Of a stretch of 64,000 nt of DNA, positions 1 through 64,000 are shown piece by piece; the first letter of the stretch is position 1, and every line of letters begins with the position of its first letter. Under the pieces are notes generated by a model that saw only the letters and a program-made list of their open reading frames with translations, was not told the DNA's origin and did not search any database. The translations under genes and the position numbers were made by a program. The DNA comes from Diplonema papillatum (taxonomy: Eukaryota; Euglenozoa; Diplonemea; Diplonemida; Diplonemidae): the NCBI GenBank assembly GCA_030068145.1, contig JAPJBO010000448.1:62001-126000 (forward strand), given 5' to 3'.

Positions 1-1351
1 TTCAGCAGCCCCAGCATGACGTCTTCCAATGCACCCGGTGGTTGAACACGGTGGTAGTACACTGTGGTACCCCGTGGTAGCACACTGTGGTACCCCGTGG
101 TGCACGGTGGTAGTACACTGTGGTACCCTGTACACACTGTAGTAGTACACTGTGGGTAGCCGGTTTCTCCGGGAAAACAATAATAGCTGAGATTTTTTTT
201 TTTTTTTTTGACCCAGACCAGTTTCCAGACCAACTCTGGTCTGGCGACCAGCTGACCCCCCCCAAGCTAGTAGGCTGATGTGAGGATTTGCCTCACAATT
301 GAAACTGACGCCAACCCTATGGTACGGGGCCTCCGAGGCAAACTCGGAAAAATAAGCAAGACAAGCAAGCAAGTTCCAAAAAGGGGAAGTTCAAATACTT
401 CGTTTGTGGGCCGACACTCGGGTATTCTCCGGTGTCTTTTCGATTTGTGTGACTCAGTCCCTCCCGCTGCAATTTTTTGTGAAATGCAGGAGTGGACTTG
501 TCAAAGTCGTGGGCTTCGCAAGTCGACACACGCAGGATTAGTTCTCGTAGCAGCGCGCAGAACGCGGCGGCTTTGCCTGACGCTCGCAGTTAAAGGAAGT
601 AAAACCATTTGGCAGGTTTAGGGGAAAGGGTTAAGTATCATGGGCTAAATTGTCGACGAGCCTCTCAAAGAGGCGGTAACAAGAAAAGCCTTTAGCTACG
701 TTTTTGTTTTGAGTGAACTGGGGAGGACAAAACTCGTGGTCTCCCGCAGCAGGGAGAGAACGCAAATTGCGGTACGCAATTGGCCCCAACAACAACGCTG
801 GAGAGGTGGCGAAGTGAAACAGCCTCCTGCACGTTAGATGCAGTGGATGCCATCTAGACCTGTCAAACACAATTGGTGGAAAAGTCTCGCAGTAATTTCA
901 GCAACACGAGCGTGTTTGGTGAGGTTTGCTGCAGGATCCTGTGGCAAACTTACTGCAGGGACTCTACCACTCGACCTCAGAAGCGAGAAGGAGTTCGCGG
1001 AAGTGCTACATTCTCGTGCAGCGAATCAACTTAGCTTCCAGAGTAAATGTTCGTTTGAGGATCCGGGGGTTTTGGATTCAAGTCTCCGGGTGACCAACGT
1101 CGAAAGGAAGGTGTGGGAAGGCACCAGGGCTTGTCGGTTTGGGTGGGCCCGAAGACAGGAGCAGGAGGCCGCTGAGTCCGCTTGCTGAGGGCGATTGGCA
1201 ACGGACCCCTTTTCCTGGGCACGGACAAGCCTTCTCCCTGACTTTGTCATGACGCCAAGAACGATGCGCACCACCACGTTCCGAGGCCCTGTTGCATTGT
1301 CAAACCGGGTGGGAGTGAAGAGGAGAAAGAAAGAGGGGCAGCGCGGCATAC
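1..1351. other. No recognised gene; minisatellite at the left edge
   Basis: Bases 36-165 hold an imperfect repeat built on the words GTGGTACCCCGTGG and GTAGTACACTGTGG. A T-tract lies at 191-209. Short open frames occur on both strands but none shows a recognisable motif or convincing splice sites. The region lies downstream of the nucleoplasmin-like exon ending at 1352 on the minus strand, so a further small exon of that gene could be hidden here. I could not identify one. Confidence 0.5.
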
Positions 1352-1513
1352 CTCCGAAGCTTTCTGCGGTCTCGCTTTTGTTCATGTAGCGGGCCATGCA
1401 AGGGAACGTCTTGCCGCATACGAAGACGCTCTGGCCAGCTCTCCCGCCTTGGAGCTTTAGCAGTGCAGCGACGCCGTGCCCGATGTTTACGTCGAACTCC
1501 ATTGTCACGGCAG
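1352..1513 (-). CDS. Nucleoplasmin-like domain protein, exon 2
   Basis: This is the second part of a nucleoplasmin-like (NPL) domain. Read on the minus strand it starts after a pyrimidine-rich TTTTTACAG acceptor and ends at a GAG|GTATGC donor. The translation contains EFDVNIGHGVAALLKLQGG and SVFVCGKTFP, which match the last strands of NPL domains: a LDLxFxxGxxVxFxVxG-like strand, then a VHLxGxxx-like strand. Exon 1 ends with one base of a codon and this exon supplies two, so the frame joins exactly. It ends in phase 1, so at least one more exon must follow at lower coordinates; it was not found. NPL domains form pentameric histone-chaperone cores and also occur at the N-termini of nuclear FKBPs and plant HD-tuin proteins. 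Which of these this is cannot be said from the window. Confidence 0.6.
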
Positions 1514-3137
1514 CTGTAAAAAGGAGTGGTTGTTATGGTGTGATCCACAGTAGAAACTTAACTTCCCATGAACTTACTAAGAACTTCCCAAGTACACCCC
1601 GAATAGGGTAGAACGGCGACTTCTGGAAATTCTTTGCATTTAGTACCCCAAGTACTTCCCGAGTACACCCCTTGTACACCCAAGTAAGGCCACCGGATCA
1701 TCTAGTGTGAGTTCCGTTTTGTTTGTACGTGCCGGGGGAGGACTAGCTCGTTAGTCAGTGAATATGATCGTGGGGCTAATCTTCTCCCAAACACGCTGCC
1801 AGCGTTCTTTCGTGTTTACAATTGATTGCTACCGGAAAACACGAAAAAGGAGTGTTTGGAACCTTCAGGGACTAGACTAGTCCTCTTGATAATTTTTCAC
1901 CGCGGTGTTGAGTGCACCTCCTTCTTCGTCTCGGGTTTTGCTCGTGAGCGTAGACCAGTGGTTCTTCGGATGGGGACTCTCGTTCCTGTTCCGGTGCCAT
2001 CACAACTTTCTGGTTTCAGTAGTAGTAGTAGTAGTTTCAGCTTAGTGTGAGTTTGATCAAAGTAACGCCAAGGCAGCCCTTATAAAGACCAGCCAACGCC
2101 ACGTGGGTGCAGGCTTTTGATATTAATCAACATGTTTCAAACCTCCGATTGCGCGTAACCTGGAAGCACCCCAGAGGGTGTAGGTGGTACAAAGGTGCAG
2201 TTGCCCGCATCCATCCGGCAATCAGCTCGCGGGGAGGTGACGACTACACACCTGGACAAGGTGTCCTGCTGCCCCGCGTAGTAGTAGTTGGAGCTTGATA
2301 TAGTGTTATAGTAGAATGTGTTGTCTGCCGAAGCAGCCGAAGACAGCAGGCGCAGGGGGCAGGTCTTGCTTTACTTTTCTCTTCTTCGTGGAGACTCCCG
2401 ACTGTCCAATCACGGTCGAGAATGGTTTGCGCCTATTGTGATGAGGTGGTTGACCAGGCCCCCACAAAGCCCGGCTACAACACGAGGATGGATGCAGCCC
2501 TGCATAGGTGTGCAATCAGCCTGGCTGCTAAGCACCCCCCGACCGGTCGATTTGCCACTCTTGTGGCCCTCTATTCGCCGAGCGGTGCTGTCAGGACTGC
2601 TCCGCGTCGCATCAAGTACATCATGCTGGCAGTTGGGGGATCGGCGACCGCAACTCAAATAACGTGCGGTCAACAGGTTTCTGGTTTCAAATAAAAAAAA
2701 AAGGGTTGTGGCTGCTGTACATGGCGCGCCCTGACAGCAACACAAAAACCCTTCGTAAAAAAATGGTGCCACATGGACGAAACAGGCATTGGGGTCTCTT
2801 CGCGGGCACAGGCGCTCTCGACGAGGAACAATACGAAAGGCAGGGGGTTCCTTGTTGTTAGCGACCAACTTTTTAACCCTCGCCATCCTTAGATGTGGTG
2901 GCCGTTTCGCAGGCCCTCTCCGGAATCAAACACTAACTCCCGTTACCCGGTATTACAGCCACGGTAGTCCACTACGCTACCGTCAAAAGCTGTAGGGCAG
3001 TAGCTCTTGCGGGCTTGTACCGACTTGAAGTCGTGTGTTATCACTCGACTGACCTGTGTAACCTGATTACAGCCGATTCCCAGTGACAACACGTGGTAGA
3101 CTTACTCGATGGAACAAATCGATGGACCGAAGCATAC
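1514..3137 (-). other. Intron of the nucleoplasmin-like gene
   Basis: The interval runs from the GTATGC donor at 3137 to the TTTTTACAG acceptor at 1514 (minus strand). It is about 1.6 kb. It contains several short open frames on both strands, a purine/pyrimidine-mixed sequence and an A-tract near 2693, but no motif I recognise. A second donor-like GTAAGT lies within the exon-side sequence at about 3107. Using it would put exon 2 out of frame, which is why the GTATGC site was chosen. Confidence 0.5.
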
Positions 3138-3327
3138 TGCTGTTCATGTGAGCCAACACGAACTCCGACTCGTCGAGTTCCGCGATAACTGACACAGGTT
3201 GTATGTCCGCCGCGGTCGCGTCTATGGAGGCGGTGGTCAGGCACAGGATGCTCTTCTCCGGCACCTGGACCTTGTACTCGTGGCCTGCCTGCATCTGGAG
3301 GCCGAAGAAAGGGGAACGTCCCGCCAT
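3138..3327 (-). CDS. Nucleoplasmin-like domain protein, exon 1 (start codon)
   Basis: The translation opens MAGRSPFFGLQMQAGHEYKV and continues with ILCLTTASIDAT, VSVIAELDESEFVLAHM. This is the classic start of a nucleoplasmin-like domain: FWGxxxxPGxxYxVxxPxxxxLHISxAxL, then a strand of the FVLGTLxP type. The start is the first ATG of the frame and follows an A-rich leader (AAAAAGAGAAAGCA), as expected for a short 5' UTR. The exon is read to the AGCA|GTATGC donor, giving 63 codons plus one base. With exon 2 the domain is about 105-110 residues, the normal family size. Known role: histone or nuclear chaperone or scaffold. Assignment to a particular subfamily needs the missing 3' exons. Confidence 0.68.
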
Positions 3328-3423
3328 TGCTTTCTCTTTTTGCCGCTTTTGTTACGTCTTGCTCGCCCCCCTTTCTTCTTCTGTCTTTCGGACCGCCGCC
3401 GGCTCCTCCCAACACTGGTTGTA

Positions 3424-3652
3424 GAGTTAAGGTTCACTTGAAATTCCGGGGGTTTAGGGTCTCCGTGTGACCGTTCATGAATGGGTTCTCTTAGAGCAAG
3501 AAAGGGCTATGTGGTTACGGGTTGTATATTTAGTGCCCGCTTTCGGTATGGGTTATGGCTAGCCATGTCCGGGACTGTTTGTGACCGACACCAAGTACAT
3601 TCCTTCGTGGAGTGTAGTCTTGGGCCCCCCACGTTCTACAAGTTGTATTAGA
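3424..3652 (+). repeat. Interspersed repeat family R1, copy 1
   Basis: This block starts at a TAGAGTTAAAGTTCGCTTG-like word and runs to the CCCACGTTCTACAAGTTG-like end. It is nearly identical to 39044-39268. Diverged or partial copies lie at 8704-8860 and 16288-16460. No coding potential is evident. The 8704 copy sits inside a copy of family R4, so R1 has been mobile. Confidence 0.75.
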
Positions 3653-3856
3653 GTGAAGGGTTTTTGTGTGTTTCCGACGATCCCGTATGGGCGTACAGAT
3701 TGGTGTCTTTCGACGTTGTGCTTGTGAAGTTTAGCTTTGTGTGTGGCGTGACAGTGTGAGGGGCTTGGGGGGGGAAGCTTTACTGTATCGGGCTAGACTT
3801 TAACTCGTGCTTCAGCACAAGAATAGCGGATGTGTGAATAGCGGAAGTGAAACACT

Positions 3857-4640
3857 GTGGCATCGGCATTGGTCGGTGGCCAGTTCTTCTTTGGTTGCAG
3901 CGACAGGTGCTTAGGCGCAATCCTTCTCATGTGCGCCTGCCACCAAGAGGAACTGGCTACCGACCATGGCTACCGTGAGCGTGCAGCACCAGCGGAGACC
4001 TTACGCGGTAGCCTTCAAACGCAAGAAACTGAAGGTCACCATCGACCTACAACTGCGCCTGAAGCTGCTGAAAACTGCAGCTCCGAAACAGCCTCGAGCG
4101 ACAGGCGCTTAGGCGCAACCCTCCTCGGAGAGTTCTGGGGGAGCGCGCTCAGAGCCCAGGATCAGGTGGATTCACCAAAAACACTCTGTCGGCAGCTGTC
4201 GTGTGCAGACTAATCCACCCAGGGGGTTGTTCCTTTCTGGTCTCTGCTTCGCCGTGGCTGTTGCTGCTTGGGGTTCAGAATTGATGTGGCGTTCCGCAAC
4301 CAGTTTTCTCCAACATGTGCGCCTAGGCTGTTTCGGAGCTGCGCTTTCGGGCAGCTTCAGGCGCAGTTGTAGGTCGATGGTGACCTTCAGTTTCTTACGT
4401 TTGAAGGGCTTGGAGTTGAACGAGTTCAGATGAAGCAGGAGGCAAGTGAAACTCTCGTTTCTCGGCTTGCGTGTGCAGATCTTCCAGGACACACGGCGGA
4501 AAGCAGAAGGGGTTCGGGCTGTCAACGATCTTCGTGTGCCAAACTTCCGAAAGCGTGAGTGAAAGGTAGAGGTCCGTATCGTTCTCAGTCGGATAGGCGC
4601 CAAGGCCACCGCTCACGGTAGCCCACTTCGAAGACACGAC
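3857..4640. repeat. Inverted pair of a basic-protein-coding fragment, possible transposase remnant
   Basis: Bases 4014-4096 read on the plus strand and 4325-4405 read on the minus strand are near-identical inverted copies. Both translate to FKRKKLKVTIDLQLRLKL. The plus copy is in a short frame starting with ATG at 3966 and stopping after 48 codons. The basic K/R run followed by a short helix resembles the start of psq/Tigger-type helix-turn-helix transposases, but the fragment is too short to assign. A second, direct repeat of a GCTTAGGCGCAA word occurs at about 3908 and 4107. I treat this as a rearranged transposon remnant rather than a gene. Confidence 0.4.
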
Positions 4641-5486
4641 GCCGATCTTTGCGCCGGTCCTCGCACTGGGCAGCGTGGTGTCGCAGTAAGCTGCAGTCAG
4701 CCTTCCTCAGTCGGAAGCCCTCAATGCCCGAAGACAACATGGAAAGAAAACGCGGAAGCGGCCTTTATTCAGAGTTTTCTTTCCCTTGCCAATTCGATTG
4801 TGTGTATGTGCTTCCTATTTTTTTTTTTTAAAGAGAAAAAAGAAGAACGAAAGGAATAAATGAAACAAAAGGGAAGGAGGAATCGAGAAAAAAACAAAAA
4901 CAAAAAGAGAAGAAGGAAAATTTGTTCTTTACATTCAAAAGAGGTCTCGTTCTATATACCATAAGACCGGGGTGTTCGACTGGCTCCTATAGAGTGAAGG
5001 ATCCCGCGTAAGAACCCGCGTAAGCGCGCTCGTCGAGCTAACTAGAAGTCAAAAGCAGTTGTCCTAAACAGGATTCGCTGTGAGTGATGTAGTGCTGTGC
5101 GCGCTAGCTACTAGTTAGTCGCACTGCAGCAGCAGGACCAGGCGACCAAGAGAAGGAGGGGGACGCGACCCAGAGACCCGGGCTAAGTAGCTTGGAACTA
5201 GTGTAATGGACCTTTCTTCGGAGGGGCTCACGCACTCGAAGATCGACTTATACGCACTGCAGCAGCAGGACACATGTTTGCAGAAGTAGTCAGCAACCAG
5301 CCTCAGATACACGGACACGGGATCTATCGGGACAGCCGGACCCGCTGCGACTTTGCTACCGCATTCCGAACGGACGAAGAATTGTCGAGACAGACCCCAA
5401 AAAAGAAAAGCATTAATAATGGCTGGGCAGCAGCTGGCGAGGGGTGAAGTTGCTTATGTAAGTTGGTCCGCGAGCAACCTGGTGTA

Positions 5487-5660
5487 CACGGTGGAGTCTA
5501 GCCTCTGAAGCTGGAGTTAAAGCTGAAGTTAAAAAGCGGGTGTCACACCCGCTTTTCGGGTGTGGAATTACACGCGTTCTGTTTGTGGCCCACCCACTTT
5601 TCGGGTGTATCTCGGGCACACCCTCTTTATCTCCAGCTTCTGAGGCTGGATTTCACCGTG
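5487..5660. mobile_element. MITE family CACGGTG, copy 1 (174 bp)
   Basis: The left end CACGGTGGAGTCTAGCCTCT and the right end, read on the opposite strand, CACGGTGAAATCCAGCCTCA form terminal inverted repeats of about 35 bp, extending through GAAGCTGGAG. TA flanks both ends, which would fit a TA target duplication. The interior carries several short hairpins of the ACCCGCTTTTCGGGTGT type. Related elements are at 7895-8174, 13565-13689 and the right part of about 44720-44852. Confidence 0.65.
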
Positions 5661-6422
5661 TAGTTCGCGGCCGATTACCCCCTAAGCGGTCGGTTTTTTG
5701 AAGTCTCCGTCTGACTTGTGAGACTTCTTGTCGGAAAAACTGAATGTTGCCACGCAAACCGTATTCCGTTCAGAAGTTGTCCGGAAAAATACTCGACGTA
5801 GCTGCTCTGACTAACACAATTTGATTTCTTCTCCGCTTACACCACCGTGTGTTGTTTTCCTCACTCAGGACTTTTTGACCTGTTGTGCTTGTGTGTCTTG
5901 TCGTGTAGGGGAGAACCCGCATGACCTCACGTCCGTTCAACACGTGGTTCAGTAGTTACAGCACTTGGGATCGCTTCGGTTCTTTGTCTGGCATCGTCGA
6001 GCATTTCCTTGCAAGCTGGCGCTCATGTAAAAACCCTGAGCCCCCCGAAGACAGGCCTTAGGGGCGAGCAACATTTTTTGGGGTCAAAAGTATCATGGGC
6101 GCCAACGGTCATTTCCGACAGCGAGAATTTAGCTAGGCTCGAAAGCTGCTTTGGGCGATGACACTTGATAGCGGCCGCATTGACTTGTCCACGGGTGGGC
6201 AAGTGGTCCAGGTCGGAGTCCCGTGGAATCACCTTCCATCCTTCTATATACCCGCGGTTTTTAACCCTGGCCTCAGTGGTGCAAGCAACACGCGCTCTCC
6301 ATCCCCAAGAAATATTTCCCCCCCCCTCAGCTGAAAGTTGTCCTCAGGCGGTGGGGAGGTAATCGGCGACGAACTACACTGATCTGAAAAAAAGAAACGA
6401 GGCAGTCGACTTTTCCTGTTTC

Positions 6423-6453
<31 letters not shown>

Positions 6454-7290
6454 CCTTTTTTGCTGGCAGGACAAAAAAGAGGCATTTGTAAATTTTCTAT
6501 GCTGCAGAAAGTTTTTGTTTTGTTCGTTTACTGTTGGCAACTTGTCTCTAACCGTGAGAGCGGACTATCATCAGCGCGGAGCTTGAATGGGGGGGGTGAG
6601 ACCGGGTGCCCTGATAACAACAGGAAGCAATGTACGAGTTCATTTGTTCGTGCGCACCAGCAGAACTCGCCTGCTTTGTTGGTTTTCAAGATTAGTAGTT
6701 GGCAGTGTACTGCATGAAACTTACGAAAGCAGGTGAGTTCTGCTGTGGTAAGTTTCATGCAGTACGCTGCCAACTACTAATTTTGAATACCAATAATGCA
6801 TGCGTTAACGCAAAGAAATTCGAAAGCAACATCTGCCGCTCACCACCCCCCGTCCACTCTCTCCGCTTCGCATGCACGTCTCCGGCTCGTTGACAACTGC
6901 TTTCACCACTGTTTCGGGTTTCATTTAGTTTACACATGGGGGTATAGGGGGAGAATATTAGAGGGAGAACAGGGTGAATCAGTGCTACGGAGGCTGTTCA
7001 ACCTGCGCCGGTTGCTGGGTGAAAAAGCGGGCGGCTCTGAGCCGCCAGCCTTCGAAAATCGGGGTGCGGGGAGTTGATATGAGAGCCGAAACAAAACTGA
7101 ATTGGAAGAGAGCCTGGGGGGGTGTGCGAAGAACTCGGCGTTCGACTTCGCTGTTTTTTTTCTTTTCTCCTTCTTTTTTTTCTTCTTCTGCCCCCCCCCC
7201 CCCCCCGGAATTCTTTTTTATTTAGGGGCAGCCGAGGCCACGACAGGACGGATCTGGCAGGTGAGCAGCGACACCTCCCCTTAATGCGAG
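5661..7290. other. Gene-free stretch with homopolymer runs
   Basis: No exon is recognised. A T-run of roughly 30 bases lies at about 6425-6453 and a C-run at about 7191-7206. A short inverted repeat (ACTGCATGAAACTTAC and its complement) lies at about 6708-6765. Open frames here are short and dominated by the homopolymers. Confidence 0.5.
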
Positions 7291-7293
7291 CAC

Positions 7294-7525
7294 AAGTGTA
7301 CCGGGGAAAGCCTGCTACACGGAAGCCAAGCTTCACGCGTTCGGCGGTACTGCAGAGCCACGGGCCTACGGGTCAAGTGGCTACCGATTTTCCGAACTAA
7401 AGCATCAAGGCGTGGCGCACCTTGGGACTTGGCGCACGCTGAACACAAGCCACGGGGCAGAGCGGACGGGGGATGTAGCACTGTGCTGCCTCCGACTCGA
7501 GCTTTGCAAGCTGTGGTTGGCTGTT
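7294..7525 (+). repeat. Interspersed repeat family R2 (SINE-like), plus copy
   Basis: The block runs from GGGGAAAGCCTGCTACACGG through GCATCAAGGCGTGGCGCACC to AAGCTTTGCAAGCTGTGGTTG-like sequence. The same body occurs at 47158-47430 (plus), 9850-10135 (minus), in part at 14261-14420 (plus), and in diverged form around 22140-22280 and 30860-30925. Only the minus copy at 9850-10211 keeps a tRNA-like head. Confidence 0.7.
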
Positions 7526-7785
7526 CGTAGCTCGTCACAGCCAGGACCACCCGTGCTACTAGAGCACAGGCGAATCCGTCACGGGGAGAAGGCCCCTACA
7601 ACCGTGTCTGAGCAATCAGTTAAAAAACTCAGGGCACTCGCCCTGATTGTGACTGCGACTCGCTAGGCAGCACTGACTTGTCTTCTTTTTACGGTGGCAA
7701 TCTGCGAAGTAAACTCCGCAGAGCACAGTGGACATGGGGTTGCCGTGTGCAGCACCAATGGTTGAAGTACCAAAAGGGAAAAGAG
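7518..7785 (+). repeat. Interspersed repeat family R3, copy 1
   Basis: About 265 bp from GGCTGTTCGTAGCTCGTCAC to AGTACCAAAAGGGAAAAG is repeated almost unchanged at 14755-15025. The first part is found again at 24110-24194, where a MITE interrupts it. It contains the inverted word AGTGCTGC..GCAGCACT near its centre and no convincing protein. Confidence 0.75.
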
Positions 7786-7894
7786 TGCGAGGAAGTTATC
7801 CTGCGTGCTGAGGGCAGCAAGTCGCGTTACGCGAAGTACCCTACCGGAATTCAGCCGGGGGGGGGGGTTCGCTCATGGGGGGATGGCTTCACTA

Positions 7895-8174
7895 CATGGT
7901 GAAGTCCAGTTCAGGAGCTAAGCGGGGTGCCACGCCCGCTTTTTCGGGTGCACGTTTACACGTGTTTTGGCGTTTATTGTGGTGTAGAGGTTCGGTGTTT
8001 TAGGGTCTCCGGTTGACCATAGAGGCTGGGAGGCGGGTAGTATGAGGGATGCATGATTACACATTTTAACTACGGCTAGCCAAGTTTGCAAGTGTTTTGG
8101 GTACATTAGCACACCCGCTTCTTTCGGGTGTGACTCGAAATGAGCCCAGCTTTTTGAGGCTGGCCTCCACCGTG
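7895..8174. mobile_element. MITE family CACGGTG, copy 2
   Basis: The left end CATGGTGAAGTCCAG and the right end CCTCCACCGTG keep the family termini. The interior has the ACCCGCTTnTTTCGGGTGT hairpins and an extra block shared in outline with 32128-32205 and 48527-48572 (a TTTATTGTGG word, then a GGGAGnCGGGTAGT word and GAGGGATG). A TA precedes the left end but not the right. Confidence 0.5.
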
Positions 8175-8619
8175 CTTCACTTCGCAAGAAAAAGAGGTAG
8201 TATTTCCAGGGCTGTTACCCCAGGGGTTGGTCTTTGTTTCCCCGGTTTTTTTTCTTTTTTTTTATTTATTTTCTCCGGTGCTTTCGCTTGTTTCGCAGGT
8301 TCTTTCTGGGAGACCGGCTGTCACGCCGTCGGTGCGCTCCTGTGTTTTACACCAGTTCGTACCCAATGGCCACCGTGATGGGATGGATACTTTGTTCTTT
8401 CTGCGTATTGACCCGCTGAACGGTGAGCGGAGTTTTCTGTCCAGAAACTCGGCTTGCCGTCTCACGGAATGCCTGCAAAGGGAGCGTGGGGAGGAATGGG
8501 CGTGGGGAAGTGGGGGAAATACTCAACGGCACGCACGCTTTGCCGCATACACCGCAACGCATCGCCTGCCGCTGGCTATCACGGAACACGTTGCACCACG
8601 GTCGATGAGGTTCTTCGTG

Positions 8620-8995
8620 AAATACTCGAGGGGGCTGCCTTGTGCTTACTTCGAAGAAGGCTAGACGGGCAGAAACAATGCAACTACAAAGTGGGTCTTT
8701 TTTAGAGATAAAGTTCGCTTGAAGGCTTCCGGGGTTGTAGGGTCTCCGTGTGACCGTTGATAAATGGCTATATGGTTTCACGGGTTGTATACGGGTTGTA
8801 TATTTGGTGCACGCTTTCGTTTTGGGCTATGGCTACACCAAGTACATTCCTTGTTGTTGGATGCTTACGCCCGCCACCAAACACAGATTCACGTGTGTTT
8901 GTGGGCTACAGCACGTTTACCTCCTTTGATCTTTCGCAACTGGCAGCCTCCTCAAGTATTTCCTACAAAGCAGGTGCTTTTCCAAAAAACGTAGC
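8620..8995 (+). repeat. Repeat R4 copy with an R1 element nested inside
   Basis: The left half (ATACTCGAGGGGGCTGCCTT to AAGTGGGTCTTTTTT, 8622-8704) and the right half (GCTTACGCCCGCCACCAAAC to CAAAGCAGGTGC, 8867-8979) together form one R4 copy as seen uninterrupted at 47586-47800. Between them, 8704-8860 is an R1 copy starting TAGAGATAAAGTTCGCTTG. R1 therefore inserted after R4. Confidence 0.65.
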
Positions 8996-9284
8996 TTGTG
9001 TTTTCGTGGCTTGAGAAGAGGGGGCGCTGATTGGCCTTGTGGCCTATTCTTGGGATCCCCAACGGGCTTTGTGTTGAGGCGCGGACAAAACTACGCCCCG
9101 CCGTCGTCAGCTCGATCTGCACCAAAAGCACACGCAGGTCATTGCGGGCAGCAGGCAGGAGCTTCAGCTTCAGCCTGCTGCGACGCGAGAAAGCTAAACA
9201 GCCATACCGCCCGGCAACAGGGGCCACCCGTACATGGATTCTAACACATACACACACACTATCTCCTTGTCTGCCCCTCCTTGT

Positions 9285-9485
9285 GATGCTGCGCATTATG
9301 CACAGCTACGTGCTACTGCTACGTGCACCACGACGTGTAGAGGATGCATCACATGCATGTGCTCCTACTGCTACGTGCTGCTGCTGTGTGGTGCTGAGTG
9401 CTATGCTACACCGTGCAGAGGATGCTACGCTGCTACGCTACCACTACGTGGTGATGCTACGCTGCTGCGGATGCACTTCACACTG
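9285..9485 (+). repeat. Degenerate array of GCTACGTGCT-type words
   Basis: About 200 bp is built from variants of GCTACGTGCTGCTGCT and AGAGGATGC, in both orientations. A related short stretch is at 10630-10675. It is one of several arrays in the window made from a private, partly palindromic word. Confidence 0.6.
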
Positions 9486-9849
9486 TAGAGGCATTGCAGG
9501 CTTCCCGGCATGGGCCTAAATAAGGGTTCGGGCCCGGCGTTCGGCGTCAGGCTATTTTTCTGGGGGTTTTCCAGTGTGTGGGTGACCATTTGTACTTAGA
9601 GAACTTCCGAAAACCTGCATAGCGTCGCCAATTTTTCTCCTCGTGAAACTGATTCTTGAGATTGAAAGCGTGCAAACCAGCAGCGGACACCCCTCCCAAT
9701 GCTTGTTTAGGAGGGGTGGTCGACCTTTCCAGGTGCGTTCCGTAGTTGCACACAGCTCCTGAGAGAGCATGATCGAGACGAGAAAGGTGACAACAAAAGG
9801 AAGAAGAGAACACATTAAAATAGACGCGAAAAAGAAAGAAGAAATAAAG

Positions 9850-10211
9850 AAAAAGGCCGCTCCTGGTCCAGGAAAGTGACGGTCAACCACAGCTTGCAAA
9901 GCTTGAGTCGGAGGCAGCACAGTGCCACAACCCCGTCCGCTCTGCCCTGCGGCTGACCGTCTCGACGAGCTTGTGTTCAGCGCGAGCGCCAAGCCCCAAG
10001 GTGTGCCAAGCCTTGATGCTTCAGTTTGGGTAATCGGTAGCCACTTGACCCGTAGGCCCGTGGCTGCAGTACCGCCGAATACGTGAAGCTTGGCTCCCGT
10101 GTAGCAGGCTTTCCGGGGTTTCCAAGTTTCCCTGGTACCTTAAAAGGTCCTCGGCGGGGTTCGAACCGGGACCTCCAGCCGTGAAGGCTTGCGCCGTTCA
10201 CTCTGCCATCA
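9850..10211 (-). repeat. SINE-like R2 element with tRNA-like head
   Basis: On the minus strand the element opens with a tRNA-like segment (10211-10144). It contains an A-box-like TGGCAGAGTGAACGG (10208-10194) and a perfect B-box GGTTCGAACC (10167-10158), about 27 bases apart. The R2 body follows. The acceptor stem does not pair and the T stem is poor, so this is not a functional tRNA gene. Such heads supply the internal Pol III promoter of tRNA-derived SINEs. The other R2 copies in the window lack the head and so look 5'-truncated, as retroposed copies usually are. Confidence 0.55.
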
Positions 10212-12001
10212 CGGTTTCGAAAACAGACGCGGAAGGAAAAAAAAAGAGGGTGGGGTGGAGCGGTTTGGGGAGGAGAAGAAGAAGAAGAAGGAGAAGAAGA
10301 AAGGGAGAAGGAGATGCCAAAAAGAAAAGAAGTCGAATGGAAAAAAAAAACAACAACCAGACTGTTTGTGTTGGCCGTGGACTCGCAAACCTGCATTCCA
10401 TCCCCCCCATCCATCCGCAGCGGTACGTACCGTATCTGACGCAGTGTTGGGCGGGCAACACTGTGTGACCTCAAAACGGGCCCCAGTCCTGCATGGATTA
10501 ACCGTCTTTTTTACGGAGGGTTGTTGTCTGGCGACGCTGACTTAAGGTGTCCGAGAGTGATCGCTTTTCACCAGATCCCGCAAACGGTGACGGTTCGTCC
10601 TGGCAGTTGGAAGTCGTCATCCGCCTGCGTGTAGATCACGTGCATGTACTCCTGCGGCTAGGTGCTGCTGCTCGCTGGGAAAGGCACGTGAAACTGGGTA
10701 TGTTACTGTTTCAGAAATAGAAGGAGCAAGAAGAGTTTTCCGGAGTTTTGCAGCGTGCGCGTGGCAGACGAAGTCGCTGGCGACGAGCGTCAACTGACCA
10801 ACGACGCACCTCGTTTCCAGCCCAAGCTCCAGAAGATGCGCCTTCCCAAACCTGAAATTGGTCTCTTTTGTGGTACGCTGAGTGATCTCTCTCTTGTTAC
10901 AGCAACATCCCGATGAAGAGATTACCTGCAAGGCACCATTACCACCGTCTCAATCAACTTCTGCGTTTCATTTTTCTTTTCTTTTGTGTTGCCGACAATC
11001 AACCGAAGTTGATGTGCATTTTTTGGTGTCTTTTCTGGGGGGAAAATGTTTCTTGGGTTTGAAGAGAGGGGGGGTGGTTCTGCTGCCGATCCTTTCTTTT
11101 TCTTTTTCGCGTCCACTGATTTCTTTTTCCACTGTCGTTGGTTTCAAGGGGCAGCGCGGCGGTCGTTCGGCAACATCACCGCACCGCCAAAGCAACGTGG
11201 TTTCTTGGCTTGTGATTGGGTTTGCGGGAAACTTGGAAACTCGCCCCCCGGTTTCGTTCATGCGAAGACCCCCTTCCCACGGGCGTTTTTCTGGCAGCTG
11301 GATCGCCCCATTCCAAGCCGGTCCACTCTCATTGTGTTGCTAAAACCCCAATGACCTGCTGTTTGGGCGCTACGCTGAAACATTCCCACGATGAATCGTA
11401 AGAACTGCATCGAATTGCCTTCACACCGAGGATCGGTGCTGAAGAGTGTCGTGTGTCGCGCAAGCTATGAACGCGGGGGGGGGGGTTCAATGGCAAGCCA
11501 AAAAACCGTGTTTTGCATTTTTTTGAGCTCTGGTGGCAAAGTCGGTTGACTGCATGAGGTACCACCCCCATACCGGCGCCTTCACACCAAGAAAATACCG
11601 AAAACTGCATCAAATAGCCACCTCTTTTTTAGGGTTTTGAAAGTGTGGACAAAGTGTGGACACTTTGCACAATTCTCTTCTTTCAGCCGCCGGCGACAAT
11701 AAAGTGCGACTCCGAGCTGAGTTTCAGCCAAGCATACCATCTTGCGGGTCATGTTGCCACTAAAAGATGTATCCGGGTGCATTTTGGACTCCAGAAGCGT
11801 TCAGAGGCTGTGCAGCCTCACGTAAAAAAAGGTAGGACCAGCCGGAATGCTGCAACTTTTGTGAGAAACCCAGCTCACATGACCGCAGAGAGCTCTTGAA
11901 CTGACGCAAACTGTGCAGACCTCGGCCTGTGACCGTACCATAGTGTCAACAGCAGGGTCAGTCGGTCAACAACAGGGCATTTTTTGACCACTAAACCTCA
12001 T

Positions 12002-12080
12002 GGATTGATGTGTACACGGTGTGTACACGGTCTGTACACGGTCTGTACACGGTCTGTACACGGTCGTGTACACGGTACGC
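12002..12080 (+). repeat. Minisatellite, unit TCTGTACACGG
   Basis: Six to seven tandem copies of an 11-12 bp unit (TCTGTACACGG, with GTGTACACGG variants) occur. The unit contains the palindrome GTGTACAC/TGTACA. Confidence 0.8.
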
Positions 12081-12239
12081 AACTTCGTTTTTTCCAGACT
12101 TTCGGGGAGGTTAAGAAGGAAATACGACCTCGGGGGAGCGCCCAAACACCCCCCTGTGTCATCTTGCCGGACGAGCCGTAGCGGAGTGAACTTAAAACGT
12201 GAACAAAAAGCTGAAAGCGACCCCCTGACGAGCGAAACG

Positions 12240-13400
12240 CGACTCAATGTTGCCGACGAGACAGTCGGACCGCGAACGAGCTGAAATTCTGAGCAGACTG
12301 GGATTGGTGGACTCTGCGGGCCTGCTCGGAAGGTTGGAAGCCCAGGCAGACTCGTTTGTACGGCTCCTTGGCCACATTTTATGGTTCCGACAGTCAGAGC
12401 ACCGCCTTACAGGATACTGTGCGCAGGCGAAACAGAGAGGCAAACAGCGTGAGGAGAACTCGAGGAGTTTCGAACGCCGAGAAGCGTTTAGTCGGGTCGA
12501 GAATGGTCTCAACTGTAGAACTGCTGGCAGTGACGTTCAGAGGTGCCGGCCTGGGAGCAGACGGCGGAGAAAGTGGGTTTGTTTGACTTTAAGCTGCTTT
12601 CAGACATCGACTGTGAGCCTGCTCTCTCGTCTGCGGTTGAGAAATCAGTTAGCACCGTCATGACGTGCGGTGCATGTAGTTTCAACATGCAGGCCCATGG
12701 AACCCGCACCTGTTTGGCCCAAATGCTCCAAATAGCCGCCTTCTGCCCGCAACACCCTTCATCCTCGTCGTCTCTCTCTCGCTCTTCATTGCATACGGAA
12801 TGCAGCAATTAAGAACTTTGGAAGCTCGGTCAGCTGCTTGGAAAGATACTTCAGAATACCAATGAATCCGGGCTAGCAAGCCCCAAAGGCAACTTGAGCT
12901 ACCAATGACTGCCGCTTGAGGTGTTTTGGCAACTTGGCAACGCTGGAAACAGGCTCGAACCGACGTTCCATCTTCAAAAGTTGACCTCCACAGCAAAACC
13001 TGGGTTCGCCGTCGAACAGTGCCGCAACTGGGATGTGAGCTCGAAGTCGAAAACACGAGTTTTACGAAGGCAAGACAGGAGATGAAGTGGGAATCACGTA
13101 AGTCAATTCTCAGATGGGTCCACAAATATGGATTTTGCAGGAGGTGTGCGTCAGTTCTGCCGCAAACGACCGCTGAAGAGTCGAAGGAACGTTTTGGTGA
13201 TTTATTTGGGGCTGCGGGAAACACGCCAAAACGGCCTGAAATCCATGTTTACGCATTTGCTGAGGGGGAATACTGCACACCCCCCGGTGTTTGATACCCC
13301 CCAGCATATTTCCAGCACCGTTCCGGGCCTCGAAGGGCGCTGTTTTGGCCTTTTCTTGCCTCCCGTATGAAAACCACGTTTTTTCGTTTGGCCATTGGAC
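12240..13400. other. Open frames of uncertain status, no gene called
   Basis: Overlapping open frames on both strands (for example plus 12247-12663 and minus 12682-13224) are longer than expected by chance for single frames. None has a family motif, and no set of splice sites makes a coherent model. A plus frame at 12926-13294 has charged, protein-like composition but also no recognisable domain. I leave this stretch without a gene. Confidence 0.4.
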
Positions 13401-13404
13401 CCCC

Positions 13405-14168
13405 TAGGGCTGGGCTGGCTGCATACGTGCATACGTATGCGTATGCGTATGCGTATGCAGATTTGAAAATATGCATACGCATACAGCTGCATACGTATGC
13501 ACAGGTGGGGCTGTGTGAGGCCAGCCCGGCCTTCTGGCTGCTGCGTGACGGGCCTATGAGTGAAGACGGTGGAGTCCAGAGCCCCAGAAACTGGAGTTAA
13601 GCTGGAGTTGAAAAAGCGGGTGTCACACGCTTTTTAGGTGTGACTCGCGCCCTCTTTGACTGCAGTTTCTGAGACTGGACCTCACCGTGTAACAATGCAA
13701 TGTACTGGTAAGTAGAAAGCAGGTCGATGAGGATGCGTGCCACGGTCAATGTCTGCCTCGCTTTTTCCCCGACGACGTCGAACGCCAGCTCGAAGCACTG
13801 AACGAGCATGCTTCATGACGCACGACAGCCTACAACAGGCTGGCGCTTGCTCAGCAGATCCTGAGACAACCAGCTTCGGTTGCCTCATCGGAGCGCGGCT
13901 CGTCGGCTTACGGGAGTGAACACACTGCCCGTGTACCCCGGGTTGCGGCGGACATAGGTTCCGTCGACTCTCACGAAACTTTGCTTTTAAGTATCCTTTT
14001 CGACTCCCCCTTCGTCCTGGACGAAGGAGGTGCATTGCCAGAGAAGTCACAGCCACATGCATAGCCGTATGCATACGTATGCATAGCCGTATGCAGCGCC
14101 GTATGCGTATGCGTATGCAGGTTTGGGCGCATACGCGTATGCAGCCGTATGCAGCCACCATAGCCCTA
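13405..14168. mobile_element. Candidate DNA transposon with GCATACG subterminal arrays (764 bp)
   Basis: The left end TAGGGCTGGGCTGGCTGCAT and the right end, read on the opposite strand, TAGGGCTATGGTGGCTGCAT are terminal inverted repeats. They are followed on both sides by arrays of the palindromic word GCATACGTATGC (13427-13502 and 14056-14157). TAGGGCTGGGC-type ends are common in the hAT superfamily. No target duplication is visible and no transposase frame is recognised, so it would be non-autonomous. A CACGGTG-family MITE (13565-13689) lies inside it. Confidence 0.55.
13565..13689. mobile_element. MITE family CACGGTG, copy 3 (nested)
   Basis: The ends ACGGTGGAGTCCAGAGCC and, on the opposite strand, CACGGTGAGGTCCAGTCTCA match the family. 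The interior has an AGCGGGTGTCACACGCTTTTT hairpin-like block. It sits within the 13405-14168 element. Confidence 0.6.
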
Positions 14169-14754
14169 GGGGGGGGAAAATGTTTCTTGGGTTTGAAGAG
14201 CGCGAGGTGCTTGCACCACTGAGGCCAGGTTCTTTAACCGGGGGGGGGGGGTAGGTAAAGCATCAAGGCGTGGCGCACCTTGGGGCTTGGCGCTCGCGCT
14301 GGACACGAGCTCGTCGAGACGGTCAGCCAAAGGGAAGAATGGACGGGGTTGTAGCACTGTTGTTGCTGCCTTCGACTGAAGCTTTGCAGCTGTGGTTGAC
14401 CGTCACGTTCCTGGACCCGAAGCGGCCTTTTGTGTTTCCGACGATCCCGTGGGGGCGTACAGACAGGGCTTTTTTTCTTTTTCTTCTTTCTTCTTCTCTC
14501 GTTTGCCCCGCCGCGGTGCGCGCCTCCTTCGCCTTCTCAGGGTTTGCTCTCATCCGCAGACCAGTCCGGCTCCGGGAGGTAGGGGGCCGCGGAGGGGAGT
14601 TTTTCGGGGGGGGTTGTGCTTGGAATGGGTATGTGCTCGACACCGGACTGGACCCGTCTGCGCCGTGTTTCGGTCCTTTAAGCCACGGACACATAAGGCG
14701 GACCATCATCAGCGCGGAACCTGAGTTCTGCAGACAGCGGTGTTGAGTCTGGTT

Positions 14755-15025
14755 TGTCAGGCGGCTGTTCGTAGCTCGTCACAGCCAGGACCACCCGTGC
14801 TACTAGAGCACAGGCGAATCTGTCACGGGGAGAAGGCCCCTACAACCGTGTCTGAGCAATCAGTTAAAAACTCAGGGCACTCGCCCTGATTGTGACTGCG
14901 ACTCGCTAGGCAGCACTGACTTGTCTTCTTTTTACGGTGGCAATCTGCGAAGTAAACTCCGCAGAGCACAGTGGACATGGGGTTGCCGTGTGCAGCACCA
15001 ATGGTTGAAGTACCAAAAGGAAAAA
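14755..15025 (+). repeat. Interspersed repeat family R3, copy 2
   Basis: This is almost the same sequence as 7518-7785, including the uninterrupted word ACAACCGTGTCTGAGC at about 14842-14857, which serves as an empty site for the MITE at 24195-24362. It ends where a G-rich run and the truncated end of the SSU rRNA copy begin. Confidence 0.75.
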
Positions 15026-15059
15026 GGGGGAGTTTTTCGGGGGGGGGTGGGGAATAATT

Positions 15060-15913
15060 CGTTTGCTCCGGGAGAGAACCGCAGCCGAGCGAAGCCGAAA
15101 ATACGGGACTCTCACCATACCGTGGATATGCCATTCCAGGAGACTTTGCCCAGTTGTGTCCCCAAGCAGCTTGCGCCACATTCCGGATATCCGTGGAGCA
15201 CCATGACTTTGAAATCGTCAGTCGCTCTCATTCAAGATCCATTGACCAAATCAAGCAGCTCTGCCCCGAATCCTCACCGTCCCACCGGTCCAATCGGATT
15301 CCAATACGGACCCGGTTTTTGAGACACGGGATAGGGAGGAGGCTGCGGGACGATGGTGAATCCGCTGTGTGTTCGGCTCCTGCATTCCCCTTAAACTGGG
15401 GGGCTCCTTGGTGTTCGGCGGTGATTCAACCAGGGGGAACTGTACGTTGCCGTCCGATATAGATGCCACCCAGACTCAGTAGAGGCGTGATGGTGGTACC
15501 TTGAAAACAAGGAGTAGACCGAGGATTCAGGCTTTGCCCCGAAGGCATGTCGGTCCACGAGGACTTGTCTTCAGGTGCCTTCAACGAATAGTCGATACCG
15601 GCCCATCCCTATTCCTTGGGCTGCGATGCCCCTTCGACTTTTCCACTGGGAACCCGCAGCGCATCTGGGTTTGACAGGGCGAACCGACGCCTCTCGTGCT
15701 CTTGTCGAGCGCTAGTGGCCAGCCTTCTGCAATGCGTGGAGGCAGCCGCTGGGTGGTATTGATGACGGGCTTCACCGAACACTCGGTTTTTGTTGCGTTA
15801 GTGGGCCACCGACTCAATGAGCCGTCTGCAGACCGCTGTGAATTCATTTACTTTGAGACTTGCATGGCTTAATCCTTGAAGCAAGCAAATGATTACAGCA
15901 GGATCAACCAGGT
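15060..15913 (-). rRNA. Small-subunit rRNA, 5' part, truncated copy
   Basis: Read on the minus strand from 15913, the sequence opens ACCTGGTTGATCCTGCTGTA, then ATTAAGCCATGCAAGTCT and GACGGCTCATTGAGTCGGTG. These are the universally conserved 5' helices of eukaryotic SSU rRNA (CCTGGTTGATCCTGCCAGTA, ATTAAGCCATGCATGTCT, GnnnGGCTCATTnnATCnGTnnnC). The first 115 bases are certain. Beyond that the sequence is very divergent. Words resembling the ATCAAGAACGAAAG helix (about 15250-15203) and the GCGGCTTAATTTGACTCAACACGG region (about 15170-15125) can be placed in order, but with gaps. The copy stops at about 15060 against a G/C-run and repeat R3. It is therefore a truncated gene or pseudogene, not a complete rDNA unit; no 5.8S or LSU follows. 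Confidence 0.72.
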
Positions 15914-17264
15914 TTCTTGTCACTCCAACCAGACTGGACCGAGGAAAATCTGACGAATCAGAGATTCCCCGATACCAGAGGTTGTATCGTGTCAAGCCTA
16001 GATTGATGCGTTGATCATTCCATTCATTCTCCAGCTTCCAAAGCCGACGAGTACCACACTGCGTGCTGCACCTATTCGGCCGACCTGGAGCACCAGGGGT
16101 CGCAACCTCGCTCGGTTTCGTGCTATGCTTTCGAAAAAGAAGGGGAAGTGGGTGGGCGGTTCTCAATTGTTTGCGAGCTGGTTCACGAGGGAAAGCCTTC
16201 GCGGCTGCGTCATGTGCGAGGCGTCGATACCCTGCTGGTGCGCTTCTTCCCTTATCCGCTGCTCAGTTCGGGCCCACCTGTTTTTTTTTTTAGAGTTGAA
16301 GTTCGCTTGAGATTCCGGATTTTGGGGTCTCCGGGTGACCGTTGTTGAATGGGTTCTCTTAGGGCAAGTAGGAGCTATGTGTGTGGGTGCGAGTTGTTTC
16401 CTTCGTGTACACTTTCGTTATGAGTAGTGGCTAGCCACGTCCGGGACTGCTTTTTAGTTGTTTTCAGCGTGAGAGTTTCGGCTGAGGATCCGGGGGGCTT
16501 AAAGTCTCTGGGTGGCCATCGTCGAATGGGTTCCTGAATGGGATCATACGAGTACGTCTCAAAAATGCCTTAGAAATCGTGTCCTTTTCAATTTGCGACA
16601 AAGGCGTTGCCACGCGGTGTCCCTGACCCGTACCGTTCCTATACGAAAAAGGGTTGGCCACCTAGATGACTCCCGCGAGGCTTCTATGTCTCCCAAAATT
16701 CGATTTTATGGGGTTTTGTGTCCCCCAAGCAGGAATTGCAGCACGTCGGAGACCACGTTGCGGGAACCGTGGGTGGGGCTGCGTGGTTATGTGTGTTGCG
16801 TCGAGGCTCTGAGATTCTCCTGGAGAAAACACAGTCACAGGACACTGTTCCTCTTGCGTGCTCACTCTTGATCCCAAGCGAGTTTGCTGCGTGCTTCCCT
16901 GTGCAACTCACTGCTCGGTGTGAGATGATTTGCATGCACTTTGGCATGAATTTGAAGGATGTTCAAGAACGACATTACAACTAGTTCACGTATGACGACA
17001 CCTCCCAAGTGAGCTGTTGCACGTTCCCTGTGTGCAGCACACACAGGACTACCACTACTTCTCGCTCGCCCTGTCATACATGCAACTCAAGAACGATACT
17101 AACTCCTGCAACCCCTGCAGCAGCGAGCCGACGACGCCTACCCCATGATTACCCTTCAGGCACGCTCGTCCAGGACGGACGCCACTACTACTTCTCCGGT
17201 ATGCGTTTCCCCTCGTAAAAGCGCGTGTGCGCGGGGTTTCGGGGGCGAATGCAAGCAAGCATAC

Positions 17265-17451
17265 TCCAGCAGCTTGGGAATCTTGTCGCCGCCTTCCGGG
17301 TGCGAGCCGAGGAGAAACACGAGCATGTCCTCGATGAGCTCCGGGAGCCCCTTCTCGCTCATGTAAGCTTCGTTGTCTCTCACGACTTTCTCGATGGCAG
17401 AAGCGACGACTGAAGCCGTCTGCTGGTGCTCCGAAGGCGCCGCCGTCGCCT
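17265..17451 (-). CDS. RIIa/DPY-30-like dimerisation-domain exon
   Basis: The minus-strand exon lies between a TCGGCAG acceptor and a CTGGA|GTATGC donor. The translation includes ASAIEKVVRDNEAYMSEKGL, then PELIEDMLVFLLGSHPEG and IPKLLEY. This matches the short helix-turn-helix dimerisation fold of PKA RII-alpha and DPY-30-type domains (Y..+.gIpeL.e.Ll..Ll..+P.dP..fL...L). Proteins with such domains are common in axonemes and in adenylate kinases of flagella. The exon enters in phase 0 and leaves in phase 2. Neither the first nor the last exon was identified. Codon use is GC-rich, like the other genes here and unlike the surrounding repeats. Confidence 0.5.
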
Positions 17452-18731
17452 GCCGAGTTGTGTACTGATGTAAACCACCAAACTACGGACGAAAAACGCT
17501 TGTACTGCGTCGTTTAACGCAAGATGCGTGTAGCTGAGCATGCAAAAGGTTATAATGTAATCAAGGTGGTCGTCGTGCGGCCCAGATCATTTCGTCTGGA
17601 CGGACGGTGGCGAGAAACCCGGAACACACAGTCAAAAAATAGTATGGCGCTTTCTTTTGTTTGTCGGAACTAGCCTGCTTCGGTCAGTTTCACGTAGTAC
17701 GCTACCAACAATTCATTGTCAACACAAAAAACACTGGGGTTCATGCTTTTTCCCTGCAGCAACTGCAAAACGCAAGCTTGGGCACTGCCAGAGCCCCGCC
17801 AAAGCTTGAGACTAGATCGAAAAGAACCTGCGGCGGTGGTCGTTGGGGTGGACAAGCACCAGGCGATTCGATACAGCTCCAAGGGATAGAGATGGACCTG
17901 CCACCCGCCATTGCTGACGAACGGACCTACTACGATATGTAGGCGCTGAGGGCGACAAAGGGAACTTTATGCGCCTACCTGGTCCATGGCCGACTCCGGA
18001 AGCATGCGGCGGTGTGCTTTCTTGCCCATCGGTGACGCTTCGAAGGCTGCGTCTTCTGCGACTCCGTCTGTGTGTGTATGTGTGTGATCTCAGCAATGGG
18101 TAACCCCTGAGCGGAGTCTAGCCAGTGTGTATGTGTGTGTGTCAGATCTCAGTTGTGGGAAATCCCTGCGCAGTATACAGCCCAAGCCGACGAGTCCAAG
18201 TCGCAGCGACGGCCCCAAACCCATTCGTTAAACCACATGAGGAGGGGGCGGACATCCACCCGGAACAGCACTATGAGCCCACGAGGCAGAGCATGGCGGA
18301 GAGGAGAGCCAGCGGCCGGCGGTCGCAGCCGGCAAGGCCCCCAGGAAATCGAACTCTGAGGTGCGCGAAACACGATGCACCCCGCTGCGCATCGTGTAAG
18401 AGAAAACGGCTGCTCCCGGAAAGATGCTGTGACCGGCAACATGTAATCCATGAGGCAAAAGGCCCATCACGAGCGGGCGGCAGGAGCCTCGGCAGTAACC
18501 TAGAAAGGGCGGAAAAAACGGTTTGCCACACAGACTCGGTTCGGGGGGTCGAGCTTAGCCCCACGTTACGCCCTGCATTTCCCCCCACCCAACGCTGTGG
18601 CGCCGGTGACGTCGCGACCTGCCCGCAGTGCCATTTAACGCCACTTAGCCTCGTCATTGCGTTCGTCAGCGCCCGTAGGGATCGCCCTTTCGCCAGGGCA
18701 CTTCCTTACTGTTCATATTGACTATGTACAG

Positions 18732-18777
<46 letters not shown>

Positions 18778-18885
18778 TTCAATGACGGGTAACACTGCCG
18801 GAGTGTGAGTGTGATCGCCCTCGCAGACAGCTGACTCTCGCAAAACACTACCAATTATAGCGGCCTTCCGAGTGAACCGGCGTTG
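17452..18885. other. Gene-free stretch with a GT microsatellite
   Basis: The upstream exons of the RIIa-like gene may lie here but were not recognised. A long plus frame (18125-18721) covers much of it, but it has no motif and starts in a TG-rich stretch. A (GT)n tract of about 20 units lies at 18733-18773. Confidence 0.45.
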
Positions 18886-19194
18886 CTAATACCCAGACAT
18901 TGATTCGCTGTAACTCCTGTTTGGGTACTGGCTATCCTGAGGGAAGCTTTCGAGTGAACCGGCGTTGCTATTAGGAACACCAGAGCTGTTTTCGCATCGC
19001 ATACCGTGGCATCCATCGTTCAGCGTGTCCAGCTTCATTGCTTTCTTGGACTTTGATGACGGAGAAGCAGGCGGGGAAAGTTCGAGGAAATCGAGGCCGT
19101 CTGCGTCCTCGGTCGTCACCAGCAGGCCGCTCTGTTTGTGTCGAGTGTTTTGATGCTTCAAACTAAGGCGTGGCTTGCTCTTCCGAGTTGAGTC
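18886..19194 (-). CDS. Pseudokinase gene, probable exon 2 (C-terminal tail)
   Basis: This is a serine/lysine-rich tail (DSTRKSKPRLSLKHQNTRHK, then ELSPPASPSSKSKKAMKLDT) after an acceptor CCGTGCAGAAAG. Two acceptors three to four bases apart are possible. Only the second (AAAG|GAC) continues exon 1 in frame. SPP and SPSSK sites look like phosphorylation targets. The open frame stops at 18886. A 20-bp word CGAGTGAACCGGCGTTGCTA occurs at both 18871 and 18951, so the 3' end may be disturbed by a small repeat and the true end could be earlier. Confidence 0.4.
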   Translation of the reverse strand, partial: DSTRKSKPRLSLKHQNTRHKQSGLLVTTEDADGLDFLELSPPASPSSKSKKAMKLDTLNDGCHGMRCENSSGVPNSNAGSLESFPQDSQYPNRSYSESMSGY

Positions 19195-19603
19195 CTTTCT
19201 GCACGGGGTCTTCCGACGGCAACGGAAGACCCCTTCCCGCAACCCCTGTTGTTTCGTTGAGAACGCGAGCTTCTCTTTCCCTCTCCATCATTTTGAGTTG
19301 GGCGCGGGCACAACATGCAAGGAGGCCTGGAAGAAATCAGGAGCCGCGGGTAGCACCCGAGAGCGCCACTCACAGCACCTTCAATCTGAGCCCAGACCTG
19401 ACCCGCACTGACAATCCCGCATGTGTCCTCAGAGCCAATCCTTTTCCCGGAGTTACGGATCCAGTTTGCCGACTTCCCTTACCAACATTGTTCTGCCGGC
19501 CAGAGGCTTTCAGCCTAGGAGACCTATTGCGGTTAACGGTACGGCCCGATGCAAGAGAATGAGACCTCCCCTGTTTTTTCCGTGCACATAGAAGGAAGCA
19601 CAC

Positions 19604-20773
19604 CTTGTTGGGTTTGACAACAAGCTCGCCTGCTTCGCATTCACCGGGCGGCATCAGCGGCATGAAGTTGAGAGGACCCCGTTTTGGCAAGGGGCTGAAG
19701 CTATCGTCGATGAGCGACTCGGGAGAGGACATGCCGGCGTCTTCGTTGTCTCCGCTGGTGTTGGTGTCCAGAGTCAGGCCTCCGCCGCCCAACCTGTTGG
19801 AGGGGATGAGGGGTGCTATGTCACGGTTGAAGCCGACGCCGCTCGCACGCGTCTGCGACCGCCTCAGCATCTGCGCGTCGACAACCGCCGCAACGTCGCC
19901 CGTCGAGCTGTGCTTCCTCTCGGCACTCACCCAAGGGCACATTCTGATGTCGTCGATCCCGTACCGACCCTGATCGTCCACCCGCTTCCAGTCCTTGTGC
20001 ATGCCCATCTGCACGACCTCCTTCGCGGGCTCAATGACCGCCGGGTCCGTCGCAGCCTCCGCTCCATCCGATGGAGGCAGCTTACCAGTCAGCATAAAGT
20101 ATAAGACGGCCGCGCACGAAAACGCGTCCGCTTTCTTGCCGTGGTATTTCTCGCTGCCCCGGACTTCGGGTGCCACGAAAGCCATTTGGCTTGCGTCTTC
20201 GATCGCCGGGCGGGAGTCGAGCAGGTCCTTGCTGCTCTGCAAGCACGCGTCGGAAAATTCGCCGAGTTTCACGTTGGCGGTCTCGTTCTCTTCGTCCAAC
20301 AGGACGGTCCAAGGGTTGATGTTACGGTGGGCGAGTCCTTTACCGTGCATGTAAGAGACAGCGGATAGCAGTTGGTTGAACAGCCGGCAAGCAACCAGCG
20401 GGGACAGCTTGCCTCCGTTCTTCTTGACGAGCTTCGCCAGGTTCGAGGTACATCGCTCGGTGACGATGTACGTGTGGCCGTCTGATGCAAATACTTGGAA
20501 AAGCTTCATCACGTTTCTGTGGTCCAGGAGCTTCAAGACGCCGAGTTCTAGGTTCAAAGAGTCTTCAATCTCCTTCGCGTTGGGCTGCGAGGCGAGTTCA
20601 CTCCGGATGATGACCCACACGTTCATTTCGTTTTCGTCGCGGTCGGAGGCGCTCTTCACCTTGATGCAGCCGTACTTCTCTTCGAGCGTGTCTCCCAGGG
20701 TGAACACCAGCTCGTGCGTCCTCCGCGCCCCCGGCAGCGCGACATTGAACGTGATCACATTCGACTCCGACAT
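19604..20773 (-). CDS. AMPK/SNF1-like pseudokinase, exon 1
   Basis: Exon 1 encodes 390 residues from ATG at 20773 (one base after a TTTCGCAG acceptor-like site) to an AAG|GTGTGC donor. A protein-kinase fold is clear. There is a glycine-loop region at residues 25-40 (FTLGDTLEEKYG, glycines mostly lost). The strand VWVIIRSE at 52-59 has Arg57 in place of the VAIK lysine. LELGVLKLLDHRNVMKLFQV at 75-94 fits helix C and the following strands. The catalytic loop is HRNINPWTVLLD at 149-160, so HRD is HRN and the following Lys is Asn. VKLGEFS at 168-174 replaces DFG by EFS. FVAPEV at 199-204 retains APE. With the ATP-binding Lys, catalytic Asp and metal-binding Asp all substituted, it should be inactive as a phosphotransferase and act as a scaffold or allosteric partner. 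Closest overall pattern: the SNF1/AMPK/CaMK group. Confidence 0.75.
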
Positions 20774-20909
20774 CCTGCGAAACCGCAACTCTCCCCCCCC
20801 CCAACGCTCCCCTCCCCGCCCACCTGCACCCCTTCTCCGGACACCCCCAGGCGCTACCCGCGCGCGTCTTTCTTCCTGCTTTCTTCGCAAGCCCCGCTTT
20901 TCGCCTGGA

Positions 20910-21735
20910 TTGCCTGCCTCCGGTTACCCGCCCACCCCGGAAGGCGAAGAGGTGTTCTTCTTTTGTTTCTTTCGGGGTTTTTGTTGTTTTTTATGATCGT
21001 GTTCTGCGCCGCTTTGCTCTGTTTCTTTGGCGTGGTCTGGAAGGTTTTGCTGGATGCAGACAAGACGTACGGTGGAGGAGGGTGCATTTGAGCCGGTCCA
21101 CCTGCTGATAGACCGCTGACTGAACCTGAGAGTTTGGGTGTGAATGCAAAAAGAATCTGTGGCAATAAAGTGTATCGCCGGCATCGCTATTATCTCTTCG
21201 CACGTGATGGATCATGCTTTCGCCTCTTCCGCTCGTCTTGATCGTCGCGTTCAGGCGCGCGTTTGGTGCTTCGCTTCTCCTTCGACGTTCATTGGTTGCG
21301 CGTCGATAGTCGCTTCCTCACGGCGCTTGGGTGATGGCCGTGTTGTCTTCTGTGGAGCTGCCGAGGTTGATCGTTCCTCCTGCTTTTTTCGCAATCCCCG
21401 CTTTTGGTTACCCGCCCACCCCGGAAGGCGAAGAGGAGTTCTTCTTTTGTTTCTTTCGGGGTTTTGTTGTTTTTTATGATCGTGTTCTGCGCCGCTTTGC
21501 TCTGTTGCTTTGGCGTGGTCTGTGGAAGGTTTTTGCTTCGGGGCGTTTGATGTTCGTTTCGCTGCGATAAGCACGCTTTCGCCTCTTCCGCTCGTCTTGA
21601 TCGTCGCGTGCAGGCTCCTTCGACTGCTCGCCCAGGCTCATTGGTTGCGCGTCGATAGTTGCTTCCTTACGGCGCTTAGGGGATGGCCGTGTTGTTTTCT
21701 GTGGTGCTGCCAAGGTTGATCTGGTAGACTATGAT
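20910..21735. repeat. Two-copy duplication upstream of the pseudokinase
   Basis: A block of about 130 bp (GGTTACCCGCCCACCCCGGA to GGCGTGGTCTG) occurs at about 20923-21042 and 21407-21527. A second block (GCCTCTTCCGCTCGTCTTGA to GCCGAGGTTGAT) occurs at about 21222-21370 and 21581-21721. The blocks alternate, so the segment was duplicated once and then diverged. It lies immediately upstream of the pseudokinase start. A short related word (CATCGCCGnCGTCGCGG) is found again on the minus strand at about 38245-38280. Confidence 0.7.
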
Positions 21736-24100
21736 CGTCTGTGGCGACAATCTGCATCGCCGGCGTCGCGGGTACCTCTTCCTTACTACTATGATGGACA
21801 GCAGCAGGCAATTCGATGCGGTTCGAGGGGATGGGACGCAGGTGCATTCGGGACAACTCCACGACGGATCTGGCCGGCAAGCACCTTCCGAGCGCTAGTG
21901 TACCGTGAACACTCGATCTCGGGTTGGTCGCTGGTTGGGGTCGTGTGTATAATATTACTACGCGCGCTCGTAGGCCGCAGACACAAGCGTATTTGGACCC
22001 CGAGGTCCCAGATCCCCTGGATCCGATCAGACCCCTTTTGGGCCCCTATCCACGCCCTTCTGCGGCATGGCGCTTGCACTGAACGCGCGCCTGTACGTGC
22101 CGGTGATAGCTGAAGACTGAACGAAACGCGCAATGCATCGCCGTAGGCCCCCCTCCACGGAAGCCAACTTAAGCAAAACTGCACATATTCGGCGGTGCTG
22201 CAGAGCCACGGCACACGGTCAAGCTGGAAACGACTTTCCAAACCAAAGCTTCGCGGCTTAAATACTACAAAAGCCCATAGAGACGGTCACCGGCGCACCC
22301 CTGTCCAATTTGCGTGGCGCTTAGTGCGCTCGTCAATCTACCATGCGAAGAACCAGATCCCCGACCACCAGCCAACTCCTGCTTGCGACTCGCTAACAAC
22401 AGAAAACGAAAGTAGATTTGTAGGCACAGAAAAGGGTTCCAGAGGGGGGTATGCTACGTGCTGCTCTGCGCTTGCTTCGTTTTTGTCGGGCTAGATGCGT
22501 GTCCTTTCTTGGAGGTGTCCGGTGGTTGCCCCAGCAACTTCTTCACGGAGTAGCTGGGACCTGTTTTACCAACAGCAAGCTTCGGCCTATTTCGAGGTGT
22601 ATCGACGCTTCAACCCAAGATTGGTAGACCTACAGTTCTAGAGGACTTCCGCAAGACGGAGCAACAAAAGCAGCGCATGCCCACGACAACAGCCGACCTC
22701 TGCAGTGCTCTCGTTCTTTTCCGAGTTTGACTAAGTGTTCCACGATTCTGCCGGCATCAGTCCCCTGGCAATTCTCTGTATTTGCTTCTGAAGCTCCCAA
22801 CAACTTAGCAGGGTGGCAGCTGGATGGTGCGGCTCATTCCAAAACGGCGACAGCTCGTCTCGCAGGGACAAATGCGTCGAGAAACCCCTAACCAGGAGCT
22901 CGGCTTTCACGCCTTTGGCGGGGATACGGGTAAAGTGGCGAACGACTAGCATCGATGCGTGCGCGAACCTTGAGGCTTGGCGCTTGCGCATGATACCAGT
23001 CTGTAGAAATAGAAACGGGCACAGGGCAGAGAGGACAGGTTTGTAGCACTGTGTGCTATCTCCGACGAAGCTCTGCATGCTGCGGTCGACCGTGACGCTC
23101 GATCCCTGAAGAGAACTTCTTCCTCGTGTCTGAGGCTCACCCGACGAAAGCGGTCAGGCGGGGATCGGATTCGCCAAAGGCAAAACGAACCATTTGGCCT
23201 CCGGTGACTTGTACCGCCGCTTCAGCAACATCTTCGCCGAAGAATTTCGGCGTACAAAACGTACCGATGCTACCTGGTCAGTCTTCCCGCGAGATCACGG
23301 GTTTGCACGAGGCGCGCCATGTGCGAATAGGACAACCCGCAGTGCTCAACAGATGTTATGGATTGCACACTCATCATAAACGATTGCGTAGAACAAGGGG
23401 GGTGATCTTGATTTGCCACTGCCTCTCATCCATGATGCTAGCATGCATGTGGGAAGGGTAGAACTTTTCCCTTTTCAGTCTCCCAGGTTGCCCACGGCGT
23501 CAAGCTCTCGTAGAAGTGGGTGTGGTCCTGTCAGTTGTTCCATCAGACGTCTTCGAGGCTCGATCGCATCGTGGGCACCACTTTTCGGAGATTCGTCGGG
23601 TTGGGGAGAAGGGGGTTTATAGAATGTTTAGACAGAGCACTGCCTCGCATGCATGTTTGATGCTAGCACAGGCGGGGGTGTTGCAAGAACGTTGTTGGGA
23701 TGGTTATAAGCTCAACGCCGCGCTGGTCCTTTCTCCGCTGTGTTTCGGTACTGAAGCCGCGGCGCATCATCATCAGCGCGGAAACCTGAGTGTCTGCAAG
23801 CAGGACAGCGGGTGTGAGTCTGGTTTGTTCGAGGCGGCTGCCAAAGCTAGTCACAGCCAGTACCGCCCACGTCTACATCCTCCTCAGGATGACCTCAGGG
23901 TCCAAGATCACCAGTTCATCCCATCGAGAGCACAGGAAAACCCATCTCGGGGAGGCCTTTACAAAGGGGGGGTTGCAAGAACGTGCTTGGAATGGGTATG
24001 TGCTCAACACCGCACTGGTCCCGTCTGCGCCGTGTTTCGGTCCTTTAAGCCACGAGCGCTAAACCTGAGTGTCTGCAGACAGGACTGCGGTGTGAGTCTG
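21736..24100. other. Gene-free repeat-rich stretch
   Basis: Diverged R2-like sequence lies near 22140-22280 and 23000-23110. A GTTTAGACAGAGCACTGCCTC word at 23627 is shared with 40166 and 53800. Open frames are short and no exon is recognised. Confidence 0.4.
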
Positions 24101-24194
24101 TTTTGTCAGGCGGCTGTTCGTAGCTCGTCACAGCCAGGACCACCCGTGCTACTAGAGCTCAGGCGACACGGGGAGAAGGCCCCTACAACCGTGT

Positions 24195-24362
24195 GTGTTT
24201 ACAAAGGGGGGGGTCGAATAATAACATTTATTTGACACACGCCTGGAGGTCTAAAAACACTACCACTACTTGATCCTGCTAATGTTCGGCTACCCGGAAT
24301 TTCTTTTAGTATCCGACAAATCGAATGACTGCACAGGTGTTATTATTCGACCCCCCCCCGTT
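24195..24362. mobile_element. MITE with oligo-G ends and 8-bp target duplication (168 bp)
   Basis: The element carries GGGGGGGGTCGAATAATAAC at the left (24206) and its complement at the right (24339-24359). It interrupts an R3 copy. The intact site is present at 7597-7613 and 14842-14857 as ACAACCGTGTCTGAGC. Here the flanks are AACCGTGT (24187-24194) and AACCATGT (24363-24370), an 8-bp duplication with one difference. An 8-bp duplication fits the hAT superfamily. The TCGACCCCCCC end also appears at about 39827 and in the form TCCGACCCCCC at 44862. Confidence 0.7.
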
Positions 24363-25007
24363 AACCATGTCTGAGCAATCATTTAAAAACGATGAGGGGA
24401 CAGGGGGAGACGGCACATGGGTTCGTTCGGTACACTCCGGCAGGCGCCGTAAAATCATAAACGCTGGCCTCGCCTATAAAAGGAGGTTGTGCGAGACGGG
24501 ATGAAGGGTGGACGGCAGAAGCGTTTCCCTCACGTTGATAGACTCCTGCAGCAAACGCTGCAATTCGGAATTTACCTGAAAAGGAGGCACGACTGTCCGT
24601 TCACGAAGGTGTCCTGACAGGCGGCAGAAACCCCGGGCTGCAAACTTGCTCGATGAGCGATTTTGAACCCTGATTCCGTGGTACGAAAACATGGCCCAAC
24701 GTTTCGCTTCGTGTTTAAAAGGTGCGGCCGGGGGTGGGCAGGAAAGCTTGCAGGGAGTACTGGCTTCTGGCAGAAAACACGGTCGACGTTGGGTTGTGAT
24801 CCTCGGATGTCGGCTCTCTCGTGCGTGGACAAGCGGAATCGTCTCCCGGCTTGCACGTTTGCACGCAACAGGATGAGCGGCAGCAGTCCCTTACCGCCGC
24901 CGCCCACGGGTTCCTAAAACCTATCTTCAGTCTACCACTTCGAAAGATCCCTGAGCAAGAGCATCGCCAACATTGACGAAACTCCTCGCATACCAAACTT
25001 CCGAGAG

Positions 25008-25009
<2 letters not shown>

Positions 25010-25053
<44 letters not shown>
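25010..25053 (+). repeat. (AC)n microsatellite
   Basis: About 22 AC units occur in one uninterrupted tract. It produces an artificial run of C/V residues in the opposite reading frame, which should not be read as protein. Confidence 0.95.
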
Positions 25054-25061
<8 letters not shown>

Positions 25062-26792
25062 TGGCAAAAGTGACAGGTGGAACTATACTATACTTCGCCT
25101 CAGACGCTACCCACCTTAAGCCGTGAACTTCAGCACTCTGTGACAGAGACAAAAAATCGTAGAAGCCATAAAATAAATGCAGACTGTTGTGGTTGGGTGT
25201 CACGCAAGCGAGGCGCGAGGGGGAGTCATTTTCTGAGTTTTTTTGTTTCTTTTTCGAGACGTCCTTTCTTGCCTTTTGCGTTGCGTATCTATCTAGACTA
25301 CTTCGGGTCTCTTCAATTGAAGCAGAGCATCAGTGCATGGAGGCCTGACCGGGCCCGGCGATTTGGCCCTGTGTGAGTGTGGTGAAGAACATGTTAGGCC
25401 TGTTTTCAAGTGCCGCTTGCCAAAGACACTGTGAACGCGCGGTGGTGCGTTGATGCCGGGATCCTTGGGTCCTGCATACCACGTACCAGTACATGTACAA
25501 ATATCATATGTACGGGCCAACACCCCCGCCAGACGAACGCCGCCCAATGCGCAGCCCCCGGCTGCGTCCATCCGACGCGCGAACCGACGCAAACGCGAAG
25601 AAACGAGCGAACGGTCATCCACCGATGGCTCCGGCCGGGAGGCCATAACGACACCCACTCGTAGGCCGCCTCCGCGGCGACGTAACAGACGCGTTGCATC
25701 TGCTGTGACGTAGACACGGAGTGTGCATAGTGCGTTGTTCAGGGTAGTCGAAGGCCTGACAATCACACTAATGCAACAAATTTAACTATCATATGTAGTG
25801 CATGCGCGTAGCAGTGTGTATACCTAATACCTCAGCCCGCAGGAGGAGCTAGGTATTGGTACGCAACACGTAGCAGCACTGTGCAGTGCATCTAGTATGT
25901 AGCACCTTAGTATTCGGCCCAATACTGGCATACGAGGATGCTTATCCAGACGGTCCACACCAAAAGAATCCACTTCCCGGCCAGAAGGGAGAGGGGGGTG
26001 GAACTGCTGGACTTTCAATGACCGCACTATCCTGAATTCGAGTTTCAGATGCGGTTTCAGATGACCAAAGGGTCCTGCTTGGAGCGGTTCAGTTTTCTTC
26101 ACACGTTGCATGCGGCCAAGAGAAAACGGAGAAACGCGACACACAGTCGTGGAACGCCTTCTTCAGAAGCTCAGTACCAAAAATGTGGAATCGGATTTTT
26201 GCCTGGCAGGCTTTTTGTGTTAAGTTACCGTAATTGGATTAATGTTGAACCTGGTTTGCGACCAGGGATTTAGTTTGAAGGCTTCCGGGGTTGCAGATTT
26301 AGACTGTTACTATGGGGTAGTTTGGGCGGTGTTTCGGTGCCGTTTTCGCCGATGTACGGCATCTTGGGGCTGAGCCGACACATTTCCACAACTTCGTTCG
26401 GCAAAAGAAGGGTCTTCTTGGGTCCTTTATGGGTCAATTATGGTCACCCCGTCAGTTTGGCGACACTTTCTGCGGGCGTCTTCCAATGAATCAAGCTTTT
26501 CGGGGGTTTCCGAATGCTTCTGGGTTCCTGTAGGGTTGGGTGCCATAATATCATTGGGACGCGATATATATAGGGACGCGCTCCAAAAACAGTCAAAATC
26601 GTAAACAGACAGTCTCGTCAGGCAGCTGAAGGGGTGGACCAGGGGACCTATTTTCCTATGATTCCTATCATAATAGGTCCACGGTTTTGGTGTATCTGCA
26701 CCTGCACCGCCGTACATTTTTAGCACAACATCGCGCCGAAGGCGCGACGGAAAATTATGGCAAAAATAATTCCGCTCCCCCTTTATCATGCG

Positions 26793-27015
26793 TCAGCGGG
26801 CCGAGGTTCACTGCACTGCGGGCTGAGTTCCACAGCACTGTGGGCTGTCTTCTCAGCTCAGCGGGCCGAGGTTCACAGCACTGCGGGCTGAGTTCCACAG
26901 CACTGCGGGCTGTCTTCTCAGCTCAGCGGGCCGCGGTTCACAGCACTGCGGGCTGTCATCTCCGCTCAGCGGGCCGCGGTTCACAGCACTGCGGGCTGTC
27001 TTCTCAGCTCAGCCC
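26793..27015 (+). repeat. Minisatellite of CAGCGGGCCGnGGTTCA units
   Basis: There are four tandem units, two of about 65 bp and two of about 43 bp that lack one internal GAGTTCCACAGCACTGCGGGCT segment. Each begins AGCGGGCCG and ends TCTTCTCAGCTC. An inverted single copy (GAGAAGACAGCCCGCAGTGC) is at 30529-30548, next to the Cys-rich protein gene. This links the array to the inverted gene-fragment duplication at 27222-27347. Confidence 0.75.
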
Positions 27016-27221
27016 CCGGACCCCCCCTTGGAGAAAAGCTTCTCGGTCTCAGAGCGGCAAAAGAAAGTTGGTCGGGAAACTGAGGCAAAAACGAAGCTGA
27101 TAACCTGTACAACACGGGAATTTTTTTTGGGGCACAAAAAAAAAACACAAGCCCCGAACCGTTTTTTGAATTCCTCGCCAAAAGTGAGGTTAGCGGGAGC
27201 ACTGAAGAACCCGAATAGAAA

Positions 27222-27347
27222 ATGCAGCCCGGCCAGCAGCAGTATCCGCAGCAGGGGTACCGCCCGCTGCAAGGTTACCAGCAGCAAGGGTACCCGCCGC
27301 AGCAGGGATACCCCCCGCAGCAGGGGTATGCGCAGCAGCAGCCGTAG
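27222..27347 (+). pseudogene. Inverted, truncated copy of the start of the Cys-rich protein gene
   Basis: The plus strand reads MQPGQQQYPQQGYRPLQGYQ and so on for 41 codons, then stops at TAG. This matches the first 40 codons of the minus-strand gene starting at 30395 at nearly every base, including the AGAAAATGCAG context before the ATG. After the Q/P/G/Y-rich repeats the match ends. The copy lacks the cysteine-rich part and so is a 5' gene fragment in inverted orientation about 3 kb away. Confidence 0.75.
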
Positions 27348-28653
27348 GGAAAATAATGAATAAGCCCCCCCTTTCCCAAAATGGGACAATGGAGTCCCAC
27401 ACTCCATTTTCTCATGTTTGCGTTTCTCTTTTGCGACAACCAATTTTCTGCTTCCCTGGAGACAGTATTTGTTACAGCTAAAACGAAAGTTGGCAGCGGT
27501 TTATCCAGAACCTCTTAGCTCGTGTGGGTTACTCAACTGTCAAACAGGACCTTGGCCCGATATTGCAGCACAGTGGTAGCTGCAACCTGCCGACCGAAGC
27601 TGAATACAATTGAACGGCAGCGGCTGGGTCTCAGCAGCGGAGGCTCAGCAGCCTTCCAGCACCTTCAGCACGGCTACAAACACCACACCCCCCCGCCTAT
27701 ATGTACTTCGAACACCGTTTTTTTGAACATTTCTTTTTTTCCTGGGCAACTCGGAGGCAGGCTATTAGCTTGGTTTGCCTCAGTTTCCAAAATCCGTCTC
27801 AATAGTCAATTTGCTTTTCCCGCTCTGAAACCCCGAGAAGCTTTGATTTAGGCCACCCGAATCTTCCGAAGGGGGGCTCTGCCCCCCGGCAAACGGTACG
27901 GTACATTCAGGTGGAGTAAAAGTTTGCACTTCTCAGTCCGTTTGTCGCGTAAACATACGACCAACGTACTGGTGGCACTGCTTGCCACCTGTGTGACCCT
28001 CGCCCCGCTCCCCCTGGTGCACACTCCTGAAGTCTACAGCCCATTTCAAATTCATCCACCACTCAGATACTGTACGCTGGTAAATCATTGGCACGAGTAG
28101 ATGCAGACCGGAGATCACACGGAACAAGGCACAACTCGGAAAGAATCTGTCAATAACTCCGGGTTGCTTCTGAGCCTCGACTCTCTCACTCGGCTCAGCA
28201 CCAGCCCAGCATTGCCCAGCCCCTGACCGCCAGCCCTGCCCTTGACCGCCAGGCAGCTTCCTGGCACAGCTGGCCTAACTCACGCCTCCACCGGAGCCCC
28301 ACGACCTATTTCATCGAAGGTCGTATTTTGCACTTTTTTTTTTTGTGTTTCCGGCGATATTCGCTCAGTCAGTTGCCTGTGACGGCGTTCATTGAGTTGT
28401 TTGAATTAGTTCACTTACAGTAGCTGCTGATCTGCTGCGATTTTTTTATTTTTTGAGCCGCCCGGATTTCCAAATTCCGGCAGGTGACGGAATTTGGAAT
28501 GGGAAGCTAATGCCCTGCAACTCCGGTTTGCAGAGTTAGACCGACGGTCTAAATCTGCAACGGAAACTAATCCCCTGTTTGCGACTTTGGGTACTTTGCA
28601 GAGATCGCGATCCTGGTGCTTGCCCGCGCCTTGGTGCAGTCACGCAGGTGACT

Positions 28654-28684
28654 ACCTGGGACACCCCCCCGGGGTGTCCCAGGT
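28654..28684. repeat. Perfect 31-bp palindrome
   Basis: ACCTGGGACACCCC and its complement are separated by three C residues. It would form a very stable hairpin. It lies about 210 bp downstream of the Cys-rich gene's exon 2 end on the minus strand. No function can be assigned. Confidence 0.8.
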
Positions 28685-28895
28685 TTTACCCGGTCTAGTT
28701 TACCCGTTCCAGCTTTAGTTCAGTACATTGTTCCAATTACGGTAAGTGCGCATATGGTGTCAGCGGGAGCTGGGTGAAGCTTCGACGCCGACCACGTGAA
28801 AGAATTGAACAAAGCCTGAGGACCCAGACATTGCATGACAACTGTGCAGCGACTGCGAAACACTGCCCTCGTGCAAGAGAGTGGGAGAAACACAC

Positions 28896-28982
28896 CTTAG
28901 GGTACCCTTTCTTCACCATTTCGTCCTGGTGCTGTGCTACCATGCACCCAATCATGATGTAGTACAGTAGATCGGCGAGGTT
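28896..28982 (-). CDS. Cys-rich membrane protein, exon 2
   Basis: This 29-codon exon lies between an acceptor GAGCTTGCAG and a donor CCTAAG|GTGTGT. It reads NLADLLYYIMIGCMVAQHQD then EMVKKGYPK. It enters in phase 0, matching exon 1. The joined sequence (IVACLLQ + NLADLLYYIMIGCM..Q..E....GYP) resembles the usual end of PLAC8-type cysteine-rich proteins. It exits in phase 0; the last exon was not located, so only a short tail is missing. Confidence 0.6.
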
Positions 28983-29750
28983 CTGCAAGCTCTCCTCCTG
29001 TTTTCAAGTATCAAGTCGCATAAGTTTGGTACGAAGAAGCAAACAACACTTGATTCGTTGCAATGGAAAGAACTGCGTAGCTTTGTTTTATTCTTTTACT
29101 TGTTAGTTGTCGACAACTTGTCTTGTCGTGTTGAGGTGTCATTCAGATGTAAGTCTAAAGCCGCCCACGTCAAATTTTGTTAAGCAGCGGCTGCCAAAAC
29201 GGTGCAGGATGCTGTCTGCGGACCAGATTGTGAGCCCGGGCCCAAAAAGTGGCCTCCAACACCTCGTTTTGAAACGACCGAACGATCATGGTCACCAGAA
29301 AGGGAGCCCATCATCAATGGGCACCCTAAAACCACCCAGAAATATGCTTTCAAAATGAGCCTAGGCTCAAGAAACGTGCCCCAAACCGTGTGTATGTGTT
29401 ACGGATCCATTTTTTAACGTAGTGCCTGCAAAGTACGACCACGCTCAGATATCATTGTGGCCAGGTGACGTCTGATGCACCCCCGGGCTGGGAGTGGGGG
29501 CCTCTATTCGCACTTTGGTTCGCGTGATGCTTTGAGCAGCAGCTGGCCAATGCTTCGTTTGCAGCTACACAATCGCCGCAACGCCCCCCGTCCACGGTGG
29601 AACGAACCGTATCGTGCGCTGAATTTTACCATAAGTTTTACACACGACAGCGAGAATACAAGTGAGACAGGTGACGCTGAGTTTTCAATCTATGTCTGCC
29701 TAATAAAAAGCAACGGGAGGGGACTTTTGGTGGCGAAGGGCGGTACTTAC

Positions 29751-30395
29751 CTGGAGGAGGCACGCGACGATCTGGCAGATGCAGACCAGCCAGAAGAAAA
29801 AGATGTCGCAGCAGGTGTTTTGGAGCCCGTAGTGCATTTGGATCATGAAGCGGTTCCCGTGGGCCGCGCACCCGAGGCAGCAGCACGACTCGAGGGCCAG
29901 GCAGACGCACTCGTTGCCGGCCGTGCACTTGTTGCACCGCTTCGTCATGCTCGAGCCCCAGATGCCGGCGCAGCACTGGTAGTACTTCCAGTTGTCCTCG
30001 TCCTTGTCGGCGAGGAGAAGCTTCCGCCGCTGGGTGAACACGGCGCACGGGCAGCAGAAGAACCCGAAGCAGAACCACAGCGGCTGCCGGCAACCGGCCG
30101 TCAACAGTGGGCCTTCCCACTCGGCCTGGAACGTGTCCGTGATCGCCTGCAGGTCGTTCGCCTTCTGCGGCGGCTGGTACCACGTCGGCGGCGCGTTGCC
30201 TCCTCCCGTGCCGTACCCCTGCTGCGCCGGGTACGGCTGCTGCTGCGCATACCCGGGCTGGGCGTAGCCCGGGTTCGCCGGCTGCGCGTACCCTTGCTGC
30301 GGGGGGTATCCCTGCTGCGGGGGGTACCCTTGCTGCTGGTAACCTTGCGACGGTGGGTACCCCTGCTGCGGATACTGCTGCTGGCTGGGCTGCAT
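29751..30395 (-). CDS. Cys-rich membrane protein with Q/P/G/Y-rich N-terminus (PLAC8-like), exon 1
   Basis: The exon encodes 215 residues from ATG at 30395 to a canonical CAG|GTAAGT donor. Residues 1-75 are QQGYPPQQGYPP-type repeats, typical of annexin- or rhodopsin-tail-like low-complexity domains. From about residue 95 it is cysteine-rich: CFGFFCCPCAVFTQRRKLLL, then YYQCCAGIWG, CNKCTAGNECVCLALESCCC, and a hydrophobic CCDIFFFWLVCICQIVACLL segment. The QRR after the CC..C cluster and the repeated CC pairs resemble PLAC8/DUF614-type proteins, which associate with membranes and affect cell size or metal transport in plants and fungi. The family assignment is tentative. An inverted fragment of its 5' end is at 27222-27347. 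Confidence 0.65.
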
Positions 30396-32176
30396 TTTCT
30401 TTTTTGGGTCTGTTGTCCTTTGCCTTTAGTTTCCACTGGTGCGGGGGGGAATCTTAGTTCAATGTTTAGACAGGACGCTGCCTCTCATGCACGGAAGCAA
30501 ATTTTTCGTTTGTGCGATTTAACAGCTGAGAAGACAGCCCGCAGTGCTGTGGTCTATCCTGCTCCCGTTCTGAGCCGACCTCTGCAGGATTTCGTCTCTT
30601 TTCCGGGCCGCTGCCTGCCCCCACCTCTGTTCGTGCGATCGGCCTGAGAAAACCTCGATGCGTGGTTCCCCGCCCGTCACAACTGCGAGCACCCTCGGCC
30701 GGAGGTTTTGAGCTGGAACGGAAAGAGAAAGGGGACCTAACGATGGCGCGAGGCTAGGTAGCAATTGCCCGAAGAAGGGGGTGCAGCGAATGGTTTGAGT
30801 GGCCCCGACGAAGAAGAGAAGAAGTGCGTAGTTTTGTTTTATTCTAGAAGAAATATGAAAACGGGTTGAAAAGTCCGCTCCTGGTCCAGGAACGTGACGG
30901 TCAACCACAGCGTGCAAAGCTTGAGTCGCAGAAAAGGTCAGCAGTTTTCTGGAACTGCAGCAGAATAGTTATGTGAAGATTCTTCTAGATCGGGACTTCT
31001 GGCACTGGTTCTGGGGAGGAAAGGAAGGTCAAGAGCGTTTGCGGTGTTCTCCGTCAGATCGGTTGGACTGTGCTTCTACGGCTGGCGCCAGAGCTTGCTA
31101 CAAACGGTAACCCCCAGTGTGTCGAGCAGCAGGACGCTTGCCGCCCCCTTTGGCTGTTTATTTTAGCAACACACACACAATCTTATGGGCTGCTCTGCGA
31201 TGGATCGAGGAGAAATTCGTGCAAACAAAAGACAGAACAGGTCGCACATTGTAGACAAAAGCAAAGCATCTGGCAAGTCCTATACCATAGAAGCTGGTGG
31301 TGTGGCATCCATTCAATACAATACACTGTTTGTGTACACCAGCGTCACACTTACACAAACAGTAGATGTGTAAGTGGAAGAGAAGGTGTGCAATTATTCG
31401 TGCACGAATACATAAACAGAGGCCGATCCATCCCGCGGTATTCGAGGTTGGCATGCAGAAGCCATGGCGATGGTCTACTCACGGTTAAATCAAAAAAGAG
31501 ACAGAACGAGAAAGGGAAACAAAGACAACCACGATAGGTTTGTTTGATGATCATCACCGATTACTGGCGTCCAGTGGGTAGAGGCGTGGGAATGGGGTGG
31601 TCACTAACTGTCAGAGGTCTCGCTCAATCAAACAAACCTTCCACCCTAACCTTACAGTTCTCCTAGCTTGCAGGGGTCTAGAGGTTGACGCAGCTGTACT
31701 GAAGCGCCACCCTACCCCCTACATAGAAGAAGGGAGGGTACGGTAGGCCAAGGAGGAAGAATTTGTTTGATTCAATGAGCGCGGTACTTGCACCACTGGA
31801 AGCCATGTTATTCTTTAAAGCGCGGGGTTTGTGGAGGATGTTCATACAGCAAAACTTGAAAGGACACGATCGTTTCGATGTCTTGTTTGTGATGGGTTAC
31901 GGGATTGCAGGGGAATGGATGTGCTCCGCTATCTGCACCGAGGTTCGGTACACGAGGCAGAGACAGGAGAGCATGTAAGCCTGGTTTCTCCCAGTACCGC
32001 GCAACGAGAGCACCAGCACTGGGATATTTGCAGTACACGAACAGAACGGATTGGCATACACTTTCTTGACGGGCTAGGTTACTACGAAGAGAAGAAAATA
32101 CAATGTGCGTGTATAGTTAACTTTATTGTGATTTGGAGGTTCGGTGTCTTAGGTCTGCGACTATTGAGACTGGGAG
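30396..32176. other. Gene-free stretch between the Cys-rich gene and the retroelement
   Basis: An R2 fragment (minus) lies at about 30860-30925. Bases 32128-32205 share the TTTATTGTG...GGGAGTCAGGTAGTGAAAGG block with 48527-48572. No reverse transcriptase coding is present where the rest of the retroelement ORF2 would be expected. No host exon is recognised. Confidence 0.5.
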
Positions 32177-34228
32177 TCAGGTAGTGAAAGGGATGCATGT
32201 AGTGAAGACCTCTTCCAGTGGAGTTGAAAAGTGACTAGTCTCCAGCAGTCCGGCCATGGCTGCGTGGCTGTCAGTCACCAGTAACGACGGTGGTGGTGGC
32301 TGGGTCCAAGGAAGGCGTTTGCACATCATCCACGGACACGGCGACATTCTCGCTTGCGGCCTCCAATGTCTTTTAGCTGACGTCTTTATCCCCCGTCCCG
32401 TACTTCTTCCCCTTTCTTCCGCAGGGATTCCGAAGGCATCCTGCAAGTACTGCTCACTGACTCGTGACCACTCGAGCCAGGCCTCTTCCGCTCGCTGTGC
32501 TGCCAGCCGTTCCGCGAAATCGGAGTTGGCCAGTCTCTGTACGGCTTCCCTGTAAGCTTCTGTGTCCGAGAGGCCCCACTTGGGTCCCCGCTCCGTAGAG
32601 ATTTCCCGCGGTACTTTAAATCGCCACACGATTTGGCGCAGCGCCGCAATGTCCAGGGTCATTGTCACGAGCCGGTGTCCCGGCACGTTCACCGCGGTGG
32701 TGACGCATTGGCGGAAAGCTCCCGTCGTTATTCGGTTGAGGAGTATGCGGTCGATCCTCGTGCCCGATGTCCGGGCGCTGGTAAAGGTCGGTGGCGGTGG
32801 TGTGTCGGTACGTGCATGGTGCAGTTCCGCTGCGTCGGACCATCCATTCCTTAGTGCCTTCCGCAGTACAGGGGACCGGTCTTCTTCTGTGTTCAGGTCA
32901 CCCATCACCATTATGGGGACGTCACCGAGGCTATCCGCCGCTGCGAAGAGGATCTTCTCCAGCATGTCCTCACGCTCTTCGCTCTCCGCCCTCCCGTTTC
33001 CGGAAGGGCAGTAGACATTGAACACGTGCACGAACGTGTTGCCGGCCCCTGTTGCTACTACTGTATGGCTCACTCGGTCCGGGGACCGTATTGCTGCGTG
33101 CGAGAGCGCCGTCATCGTATCGTACGCCGGTATCGGTCTCAGTACTAGAGTGGAGAGCCCTCCGTTCGCGGCGTTCATCGTCGAGCGACTACCGGAGTTC
33201 CTACAGAGTCTTCCGGGTGGTGGCAGACCCCAGTGGCAGCACCATTTCCGCAGGTATTCCTCCGCCTGCACCCGTTTGCACGGAAGGAGTGTCACCTCCT
33301 GGCAGCAGAGAAGATCCGCTTCCACCGCGTCGGCCGCTGGGAGATACTGTAGTAGGTTGGTTACGTTTAACGTCGCGAACCTCATCTCCGCGCGGCCGGG
33401 ACCAGGGTTTTGTTCGACGTCCCCCGCGGTTATCAGCCGCTGTCTTGCTGATTCTTTGATTGATTGTAGAGTTCTTTGGTGATGAAGCAAAAGTGTCCGT
33501 GGCGCGGGGCTGGACTGATGTTGGGGGGGTGCAGTGGATGCCTGAGGGCTGGGCGGGGGGGGTATGGGAGTTTCTTGCGGGGTGTCCCGGCCTTGCAAAC
33601 TTTGGGAGGCGGCCTCGCGCACGGCCCTGTAGGTCAGCGAGACCCGGTCGCGTGCGACATCATCGGGACGAATCCCGTGTGTCCACAGGTTCCTGGCCTC
33701 GCCTTCCATGTGGCACAGTGTGCCGACCGGCAGAGGGGTTCTCACTCTCCGGCTCCCCCTCTCCCATTCCATGACCGTGTCGCTCAAGAGCGATATGGTC
33801 GCTACCCTCGGACCCAGTTCTCTCTGGTCTTTGTGGGGGTTGATCCCCACTCCCCTCCGGTACCAGTTGGCCAGCAACTGGTCCGGTTCCCACCCAAGGC
33901 GGTCACGTATGAGATCCGCCGCTTCTTTCAGGGGCCCCTCGGGGATACCCCGTTCCAGTCTGATCGGGGGTTCACCTAGTCGATAGGCGTGCCCCCACTG
34001 CTGGGTTTCCCTGCTGTGTCCACCCCCCAGCCTTCCCCATGGGGCTTCCGGGTTGAGCTCGGGTGCTCGGCTCAGTCTATCCAGAAGATCCCGAGGGATC
34101 GCCTGGAAACTTAGCCCCGGGATGGGTCCCTCCACCCTGGCGGGGGGGCCCTCGTTGCAAGTTGGCCGGGCACACTGGCTATTGTAGGGGGATTGTTTGT
34201 GCGCAAAACCGGGCCCTCGGGGTATCAC
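32177..34228 (-). mobile_element. Non-LTR retroelement ORF2 fragment: AlkB dioxygenase - 2A - APE endonuclease
   Basis: This is an open frame of about 683 codons; its true start is unclear because no early in-frame ATG is obvious. An AlkB-like 2OG-Fe(II) dioxygenase occupies residues about 30-205: NWYRRGVGINPHKD supplies the HxD iron ligands (His132, Asp134), LWTHGI the second His (184), and DRVSLTYR the two 2-oxoglutarate-contacting arginines (195, 201). A proline/serine-rich linker follows. Then comes a 2A sequence, AGDVEQNPGP (residues 268-277; 33398-33427), which causes ribosome skipping before its last Pro. Residues 283-530 are an exonuclease-endonuclease-phosphatase fold: TLNVTN, CCQEV, NVYCPSG, VMGDLNTEE, GTRIDRILL and PGHRLVTM. 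The normal SDH motif is PGH, so the Asp is missing. After about residue 613 the frame degenerates and no reverse transcriptase follows. The element is 3'-truncated. Confidence 0.82.
33398..33424 (-). promoter_or_regulatory. 2A ribosome-skipping site
   Basis: GDVEQNPGP is a complete match to the D(V/I)ExNPGP core of 2A sequences. It lies exactly between the dioxygenase plus linker and the endonuclease. Translation would release an AlkB-bearing protein ending ...NPG and start the endonuclease polyprotein with Pro. 2A sites upstream of the endonuclease are known in trypanosome L1Tc and ingi elements and in some animal non-LTR elements. Confidence 0.85.
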
Positions 34229-34432
34229 TCCCGGGCGATTGAGGCCAGACGCGCCGTGAGAGAGAGGGAGGGGAAAAGAAGAGGAGCAGGAATTCTCTTT
34301 TTCCGTCTCTGCGTGATCGAACTGCCTAGCAGGGGTGCTAGGACTCGGCAGCCCGAACGAGGGCCTCGCGCGCAGGGCAACCCGTAATGGGCTGGCGGGG
34401 CCACTGGCGCCGGGTGCGGGCTGTGGAGGTAG

Positions 34433-34870
34433 TCAGCTCGTGCAAGTCTTGCACGCGCTGACGTCGCAGCCCTCGCATTCCAAGCGAAGCTGACCCTTCG
34501 CCTTCTTCTTCCTACACACGCCGCAGGTGTAGCCGGCTGCGGCCTTTGTGGGGGTCCCGAAGGCGTGGACGTGCTCTGCACCGTCCATCCGGGCGTCGCT
34601 TCCCGCGGGAGCCGGCCCGTCCCCTGCCGGCTCCGGCGTCTTCCTCTTCTTCTGCGCTGCCGCGTCCGCTGGCGGGGCCGCTGGCGGGGCCACTGGCGGG
34701 GCCGCTGGCGGGGCCGCTGGCGGGGCCGCTGGTGGGGCCGCTGGTGGGGCCGCTGGTGGGGCCGCTGGTGGGGCCGCTGGTGGGGCCACTGGTGGGGCCG
34801 CTGGTGGGGCCGCTGGTGGGGCTGCTGGCGGGGCTGCTGGCGGGGCTGCTGGCGCTGCATTGTTAAGCAT
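34433..34870 (-). CDS. A/P-repeat protein with terminal Cys motif, probable retroelement ORF1
   Basis: This 145-codon frame starts at ATG 34870. Residues about 5-65 are APPA/AAPP repeats encoded by a 12-bp minisatellite. A basic AQKKRKTPEP segment (possible nuclear signal) follows. The end is CGVC, 12 residues, CEGC, 4 residues, C, 2 residues, C, that is C-x2-C-x12-C-x2-C-x4-C-x2-C, likely zinc-binding. It stops about 205 bp before the open AlkB-2A-endonuclease frame, on the same strand, which is the position of ORF1 in non-LTR elements. A basic, zinc-binding protein fits the nucleic-acid chaperone role of ORF1. It could instead be an unrelated host gene. Confidence 0.5.
   Translation of the reverse strand: MLNNAAPAAPPAAPPAAPPAAPPAAPPVAPPAAPPAAPPAAPPAAPPAAPPAAPPAAPPVAPPAAPPADAAAQKKRKTPEPAGDGPAPAGSDARMDGAEHVHAFGTPTKAAAGYTCGVCRKKKAKGQLRLECEGCDVSACKTCTS
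34672..34856 (-). repeat. 12-bp minisatellite coding for AAPP
   Basis: About 15 tandem units of GGGGCCGCTGGC/GGGGCCGCTGGT (plus-strand reading) form the A/P-rich part of the frame above. In other frames it gives equally regular peptides (HQRP, GGAA), which are artefacts. Confidence 0.9.
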
Positions 34871-35322
34871 TGAGTTCTTTTAAGTACATGAACCACATGG
34901 ATTAGCACGCACTGTTGTTAAGCAGCGGCTGCCAAAACTTGCCGTGACACAAAAAACGAAACACTGCATTTGCAGCAGCAGCCACGAGATGATCTTCTGT
35001 CAGCCAGTTGGATTTTATCGACTGCTATTCAGAAGTCTCGCAAAACAAACTCAAGGATAGCAACAGCGGCTGCCGTTGGTTGCCGAAGTGGCGGTAAGAT
35101 GCCCCGTCTATTCGGACTACTGACTACACTAGCTGGGTCACAGAAGCGACAAACGTCTGGGCGTGAGCTTTGCGCACGTACACAGCGGCGCGCCTACCTG
35201 TGTGTCTGGGCTTTCCGCCGCGTGAAGCCATGCAGCGATCTTGGGCAGGCAAGTCTTGATGGGAACTTAAGCTTTGCTTACACGGGAGCCTCAGCCTTTC
35301 CCTCGGCATACATCCGATCCGA

Positions 35323-35412
35323 CTCGTATGCGAGAATGATTCTCGCATTCTCGCATGAAATTCTCGCATATTCTCGCATGCGAGAATGATACGAGTGAAA
35401 TGCGAGAATGTG
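35323..35412. repeat. Palindromic array of ATTCTCGCAT words
   Basis: At least seven copies of GCGAGAAT or its complement ATTCTCGC occur in alternating orientation, including ATTCTCGCATGCGAGAAT. This is comparable to the GCATACG and GTAAACG arrays, but no terminal inverted repeats were found around it. Confidence 0.8.
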
Positions 35413-35564
35413 TAAACCACTGAAAACCCATGGATTTGACCCGTCCGACAGGAATACCAAGCGAAGATAGCAAAATAACGAAATAAGTCTACTTTGCAGC
35501 TGGCACTGTATCTTGCTTTCAGGTCACACAACGTCGCCGACAACAACCCAGGTGATTCACACAC

Positions 35565-35838
35565 CACCCGCGTTTTGCAGCTGGAAGGAGGACGGAAGTG
35601 ATGTTAAACGGCAGACGCAGCTTGCTCTGGAACGCGCCAAACCCGTGTATCCGCAGGACGTACCCTTCGCCCAATGGAAACTGAAGTTTCCCATCAAGGC
35701 GTCAGCCGCCGCCGTAGGCCGTGCCGTGACGTTGTGGGTGTCAATCAAGCTCTCGCAGTTCCTTGTGTTTTCTCCTGGTTCATCCGGAGAAGACTCTTCA
35801 TTCCTCTTCGAGATAAAGTAGCCCGCTATGGGGTGCTT
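35565..35838 (-). CDS. Candidate exon, unknown protein
   Basis: The segment lies between a pyrimidine-rich acceptor CTTCGCTTTGCAG and a donor GGTG|GTGTGTGAA. It reads KHPIAGYFISKRNEESSPDE, then NTRNCESLIDTHNVTARPTA and NFSFHWAKGTSCGYTGLARS. The composition is protein-like and the splice signals resemble those of the certain genes. I recognise no family. It enters in phase 0 and leaves in phase 1. It could also be an open intergenic frame. Confidence 0.3.
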
Positions 35839-37204
35839 CTGCAAAGCGAAGACGCCCATCTGCTGCGGACGGGCGCGGACCGATTTAATGCCTGCTCTCG
35901 CGTAGACGATGGCTCGTGCTTGGGCATGAAGGAAACGAGATCTCAACAGTTGACAAGACGCGTCGGACGCCTTACAGACACTGGAGGCCAGACGACACAG
36001 AACAGAGCTCCAGAAACGACAAACAAGAAGAAAAGGGGAACAACTCAAACAAAAAGAGTCAGTCGAACCCGTCTCAACCGTCAAGCAGAAACAAGACGTG
36101 AAGAGAAAGCACGACGAGCATAGAAGAAGTGTAAATGACAAATCTTGTTAGTGGTGTTGTTGTTGCTGGCTTCTTGCAGTACGCGCACCAAGCGTGCCGC
36201 AACTACCTTTGAGAACACGCTAGGAAGAGGAGCTTGGAGAACGTCCGTAAGAACACCCCCGTTTCTACCTGGCCGCACACAACGCATTGGAGCCATAGTT
36301 AAAGCGAATGATTGTGCACAGCAAAGTGGCGATTACGCCATTTTAACAAGAAAATGCACATTGAGCGACGGCTGGTTACGTATCACCTTCGTTAAAACCA
36401 TGGGTTGGGGCAAACGGAGTGGTGGCGCGTCGAGCAAAAACGCAGAGCGCAAGCGAACACTCGCGCTCGGTGTTATACGCAGCGAATACGGGGTAACTAG
36501 GTGCGGTCGATATTTGATGGACGTGTTTCAGGCAAACTTGTTTGTCCACTCGGAGAGCAGCTGTCGATACACTGTGTATCGTGTACGGGATACACTTCAT
36601 AGACCAAAGAAAAGAGTCAAGCGAATCGATCCCTTGTGTTATTCCCTGCTTTATCATTCACGGCAAACACATGCTTCATAGTACCATCGGTGGTCGGTCC
36701 ATATGCGTATGGCGTACGCACAGGCGCTTTCATCCTGGTGAAAAGATTGTTTGCAAGCCTGCAAGCCACCAATACTCCCGTTCTTAGAAGCTTTTAATGA
36801 GGGGTTTTTTGTGTTTCCGAGGATCCCGAATGGCGTACAGACTGGTGTCTTTCGATCTTTTGTTGCTGTTGTTGTTGTTTGTTATTGTTTGTTTGTAGCC
36901 GTTAGTAGTTTTTTTGTGCATCCCGTAGCACAAATGTTTGCTCGATTGTTCGGTAAGTTGACGAAGGTCAGAACGTAAAGGGAAGAAGCTGACAAACTAG
37001 GAAATGCGCCACGATCATTCCACAGGCACCAAGAATTCACGACGCCAGACCCGGGAAGTTAGCGTTTCACTGAGTCTGTTGGTAGGAGGCACACCTCCTG
37101 TGGTGTTCTGTTTCCAGCTCAAGGGGGGACAAGTAAAAATCTGGTTTTCCCGCTCAGGCACAAGACCAGCGATGCCTGTTTTGATGCCAGCACTCACGTC
37201 TTCT

Positions 37205-37650
37205 TTGCGGAAAATACTCGAGGGACTGCCTTGTGCTCATTTCACCGGAGGCTGGAGGGGGAGAATAGTTGAGTTGCAGCTCTTGACAAAGATAGACAGG
37301 AAAAAAGAAGGTGTTTTTATTATTCGCTCTTTCTCACGAACGGGGGGGGTCGGTCCTGCTTTTGGCTTTGTACGTTCTCCCGACTCCCCAATTCGTGGTT
37401 TGCACAAACTCAAGAAGTCTAGTCAACTATTCCCTGCAGTAATAGCATGCTTTCAAGAAGACAATACAACTACAAAGTGGGTCTTCTTTGTTGAGCGCCT
37501 GCCACTAAACCCAGATTTACTAGTGTTTCGTGTGGGCTAGCACATTTACCCTCTTTGAGATTGGAATATTGTTGCGACAGTGTTCTTTAAGATTTCGCAA
37601 CTGGCAGTCTCCTCCAAGTATTTCCTACATATCAGGTGCTTACACAAGAA
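37205..37650 (+). repeat. Repeat R4 with inserted R5 block
   Basis: R4 sequence (ATACTCGAGGGACTGCCTTG; CCAGATTTACTAGTGTTTCG) is split by 37262-37455. That block is nearly identical to 54068-54255 (GAATAGTTGAGTTGCAGCTC to TCAACTATTCCCTGCAGTA) and in part to 50385-50452. R5 therefore appears at least three times, twice next to R4. Confidence 0.6.
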
Positions 37651-38310
37651 AAGGAAAAAGAACGGAGAGCCAGGTTCTTCGTGGATCGTTCCTAACGTAC
37701 TGAGAACGAACCCGCGACGGACTGACTCCCCATTTGTGTTCATCCGCCTGCGGTGTTGTGCGCACCTGTCTTTCGTATCGTTTGGTGGAAGGTGAAAGAC
37801 GTACATCGATGTCATCTTCAGAAGGTAAAAATTGAAAAAGCGCGTTTAAACGTATCCAAGGAAGGAAGAACTTGAAAAACAAAACGTATCAATCTCCATC
37901 GGCCGATTCGATGCAGGCGGGGAAGGAGCTTGTTGATCTTCGCGTGTACAGACCCCACGTGCTGCCGTTACTCCGGAGATGTTTCCTGTTTTCCTGTAGT
38001 ACAACTACTAGCAGGAATCGAGGTCCCAGCCGCGAGGACGACCTGCGGCGGGGCAAAGGAATTCGATGAATCCTCGGACACATCAGACTTTCCGAGTTGA
38101 TGCACCCAGATCCCTGAACGCCCGAGGTTCCCATTACGGCGGCGCAACAGGGGCTTCAAGCCGTTTTTCGAAAGGTATGTACTTCATCTACGTACCGGAC
38201 ATGGCAGGGATTCTCCGCCGTGCCAAAGATTCAGATCACGTGCGAAGAGATAAGCCGCGACGACGGCGATGCAGGTTGTCATTATTTGCCCTCTAACCCA
38301 AACGAAATAT

Positions 38311-38592
38311 TCAGATTTCGTCCGTTCCGAGGTCGATGAACCCGAAAACCAGCAAAGCAGCAATTTTCACGAACTGGAAGACGCACACGTCCGCGAGAAC
38401 GGCGAGCAGCCACCGGGTCCACCAGCTGGATCGGGAGATGTCGCCCGCGTCCAGGAAGTAGCAGGCGCACAGACAGCCTACGAAGAAGAAGGCGTGAAGG
38501 GCGTACCCGATGAGCTCGCAACGCGGGGCGAGCTGCATGTCGCGGACTTTCGCGGTGAGCCTCGAAGAGATCGACCGACTGCCTTTGGTGAC
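38311..38592 (-). CDS. Two-span membrane protein exon, polycystin-1-like
   Basis: The exon follows a CGCAAACAG acceptor and reads VTKGSRSISSRLTAKVRDMQ, then ELIGYALHAFFFVGCLCACY, a short loop DAGDISRSSWWTRW, and LLAVLADVCVFQFVKIAALL, before VFGFIDLGTDEI and a stop. The helix-loop-W-helix pattern with D....(Q/F)xxK at the end of the second helix resembles TM4-TM5 of the polycystin-1 family. It lies about 9 kb downstream of the REJ/GPS receptor on the same strand and could be its continuation. Intervening exons would have to be bridged, so I keep it separate. Its open-frame end may be a true C-terminus. Confidence 0.42.
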   Translation of the reverse strand, partial: VTKGSRSISSRLTAKVRDMQLAPRCELIGYALHAFFFVGCLCACYFLDAGDISRSSWWTRWLLAVLADVCVFQFVKIAALLVFGFIDLGTDEI

Positions 38593-39043
38593 CTGTTTGC
38601 GAAGTGAAGACTTGGCTTGCGAACACAGTCGCTTTTTTTCTTTGTGGCGAGTCGCAGGGGGCTCTTGTTCCGGAAATGTTCCTCGCAGCAAACGGACATC
38701 CGCATCAGCTGGTTTGAGAGACAGTTTCCGTTGACAGTTCCAGATGATCAGCAGGTTTGTGTTGTTTCAGTTCTTACTCGTTTGCCTTGTTGCAACACAT
38801 TCAATGTTTCGAAAGATGAAGACAGGTGCTTCGGTGTGTTTGTGCATGCCGGTTGATCGTTTTCGGACTTGTTTTCGCCCTGCTTCATTTTCGGGGTTCT
38901 GATCAACCACCAAACACGCGCTGCCGACGCCGTTCGTCGTTTTCGACTTACAATATTTTACTGGGGGGGAGGAGGTACCTTGAATAGAAGACGTACCTTG
39001 ATTACAAGAGGCATTTTGGAAATCTGGAAAAAAGTTGGATTTT

Positions 39044-39268
39044 TTAGAGTTAAAGTTCGCTTGAAATTCCGGGGTTTTAGGGTCTCCGTGTGACCGTTCA
39101 TGAATGGGTTCTCTTAGAGCAAGAAAGGGCTATGTGGTTACGGGTTGTATATTTAGTGCACGCTTTCGTTATGGGTTATGGCTAGCCATGTCCGGGACTG
39201 TTTGTGACCGACACCAAGTACATTCCTTCGTGGAGTGTAGTCTTGGGCCCCCCACGTTCTACAAGTTG
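39044..39268 (+). repeat. Interspersed repeat family R1, copy 2
   Basis: This is almost base-for-base the same as 3424-3652 although 35 kb apart, so both copies are recent or homogenised. Confidence 0.8.
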
Positions 39269-40989
39269 AGCAGGGGTTGCCTTGTAGCCCGTACCGGTCT
39301 GTTGTCCGCGTTTATATGTATTTTCTCGCAGTGTGGTGTTTGGGTTTCGCGGCACTTGCGGTGCTTCACGTGGTGCGGGTTGTTTCCGCCCTAAAATAAG
39401 GTTTTTCTTGGTCCGCACAACAGACCTTTTATGACGTTTCTGATCGCGATGAGCTCCGAGCTCCAATGAAGAGAACCGTGAAAAATAGACCCGGGGACCA
39501 AAAGTTATGTGCGTGGTTCGTGGGTCTTTACCAGATGCGGGGCACCGGGCATGGTAACTACAGGTTTTCATTGGGAAGGACGGGAATCGACCCACTGGTT
39601 GGTGACATTTCTTTGCTGGCCCCATGCAGCAGACCTTTTTCGGCGAATTTGTGCTCACGTTCAGCTCCGATGAAGAGAAGCGTGGAAAATGGACCACAAG
39701 TTACGTGCGTCTTGCAAGGAGAAGGGAGTTCCCGCGGGATCCGGGTTTGCGGTACTTTTTTCCATTTCTTTTTCGGGAAAATTGCAGGATCGGCACGCCG
39801 AATACAAGACCTCTACCTCTTGTATTCGACCCCCCCCCCCCCCAGTAAGAAAAGAACATAAAAAACACACGTTGTGCACAGTGGCATCGGAGACCACGGG
39901 AGCGGCGCAGTCCTCAAAGGTGAGGGACTCGAAGCGAGGCTTGTTGCACTTCATCAGTCGCACGCCGACGAGACCGCGGAGCTGTGGGGGTCGTCGTTAT
40001 TGGTGCTGGTTTTGAGGGATAAGGAAAAGGTAAGAGATCTTTTTGCGGTGGCCTCCGCTGGTCTGGTAGTTTGTGCTACCTCCTTTTTTTACACTCGTTC
40101 TCTTCTCTACTCACTACTGTACGTACTTTTTCACTCTTTTACGAGCTGTGGGGGGGAAATCTTAGTCTAATGTTAGGCAGAGCACTGCCTCTCATGCATG
40201 GTTGATGCTAGCATCCAGTCTTGAGAAGAGGGGAGTGTACGGCTCCCAAAGTGGGGAATGAAACCTTGAGGGACTAGCCGGGTTGCGGAATGTTCACGCA
40301 TTCCCTTTCGGCAATCCTGCACGTCCGAGCAAGCTCGTCAGTGGCAGCTTTGAGGCGAGCAATTACACCTTGCCTTAGGACCGACTGACCCATGTCCAAT
40401 TGCTGTTGACACGGAAACCTTCTCCACTTCGGCCTTCAATGTTCTCCATTGAATATTCGCTACTACAACCAAGATCTGCACTCATCCACGCTCCATCGAG
40501 GCTCACGCCAACGACTTCGCGGCGTGGACCACGCACTCCTACGCACGCCTGGCTTTGTGATACCAGTACGCGGCCAACTATGGGTGGATCGCTTGAGCAT
40601 CATCCATTTTCGGGACCGGTGCATTCGGCAGGTGAGTTGTTACACACTCATTATCGGATGCCGACTTCCATGGCCACCGTCCTGCTGTCAAGATGAACCG
40701 ACACCCTTTGTGGGATCTGATGAGCGATCACTCGGACACCTTAAGTCAGCTCTCGGTTCATCCCGCGTCGCCAGTCCTGCTTACCAGAAGTGGCCCCCTG
40801 TGTTTTTTTCACCGCGGTGTGTTGTGTGCACCTTCTCATGTTTCGCTCTTGAACGCAGACCAATCCAAAGCCAGAGCTCATCAGTGGGTCCTTTGGATGG
40901 GGATTTTCAGTCTTGTTCCGGTGCGAGCACAACTTGGTTTCATGAGTTTTCCTTCCTTCATTCGTTTTTTTTTAGGTGAATTTCCCTTA

Positions 40990-41182
40990 TACCCACCACT
41001 TCAAATTTTGTTCCCTTATATCCCAATGGGACAACAAATTTTGTTCCCTTATATCCCAATGGGATTACGTTGGGCAAGGCAATCCCATTGGGATATAAGG
41101 GGAACAAAATTTGTTGGTTGGGATATAAGGGAACAAAATTTGTTGTCTCATTGGGATATAAGGGAACAAAATTTGTGGTCAT
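40990..41182. repeat. Foldback array of TTCCCTTATATCCCAATGGGA
   Basis: Five copies occur, in both orientations, of a word reading AAATTTTGTTCCCTTATATC then CCAATGGGA: two or three forward (40993-41075) and three reverse (41083-41180). They form a large palindrome centred on TTGGGCAAGG. The same word forms a clean hairpin at 42765-42838. Confidence 0.8.
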
Positions 41183-41807
41183 GACGATTTTTGGGGGACC
41201 CCTTTAAAAAATTTTCCCGGGTGTCAAAGTGACTATTCGGGGACGTTTGGTGCCGTTGAAACGAAGAAATTCCAAATCTGAGGCTGCGTTTACCTCCAAA
41301 ATGAAGTTTCAATTTCTCAAATTTCACTGCCACTTCGGCCCTTGTGGTCATGCGGCCAGAGGAAGCAACCGTCGTAACAAGATTGGCAGCAGGACCAGCA
41401 CCAGCAATTTCAATTCTGGAAGCAGTCAGCACATGTTTAGCACTGCCCTACTTCGCATCCGGTTGCGCTGCAGCTTCTTGCATGTTTGCGTGTTTTACGT
41501 TACGGATAAATTGGCCGTTTTTTCCATCTGCATGAGCCCCGCGTGCTCGTGCACCCGTATCCTTTTTTACACTCTGCTCAACGACGCCTTTTCTTTTCGG
41601 GAGGGCAAAGAGGGAAGGGAGGGGTAATATTGCATCATCCTGCGTAAAGTCATCTGCACCATGATCGACGGAATTCGCTCTCTAAGTACGGAGTCAAGTC
41701 TCGTCTGTATACGCGATGCGGTTTACCGAAGCCATCGAGCGCCACGGCCAGGGATGGATACGTTTACTCGCTGATCGATGCTACGGCAGTTCCGCAAACC
41801 CACTATG

Positions 41808-42200
41808 CAGCCTGAGTTCAGCCCCGCGCATCTACGCTCACAAGGCAACCCATGATCACTTCGGTGTGAGGGATCAGTCCTGACCGAGCCTAATGCCTGC
41901 CGGGCGCCTGCTCCGTTGCGGTGTTTGCTTTTCTGACCAATGCGTTCCACGTCTGAAGGGTCCTTGCGTTAAGTTCGCGCCTTCTGTGGGTATACAGACT
42001 TGATCACGACTTTTGGAAACGAAGCTTACTCTTGAGATCCGGTGTGGAGGGCCATTGTTACCTGACAAAACCCACTCATGCAGCCTGAGTTCAGCCCCGC
42101 GCATCTACGCTCACAAGGCAACCCGTGATCACTTCGGTGTGAGGGATCAGTCCTGACCGAGCCTATTGCCTGCCGGGCGCCTGCTCCGTTGCGGTGTTTT
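41808..42200 (+). repeat. 120-bp direct repeat, two copies 271 bp apart
   Basis: The sequence from GCAGCCTGAGTTCAGCCCCG to GCTCCGTTGCGGTGTTT occurs at 41807-41928 and 42078-42199 with two or three differences. No coding function is seen. The GC-rich, structured look is RNA-like, but I could not match it to a known RNA. Confidence 0.7.
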
Positions 42201-42545
42201 GAAAACTTGGTAACTTTGTGCTCAGCGGTCCTACGAATCATGTTCCACGTCCTGTGATTCGTACTTTCAAACTTAATCCATGAATCATGTTCTACCTCCT
42301 GTGATTCGTGTGGACTTTTAACAACCCTGTACCTTCCTACAGCAGGACAGGTTCTGCATCTGTTCATTGGGTAACTAATTTTGTTCCCGTTCTTCCCATT
42401 GAAAGAAACCAAGAACCTAGAAGACCCACCCTTCCTGCTGATCTTGCAGCACCAACCGCCAGGGCTTGGTCTGATCAGGCACAGTCCAGGCTGGTCGGAC
42501 TCTGGGTCAGCCGGACTAGACTGGTCAGGCTCCAGGACTGCCTGG

Positions 42546-42746
42546 TCTGTCCAGGCTGTCCGGGCTCGGACTGACTGGTCTGGTCAGGCTGTCCAGGCTG
42601 TCTGGTTTGCCCAGGCTGGTTGGAGTGTCTGGTCAGTCCGGCTGGTCGGACTGACTGGTCTGGTCAGGCTGTCCAGGCTGTCCAGGCTGTCCAGGCTGTC
42701 CAGGCTGTCTGGTCTGTCCAGGCTGGTCGGACTGACTGGTCTGGCC
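42546..42746 (+). repeat. Minisatellite of CCAGGCTGT units
   Basis: Tandem 9-bp units CCAGGCTGT are mixed with GGTCGGACTGACTGGTCTGG units, most regular at 42665-42710. It abuts the foldback hairpin at 42765. Confidence 0.85.
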
Positions 42747-42764
42747 AGGTTCTGTGGTCCAACA

Positions 42765-42838
42765 ATTTTTGTTCCCTTATATCCCAATGGGATTGCCTTG
42801 CCCAAGGCAATCCCATTGGGATATAAGGGAACAAAATT
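42765..42838. mobile_element. Foldback element, 74-bp near-perfect hairpin
   Basis: TTTTTGTTCCCTTATATCCC continues through AATGGGATTGCCTTG, then CC, then the complement back to GGGATATAAGGGAACAAAAT. It shares its arms with the array at 40990-41182. A third arm fragment follows at 42845. Confidence 0.8.
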
Positions 42839-43354
42839 TCAAGTGTTGGGATATAAGGGAATTACACCTTTTTTTTAAAAAGGGGGTTTTGGATGGGATT
42901 GTCAACCGCCACGGGGCACTACTTTCAAGGGTTGGGGGGGGTGTTGGTGACGAATGCCTTCTTTCGCGTTTTTTTGAGGTCGGGTGTTAGTCTCCGGCCG
43001 ACCGTACAGCACTCGACAGTCTTGGGGTGGGGATCGTGGGGGGATTGAAAAGCTTCATTGTCCCCTACCAAGTTTGGGTGTTCGGAGAGCGGGGTTTTCT
43101 TCTGCTCTTCATGCACGAGCATTTGTTCCGCGTGGCGACAGGATCGGCAACAGAGCATCAATCGATCAGTTCCTTGCACTTCGCAGGCTGCTGTGCCGTT
43201 TTGCGGACGTATCCTTTGTGCAACGCCAGCAATCCGAGCGTTGCGGGAGTTAAATCTTACCAAGCCGTGTTCTCCTGAGCAACAAGGAGATGCTGGTTGA
43301 GCGGAGAAGACAAGCTTGGTTTGCCATGCGGCTTAGTCCAGGACAACATTCAGT

Positions 43355-43590
43355 TTTGTATAAGCACCTGCTTTGTAGGAAATACTTGAGGAGGCTGCCA
43401 GCTGCAAAAGATCAAAGGAGGTAAATGTGCTGTAGCCCACACGAAACACAGGTGAATCTGGGTTCAGTGGCGGGCGTAAAGCGTTCAACAAAAAAGACCC
43501 ATATTGTAGTTGTATTGTTTCTCCCCCTCTAGCCTCCTTCGAAGGAAGCACAAGGCAGCCCCTCGAGTATTTTTTTGCGACGACCAGTGA
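43355..43590 (-). repeat. Interspersed repeat family R4, minus copy
   Basis: This copy is inverted relative to 47586-47800. It includes the words GCAACTGGCAGCCTCCTCAA, GTTTCGTGTGGGCTACAGCA and CGAGGGGCTGCCTTGTGCTT on the minus strand. A further minus copy is at 51428-51645. Confidence 0.75.
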
Positions 43591-43899
43591 CTGCCTCCTT
43601 CGAGAGCCTACTTGTTACAGCTCAACAGGAAAGTTGGCAGCGCACAGGTCAAATCGCACAAACAAATGGGGGTGTTTGGTGCTACTTACCCACGGGCACC
43701 ACGAGCTCCCAGGATGTGCCTGTGGCGGATGTGTGACTACTGCACACTCCTCGTCGGCAAACCGCCCACGGTGCTGGATCAACGAGGCCACGGTGGTGTG
43801 AAGCCGACAGTCCTTGGCACATCCCCTTCGTGCATGAGACTGCGGTATTGCAGCACGGCACGAGAAAAAGGGAGAGAACACATAAAACAAGTCAAGGTG

Positions 43900-44180
43900 T
43901 GGTAGTCACGCCTTAGCAGTCCCAGGGCATCTTCTCACCCACCTGTATGTGTTCTCGTCGTCATCGCTACCGCGCTGACCCTCCAGAGACAGAGAGAGAG
44001 AGAGAGAGACACATATAACAAGCCACCGGGTGTGGCCCCACCGTCAGGTGGGCCAGGCTAGATCCGGGGTGGCTCCCTGGGAGGGACAGGGGCGGGCGTT
44101 GTCACGCCTTCGCAGTCCCAGGGCATCTTCCCCCACCTCGATCTGTGTTCTCGTCGTCATCGCTACCGCGCTGTGACCTT
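43900..44180 (+). repeat. 75-bp direct repeat and GA tract
   Basis: GTCACGCCTTAGCAGTCCCA to CATCGCTACCGCGCTG occurs at about 43905-43977 and, as GTCACGCCTTCGCAGTCCCA, at 44101-44173. A (GA)n tract lies between them at 43989-44008. Confidence 0.75.
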
Positions 44181-44883
44181 ACGAGAGAGTAACGAGCTCT
44201 CGTAACCTGCTCTCTTCGATGAGCCTCTTCGATGCAAGCTGTGCTGGAGAAAGCTTGGATCAAAGGGTGCGTGGACACGGCACATCCGCCAGCACATGAC
44301 ATAACTTGCTCTGATCGAAGACTTGATCTGATTGTTGTTGTCCACCTGCTGACGCAAAATCCAGACCGCCGCCACAAGAAATCCCCTACAGTCTGCAGTT
44401 TGCGGATCCACACAACGGTGGATAACGGTGGAACCCCACGATCTGTCAAGTTCCGATTCACTGCTGTTGCACTACATAGAGTCTAACAATCAAGAAAAGG
44501 TAGACACAGCAAAAAACCCCAATACAAAACCATGGCCCCAGTAACAAGCGAAACTGGCCCAACCCCATGAGAGAAGGGCACTGGGAGTCGTATTCTGAGG
44601 TAATTCAATCAACAAACATAATCCAGAGGGGGTTGAGGTTCAAAAGGAACATGTTGCATTCCAAAAGAAACAAGGCCGGTCCAGAATACCGATGAGAACC
44701 AAGGTATTTCCACCGAAATCCCCTGTTTCCACACCCGCTTTGCGGGTGTCACATGCCCTTTGCGGGTGTGGCACATGTCCTTTGCGGGTGTGACCACACC
44801 CTCTCCTAGGACCTCCCGATCCACTCCAGCTCAGAGGCTAGAGTTCACCGTGCAGGTGTTGTTATCCGACCCCCCCCCTAGGG

Positions 44884-45746
44884 CAGTGTTCCAGGTAAAC
44901 GGTAAACGTTTACCGTTTATAAACGTTTACGTTTACTCATTTTGGAGTAAACGTTGAGTAAACGTTGAGTAAACGTTGAGTAAACGTTGAGTAAACGTTG
45001 TGTAAGCGTTTACTGTATCAAGGGCGGCATCCACTGGAAACGCAATCTATCAAGGAAGAGGGGCAACTAAGTGAAATATCCAGACGGACCTTTCGTCACA
45101 AATGGCGAACAAGCGCAAAGGAGACGCCTGGAGGGGGTGACATTCACGGAAGTACCCGGATCGAAGATGCGCAAGGTAACCTGCAACAGTCTGCGATACG
45201 GCCTTCTCCACCGCCTCTGCTGAGCACCTGCTCGGCCAAGGCAGCGGCATTGGCGGCTGCGCCCCAAAAGATCCCATGGTGGTAGCACACACCCGCCTTC
45301 GTCGTCAAGCTGAAGGCAGCAAGAAAAACGAGAAAGCCAAGACGAAGCAGCTGAATATGGTGCCATTCCTCACTCGAGCGACCACTGCAGTGGACGCCCA
45401 CGAAGCCATCAGGGACTTCTTCTATGAAGAAGCCATCGGGTTTAACAAGGCTACTGGTCGTTTGTTCCTGACCATGGTTTCAGTCCTGTGCGGGCTATCA
45501 GCACACGATGAGTACACCCCCCCCAACGCCCGAAAAACTCGGTGGGGTGGTGCTTGACACCGCCATAAAAGAGATGGACAGCCTGATGGAACGTGGATTG
45601 CGCCAGGAGGCCAAGTATGGTCTAACCGTGCTCTGTAGGCGAGTAAACGTTTACCGCGAGTAAACGTAAACGTTTACCGTTTATAAACGTTTACGTTTAC
45701 TCATTTTGGAGTAAACGCGTTTACTCAACGTTTACCAGCTTCACTG
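44884..45746 (+). mobile_element. Non-autonomous hAT element with broken transposase (863 bp)
   Basis: The ends are CAGTGTTCCAGGTAAACG (left) and, on the opposite strand, CAGTGAAGCTGGTAAACG (right). They match at 14 of 18 positions and are hAT-type CAGTG termini. Each is followed by a subterminal array of GTAAACG/CGTTTAC words (44895-45010; 45640-45738). A block containing TTTACCGTTTATAAACG and CTCATTTTGGAGTAAACG is present on both sides in direct orientation. The interior encodes a transposase fragment on the plus strand. No 8-bp target duplication is visible; C-runs flank both ends. Confidence 0.7.
45071..45638 (+). pseudogene. hAT transposase fragment, frameshifted
   Basis: There are three plus-strand pieces. 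The first (45071-45220, ending at TGA) reads VKYPDGPFVTNGEQAQRRRL and on. The second (about 45290-45525) contains KQLNMVPFLTRATTAVDAHE, then AIRDFFYEEAIGFNKATGRL and FLTMVSVL. This is the hAT/DUF659 pattern of a short helix then F..ngipFn.v....F..m....... The third, after a shift in a run of C at 45519-45526, reads PTPEKLGGVVLDTAIKEMDS and GLRQEAKYGLTVL, the P....L....L segment before the catalytic domain. The breaks and the loss of the rest make it non-functional. Confidence 0.6.
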
Positions 45747-45791
45747 CCGCCCCCCCCCCCCCCTTCAACAAGAAAAGTTAGGTTCGCACAC

Positions 45792-46679
45792 CCGCAGCCC
45801 GTCGAGGGTCAGTTGGTCCGTCTGGGTGGCGGTCACGGCGGTGCCGAACACGCTGCCCGCGTCGATAGTCACGGCGCCGGTCTCCTGGCTCCGGATCGTC
45901 AGCCCCGCGGGCGCCGCGTGCAGCTGCAGGGGGGGGTACGTCCCGCGCAGCAAGACAACGGTCGAAAACGGCCGCGCATCGCGCAACGCGTCGAACACGC
46001 TGGGATACGGCGAGCAGGGGCTGGCCCCCAGCTTGTCGCCAGCGACGTACCGGGCGCGGATGGCGGCTTCGCCTTCGGCGTGTTCGACGTACAAGCAACT
46101 GCCCGCGGTCAGCGTCATGCGCCGCGAGCGGTGGCGCGACGATGCAACCGGGGGAGCTCTCGGGAACAGGCACAGGGCATCCTCCTCTTTCCGGCTGCGC
46201 TCCTCTGCTAGCGCCGCCTGCAGCCGCTCTGCAACCGACGCCGTCGGGTGGCGGGCGGTGAGGTCTGCTTGCTGCGAGGCGTATTCCTCCTCGAACCGGC
46301 CGAGTCCCACGGGGCAGTCGCCGGCGTGCACTGCGTAGTGTTCGGCCCAGTGCTTACCCTCGCTGAGGTCCCGGGGGCACGCGGGCTTCGCCTTGCCGGG
46401 GCGGGGCGCGTGTCTGAATATGTGGGCGGCCCTGACGTAGTCGCGCGCGACCTGCGCGCAGCGGATGCCTTCCTTCCAGGAGGGAGGGGTCTTCCCCAAC
46501 GCTACGAGGCGCTCGACGTCGATCTCGTACGGGAACTCCGCCGCTTCGTGGCGCTGCCAGTCGGTCGCCGGGGCGCGGGAGGGCGCGCACGTGGGGCTCG
46601 CAGCGCGGACGAGGAGATCGAACTCTTCGTCGGTTACATTGAGGCACTCCTTCGCATACAGCGCCGTCCATTGCTGCAT
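45792..46679 (-). CDS. Exon with beta-helix-like C-terminal part; gene start or receptor continuation
   Basis: The exon encodes 296 residues from an ATG at 46679 preceded by an A/C-rich leader (AAAACAACAACACACA) to a donor CTGCGG|GTGTGC. The first 190 residues have no recognised family (MQQWTALYAKECLNVTDEEF; EEEYASQQADL). From about residue 195 the pattern SCLYVEHAEGEA, SVFDALRDARPFSTVVLLRG, TYPPLQL, GLTIRSQETGAVTIDAGS, LTLDGLRV is that of right-handed beta-helix (pectin-lyase-like) proteins: an (S/A)...AL..A.pGdtV.L..GtY start, then IxGxxxxVxIxG turns. The helix would continue in exons not found. Alternatively the frame extends upstream to an acceptor CCTAG at about 46714, which would match the phase of the 47979 exon and make it the next receptor exon. 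I could not decide. Confidence 0.5.
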
Positions 46680-47157
46680 TGTGTGTTGTTGTTTTAGCCA
46701 CGCGCAATGTGTGAGGAAACTGAACCGCCCAACTAGGACCTTCTGATCATGATCATTTGCCAAATTTGCCACCTGAAATCACGTCCAGGATTTGGGCTCA
46801 GGGTAGTGCGGTCAACGAAAAGCATTCTGTCGTTCGAACGAACTGATGCGGTCGCCCTCGTAAAGAAGGTGACGGGGGTGGACGTTCCGTCCGCTTTCTT
46901 CTTCTGTTAACCCTTTGTAGACGGAGATATCCGTCTACAAAGGCTTTGGCACCTAATACATTTCTGAGTCCTTCTTCCTGTTCTGTTGGACCACGTAGCA
47001 GAACTCTTTCGCCGAATTTGTGCTCGCGTTCAGCTCCGATGAAGAGAACCGTGGAAAATAGACCTGGGGACCACAAAGTACGTGCGTTCTCGCAAGACGC
47101 AGGAGGGTTCCGGGTTTGCGGCACTTTTTTTGAATTATTTTCCGGGAAAATTGGTAC

Positions 47158-47430
47158 CAGGGAAAGCCTGCTACACGGGAGCCAAGCTTCACGTGTTCGG
47201 CGGTACTGCAGAGCCACGGGCCTACGGGTCAAGTGGCTCTCACCGATTTATCAAACTAAAGCATCAAGGCTTGGCGCACCTTGGGGCTTGGCGCTCGCGC
47301 TGAACACAAGCTCGTCGAGACGGTCAGCCGCAGGGCAGAGCGGACGGGGTTGTGGCACTGTGCTGCCTCCGACTCAAGCTTTGCAAGCTGTGGTTGACCG
47401 TCACGTTCCTGGACCAGGAGCGGCCTTTTT
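47158..47430 (+). repeat. Interspersed repeat family R2, plus copy
   Basis: GGTACCAGGGAAAGCCTGCT to CTGGACCAGGAGCGGCC matches the body of the tRNA-headed element at 9850-10211, inverted. The head is absent. Confidence 0.75.
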
Positions 47431-47585
47431 CTTTTCTTCTTCTTTCTTCCGGGAAAACTGCGTTTTTGCAAAAAGATTGTCTTGTGCGATTTGACCTGTA
47501 CGCGTTCAGGTTAAACCGCTGCCAACGTTCCTTTTTAGCTGTAACAAGGTATGCTCACTAAGGTGGTTACTGGTTATCGCAAAAT

Positions 47586-47800
47586 ACTCGAGGGACTGCC
47601 TTGTGCTCATTTCGAAGGAGGCTAGAGGGGGAGAAACAATACAACTACAAAGTGGGTCTTTTTCGTTGAACGCTTACGCCCGCCACTAAACCCAGTTTTA
47701 CCTGTATTTCGTGTCGGGTGGGCTACAGTACATTTACCTCCTTTGATCTATCGCAACTGGCAGTCTCCTCAAGCATTTCCTACAAAGCGGGTGCTCATAC
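47586..47800 (+). repeat. Interspersed repeat family R4, complete plus copy
   Basis: This uninterrupted copy runs from ATACTCGAGGGACTGCCTTG to TACAAAGCGGGTGCTCATAC. It is the reference for the split copies at 8620-8995 and 37205-37650 and for partial copies at 52970-53370 and 53930-54065. Confidence 0.7.
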
Positions 47801-47978
47801 AAAAAGACAGGCGCTTCGTTTTGTTTGTGCATGCCGGGTGAACGTTTTCCCACTTGTATTTACCCTGTGTATATTCAGGTAAGGAATTCTGATCAAACCA
47901 CCAAAACACGCCATTAAAGGGCAACCCGCATGATTGTTAGTACTAAAAAGAGGCGAAAACACACCAAGCAAGTTTCAC

Positions 47979-48291
47979 CCGTGATGAGCGGCTCGAGCGA
48001 GGGAGCCAGGGCCGCCAGCGAGAGGCGGAAGCAGTCGGTCGCTTGCTGCATCTGCTCCTCTTCGACGAGCTTGACACCCGCCTTCCACAGGCTGCACGAC
48101 TCGGCGTGCCGGTCGAAGGCAGCGCGCAGCGTGGTGCGGGAGTAGCCGAATTCTTCCGCCGCCGTGCCGATCACGTCGTCGACGGCAATATACGCCCCGA
48201 AGCTGCCCTTCAGCCCGAGGCACCCGTCCCGGCCGTAGCCACATGCCGTGTACAGAAGGTGGAGTCCCATGACCACGTTCTCGCGCTCGAA
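47979..48291 (-). CDS. Receptor gene, exon 5 (TPR-like)
   Basis: The exon lies between a TAATTGCAG acceptor and an ACGG|GTGAAA donor, 104 codons plus one base. It reads FERENVVMGLHLLYTACGYG, then GSFGAYIAVDDVIGTAAEEF and AESCSLWKAGVKLVEEEQMQ, ending QATDCFRLSLAALAPSLEPL. The last part has the W..G..L...........A...F..sLalaP pattern of a tetratricopeptide repeat. Joined to the end of exon 4 (HARGIALLLSGKEYEDMAEE) it suggests two or more such helical repeats in the cytoplasmic tail. Phase 0 entry matches exon 4. It leaves in phase 1. Confidence 0.55.
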
Positions 48292-48812
48292 CTGCAATTA
48301 ATTGTTTTCGGATTTCGCGATGGTCAAAAAAAGGGAGAGGAAGTGTCAGTTTTACACTGAGTCACAACTGGCGCCCACCCCGATCTCCGACGAAGCAGGT
48401 GCGTTGAACTTGACATGCGGCAACAAGCTATGTCGACAGACTGCACGTAGTACTAGTTCTTTGTCGAGCTGCCGTAGCAGCAGGAGACAGCAGCCGCAGA
48501 GGGCAGGCTTTGCATTTCTAGCGTTTATTGTGGTTCCTGCGAAGGGAGTCGGGTAGTGAAAGGGATGTAGCCATATTTGCACGACGCAGCTCTTTAGTCT
48601 CGGAGCTAAATACCTACTGAAAATCAGTACGCAGGGTCAGGCAAAAAAATAAATAGAGCATAGGGGCTCACCTGCCAGTGTTGCATGTCTTTGCCTCTGC
48701 CTCCTCTCCGGCCTCAACCCTCCAGTGTCGCGGTGGTAAGCAATAGCAGGATCTGCCGACCGGAATCCCCGGTACTGCGGCTGATTCCCCAGACGAATCT
48801 GCAGAAAAGATA

Positions 48813-48930
48813 GTACGTGCTGATAACGTACAGCACGTGTACACGTACTGATGATTTCAGCATGTGTACAAAAATAAACTAAGAAATTAACGTGCTGAAA
48901 TCAGTACGTTCAGCATGCTGAACGTAAGGC
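48813..48930. repeat. Palindromic array of CAGTACGT/CAGCATGCTG words
   Basis: This intronic block consists of GTACGTGCTGA, ACGTACAGCACGTGTACACG, TTTCAGCATG, GTGCTGAAATCAGTACGTTC and AGCATGCTGAACG. It is another private-word array. No terminal inverted repeats were identified. Confidence 0.6.
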
Positions 48931-49037
48931 CTGCGGAGTCTCACAACAACACGGGGGTAGGTAGGCGGTCATCACGAACTAACTGCCGTGCAGAGAGAAG
49001 GTAGTGCTGGCACTCGATATATTGACCGTGCACACAC

Positions 49038-50054
49038 CTGCTCCTCGGCCATGTCCTCGTACTCCTTGCCGGACAGCAGCAACGCGATCCCCCGCGCGTG
49101 CCGGGCGGCGGGCGCGGTGGTCCCGTGCAGCTGCTGCAGCGCGCGCTCCGCCGCGGCCGCCGCGTCCACCGACAGCTGCCCCCACGCGTCGGCGGCAGAC
49201 GCCGACGGCGGCGGCGGGGTTTGAAGGTCCAGCGCCGGCGGCGATGGCGTAGCCGGAGCGTCCTCCTCCCAGCCGGGTTCACCCTCTTCCGACATGCCGC
49301 CACCGGCGCCGCTGGATGCGCTGCGGCTGCCGGATGCAGACACGTTGTCCGGAGCTGCTAGCGGGGCGATCTGCTCGTCGTCCGTCTCGTTGTGCCCCGC
49401 GGCGGGCGGCGCCGCTGTGAGCCCCACGGAGAGCTGCAGGAGCCTTTTTTCGCGGTCGTCGCACTCGGAGAGGCCGGAAACGCCGCCTTTAATCGCGAGT
49501 CCCGCCGCGGCCGGCTTCGCGAGCGTCAAAAAGGACAAGTTCGCGTTTGCCTCACCGGCCGGCCGCTGCTTCGCGAGCGTTCCGCACAGCGTCGGCATCA
49601 AACCACGCTCCTCGTTCGTCTGGTGCGACGCGGCTCTCTGCACCAGCGGAAGAGGGCAGAGGACACCCGATTGGCGGGGCGACGGCACTGCGCTGCCGGT
49701 GCTGCTGCTGCTGTTGTCACCGGCTTCGTCTCCCTCCAGGCGGCGGTGCCTCCGCTTCTCGCCGGGGGGTTGCGGCGGGGCGGCGCGGTTCGCAGCGGAG
49801 TAGAGGCGGGTGAGCTTGCGCTGGGTCTGCCGGCGCTCGTCGGCGTCCTTCGTCGACTGGAGGTTCCGGTGCTCGTCGGAGCGCAGCACCATCAACAGGA
49901 ACCGGGCCGCGGCTTCGGAGTGCTTCCCCAGGCGCTTCCGCTTCGCGAACAGGCGCAGCTCCTCTGCGGTGAACAGCGGCGTGTGGTGGAACACGTACCC
50001 GCACGCACTCACCACCGCCTCCGTCAGCAGCACGCAAAGGGCGCATTCCGCTAC
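49038..50054 (-). CDS. Receptor gene, exon 4 (third membrane span and cytoplasmic loop)
   Basis: This exon has 339 codons, phase 0 at both ends, between an ATGCTCAG acceptor and a GAGCAG|GTGTGT donor. It opens with a hydrophobic span VAECALCVLLTEAVVSACGY. A basic-acidic helix AEELRLFAKRKRLGKHSEAA follows, then a long low-complexity, Ser/Gly/Pro/Ala-rich stretch (for example GDNSSSSTGSAVPSPRQSG and SASGSRSASSGAGGG) and an acidic EEGEPGWEEDAP. The end (AAAAAERALQQLHGTTAPAA, then GIALLLSGKEYEDMAEEQ) is helical. The disordered, phosphorylatable stretch fits an intracellular loop or tail. The opposite strand is open over most of this exon because of its high GC content; those frames are not genes. 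Confidence 0.62.
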
Positions 50055-50558
50055 CTGAGCATGGGTTTTGACGGGTAATTTATTCTTAATTGCACATCTG
50101 TACTGACGGGAACATTTCCGGAACAACGGTTGCACATGAAAGAGAAAACGAAGCCAACGAAAAAGTGCTAGAACAGGAAACCCCCCCCAGAGAGGTTTAT
50201 ACCCTGTACACGCGAAGAACAAGAAACTTTTGCCTTATCATTTTCATCACCTTTAGGCAGTTGGTGTTGATCGTCCGTTGCTTCGTTTATGACCCCCCTC
50301 CGTTCGTGAGAAAAAGTGAAGAACATTTCCGATCAGTTACGAAGACATGTTCTTACTTCTCCCTTTCTTCTAGGCAGTTCTCGTCAGACCCTCCCCAAGT
50401 CGCGGTTTGCACAAACTCAAAAGAGGTCTGGTCAACTATTCCCTGCAGTATTATGCTACCTCCGTTCGTTTCTGGTAGGCACAAGTCATGCTAGCACCGA
50501 TTACGTCCCTGTCATTTGCACAAGCCGCATGTCTGAATTTGACAACATGAAACCATAC
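50055..50558 (-). other. Receptor intron containing a piece of SSU rRNA-like sequence
   Basis: The intron lies between the CTG|GTATGG donor and the ATGCTCAG acceptor. It includes an R5 fragment (50385-50452) and, at 50482-50530 on the plus strand, CAAGTCATGCTAGCACCGAT followed by TACGTCCCTGTCATTTGCAC. Confidence 0.55.
50482..50530 (+). rRNA. SSU rRNA 3'-region fragment (pseudogene piece)
   Basis: GATTACGTCCCTG is identical to the universal decoding-region word. It is preceded by CAAGTCAT and followed by a TTTGnACA..CCGC-like match to the TTTGTACACACCGCCC region. Only about 50 bp is recognisable. It lies in an intron of the receptor on the opposite strand. Confidence 0.5.
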
Positions 50559-50747
50559 CAGCGAGCCCACGGGCGAAGTGTTGAAGAGGCCAGTGATGGT
50601 GAAGGCGAGCAACAACATTAAGTACAAGGAGAGCACCCTTTGTGTACGCGACAACGTGGATTCCCGGCTGAAGACCGCGGCCACGATGTGCATCGTGAAG
50701 AGCTGCCTCGTGAGCGACACCCCGTATAGATCGGGATGCAGCAGCGA
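50559..50747 (-). CDS. Receptor gene, exon 3 (second membrane span)
   Basis: This exon has 63 codons, phase 0 at both ends, between a CCCCCTGCAG acceptor and a CTG|GTATGG donor. It reads SLLHPDLYGVSLTRQLFTMH, then IVAAVFSRESTLSRTQRVLS and LYLMLLLAFTITGLFN. The ...VFSR...SRTQRVxxLxLMLL pattern is the conserved segment before TM2 of polycystin-1 family proteins (HLWLSVFxRPxxSxFTRVQRLxxCLxLLL). No PLAT domain precedes it, unlike polycystin-1. Its acceptor follows a C-rich tract. Sequence immediately upstream in the same frame is open but belongs to the 144-bp repeats. Confidence 0.65.
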
Positions 50748-50860
50748 CTGCAGGGGTGGTTTTGATGCCGATTCTGGATGCCGCGCGTCTCTTTTCCGGC
50801 ACGTGCGGACAGACGAACTTCGCGCCCAATGTTTGGAGAGAAAAAGCTCGCTTGAAACTC

Positions 50861-51294
50861 GTTGTAAACTGTGACTGCAACCTGACTCAGTGGTGTCACC
50901 TGAGGGGGTAATCTCAAGGCCGCAGAAAGCCGTTGTACGATCCCCGTGGAAAGTCAGGATGCTCTGGTTGAATCCTGGGTCCGAGAACGAGCATCTCATA
51001 TCTTGTTGTAAACTGTGACGGCAACCTGACTCAGTGGTGTCACCTGAGGGGGTAATCTCAAGGCCGCAGAAAGCCGTTGTACGATCCCCGTGGAAAGTCA
51101 GGATGCTCTGGTTGAATCCTGGGTCCGAGAACGAGCATCTCATATCTTGTTGTAAACTGTGACTGCAACCTGACTCAGTGGTGTCACCTGAGGGGGTAAT
51201 CTCAAGGCCGCAGAAAGCCGTTGTACGATCCCCGTGGAAAGTCAGGATGCTCTGGTTGAATCCTGGGTCCGAGAACGAGCATCTCATATCTTCA
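50861..51294. repeat. 144-bp tandem repeat, three copies
   Basis: Three near-identical 144-bp units run from GTTGTAAACTGTGACTGCAA to ACGAGCATCTCATATCTT. 144 is a multiple of three, so all three remain open on the minus strand and give a 48-residue repeat (MRCSFSDPGFNQSILTFHGD and on). The array lies inside the receptor intron between exons 2 and 3, so the open frame is probably not translated. Confidence 0.85.
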
Positions 51295-51330
51295 AGATTT
51301 GAATCGCAAGGTTTGATGAAATTGGATGGT

Positions 51331-51391
51331 GTTTGGTCAATGGATCTTGAATGAGAGCGTCTGACGATTTCCAAGTCGTCTAGTCTCGTGA
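51331..51391 (+). rRNA. SSU rRNA-like internal fragment
   Basis: The segment TTTGGTCAATGGATCTTGAA continuing TGAGAGCGTCTGACGATTTC differs in about three positions from the minus strand at 15253-15203, inside the truncated SSU copy. It resembles the TCATTnATCAAGAACGAAAG...GACGAT helix of SSU rRNA. Assignment depends on the 15-kb copy being SSU. Confidence 0.4.
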
Positions 51392-51427
51392 GGTTCACAC
51401 TTCAAAGGCATGGACTGATATATCTTT

Positions 51428-51645
51428 TGTATCAGCACCTGCTTTGTAGGAAATACTTGAGGAGGCTGCCAGCTGCAAAAGATCAAAGGAGGTAAATGTG
51501 CTGTAGCCCACACGAAACACAGGTGAATCTGGGTTCAGTGGCGGGCGTAAGCGTTCAACAAAAAGGACCCATTTTGTAGTTGTATTGTTTCTCCCCCTCT
51601 AGCCTCCTTCGAAGTAAGCACAAGGCAGCCCCTCGAGAAATTTTG
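51428..51645 (-). repeat. Interspersed repeat family R4, minus copy in receptor intron
   Basis: This is almost identical to 43355-43580 and includes the GCTTACGCCCGCCACTGAAC word. It ends just before the donor of exon 2 at 51685. Confidence 0.75.
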
Positions 51646-51685
51646 GAAAAACACAGGTCGCGAGGAATGAAGTCCGTCGGCATAC

Positions 51686-52867
51686 CAGCACGTAGAAAGG
51701 AGCGACGGCCGTAGTGTCGACGAGGGCGCCATGCTCGCTGCGCGCGAGGACCTTCATCGAAGCGCGGCGGGTGGACGGGCCGAACATGGACATCGCGCGC
51801 AGCTTTCGCGCCGGCAACGTCTCCTGCGCCGGGGCGGGGACGGCTGCCGGGGGTTGCGGAAGCATCAGAACGTCGCGGGTGGGTGTCCACTTCCGCAAGC
51901 GGCACTCCAGCAGGGCCTGCTTGCGGGCGGCGTCCTGCCAGAACGCCGCCGAGAACAGGCAGAGGAAGAGCAGGAGGAAGGGCACAGCGACCGGGACCTT
52001 GGCGAACTCTTCCCTCACAGCAACCGGGAGGTCCAACACGGCCCAGGGGTTCACCGGCGACGCGACGACCGGAAGGGACACCACGTCTTCGAACACCGGC
52101 ATCACCGAAAAAATGGAGGTGTGCTGCACAGCGCAGACCCACCCGATCTCGGTTACCGACCGGGTTTCAACGCCAGCCGTGCTCCAAGTCCTCGTCCGCT
52201 CGTCGAAGTAGACGCAAGTCCACGGTTCCGATGTGTTGACGAAAGTGTCCGGCCCGGCGTTGATTTCGATCAAAACGGGGTGCGCGGCCAGGTTCGACGC
52301 GTGCACCACCGCTCCCCGCAGCTTCAGCTGCACGTCTACGACGGGGTAGTCCGACGCGAGGTGGGCGGGCGGTGACTCGAAGAACACGATTTGGACGTCG
52401 ATGTGGTCTGTTACCTCGAGGTTCGCCTCGGTCGCCCACTTGTACGTGTTCAAGCTGACCACAGTGCGGTTGTACGGCGATCGGAACGCTGTTTCGCTGG
52501 TCGATACCGCGTACTCCCGCCGGACCATCAGCGGGGGTTGCACTCTGTACGAGCACGTCCTCGTCGTCGTCGTCTCCAAGCACGCGACTTCCCCAGCCAC
52601 CGAGCTGCCGATCAACCCCACCGCCAGCTTGTCCTGCAGCTCCATCAACACCACGCCGTACCCTTCCAACGTACCCACGGACAGCCCCCCCAAGCCGACA
52701 GCTTCGTGGCTCGTGAGCAGCTGCAGGAGCGCCGAGATGGCCTCGCCGGCGTCGCTCGCCGAGCTGTCGCCCAGCAGGCTCTCCGACGCGTCGAACGAGG
52801 CGTTCACATGCTTGCCGTGAATATACCCGAGCAGCTCCACCGATGCATCCAACAGGCGGACAGTCAC
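51686..52867 (-). CDS. Receptor gene, exon 2 (GPS site and first membrane span)
   Basis: This exon has 394 codons, phase 0 at both ends, between an ACTTCTGCAG acceptor and a CTG|GTATGC donor. Residues 1-215 form a GAIN-like region. Residues 216-256 are a GPS-type motif (PWTCVYFDERTRTWSTAG, then IGWVCAVQHTSIFSVMP). It keeps the first Cys, W, G, third Cys and the H-x-S cleavage triplet (HTS, 249-251), but lacks two of the four usual cysteines. Residues 291-309 (VPVAVPFLLLFLCLFSAAFW) are the first membrane span. A basic R/K-rich stretch (CRLRKWTPTR) and a Pro-rich segment follow on the cytoplasmic side. GPS sites self-cleave in adhesion GPCRs and polycystin-1; the reduced cysteine set leaves cleavage uncertain. 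Confidence 0.72.
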
Positions 52868-53577
52868 CTGCAGAAGTGTTGTGTGCGTTCGGGCTTGTCT
52901 AAGGGTTGGGTTGTTCACCCACTGTGAGCTGGGTTAGACCGTCGTGAGACAGGTTTTGTTCTACCCTACTGGCGTTTTTGTTGCCCACCACTGAACCCAG
53001 ATTAACCTGAGTTTCGTGTGGGCTACACAGCACATTAACATCCGTTGACCCTATGCAACTGGCAGCCTCCTCAAGCTTTTCCTACAAGGCAGGGGCTTCT
53101 ACAACAAAAATACTCGAGGGACTGCCTTGTGCTCATTTCGACGGAGGCTAGATGGGGGAGAAACCAACACCACAACCACAAAGTGGGTCTTTTGTGTCGA
53201 ACGCTTACGCCCGCCACCAAACCCAGATTTACCTGTGTTTCGTGTAGGCTAGCACATATGCCTGCCTTTCGCTACGTGACACCGGATGGGTCACTCTTTC
53301 CTATGAGAATTCACAACTGGCAGCCTCCTCAAGTATTTCCTACAAAGCGGGTGCTTATGCAACAAGAAAGACAAGCGCTTCGTTATGGTGTTTGTGCGTG
53401 CCGGTTGATCGGATCCTACTTATTGCGCAGGCTAAGACGAAGGCAGCGTGGTTTGGTGGTTGACCAAAGAATTCCTTACCTGCACATGACATAGGGTAAG
53501 TACACACTGAAGGGCAACCAGCAAAAGTGTTGGTACCTACCCCACCACGCGCTCTTCAAACCCAAGAAACATTTTCC

Positions 53578-53656
53578 CCCGTGTTAGTGTCGCCTCCGTT
53601 TAGCCCTTGTCCGTGTCGCCTTTTTGCCTGAAAACGCGAGGCGACACTAACACGGG
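53578..53656. mobile_element. Short MITE/hairpin, ends CCCGTGTTAGTGTCGCC
   Basis: A 79-bp element has CCCGTGTTAGTGTCGCC at one end and its exact complement at the other. A third internal GTGTCGCC word lies near the middle. Confidence 0.75.
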
Positions 53657-53724
53657 AAGACGGTTCTCAATAGGGTTCTTGTATTTGTGTTGCATGAAGA
53701 ATGTCTCATCCTCACCAACGGCTT

Positions 53725-53783
53725 CCCGTGTTAGTGTCGCTTTTTAGGAAAAGGTGCCTTCAGGTAGGCGACACTAACACGGG
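53725..53783. mobile_element. Second copy of the CCCGTGTTAGTGTCGC hairpin
   Basis: A 59-bp element has the same termini as 53578-53656 and a different interior (TTTTTAGGAAAAGGTGCCTT). The two are separated by 68 bp. Confidence 0.75.
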
Positions 53784-54278
53784 GGGAAAATCTTAGTTTA
53801 ATGTTTAGGCAGAGCACTGCCTCTCAGGGGGGGTAGTTTGGGGTGAATGAAAGAAGGGGCGGGACATCAGTCCCGACCACCCTCTTCACCCAACTCACCG
53901 CGCCCGACCTGTCGAGTTGCTTCGGCATTTTTGTTGAACGCTTACGCCCGCCACTAAACCCAGATTCACCTGTGTTTCGTGTGGGCTACAGCACATTTAC
54001 CTCCTTTGATCTTTTGCAACTGGCAGTCTCCTCAAGCATATCCTACAAAGCAGGTGCTTATACAAGAATAGTTGAGTTGCAGCTCTTGACAAAGATAGAT
54101 GAAAAAAAGAAGGTGTTTTTATTCTTCGCTTTTTCTCACGAACGGGGGGGTCGGTCCTACTTTTGGCTTTGTAGGTTCTCCCGACTCCCCAATTCGTGGT
54201 CAGCACAAACTCAAGAGGTCTAGTCAACTATTCCCTGCAGTATTGGCATACTTTCAAAAAAAAAAAAAAGGCACACAC

Positions 54279-57200
54279 CTCCTGCGCCACGCGCGTCGCG
54301 TCAGCGACGAGCTGCGCGACGATTTCGGTGGTGGTCGCTGTGGGCACCGCGAGCCTTCCGTCGCGGATGGCATCGGCGACGGCGTCGAGCAGCGCGGCCT
54401 TGCGGCCGCCGCTGATGGCCCGGTCGGTCGGGGCCGCCGCGTCGAGCGCCCCCGCGGATCGGCGCCGTGCGGTGCCCGACAGGGCGGACTGCTGCGCCTT
54501 GAGGCTGAGCACGCGGAACACCGAAGACACCGCTGCCAGCATGTCGCCCCCGCTCAGCGCCGCCGGGTTGTCAAGCACGCCGTCCACAGCAGCCGACAGG
54601 TGGCCCTCCGTCAACGCCTGGGAAGTCACCACCGCGGTGGTCGACAGCGTCGTGGACTCGCCGTACGCGTCGTAAACGGTCACCAAGAACTCAACGGCAC
54701 CCATCCGGCCAACGTAAGGCGCGACGGTTTCGAAGCTCGACGACGCGAGAGGCGTCGCGGTGTACCGAAACGTCGTCTTTTTCTGCAAGCTCGTCGTTGC
54801 GTACGCGAACGAGAACGACAAGTCCTCCGCGCTGTCGTCGGTCCACGCCGACGCCTCCAACCGGATGGTATCGCTCCCGCCAACTATAGACGCCGGCGAG
54901 GCTGCCACCGTGGGAAGGACGCCGATCTCCCCTGGGGTTGGCGGCCTGTTCATGTTGATGACCACGGTCGCTTTTCCGGGGGCTGCGGCTCCTGGCGCGG
55001 TGACGGTGAGGGTGAAGGTGTAGGTGCCGCGGAGCGCAGCGGAGGGAAGGATGACGAGGTTTTTTTGAGCCGCCCCCAGCAGGGTCTTGGAGAGGTCGAC
55101 CGTTGGCTCGCCGGCGGCCGTCCATTCGAAGAGCAGCTCGGTGTCGGGCACAGACGCGGACACCTTCGCTAGCAGCTGCAGCTTGGTCGACGGGTTGTGC
55201 GTGTTCGGCGGCAGCGGCAGCCAGCCGGCCGTCGGCGCCGCCGCCTGCACGATCTCGACCACAGGCGCCGTCCCGGGGATGATCTCGATGACGACTTGAG
55301 CGCGCTCAGACACCAGCCCCCGCTTTTTGGCGGCCACTGTGAACAAGAACTGGCCCGACGGCAGCTCTGCCCCGCCTTCGACGGCGTAGACGCCGTTGGT
55401 ACCGGCCTGCCCAGCGCACTCCGCTCGGGAGCCGGTGCTGCGGCAGACGAGGGACGTGCCGCCTAGGGCGAAGGACCCTTGGCAGCCGCGGTCGACCCAC
55501 ATGCCGCCGCCCGCCGCGCCGCCATACGACTCGTGGAGTGTGCATGTGCCGGCTATCGTGGCTTGCAGCGTCGGGTTGAACGGGTGAAGGGCCCTGAGCG
55601 GGCACTCGCCGAGGACATCGAGCTGGCACACCGTCCACGCGAACACGAAAGGCTCGGCAAACCCGTTTGGGTCCACTGACGAACGGGCGTCGACGCACAG
55701 CTGGCAGCCGGAAGCTCCCGGCAGCGAAGGGACGATCCGTTCGCCGCCGGTGATGACGGCGACGAGAGGCTCGACCTTGCAGAACACGACGATCGTCGTT
55801 TCGACCAGGTTTTCCGGGCGGAGCGCCGACGTGGTCGCCAAGGTGAACGCGTACCCCTTCCCGGGCTCCAACACGCCCGGTGGCACAAAAAGGCTTGGCG
55901 TCGCCGCAGAGGCCCCCAGCTCGACAGCCGTGTCGTTGCAGGCCCACCGGTACCGCATCGCGGCGCGCTCCGCCGGCGCCGCGGCCGTGAGGTTGCCCTC
56001 GCTGCTGCAGCGCGACGGGCCGGCGAGCACGTGGAGGGTCGTCGTCAACGACCGCCGGGCGGTTCTATATAACGAACCGACCACCTCGACCCTGGGGTAC
56101 GGCAGATCGGTGACGAATACAGTCGCCGATGCGCTGGCCTGGCGGTCGAAGATGTCCGTCGCGACGAGCACGAAGGTGGTCCTACCTTCCGGCACCGAAC
56201 CTGCCTCCAACGTCATCCTCAGCGACGTCGCATTCGCCAGCCGCGACGACAGTTCCGCGAGAGCGGACACGTCGGCACTCGTGCTACGGAGGGTCCAAGC
56301 GTATGCAGGGGGGGTCGGTACGGTGTGCCGCGACGCCAGCCCGTCGAGCACCACGTCTTCGCAGCTGCCGACCACGACCGGTGCGGACAGCTTCGGGACG
56401 GGCAGCGCCGTTACGCGTCCTTTCAACGCGGATGCCGCGCTGTGGTCGCCTCGCCCGCAGTCCGGGCGCTTCGCGTCCTCGCAGGCTCGGTCCGCCACCG
56501 CGCCCGGCTTGACCGCAAGCAGGTCCCCGATCCTCACCGCTGCGTACGCGGCTAGCTCCACCTTCATCGCGGAGGCACTGGTCCAAGAACAGGCGGCGCC
56601 CCGCCCGAAGGCATCTGCCGCCACGAAATAGCTCTCACACACCGTGCGGAGGTCCCCTTCGACCGCCCCTGCGCCTTTGTCCGTCGGCCGCACGAAAGTC
56701 GCCGTCAAATAATCGCCGGTGGCAGCCATGACGAAGGTCGGTCCGTTGTGCACGCGGGATGCGTCGGCCAACACGGTGAGCGAGTCGGAAACCGGCGCGA
56801 GCGACGTGCTTTCGGAGGAGGCTTCGGCGGAAACGGTGAGGTTCGCCTCGTACGCCTTGTGCACGCCGACGCCGAAAAGCAGCTCGACCGGATCCTCGGA
56901 CGTGACGTCCGCCACGACGCACGTCACCTTCAAAATGTAGTCTGCCTGCACTGCGTGACACACGCCGTCCGGCCACGAAATGAACCCGTTTTTCCCTTCC
57001 GACGTGAGGGTGACCTCGACGAACGGGGAAATCACGACGCTCCGGGGTTCGGTCGCGCGGAGCAAGACCGAGAACGTGCCGCCCAGCTGTGAGTACGTCC
57101 CGTTCGGGTTCGCGACGGAAATGGTGAGGACCGGGGTCGAGACGTGGTAGTGCGCGGCGGCGGTCTGCGGCGGGAGGTTGCCGCAGGTCAGCGCCGCGGC

Positions 57201-60200
57201 GAACGACACGGCGCCGGCGGCCGTCTTGTTGTGCGCGACGCCGAACGACAGCTCGAAGTGCGACCCCGGTGGCACATCCGCGTCGATGCACCGGACCACG
57301 GTTGCGGACACCGCGACGCACCACGCGAAGGGCAACCGGGTGTAGTACGCGCCCGTCAGGTGGGCTTCCAGCACAACGCCGCCAGCCCACGACGGGCCCG
57401 AATTGTACACGTGCACTTCGTACTCCCGCAAAGCGGTGTACACTTCGACCGACGAATTGTGTGCGACGGTGTGCCACAGCTCGGGCGACAGGACCGGGAG
57501 GACAGCGGCGAAGCTGCGGTGGTCTGCGCCGCGGTTGTACGGGATGAAGGCGGATCCGCGTACGGAGATGTTGTGCGCGGCGCCCCGCGGCACGAAAACG
57601 TCGAACCGGATCGTCGTTTCGCTTTGGTTCGTGGCGGGCGGCAGGCCCGTGCAGTTGATCGACGATCGCGCCTTTTCGCGGCCGGGCGGGGAGGAGAAGA
57701 GCTGCGACTCGCCGTCGCAGCCGCCGCCCGCCGGCGCGGCCGCGACCGCCGCGTTGCCGACGAGGACGCGCAGGTACTCGACCCGCGCCGGCACCGGGCC
57801 GAGGTTCGCGATGACAACGGAGAACGAGTAGTTCCGGCCCGTCGGAAGGCTCTGAAGCAGCTGCCGCGGGGACACCAAACGGACGACCGCCTCCGTCCGA
57901 AGTGCGGTGCAGTACGCGGGCGTCTCGGCGCACGCGTCCACCGTGACGTCGGGGTACTGCGAGTCGCTCGCGTTCCCCGCCGTCCCGTGCTGCACCCGCC
58001 CCGTCACCACGACCCGATCGTCGGCCGGGGAGTCGACGAACACAGTAAACGGATAGTCGTTGAGCACGCCGGCGGGCAGCATCCGCCACCGGCAGCGCAG
58101 CCCCGCGCCCGCAGCGCGCCGCTCGCAGCCGGGCGGTGCGTCGTAGAACACGGACCCTTCGGTCGCCTCCAACAGCACGGTGACGACGTCCATCGCGACG
58201 TTCCGGATGTTCAACGTGTACCGCTGGACGGTCCCGTACGCGGACTGTTCTTCGGCGTGCAGCGACGCGTTGAACAGGCTCGGTTCGATCGTGACCGTTT
58301 TGACGGCTCGGTTGTTCCCAGGGGGCGGGACTTGCCCGATTTGCAGTTCCGCCGTCTTGTCGACGACGTACGTGTCGGTGATGACGGTTAGGTCTCGAGT
58401 TGGTGAGACGGCAACGTACGCCACCCCTTGATACGTCAGGGGAACGCCGTCGGGAGGCACGTCGATTGACCTGCACGTGACCTCGAAAGACGTCGCGTAG
58501 CACTCCTTCGGCAGGGAGTACCCCGGGAGCGAGTCACGGGAGAGCTGGATGCCGGTCTCGGTCCCTTGCCACGTCTCGACCCCGATCCCGCTCCAGATCG
58601 CGTCGTCGGCGGAGGCCGGCGCCGCGGCGGCGGGGAGGGCCTCGCGGGCGGCGATCGAACCGCGAGGGAAGTCACCCAGCAGCTTGACGGACGTGTACAT
58701 CGACACGTAGCTCGGCCCGTAGTTGACGACCTGGATCGAAAAGGGGAAGAGGTGGTCGGCCGCGGCGTAGCTCCGCGTGACCGTCTGCACGGCGACGTCG
58801 CCAAGCTGCACGCTGAAGCTCCGCTCCAGGCTCGGCAGGAACTCGCCGGGAGGCAGATTCGCGGTGCTGCCGTTGGCCGACATCGCGAGGGACCCCCGGA
58901 AGGTGCTGTTGACCAGCACGCTGAACACCCGGGTCGACTCCGCCCCCGGCGCGACGTCGCCGAACCAGCAGAACAACGCGTTGGGCAGCAGCGGGTGCAG
59001 GGCGCACCCTTCGGGCAGCGGCGGCGACAGGGCGCCACCCGACGAGACTTGGATGCTGGCGTTCGCCTGCGAGACCCAGCCGGCGCCGTCGTTGTGGAGG
59101 GAGAACGAAAATGGTGTCGCGAAACCGGCGGACAGAACCCGGGTCTCGACGAGCGAGAGCCGGGTCTCCGACGCCCCGACCGGGAAGGCGACGGTTTCCT
59201 CGTTGAACGTCACGTTCCCAGCGTTGCCGACGCTCGCGGTCACCCGGAGCGTGAACTGCCCCCGCGCAGCCCGCGAGGGGGCGAACGCAACAGTCCGCTC
59301 CGCGGTGCCGCCCGCCGGCACGTCGTCCAGCTCGCAGACGGCGGCGGCGGTGCCCGCCAAATAGCATCCGTCGGGCAGTTGGTCGAACGTGCCCGGGTCG
59401 GCTTCGAACCGGAGCCTCGGGGCCCCCCCGGTGTACGCGCCGAGGTTGGCCAACCGGCCGACGGCCAGCCGCCGGACGCCCGGCTGCACTTCCGTGAAAG
59501 GAACCGGGAACGAGACGGTCCCGGAGACGTCGGTCGGCACGACGCGCAGCGCGGTGGTCGTGGAGACCGCGGTGACCGCGGGGGTGTACAGCTCGTAGCT
59601 CACGATCGACACCTCGACGGAGACGGACGCCGTGATGACCAGCGGGATCACGAGGGACATGTTGGCGACGCCTTCGTACGACTGCGCGTTGCACACGACG
59701 CTTGACGCGGTCTGCTGCGTGCACCAGCGGTTCAACGGCGGCGAGGTCGCGAGCACAGCACCGTCGAACGCGATGTCCAGCAGCAGCTCGGCGTAGGAAG
59801 AAGTCTCGGACAGCGTCGCGACGGATACGTTCACGTTTTGCGCGGTGTTCGGCTGCAAAACGCTGGTGTTCTCCGCTTTGATGATCAGGTCCCCGTCGTA
59901 CACAACCAACGCCTCGGCGACGTTGTTCGAGGACGACGTGTCGAGTGTGTCGGCGGTGACTTCCGCCGTCAACACGGCCGAAGCCTGGACCAGTTTTTGC
60001 GCGGACGGGACTGCGTTCGAGACGAGCGTCCACGTCTTCGCGGAGTTAGGGGGCATTGAGGCCAGCAGGCACACTGTGGACGACGCGTCCGCCGCGGTAG
60101 CGCACTCGTCCGGCCACACCGCAAACGTCGCGGTCTCCACCGACACGGCGACTTCGACGCCCGCCGCCCACGACGAGCCGTGCTCGTTCTTCACGGTGAC

Positions 60201-63200
60201 CCCCCACGAACAGCTGCCCCCCCTGGGGCACGTCCCCGCGCCTTGCACATCCACCGAGACCTCCCCCGGGGCCAAGACCAGTGCCGGCACCTCTGCCACC
60301 TTCACCACCGCCGTGCCCAGCACGACGAGGTCTGCGGTGACCTGCCGCACAGTCGTCGCCCTGTTCGACACATTCGCCTCCAACCTACCCACCTGAGGTT
60401 GGTCGGGTTGGATCGTCCCCAGGTAGCATGTCCAGACGTTCGAGCCCAGGACATCGGGGACGCAATCGTGGGGGCCTAGGTTCGCGACGGAAAGGTCTCC
60501 GAAGGAAAACGTAGCGTTCGCTTGGTAGGCGAACGAGTTTTCTTGGCTGTTGGTCACGGTGTAGGTGTAGACGTTCCGCGTTCCCGCGTGGACGGTGGCG
60601 GGGCCGTCAATGGCCATCTGCACGAGAGGCACTCGGGTCGGGAGCATGAGCGACACGGTGTTGTCGCCGGGGGTTTGCTCTGCGGAGGCCGTGGTGACCG
60701 CTGCCGTGAAGTTGACGGCCGGCATGAAAGTGCCCTCCAGTGGCACACGCACGGGAACCGAGACGACTTCTTTCTCACCGGGGAGCACATCTCCAACGGA
60801 GCACTCCAGCACCGACACACGGTCGCTGAGCGTGACGGTTTGGTCTGGGAACACCGACGGATCGCCTGCAACGCACGATTGGTGCGGGTCCGTTAGAGCG
60901 CCGGAGACGACGATGTAAAGAACCGTCGCAGCGGCCTTGTACCCACCGATGCTGCTGATCGTGACTTCGAACAGCGAAACACCGCCGACCGGGAGGCTGC
61001 TGTCGGATGAAACTGAAATCGTGAGCTCCGCTTTCGACACCGCCGTGAACGACGCGACGTGCAAATAGCTGGCGGTCGGGTTGTCCGCGACGTAGCAGAC
61101 GGCGTACCGATACCCCGAGGTGATCTCGTTGTTGTACTCCACCGTGGCAACGTCCGCGGCGGCCGAAACGGATGTGAGCTGTCGTTCGTACAAATTCGTC
61201 ACCGCGCAAGGAGCCGAGGAGTTGTCATTTGTCACGAACACGCGGTCCGTTGAACTCAGCGCGGCCCCATACAACACGATCGTCAGCGCTGTCCCAAGCA
61301 ACGGCGGGTCCGGCACAGTGGCCACCCTCTGTATGCCGCCCTTCATGACCAACGGCAGGCCGACGTGGTGCCAACCGGTCGCTGTCTTCGCGCAGATCTC
61401 GACCCTGCCGGCCTGGAACACCGACAAAAACCCGATGGCCACCCCTGCAGGCTCGTCGGCGGGCTTTTCGATGGCGACGGCCGTGCCGAAGCCGCAGGGG
61501 GTGTACGCGGAGACCCATTGCAGTTGAAGTTCGCCGTCTGTCGGGGACAACCCGTCCCACAACGACGTGAGCGTCACTTGGATGAGCTCGCCGGCGATCG
61601 GTTCGGGCGGCAGGATCGAGTAGTCGGTGGCGCCGTTGTCGAGGACGGTCAGCAGGGATGAGTTGTAGCGCTTCCACGAGTTGTCGCCGTGCCGGTAGCA
61701 CACGCTGTACAGCCCTGTGGTCGACGGGGCCGTGATGGAAGCTGCGGGCATCGTGAATTGTGCAACGGTGTCGGGCTGGTCTGTGCACGCTTGGCCGTAG
61801 GGCACAACGTTGATGAAGTCAATCCTGCCTTCGCCGCCAAGGGCTTCGCCCCCTATGAACTCGATGCTGACGGCATGCGACCCGCGCACGATCGCCGTGG
61901 GGTAAAAAGAGACAGGGTACGTGACCACGTCGAACGCGTCCCCGAACGGGTGCCAGGTTTCCCCCCCGACGGAGTAGCACATCTGAGCGGTCATCGTCGT
62001 GCGGAACGGGGTGACTGCGCGCGACCAAGAGTCGGACCGGATTTCTTCGACGAAAACCGCGTTTTCCTCGGAGTTGCCCTCGCACGCCAGCGACGAGGGG
62101 ACGTAGCTGATTCGGTCCTCGGGACCGGCGGGCAGCCCCTTCTGCATGAACCCCACGCCGGCGACCATGAACGTGATCGGCTCGGACGTGACGATGTCCG
62201 TGGGGAAGTAGCGGAAGACCTTCGCCCTCCTCCGGTTGATCCGGAGAAACGGCGGCACCTGCTGCCACACGGTCGCGTTCCCAGCCGCGCCGACGGACGC
62301 CCGCAGGTAGCACAACGTGACGTCCGCGTACATTTTGTCGAAGAGCAGACCATCCACCTCGAGCGTCGTCGTCCCGGCCATGAGCCCCGACGCGAGGCTC
62401 ACGACATCCCCCACAACGAATTCAGGGATCCCGGCGACCGAACCCGGGCACAGGTTGTCCAACGAGTACGTGACGCGGTCGGCGGTGGTCAGGTCGGTCC
62501 CTGCGAAACTGACTGTGACCGGCGTGTTGGCGAGGGGCTCGTCGACCCCTTCGACGGTGTACGACGAGATCCCGTTCGAAATGATGAACACGGTGTCCAC
62601 CCCGCGCCACGGCCGGCTCCTGAACTTGTAGCAAACGAGGATGTCCTCAGAAGGAACGACCACGCTGGCAACCGGGAGAGTATCTGAAGGTTCGAGCACA
62701 GGCGCAGCGTCGATGATGTCCGCGGCTGTGCAGTTTTTGTAGGCGGGCACGTATCCGATGAGGTCGTCTCCGTAGCCCGTGGAAAGGTACTCGCCTTGCA
62801 AGAAGAGAATGCGAGCCGTGGACTTCAGAATGGCGTTCGTCGGGAGCACGGCGGTCGGGATCTGGGTCACGTTGAGGGTGGGACCGACCTGGTGCCAGAT
62901 GGTCGCTGGGCCGGAGAGGCGGAGGCAAATCCGGATTTGCTGCGCCGTCGAGACGAACACCGTGACGTGCAGCTGCGTTTCGTTGACCTTGCTCCCGATA
63001 GCAACCGCGGACGCCTGCCAGTTGTCGAAAGGCGACGAACCGGAACACGACTCGGTGCCCGCGATGACCGCGATCATGTGCCGCCACGGTTCGTCGCCCA
63101 GGGAGTCGCTCAACAGCACCGCCTCCGCCAGCGAACCCGCCAGCAAATCAAGCAGCCCGGTCTCGCCTTTTATCCCGTCGACCACCTGCAAAGCAGATCC

Positions 63201-64000
63201 TACCTTGAACCACGACCCTTCGAACACCTCCGGGGCCTCTCTCCGCACCCTGTAGCACAAGTTCATCTTCGGCGCTCGATTCGCGAACAGCGAGCAGGTC
63301 CCCCACGTGCTGTTCACCAGCACCGGTGCCCCGACGCGGGGGAACTCCTCTCCCGCGGCAGACTGCAGCGCTTGGTACTCCGCCTCGCAGTCCTCGTACT
63401 GAGCGACGAGCAGGCAAATGTCGCTGCTCGCGTACTCAACACCGGGCTCCCCCACGTGCGACAGGCCCTGGCCCGTGATTTCGAGCGTGACTGTCGACCC
63501 GAGGATGACGATGCCGTCCGTTTTGTAACCGAGCGCCTTCGGCGCGATCACATTCAGCGGCGAGCCGACCTTGATCCACGGCGAGGCGGCGTCGCGCTTG
63601 TAGCAGACGTCGACGTACGCTGCGAGCGCCACGGTCAGCTCAACCGAGATGTAAGTCGAGTTTATGACGGTCGCCGCCCGCGCGTTCTGGGCGTTGCAAG
63701 GGGTTAGCGTCGGGACCCAGGAAACGGTGGTCTCGGAGCTGGTGGTTGGGACTGGGAGGGAAAGGGTGAACGGGTTGTTCGCAAACGGGTTGCCTTCGGG
63801 AACGTGGTACTCGGAAGGCCCGGAGGTGTGCACTTCGAACGTGGAATCGAGGAGCTTCCAAGGGAAGGACTTGTATCGGTAGCACAGTCGGTACGTCCCG
63901 GTCGTGGACGGGATCCACAAGGCGGCAACCGGTCTCGTCGCCGACGCTTCGACGAACAACGCCCTTCCACCTTCACACGTGCCGCCGTCGAGAACCATGG
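54279..64000 (-). CDS. Giant REJ/GPS-type surface receptor, exon 1 (5' end beyond window)
   Basis: A single open exon of over 3,240 codons enters from the right edge and ends at GCGCAGGAG|GTGTGTGC. Residues 1 to about 980 (counted from 63998) hold about ten modules of roughly 100 residues. Each ends in a Cys-Tyr strand and a Trp (YRLCYRYKSFPWKLL, VDVCYKRDAASPWIKVG, ILVCYKFRSRPWRGVD, AQMCYSVGGETWHPFG, YSVCYRHGDNSWKRY). About 980-2430 are CARDB/DUF11-like beta domains (for example LPGEKEVVSVPVRVP, NRWCTQQTASSVVC). About 2530-3130 form a REJ-type region (SCEDVVLDGLASRHTVPTPP; CQLCVDARSSVDPNGFAEPF). The last 110 residues run into a GAIN-like part. REJ regions occur in sperm receptors and polycystin-1. 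A secreted or surface location is inferred; the signal peptide is outside the window. Very high GC keeps the opposite strand open in places. Confidence 0.78.

Follow-up and report, generated by a model that had tools for sequence, protein, structure and literature searches.

Why does a retroelement endonuclease of the marine protist Diplonema papillatum share a reading frame, across a 2A site, with an AlkB-type dioxygenase? Is this order an accident of one locus or a property of a mobile element, and what might an AlkB enzyme contribute to it? The locus lies in a stretch of 64,000 nucleotides (assembly GCA_030068145.1, contig JAPJBO010000448.1 [C448], positions 62001-126000), which is called the window here. 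Genome searches were performed over the 271-Mb assembly.

The window copy and the full element

The frame containing AlkB, the 2A site, and the endonuclease (EN) encodes 751 amino acids (aa) on the minus strand (34432..32177 in the ORF listing of the window). The original prediction had placed it at 34228-32177. Instead, the frame opens directly after a TGA at 34435-34433, with the tail of an upstream ORF1 in the same frame, and only its portion down to 32369 is part of the element. An ATG first appears in frame at residue 221, downstream of the HxD motif. The Pfam profile PF13532 matched residues 178-269 (E 2.9e-12, 47.7 bits vs a cut-off of 31.2) and PF03372 matched residues 359-567 (E 7.8e-9, 36 bits, also above the Pfam cut-off). 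The predicted AlkB signature was complete (N189-x-Y191, H200-x-D202, H252, and R263-x5-R269). The APE-like endonuclease was recovered as predicted, as was a perfect 2A core, DVEQNPGP, between AlkB and EN (residues 338-345, window 33421-33398) with a Pro-rich linker ahead of it. The pattern D(V/I)ExNPGP occurred once in the six frames of the window and did not turn up when a 5-kb stretch was shuffled 2000 times by mononucleotide and read in three frames on one strand.

Compared with full copies, homology to the element spans approximately 34858 to 32369 of the window. The final 192 bases of the frame, past 32369, resembled none of the copies fetched, and tblastn with P0001-P0010 found no reverse transcriptase (RT) piece in the window. 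By this comparison, the window copy has lost both ends and represents a fragment of a high-copy non-LTR retrotransposon (Table 1). The first nine protein relatives found with the window frame were all from D. papillatum, as were the three found with the AlkB part alone, among proteins of 413-1314 aa.

Table 1. Features of the element copy in the window (positions are those of the window)
Feature	Position	Strand	Basis
5' flank: copy of a repeat that precedes many element copies	34862..34950	-	Similar to sequence upstream of other copies
ORF1 C-terminal fragment, Ala/Pro repeat and zinc-binding-like tail (CGVC..CEGC..CKTC)	34436..34858	-	Homologous to the ORF1 tails of L018, L019, and L023-L025
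TGA CTA joining ORF1 to the AlkB frame without a change of frame; putative readthrough stop	34430..34435	-	TGA CT in 27/27 readable junctions
Spacer, open in frame, weakly constrained	34139..34429	-	Omega 0.5-1.2 between families
AlkB-type 2OG-Fe(II) dioxygenase domain	33617..34138	-	PF13532, 47.7 bits; omega 0.14-0.24 between families
Pro-rich linker	33479..33616	-	Omega 0.4-0.8 where measurable
2A stretch SIKESARQRLITAGDVEQNPGP	33398..33463	-	AlkB/OTU swap point just upstream, near 33469
APE-type endonuclease	32603..33397	-	PF03372; 97.5-97.9% aa identity to P0016 and P0003, both of which continue into RT
Beginning of the EN-RT spacer, cut off; without RT in the window	32369..32602	-	Homology to full copies stops at 32369

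The window has other contents. Fragments of LSU and SSU rRNA lie at 40213-40900 (-) and 2882-3101 (-), and the part of PMC10161547 available to us reports approximately 3600 scattered 28S pieces in the genome. An open frame of 3256 aa (54228-63998, -) runs off the window, with a REJ domain above the cut-off and a PKD-like match below it, and a protein kinase domain (93.5 bits) was found at 19370-20923 (-).

The genome search with PF13532 scored 150 of 250 candidates, all 150 of which were above the cut-off. Of these 150 rows, at least 64 had open frames 1,980-2,046 aa long, and most of the 64 fell into sets with identical scores; approximately 25 rows with higher scores and the five that score like L028 were of other types or unsorted. 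Twenty loci were fetched. AlkB, 2A, and YADDA were present in one frame in 19 of them (L009-L027), and the twentieth, L028, is a different element. The order in full copies is ORF1, TGA-CTN, AlkB, 2A, EN, and RT. Four families were compared, namely, A (L009-L012), B (L013-L016), C (L017-L020, L023-L025, and the window), and D (L021 and L022); the ORF2s of their representatives are 2002, 2046, 2007, and 1992 aa, respectively. An ORF1 tail lies upstream of ORF2, in frame, in L009-L025; it is open over 42-191 aa in L017, L018, and L020 and over 364-770 aa in the other 14 of these 17 loci. L025 exceeded the cut-offs for PF03372 and PF00078 and scored 45.1 bits with PF13532. Judging from its domains, the element is an APE-type non-LTR retrotransposon with an Exo_endo_phos EN and, downstream in the same ORF, an RT. 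ORF2 stops with TAA, followed by a shared 3' end, in 16 of the 19 loci; L014, L019, and L020 end early with TGA, and the window copy is without a 3' end. Copies truncated at the 5' end were also observed (L026, L041, L044, and L045). No relatives were found in the viral contigs searched. Rfam gave three weak matches below the gathering scores in the element (31500-35500), which were discounted, and none in five full loci or in L054-L056. A Presenilin match in ORF1 (E 5e-4, below the Pfam cut-off) was discounted because it falls in a Gln-rich stretch.

The Fe and 2OG ligands of AlkB were conserved in all 20 loci. Omega for AlkB was 0.14-0.24 between A, C, D, and the L028 type, with bootstrap upper bounds of 0.24-0.46. 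In five comparisons excluding B-C, omega was 0.13-0.20 for EN, 0.03-0.08 for RT, 0.4-0.8 for the AlkB-2A linker, and 0.55-1.2 for the stretch ahead of AlkB. The AlkB omega of 2.03 between B and C is based on very few changes (dS 0.008), and this pair is too close to be informative. These estimates indicate that AlkB is under purifying selection, approximately as strong as that on EN. The low omega and the conserved ligands indicate that AlkB has been retained as an enzyme, similar to EN. The original prediction had asked whether AlkB-2A-EN-RT is a conserved order under purifying selection and whether the HxD, His, and Arg residues are kept among copies, and the genome-wide loci bore out both points. 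It was also correct in placing an AlkB-type dioxygenase, a perfect 2A core, and an APE endonuclease in one retroelement frame, but it had missed ORF1, TGA-CTN, the module swap, the spliced leader, and the truncation of the window copy.

The nearest solved relatives of AlkB by sequence are ALKBH8, which is the closest, and fission yeast Ofd2. The structure predicted for AlkB, from one job with two sequences, was of low confidence (pLDDT 53.7, pTM 0.56). Foldseek with this low-confidence model gave Ofd2 as the best match (E 5e-3), followed by ABH8, with no match at E <=1e-3. Two further sites, L008 (C65:452923) and C166:25894, had equal PF13532 scores in frames of 1767 and 2986 aa. The AlkB of L008 shares 44-49% identity with those of the retroelements, and the available part of L008 is without another Pfam domain; this type is perhaps a third carrier.

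AlkB and OTU-like modules ahead of the 2A site

The Gln form of the 2A pattern, D(V/I)EQNPGP, was found at 231 sites in the genome, and a reversed-pattern control at 0. Among the first 100 of the 231 sites, 57 pair by coordinates with a listed AlkB and four with a listed OTU. Twenty of the remaining 39 were fetched, of which 13 had AlkB or part of it (rearranged in L032), one had OTU, and six had neither. These six appear to be 5'-truncated or broken near the linker, the AlkB end, or 2A. The original prediction would be refuted by copies lacking the AlkB part, and it was contradicted to some extent by these six of the 20 examined sites, the copies with an OTU-like module, and the P0004 family.

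In P0002, an OTU-like domain is joined to a 2A-EN that is 99% identical to that of the window. A genome search with this domain scored 150 of 849 candidates, and many matches among the 150 were in frames of 1845-1856 aa. Two OTU copies, L029 and L030, were 98.6% identical to the window over 33469-32369 and did not match it upstream. As aligned, the switch between AlkB and OTU is sharp and located just ahead of 2A, and marks a swappable cargo slot. We named the module OTU-like only because its match to PF02338 was below the cut-off of 23.3 bits (18.7 bits in P0002 and 20.5 bits in L028); DGxC and HY motifs were recognized by eye, and the best solved match was OTUD3 (E 0.012).

The proteins of families B and C are 97-100% alike from AlkB onward, with different ORF1s, and the D-type ORF1 is 84% like that of C and 28% like that of B. 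The P0004 family (L051 and L052) has a type-B ORF1, TGA CTC, and, ahead of 2A, a basic stretch without AlkB. Across the sequenced copies, AlkB is not universal, the OTU and P0004-type families being without it. Since OTU replaces AlkB and the P0004 family is without it, AlkB is dispensable for retrotransposition as such. The presence of a protease-like module in the same slot of close relatives points to helper enzymes that such elements can acquire and exchange.

Two observations concern other arrangements. L028 (1-9780, C641), also represented by P0010, is a second kind of retroelement with an N-terminal AlkB, an OTU-like domain, and RT; its C-terminus resembles a restriction-type endonuclease by eye. 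The protist transcripts P0022 and P0028 encode related 2A-EN-RT proteins with approximately 90 and 10 residues, respectively, ahead of 2A, where Pfam finds no AlkB. The cargo-free arrangement of P0022 and P0028 may be older.

Spliced leader and the ORF1-ORF2 junction

An identical stretch of 38 nt is located at the 5' start of five of the 20 loci (L016, L021-L023, and L025). Its last 11-15 nt begin four more loci, and L028 has 17 nt of it in its upstream part. The letter preceding the 38 nt varies among the five loci, and the sequences after it differ. We take this 38-mer to be the diplonemid spliced leader. It occurs 480 times in the genome; among 100 listed places, those on C66, C164, C240, C317, and C372 include some that are 0.4-1.3 kb from 5S rRNA genes. 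The accessible text of PMC10161547 likewise locates a 39-bp D. papillatum leader with 5S genes, and this co-location supports the identity of the leader. In family D, L021 is without the 42 nt between the leader and GACAAACACC that are present in L022, as expected from a second splice acceptor. The position of the leader at the 5' ends indicates that the copies bearing it were probably made from trans-spliced mRNA. Dinoflagellate retrogenes are known to carry leader remnants, as described in the part of PMC12014239 consulted.

The flank repeat is abundant, and a 38-mer from it (34866-34903) had 2742 genome matches at <=1 mismatch. This repeat precedes many loci, and the same sequence is also found after the 3' end of the element. 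Its presence at both ends may reflect a preference for certain sites, accompanied by long duplications, or a 3' tail with the sequence of the target.

TGA CT was present at 27 of the 27 readable ORF1-ORF2 junctions, with ORF2 continuing directly in frame and the other surrounding letters varying among families. These junctions were from L009-L025, L036, L038, L042, L043, L049, and the window (23), the OTU copies L029 and L030, and L051 and L052; many are near-identical copies, and independent lineages number approximately five. The junctions of L026 and L027 (5'-truncated), L031 (broken frame), the second partial copy of L018, and the other partial copies among L031-L050 were unreadable or different, as were those of L053, with TAG and other upstream sequence, and L028, with TAG and its own ATG. 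We rejected the 2832-aa frame of L027 as a merger of ORF1 and ORF2; its upstream part resembles the ORF2 end of another copy, and it has no bearing on the stop. UGA-CU is a leaky stop context. Since TGA-CT alone separates ORF1 from an in-frame ORF2 at every readable junction, readthrough of TGA-CTN is likely. RNA folding after TGA gave no common signal in four families (z -1.4, -0.9, -1.9, and +1.8 against mononucleotide shuffles).

Readthrough is not the sole possible route because a Met follows early after the stop in some copies, namely, at residue 32 in family A (4/4), residue 6 in the OTU copies L029 and L030 (2/2), and residue 17 in the D copies L036 and L042 (2/6). ORF2 may instead begin by reinitiation or at a non-AUG start after the ORF1 stop, and AlkB would then be a free protein. 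In the portion of PMC5972666 available to us, SART1 is given as a case of reinitiation, and the same mechanism is proposed for LINE-1. However, no ATG precedes the AlkB core in B (4/4), C (9/9, including the window), or D (4/6), the first ATG of ORF2 is approximately 20 residues past the HxD histidine in L013-L025 (13/13), and the frame stays open through the weakly constrained spacer. We regard this route as possible but doubtful.

Possible roles of AlkB and related elements

We lean, with modest confidence, toward a readthrough scheme in which AlkB demethylates the RNA of the element. A part of the ribosomes would pass UGA-CUN and produce an ORF1-AlkB fusion; the chain would be released at 2A, and EN-RT would follow as a protein of its own. 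Through its ORF1 part, AlkB would be held at the RNP of the element, where it may strip base methylation from the element RNA and thereby aid reverse transcription or evade a methylation-based host check. An AlkB carried by a retroelement can demethylate RNA, since that of an orchid Gypsy element removes m6A from RNA in vitro, according to the accessible part of PMC9289625. The substrate may be other than element RNA because the closest solved relatives are ALKBH8, a tRNA enzyme, and Ofd2. In a wider and distinctly speculative extension, which we doubt somewhat more than reinitiation, 2A would be a standing LINE cargo slot, leaky-stop ORF1 fusions would bring AlkB or OTU-like enzymes to the RNP, and AlkB would clear methyl marks that block RT or cause silencing from spliced-leader mRNA, perhaps as far as the modified cap region. 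Such a reach would be consistent with copies that retain 38 nt of a leader reported as 39 nt.

The main rival explanation treats AlkB and OTU as interchangeable counter-defence cargo that acts in trans on host factors or RNA, with AlkB erasing marks and OTU removing ubiquitin, rather than helpers of reverse transcription. AlkB and OTU occupy one slot ahead of a 98.6% identical 2A-EN, L028 holds both AlkB and an OTU-like domain, and the P0004 family has neither module. The shared slot is compatible with demethylation in the RNP as well as with action in trans; however, no host target is known, readthrough would bind AlkB to ORF1 and suggests action in the RNP, and the OTU match is below the Pfam cut-off. 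We consider action in trans to be a real but rather unlikely explanation. AlkB enzymes also act on single-stranded DNA, and AlkB may repair alkylated cDNA or target DNA or remove a DNA mark at the insertion site. AlkB is not known to act on 5mC, which argues against action on DNA. When the window copy was compared with L017-L019 and L023-L025, CpG transitions made up 5-7 of 9-18 differences, but against L020 they made up 0 of 2, and the observed/expected CpG ratio of 0.89 in the element (1.02 in the window) indicated little depletion. Homologues of 5mC methyltransferases are reported for the genome in the available text of PMC10161547, which favors action on DNA, whereas ALKBH8 as the closest solved relative by sequence does not. 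We judge action on DNA to be improbable. An unrelated AlkB gene placed next to a 2A-EN fragment by chance or by chimeric assembly would fit the window copy alone, which is cut at both ends and without RT. We rejected this explanation as extremely improbable because the same order recurs genome-wide, at dozens of loci on separate contigs.

Taken singly, the components have precedents: non-LTR elements are known with 2A and with proteases, and AlkB is known from an LTR element. AlkB-bearing viruses are mostly plant RNA viruses, some of which also carry OTU, and viral AlkB lies within the replicase without 2A-EN-RT, unlike the D. papillatum element. They are similar to it as mobile genomes that carry AlkB (PMC544882, seen in part). 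NeSL/Utopia are non-LTR elements in which some families have an N-terminal cysteine protease; the protease is Ulp1-like rather than OTU, the elements are of the RLE type, and no AlkB or 2A is described in the accessible text (PMC4640811). Helentrons combine OTU and an AP-type endonuclease in one mobile element, but are described as rolling-circle DNA transposons with Rep-helicase (PMC6431247, in part), in contrast to the retrotransposon of D. papillatum. The orchid element Gypsy_Pa_2799 is also a retroelement with an acquired AlkB; however, it is an LTR element, its AlkB is a separate ORF nested among ALKBH5 homologues, and no 2A or swap is described in the consulted portion of PMC9289625. The D. 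papillatum AlkB is in frame with EN-RT, which follows a 2A, and is accompanied by an APE endonuclease, which is not the orchid-type LTR arrangement. To our knowledge, the L1Tc/ingi elements of trypanosomes have no AlkB or OTU ahead of 2A, unlike the D. papillatum element. They have RNase H in ORF2, a feature of their clade, whereas Pfam gave no RNase H match in the ORF2 of L025 at E up to 1. Their Pr77 promoter and unspliced transcripts, as given in the available part of PMC8190864, differ from the spliced-leader starts of the D. papillatum copies. They are alike in having a 2A ahead of the active proteins of an APE non-LTR element in a euglenozoan host (PMC4981915 and PMC5972666, citing Heras 2006, as far as the accessible text shows).

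In a literature search that left out Repbase and most subscription papers, neither a non-LTR element with AlkB nor an AlkB/OTU exchange was found, which is not proof of novelty. The TGA-CT junction, the AlkB/OTU-like swap slot, and the spliced leader at the starts of several copies are new here. The results also call for caution in annotation: the AlkB of at least one annotated D. papillatum gene model, P0005, which is labelled as a tRNA methyltransferase, shares 76% identity with that of the window. The genome paper draws an inference from "a dozen" AlkB homologues (PMC10161547, in the part available), and this inference may be affected by retroelement AlkBs.

The D. papillatum element offers a naturally occurring, high-copy case of an AlkB enzyme that selection has kept inside a LINE. 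Controls are built in, as nearly the same 2A-EN occurs with an OTU-like module and relatives have neither module. This system would allow tests of whether the methylation of transposon RNA limits retrotransposition. The present results also suggest 2A as a joint for module swapping, readthrough as a link between ORF1 and ORF2, and the retroposition of spliced-leader mRNA in diplonemids.
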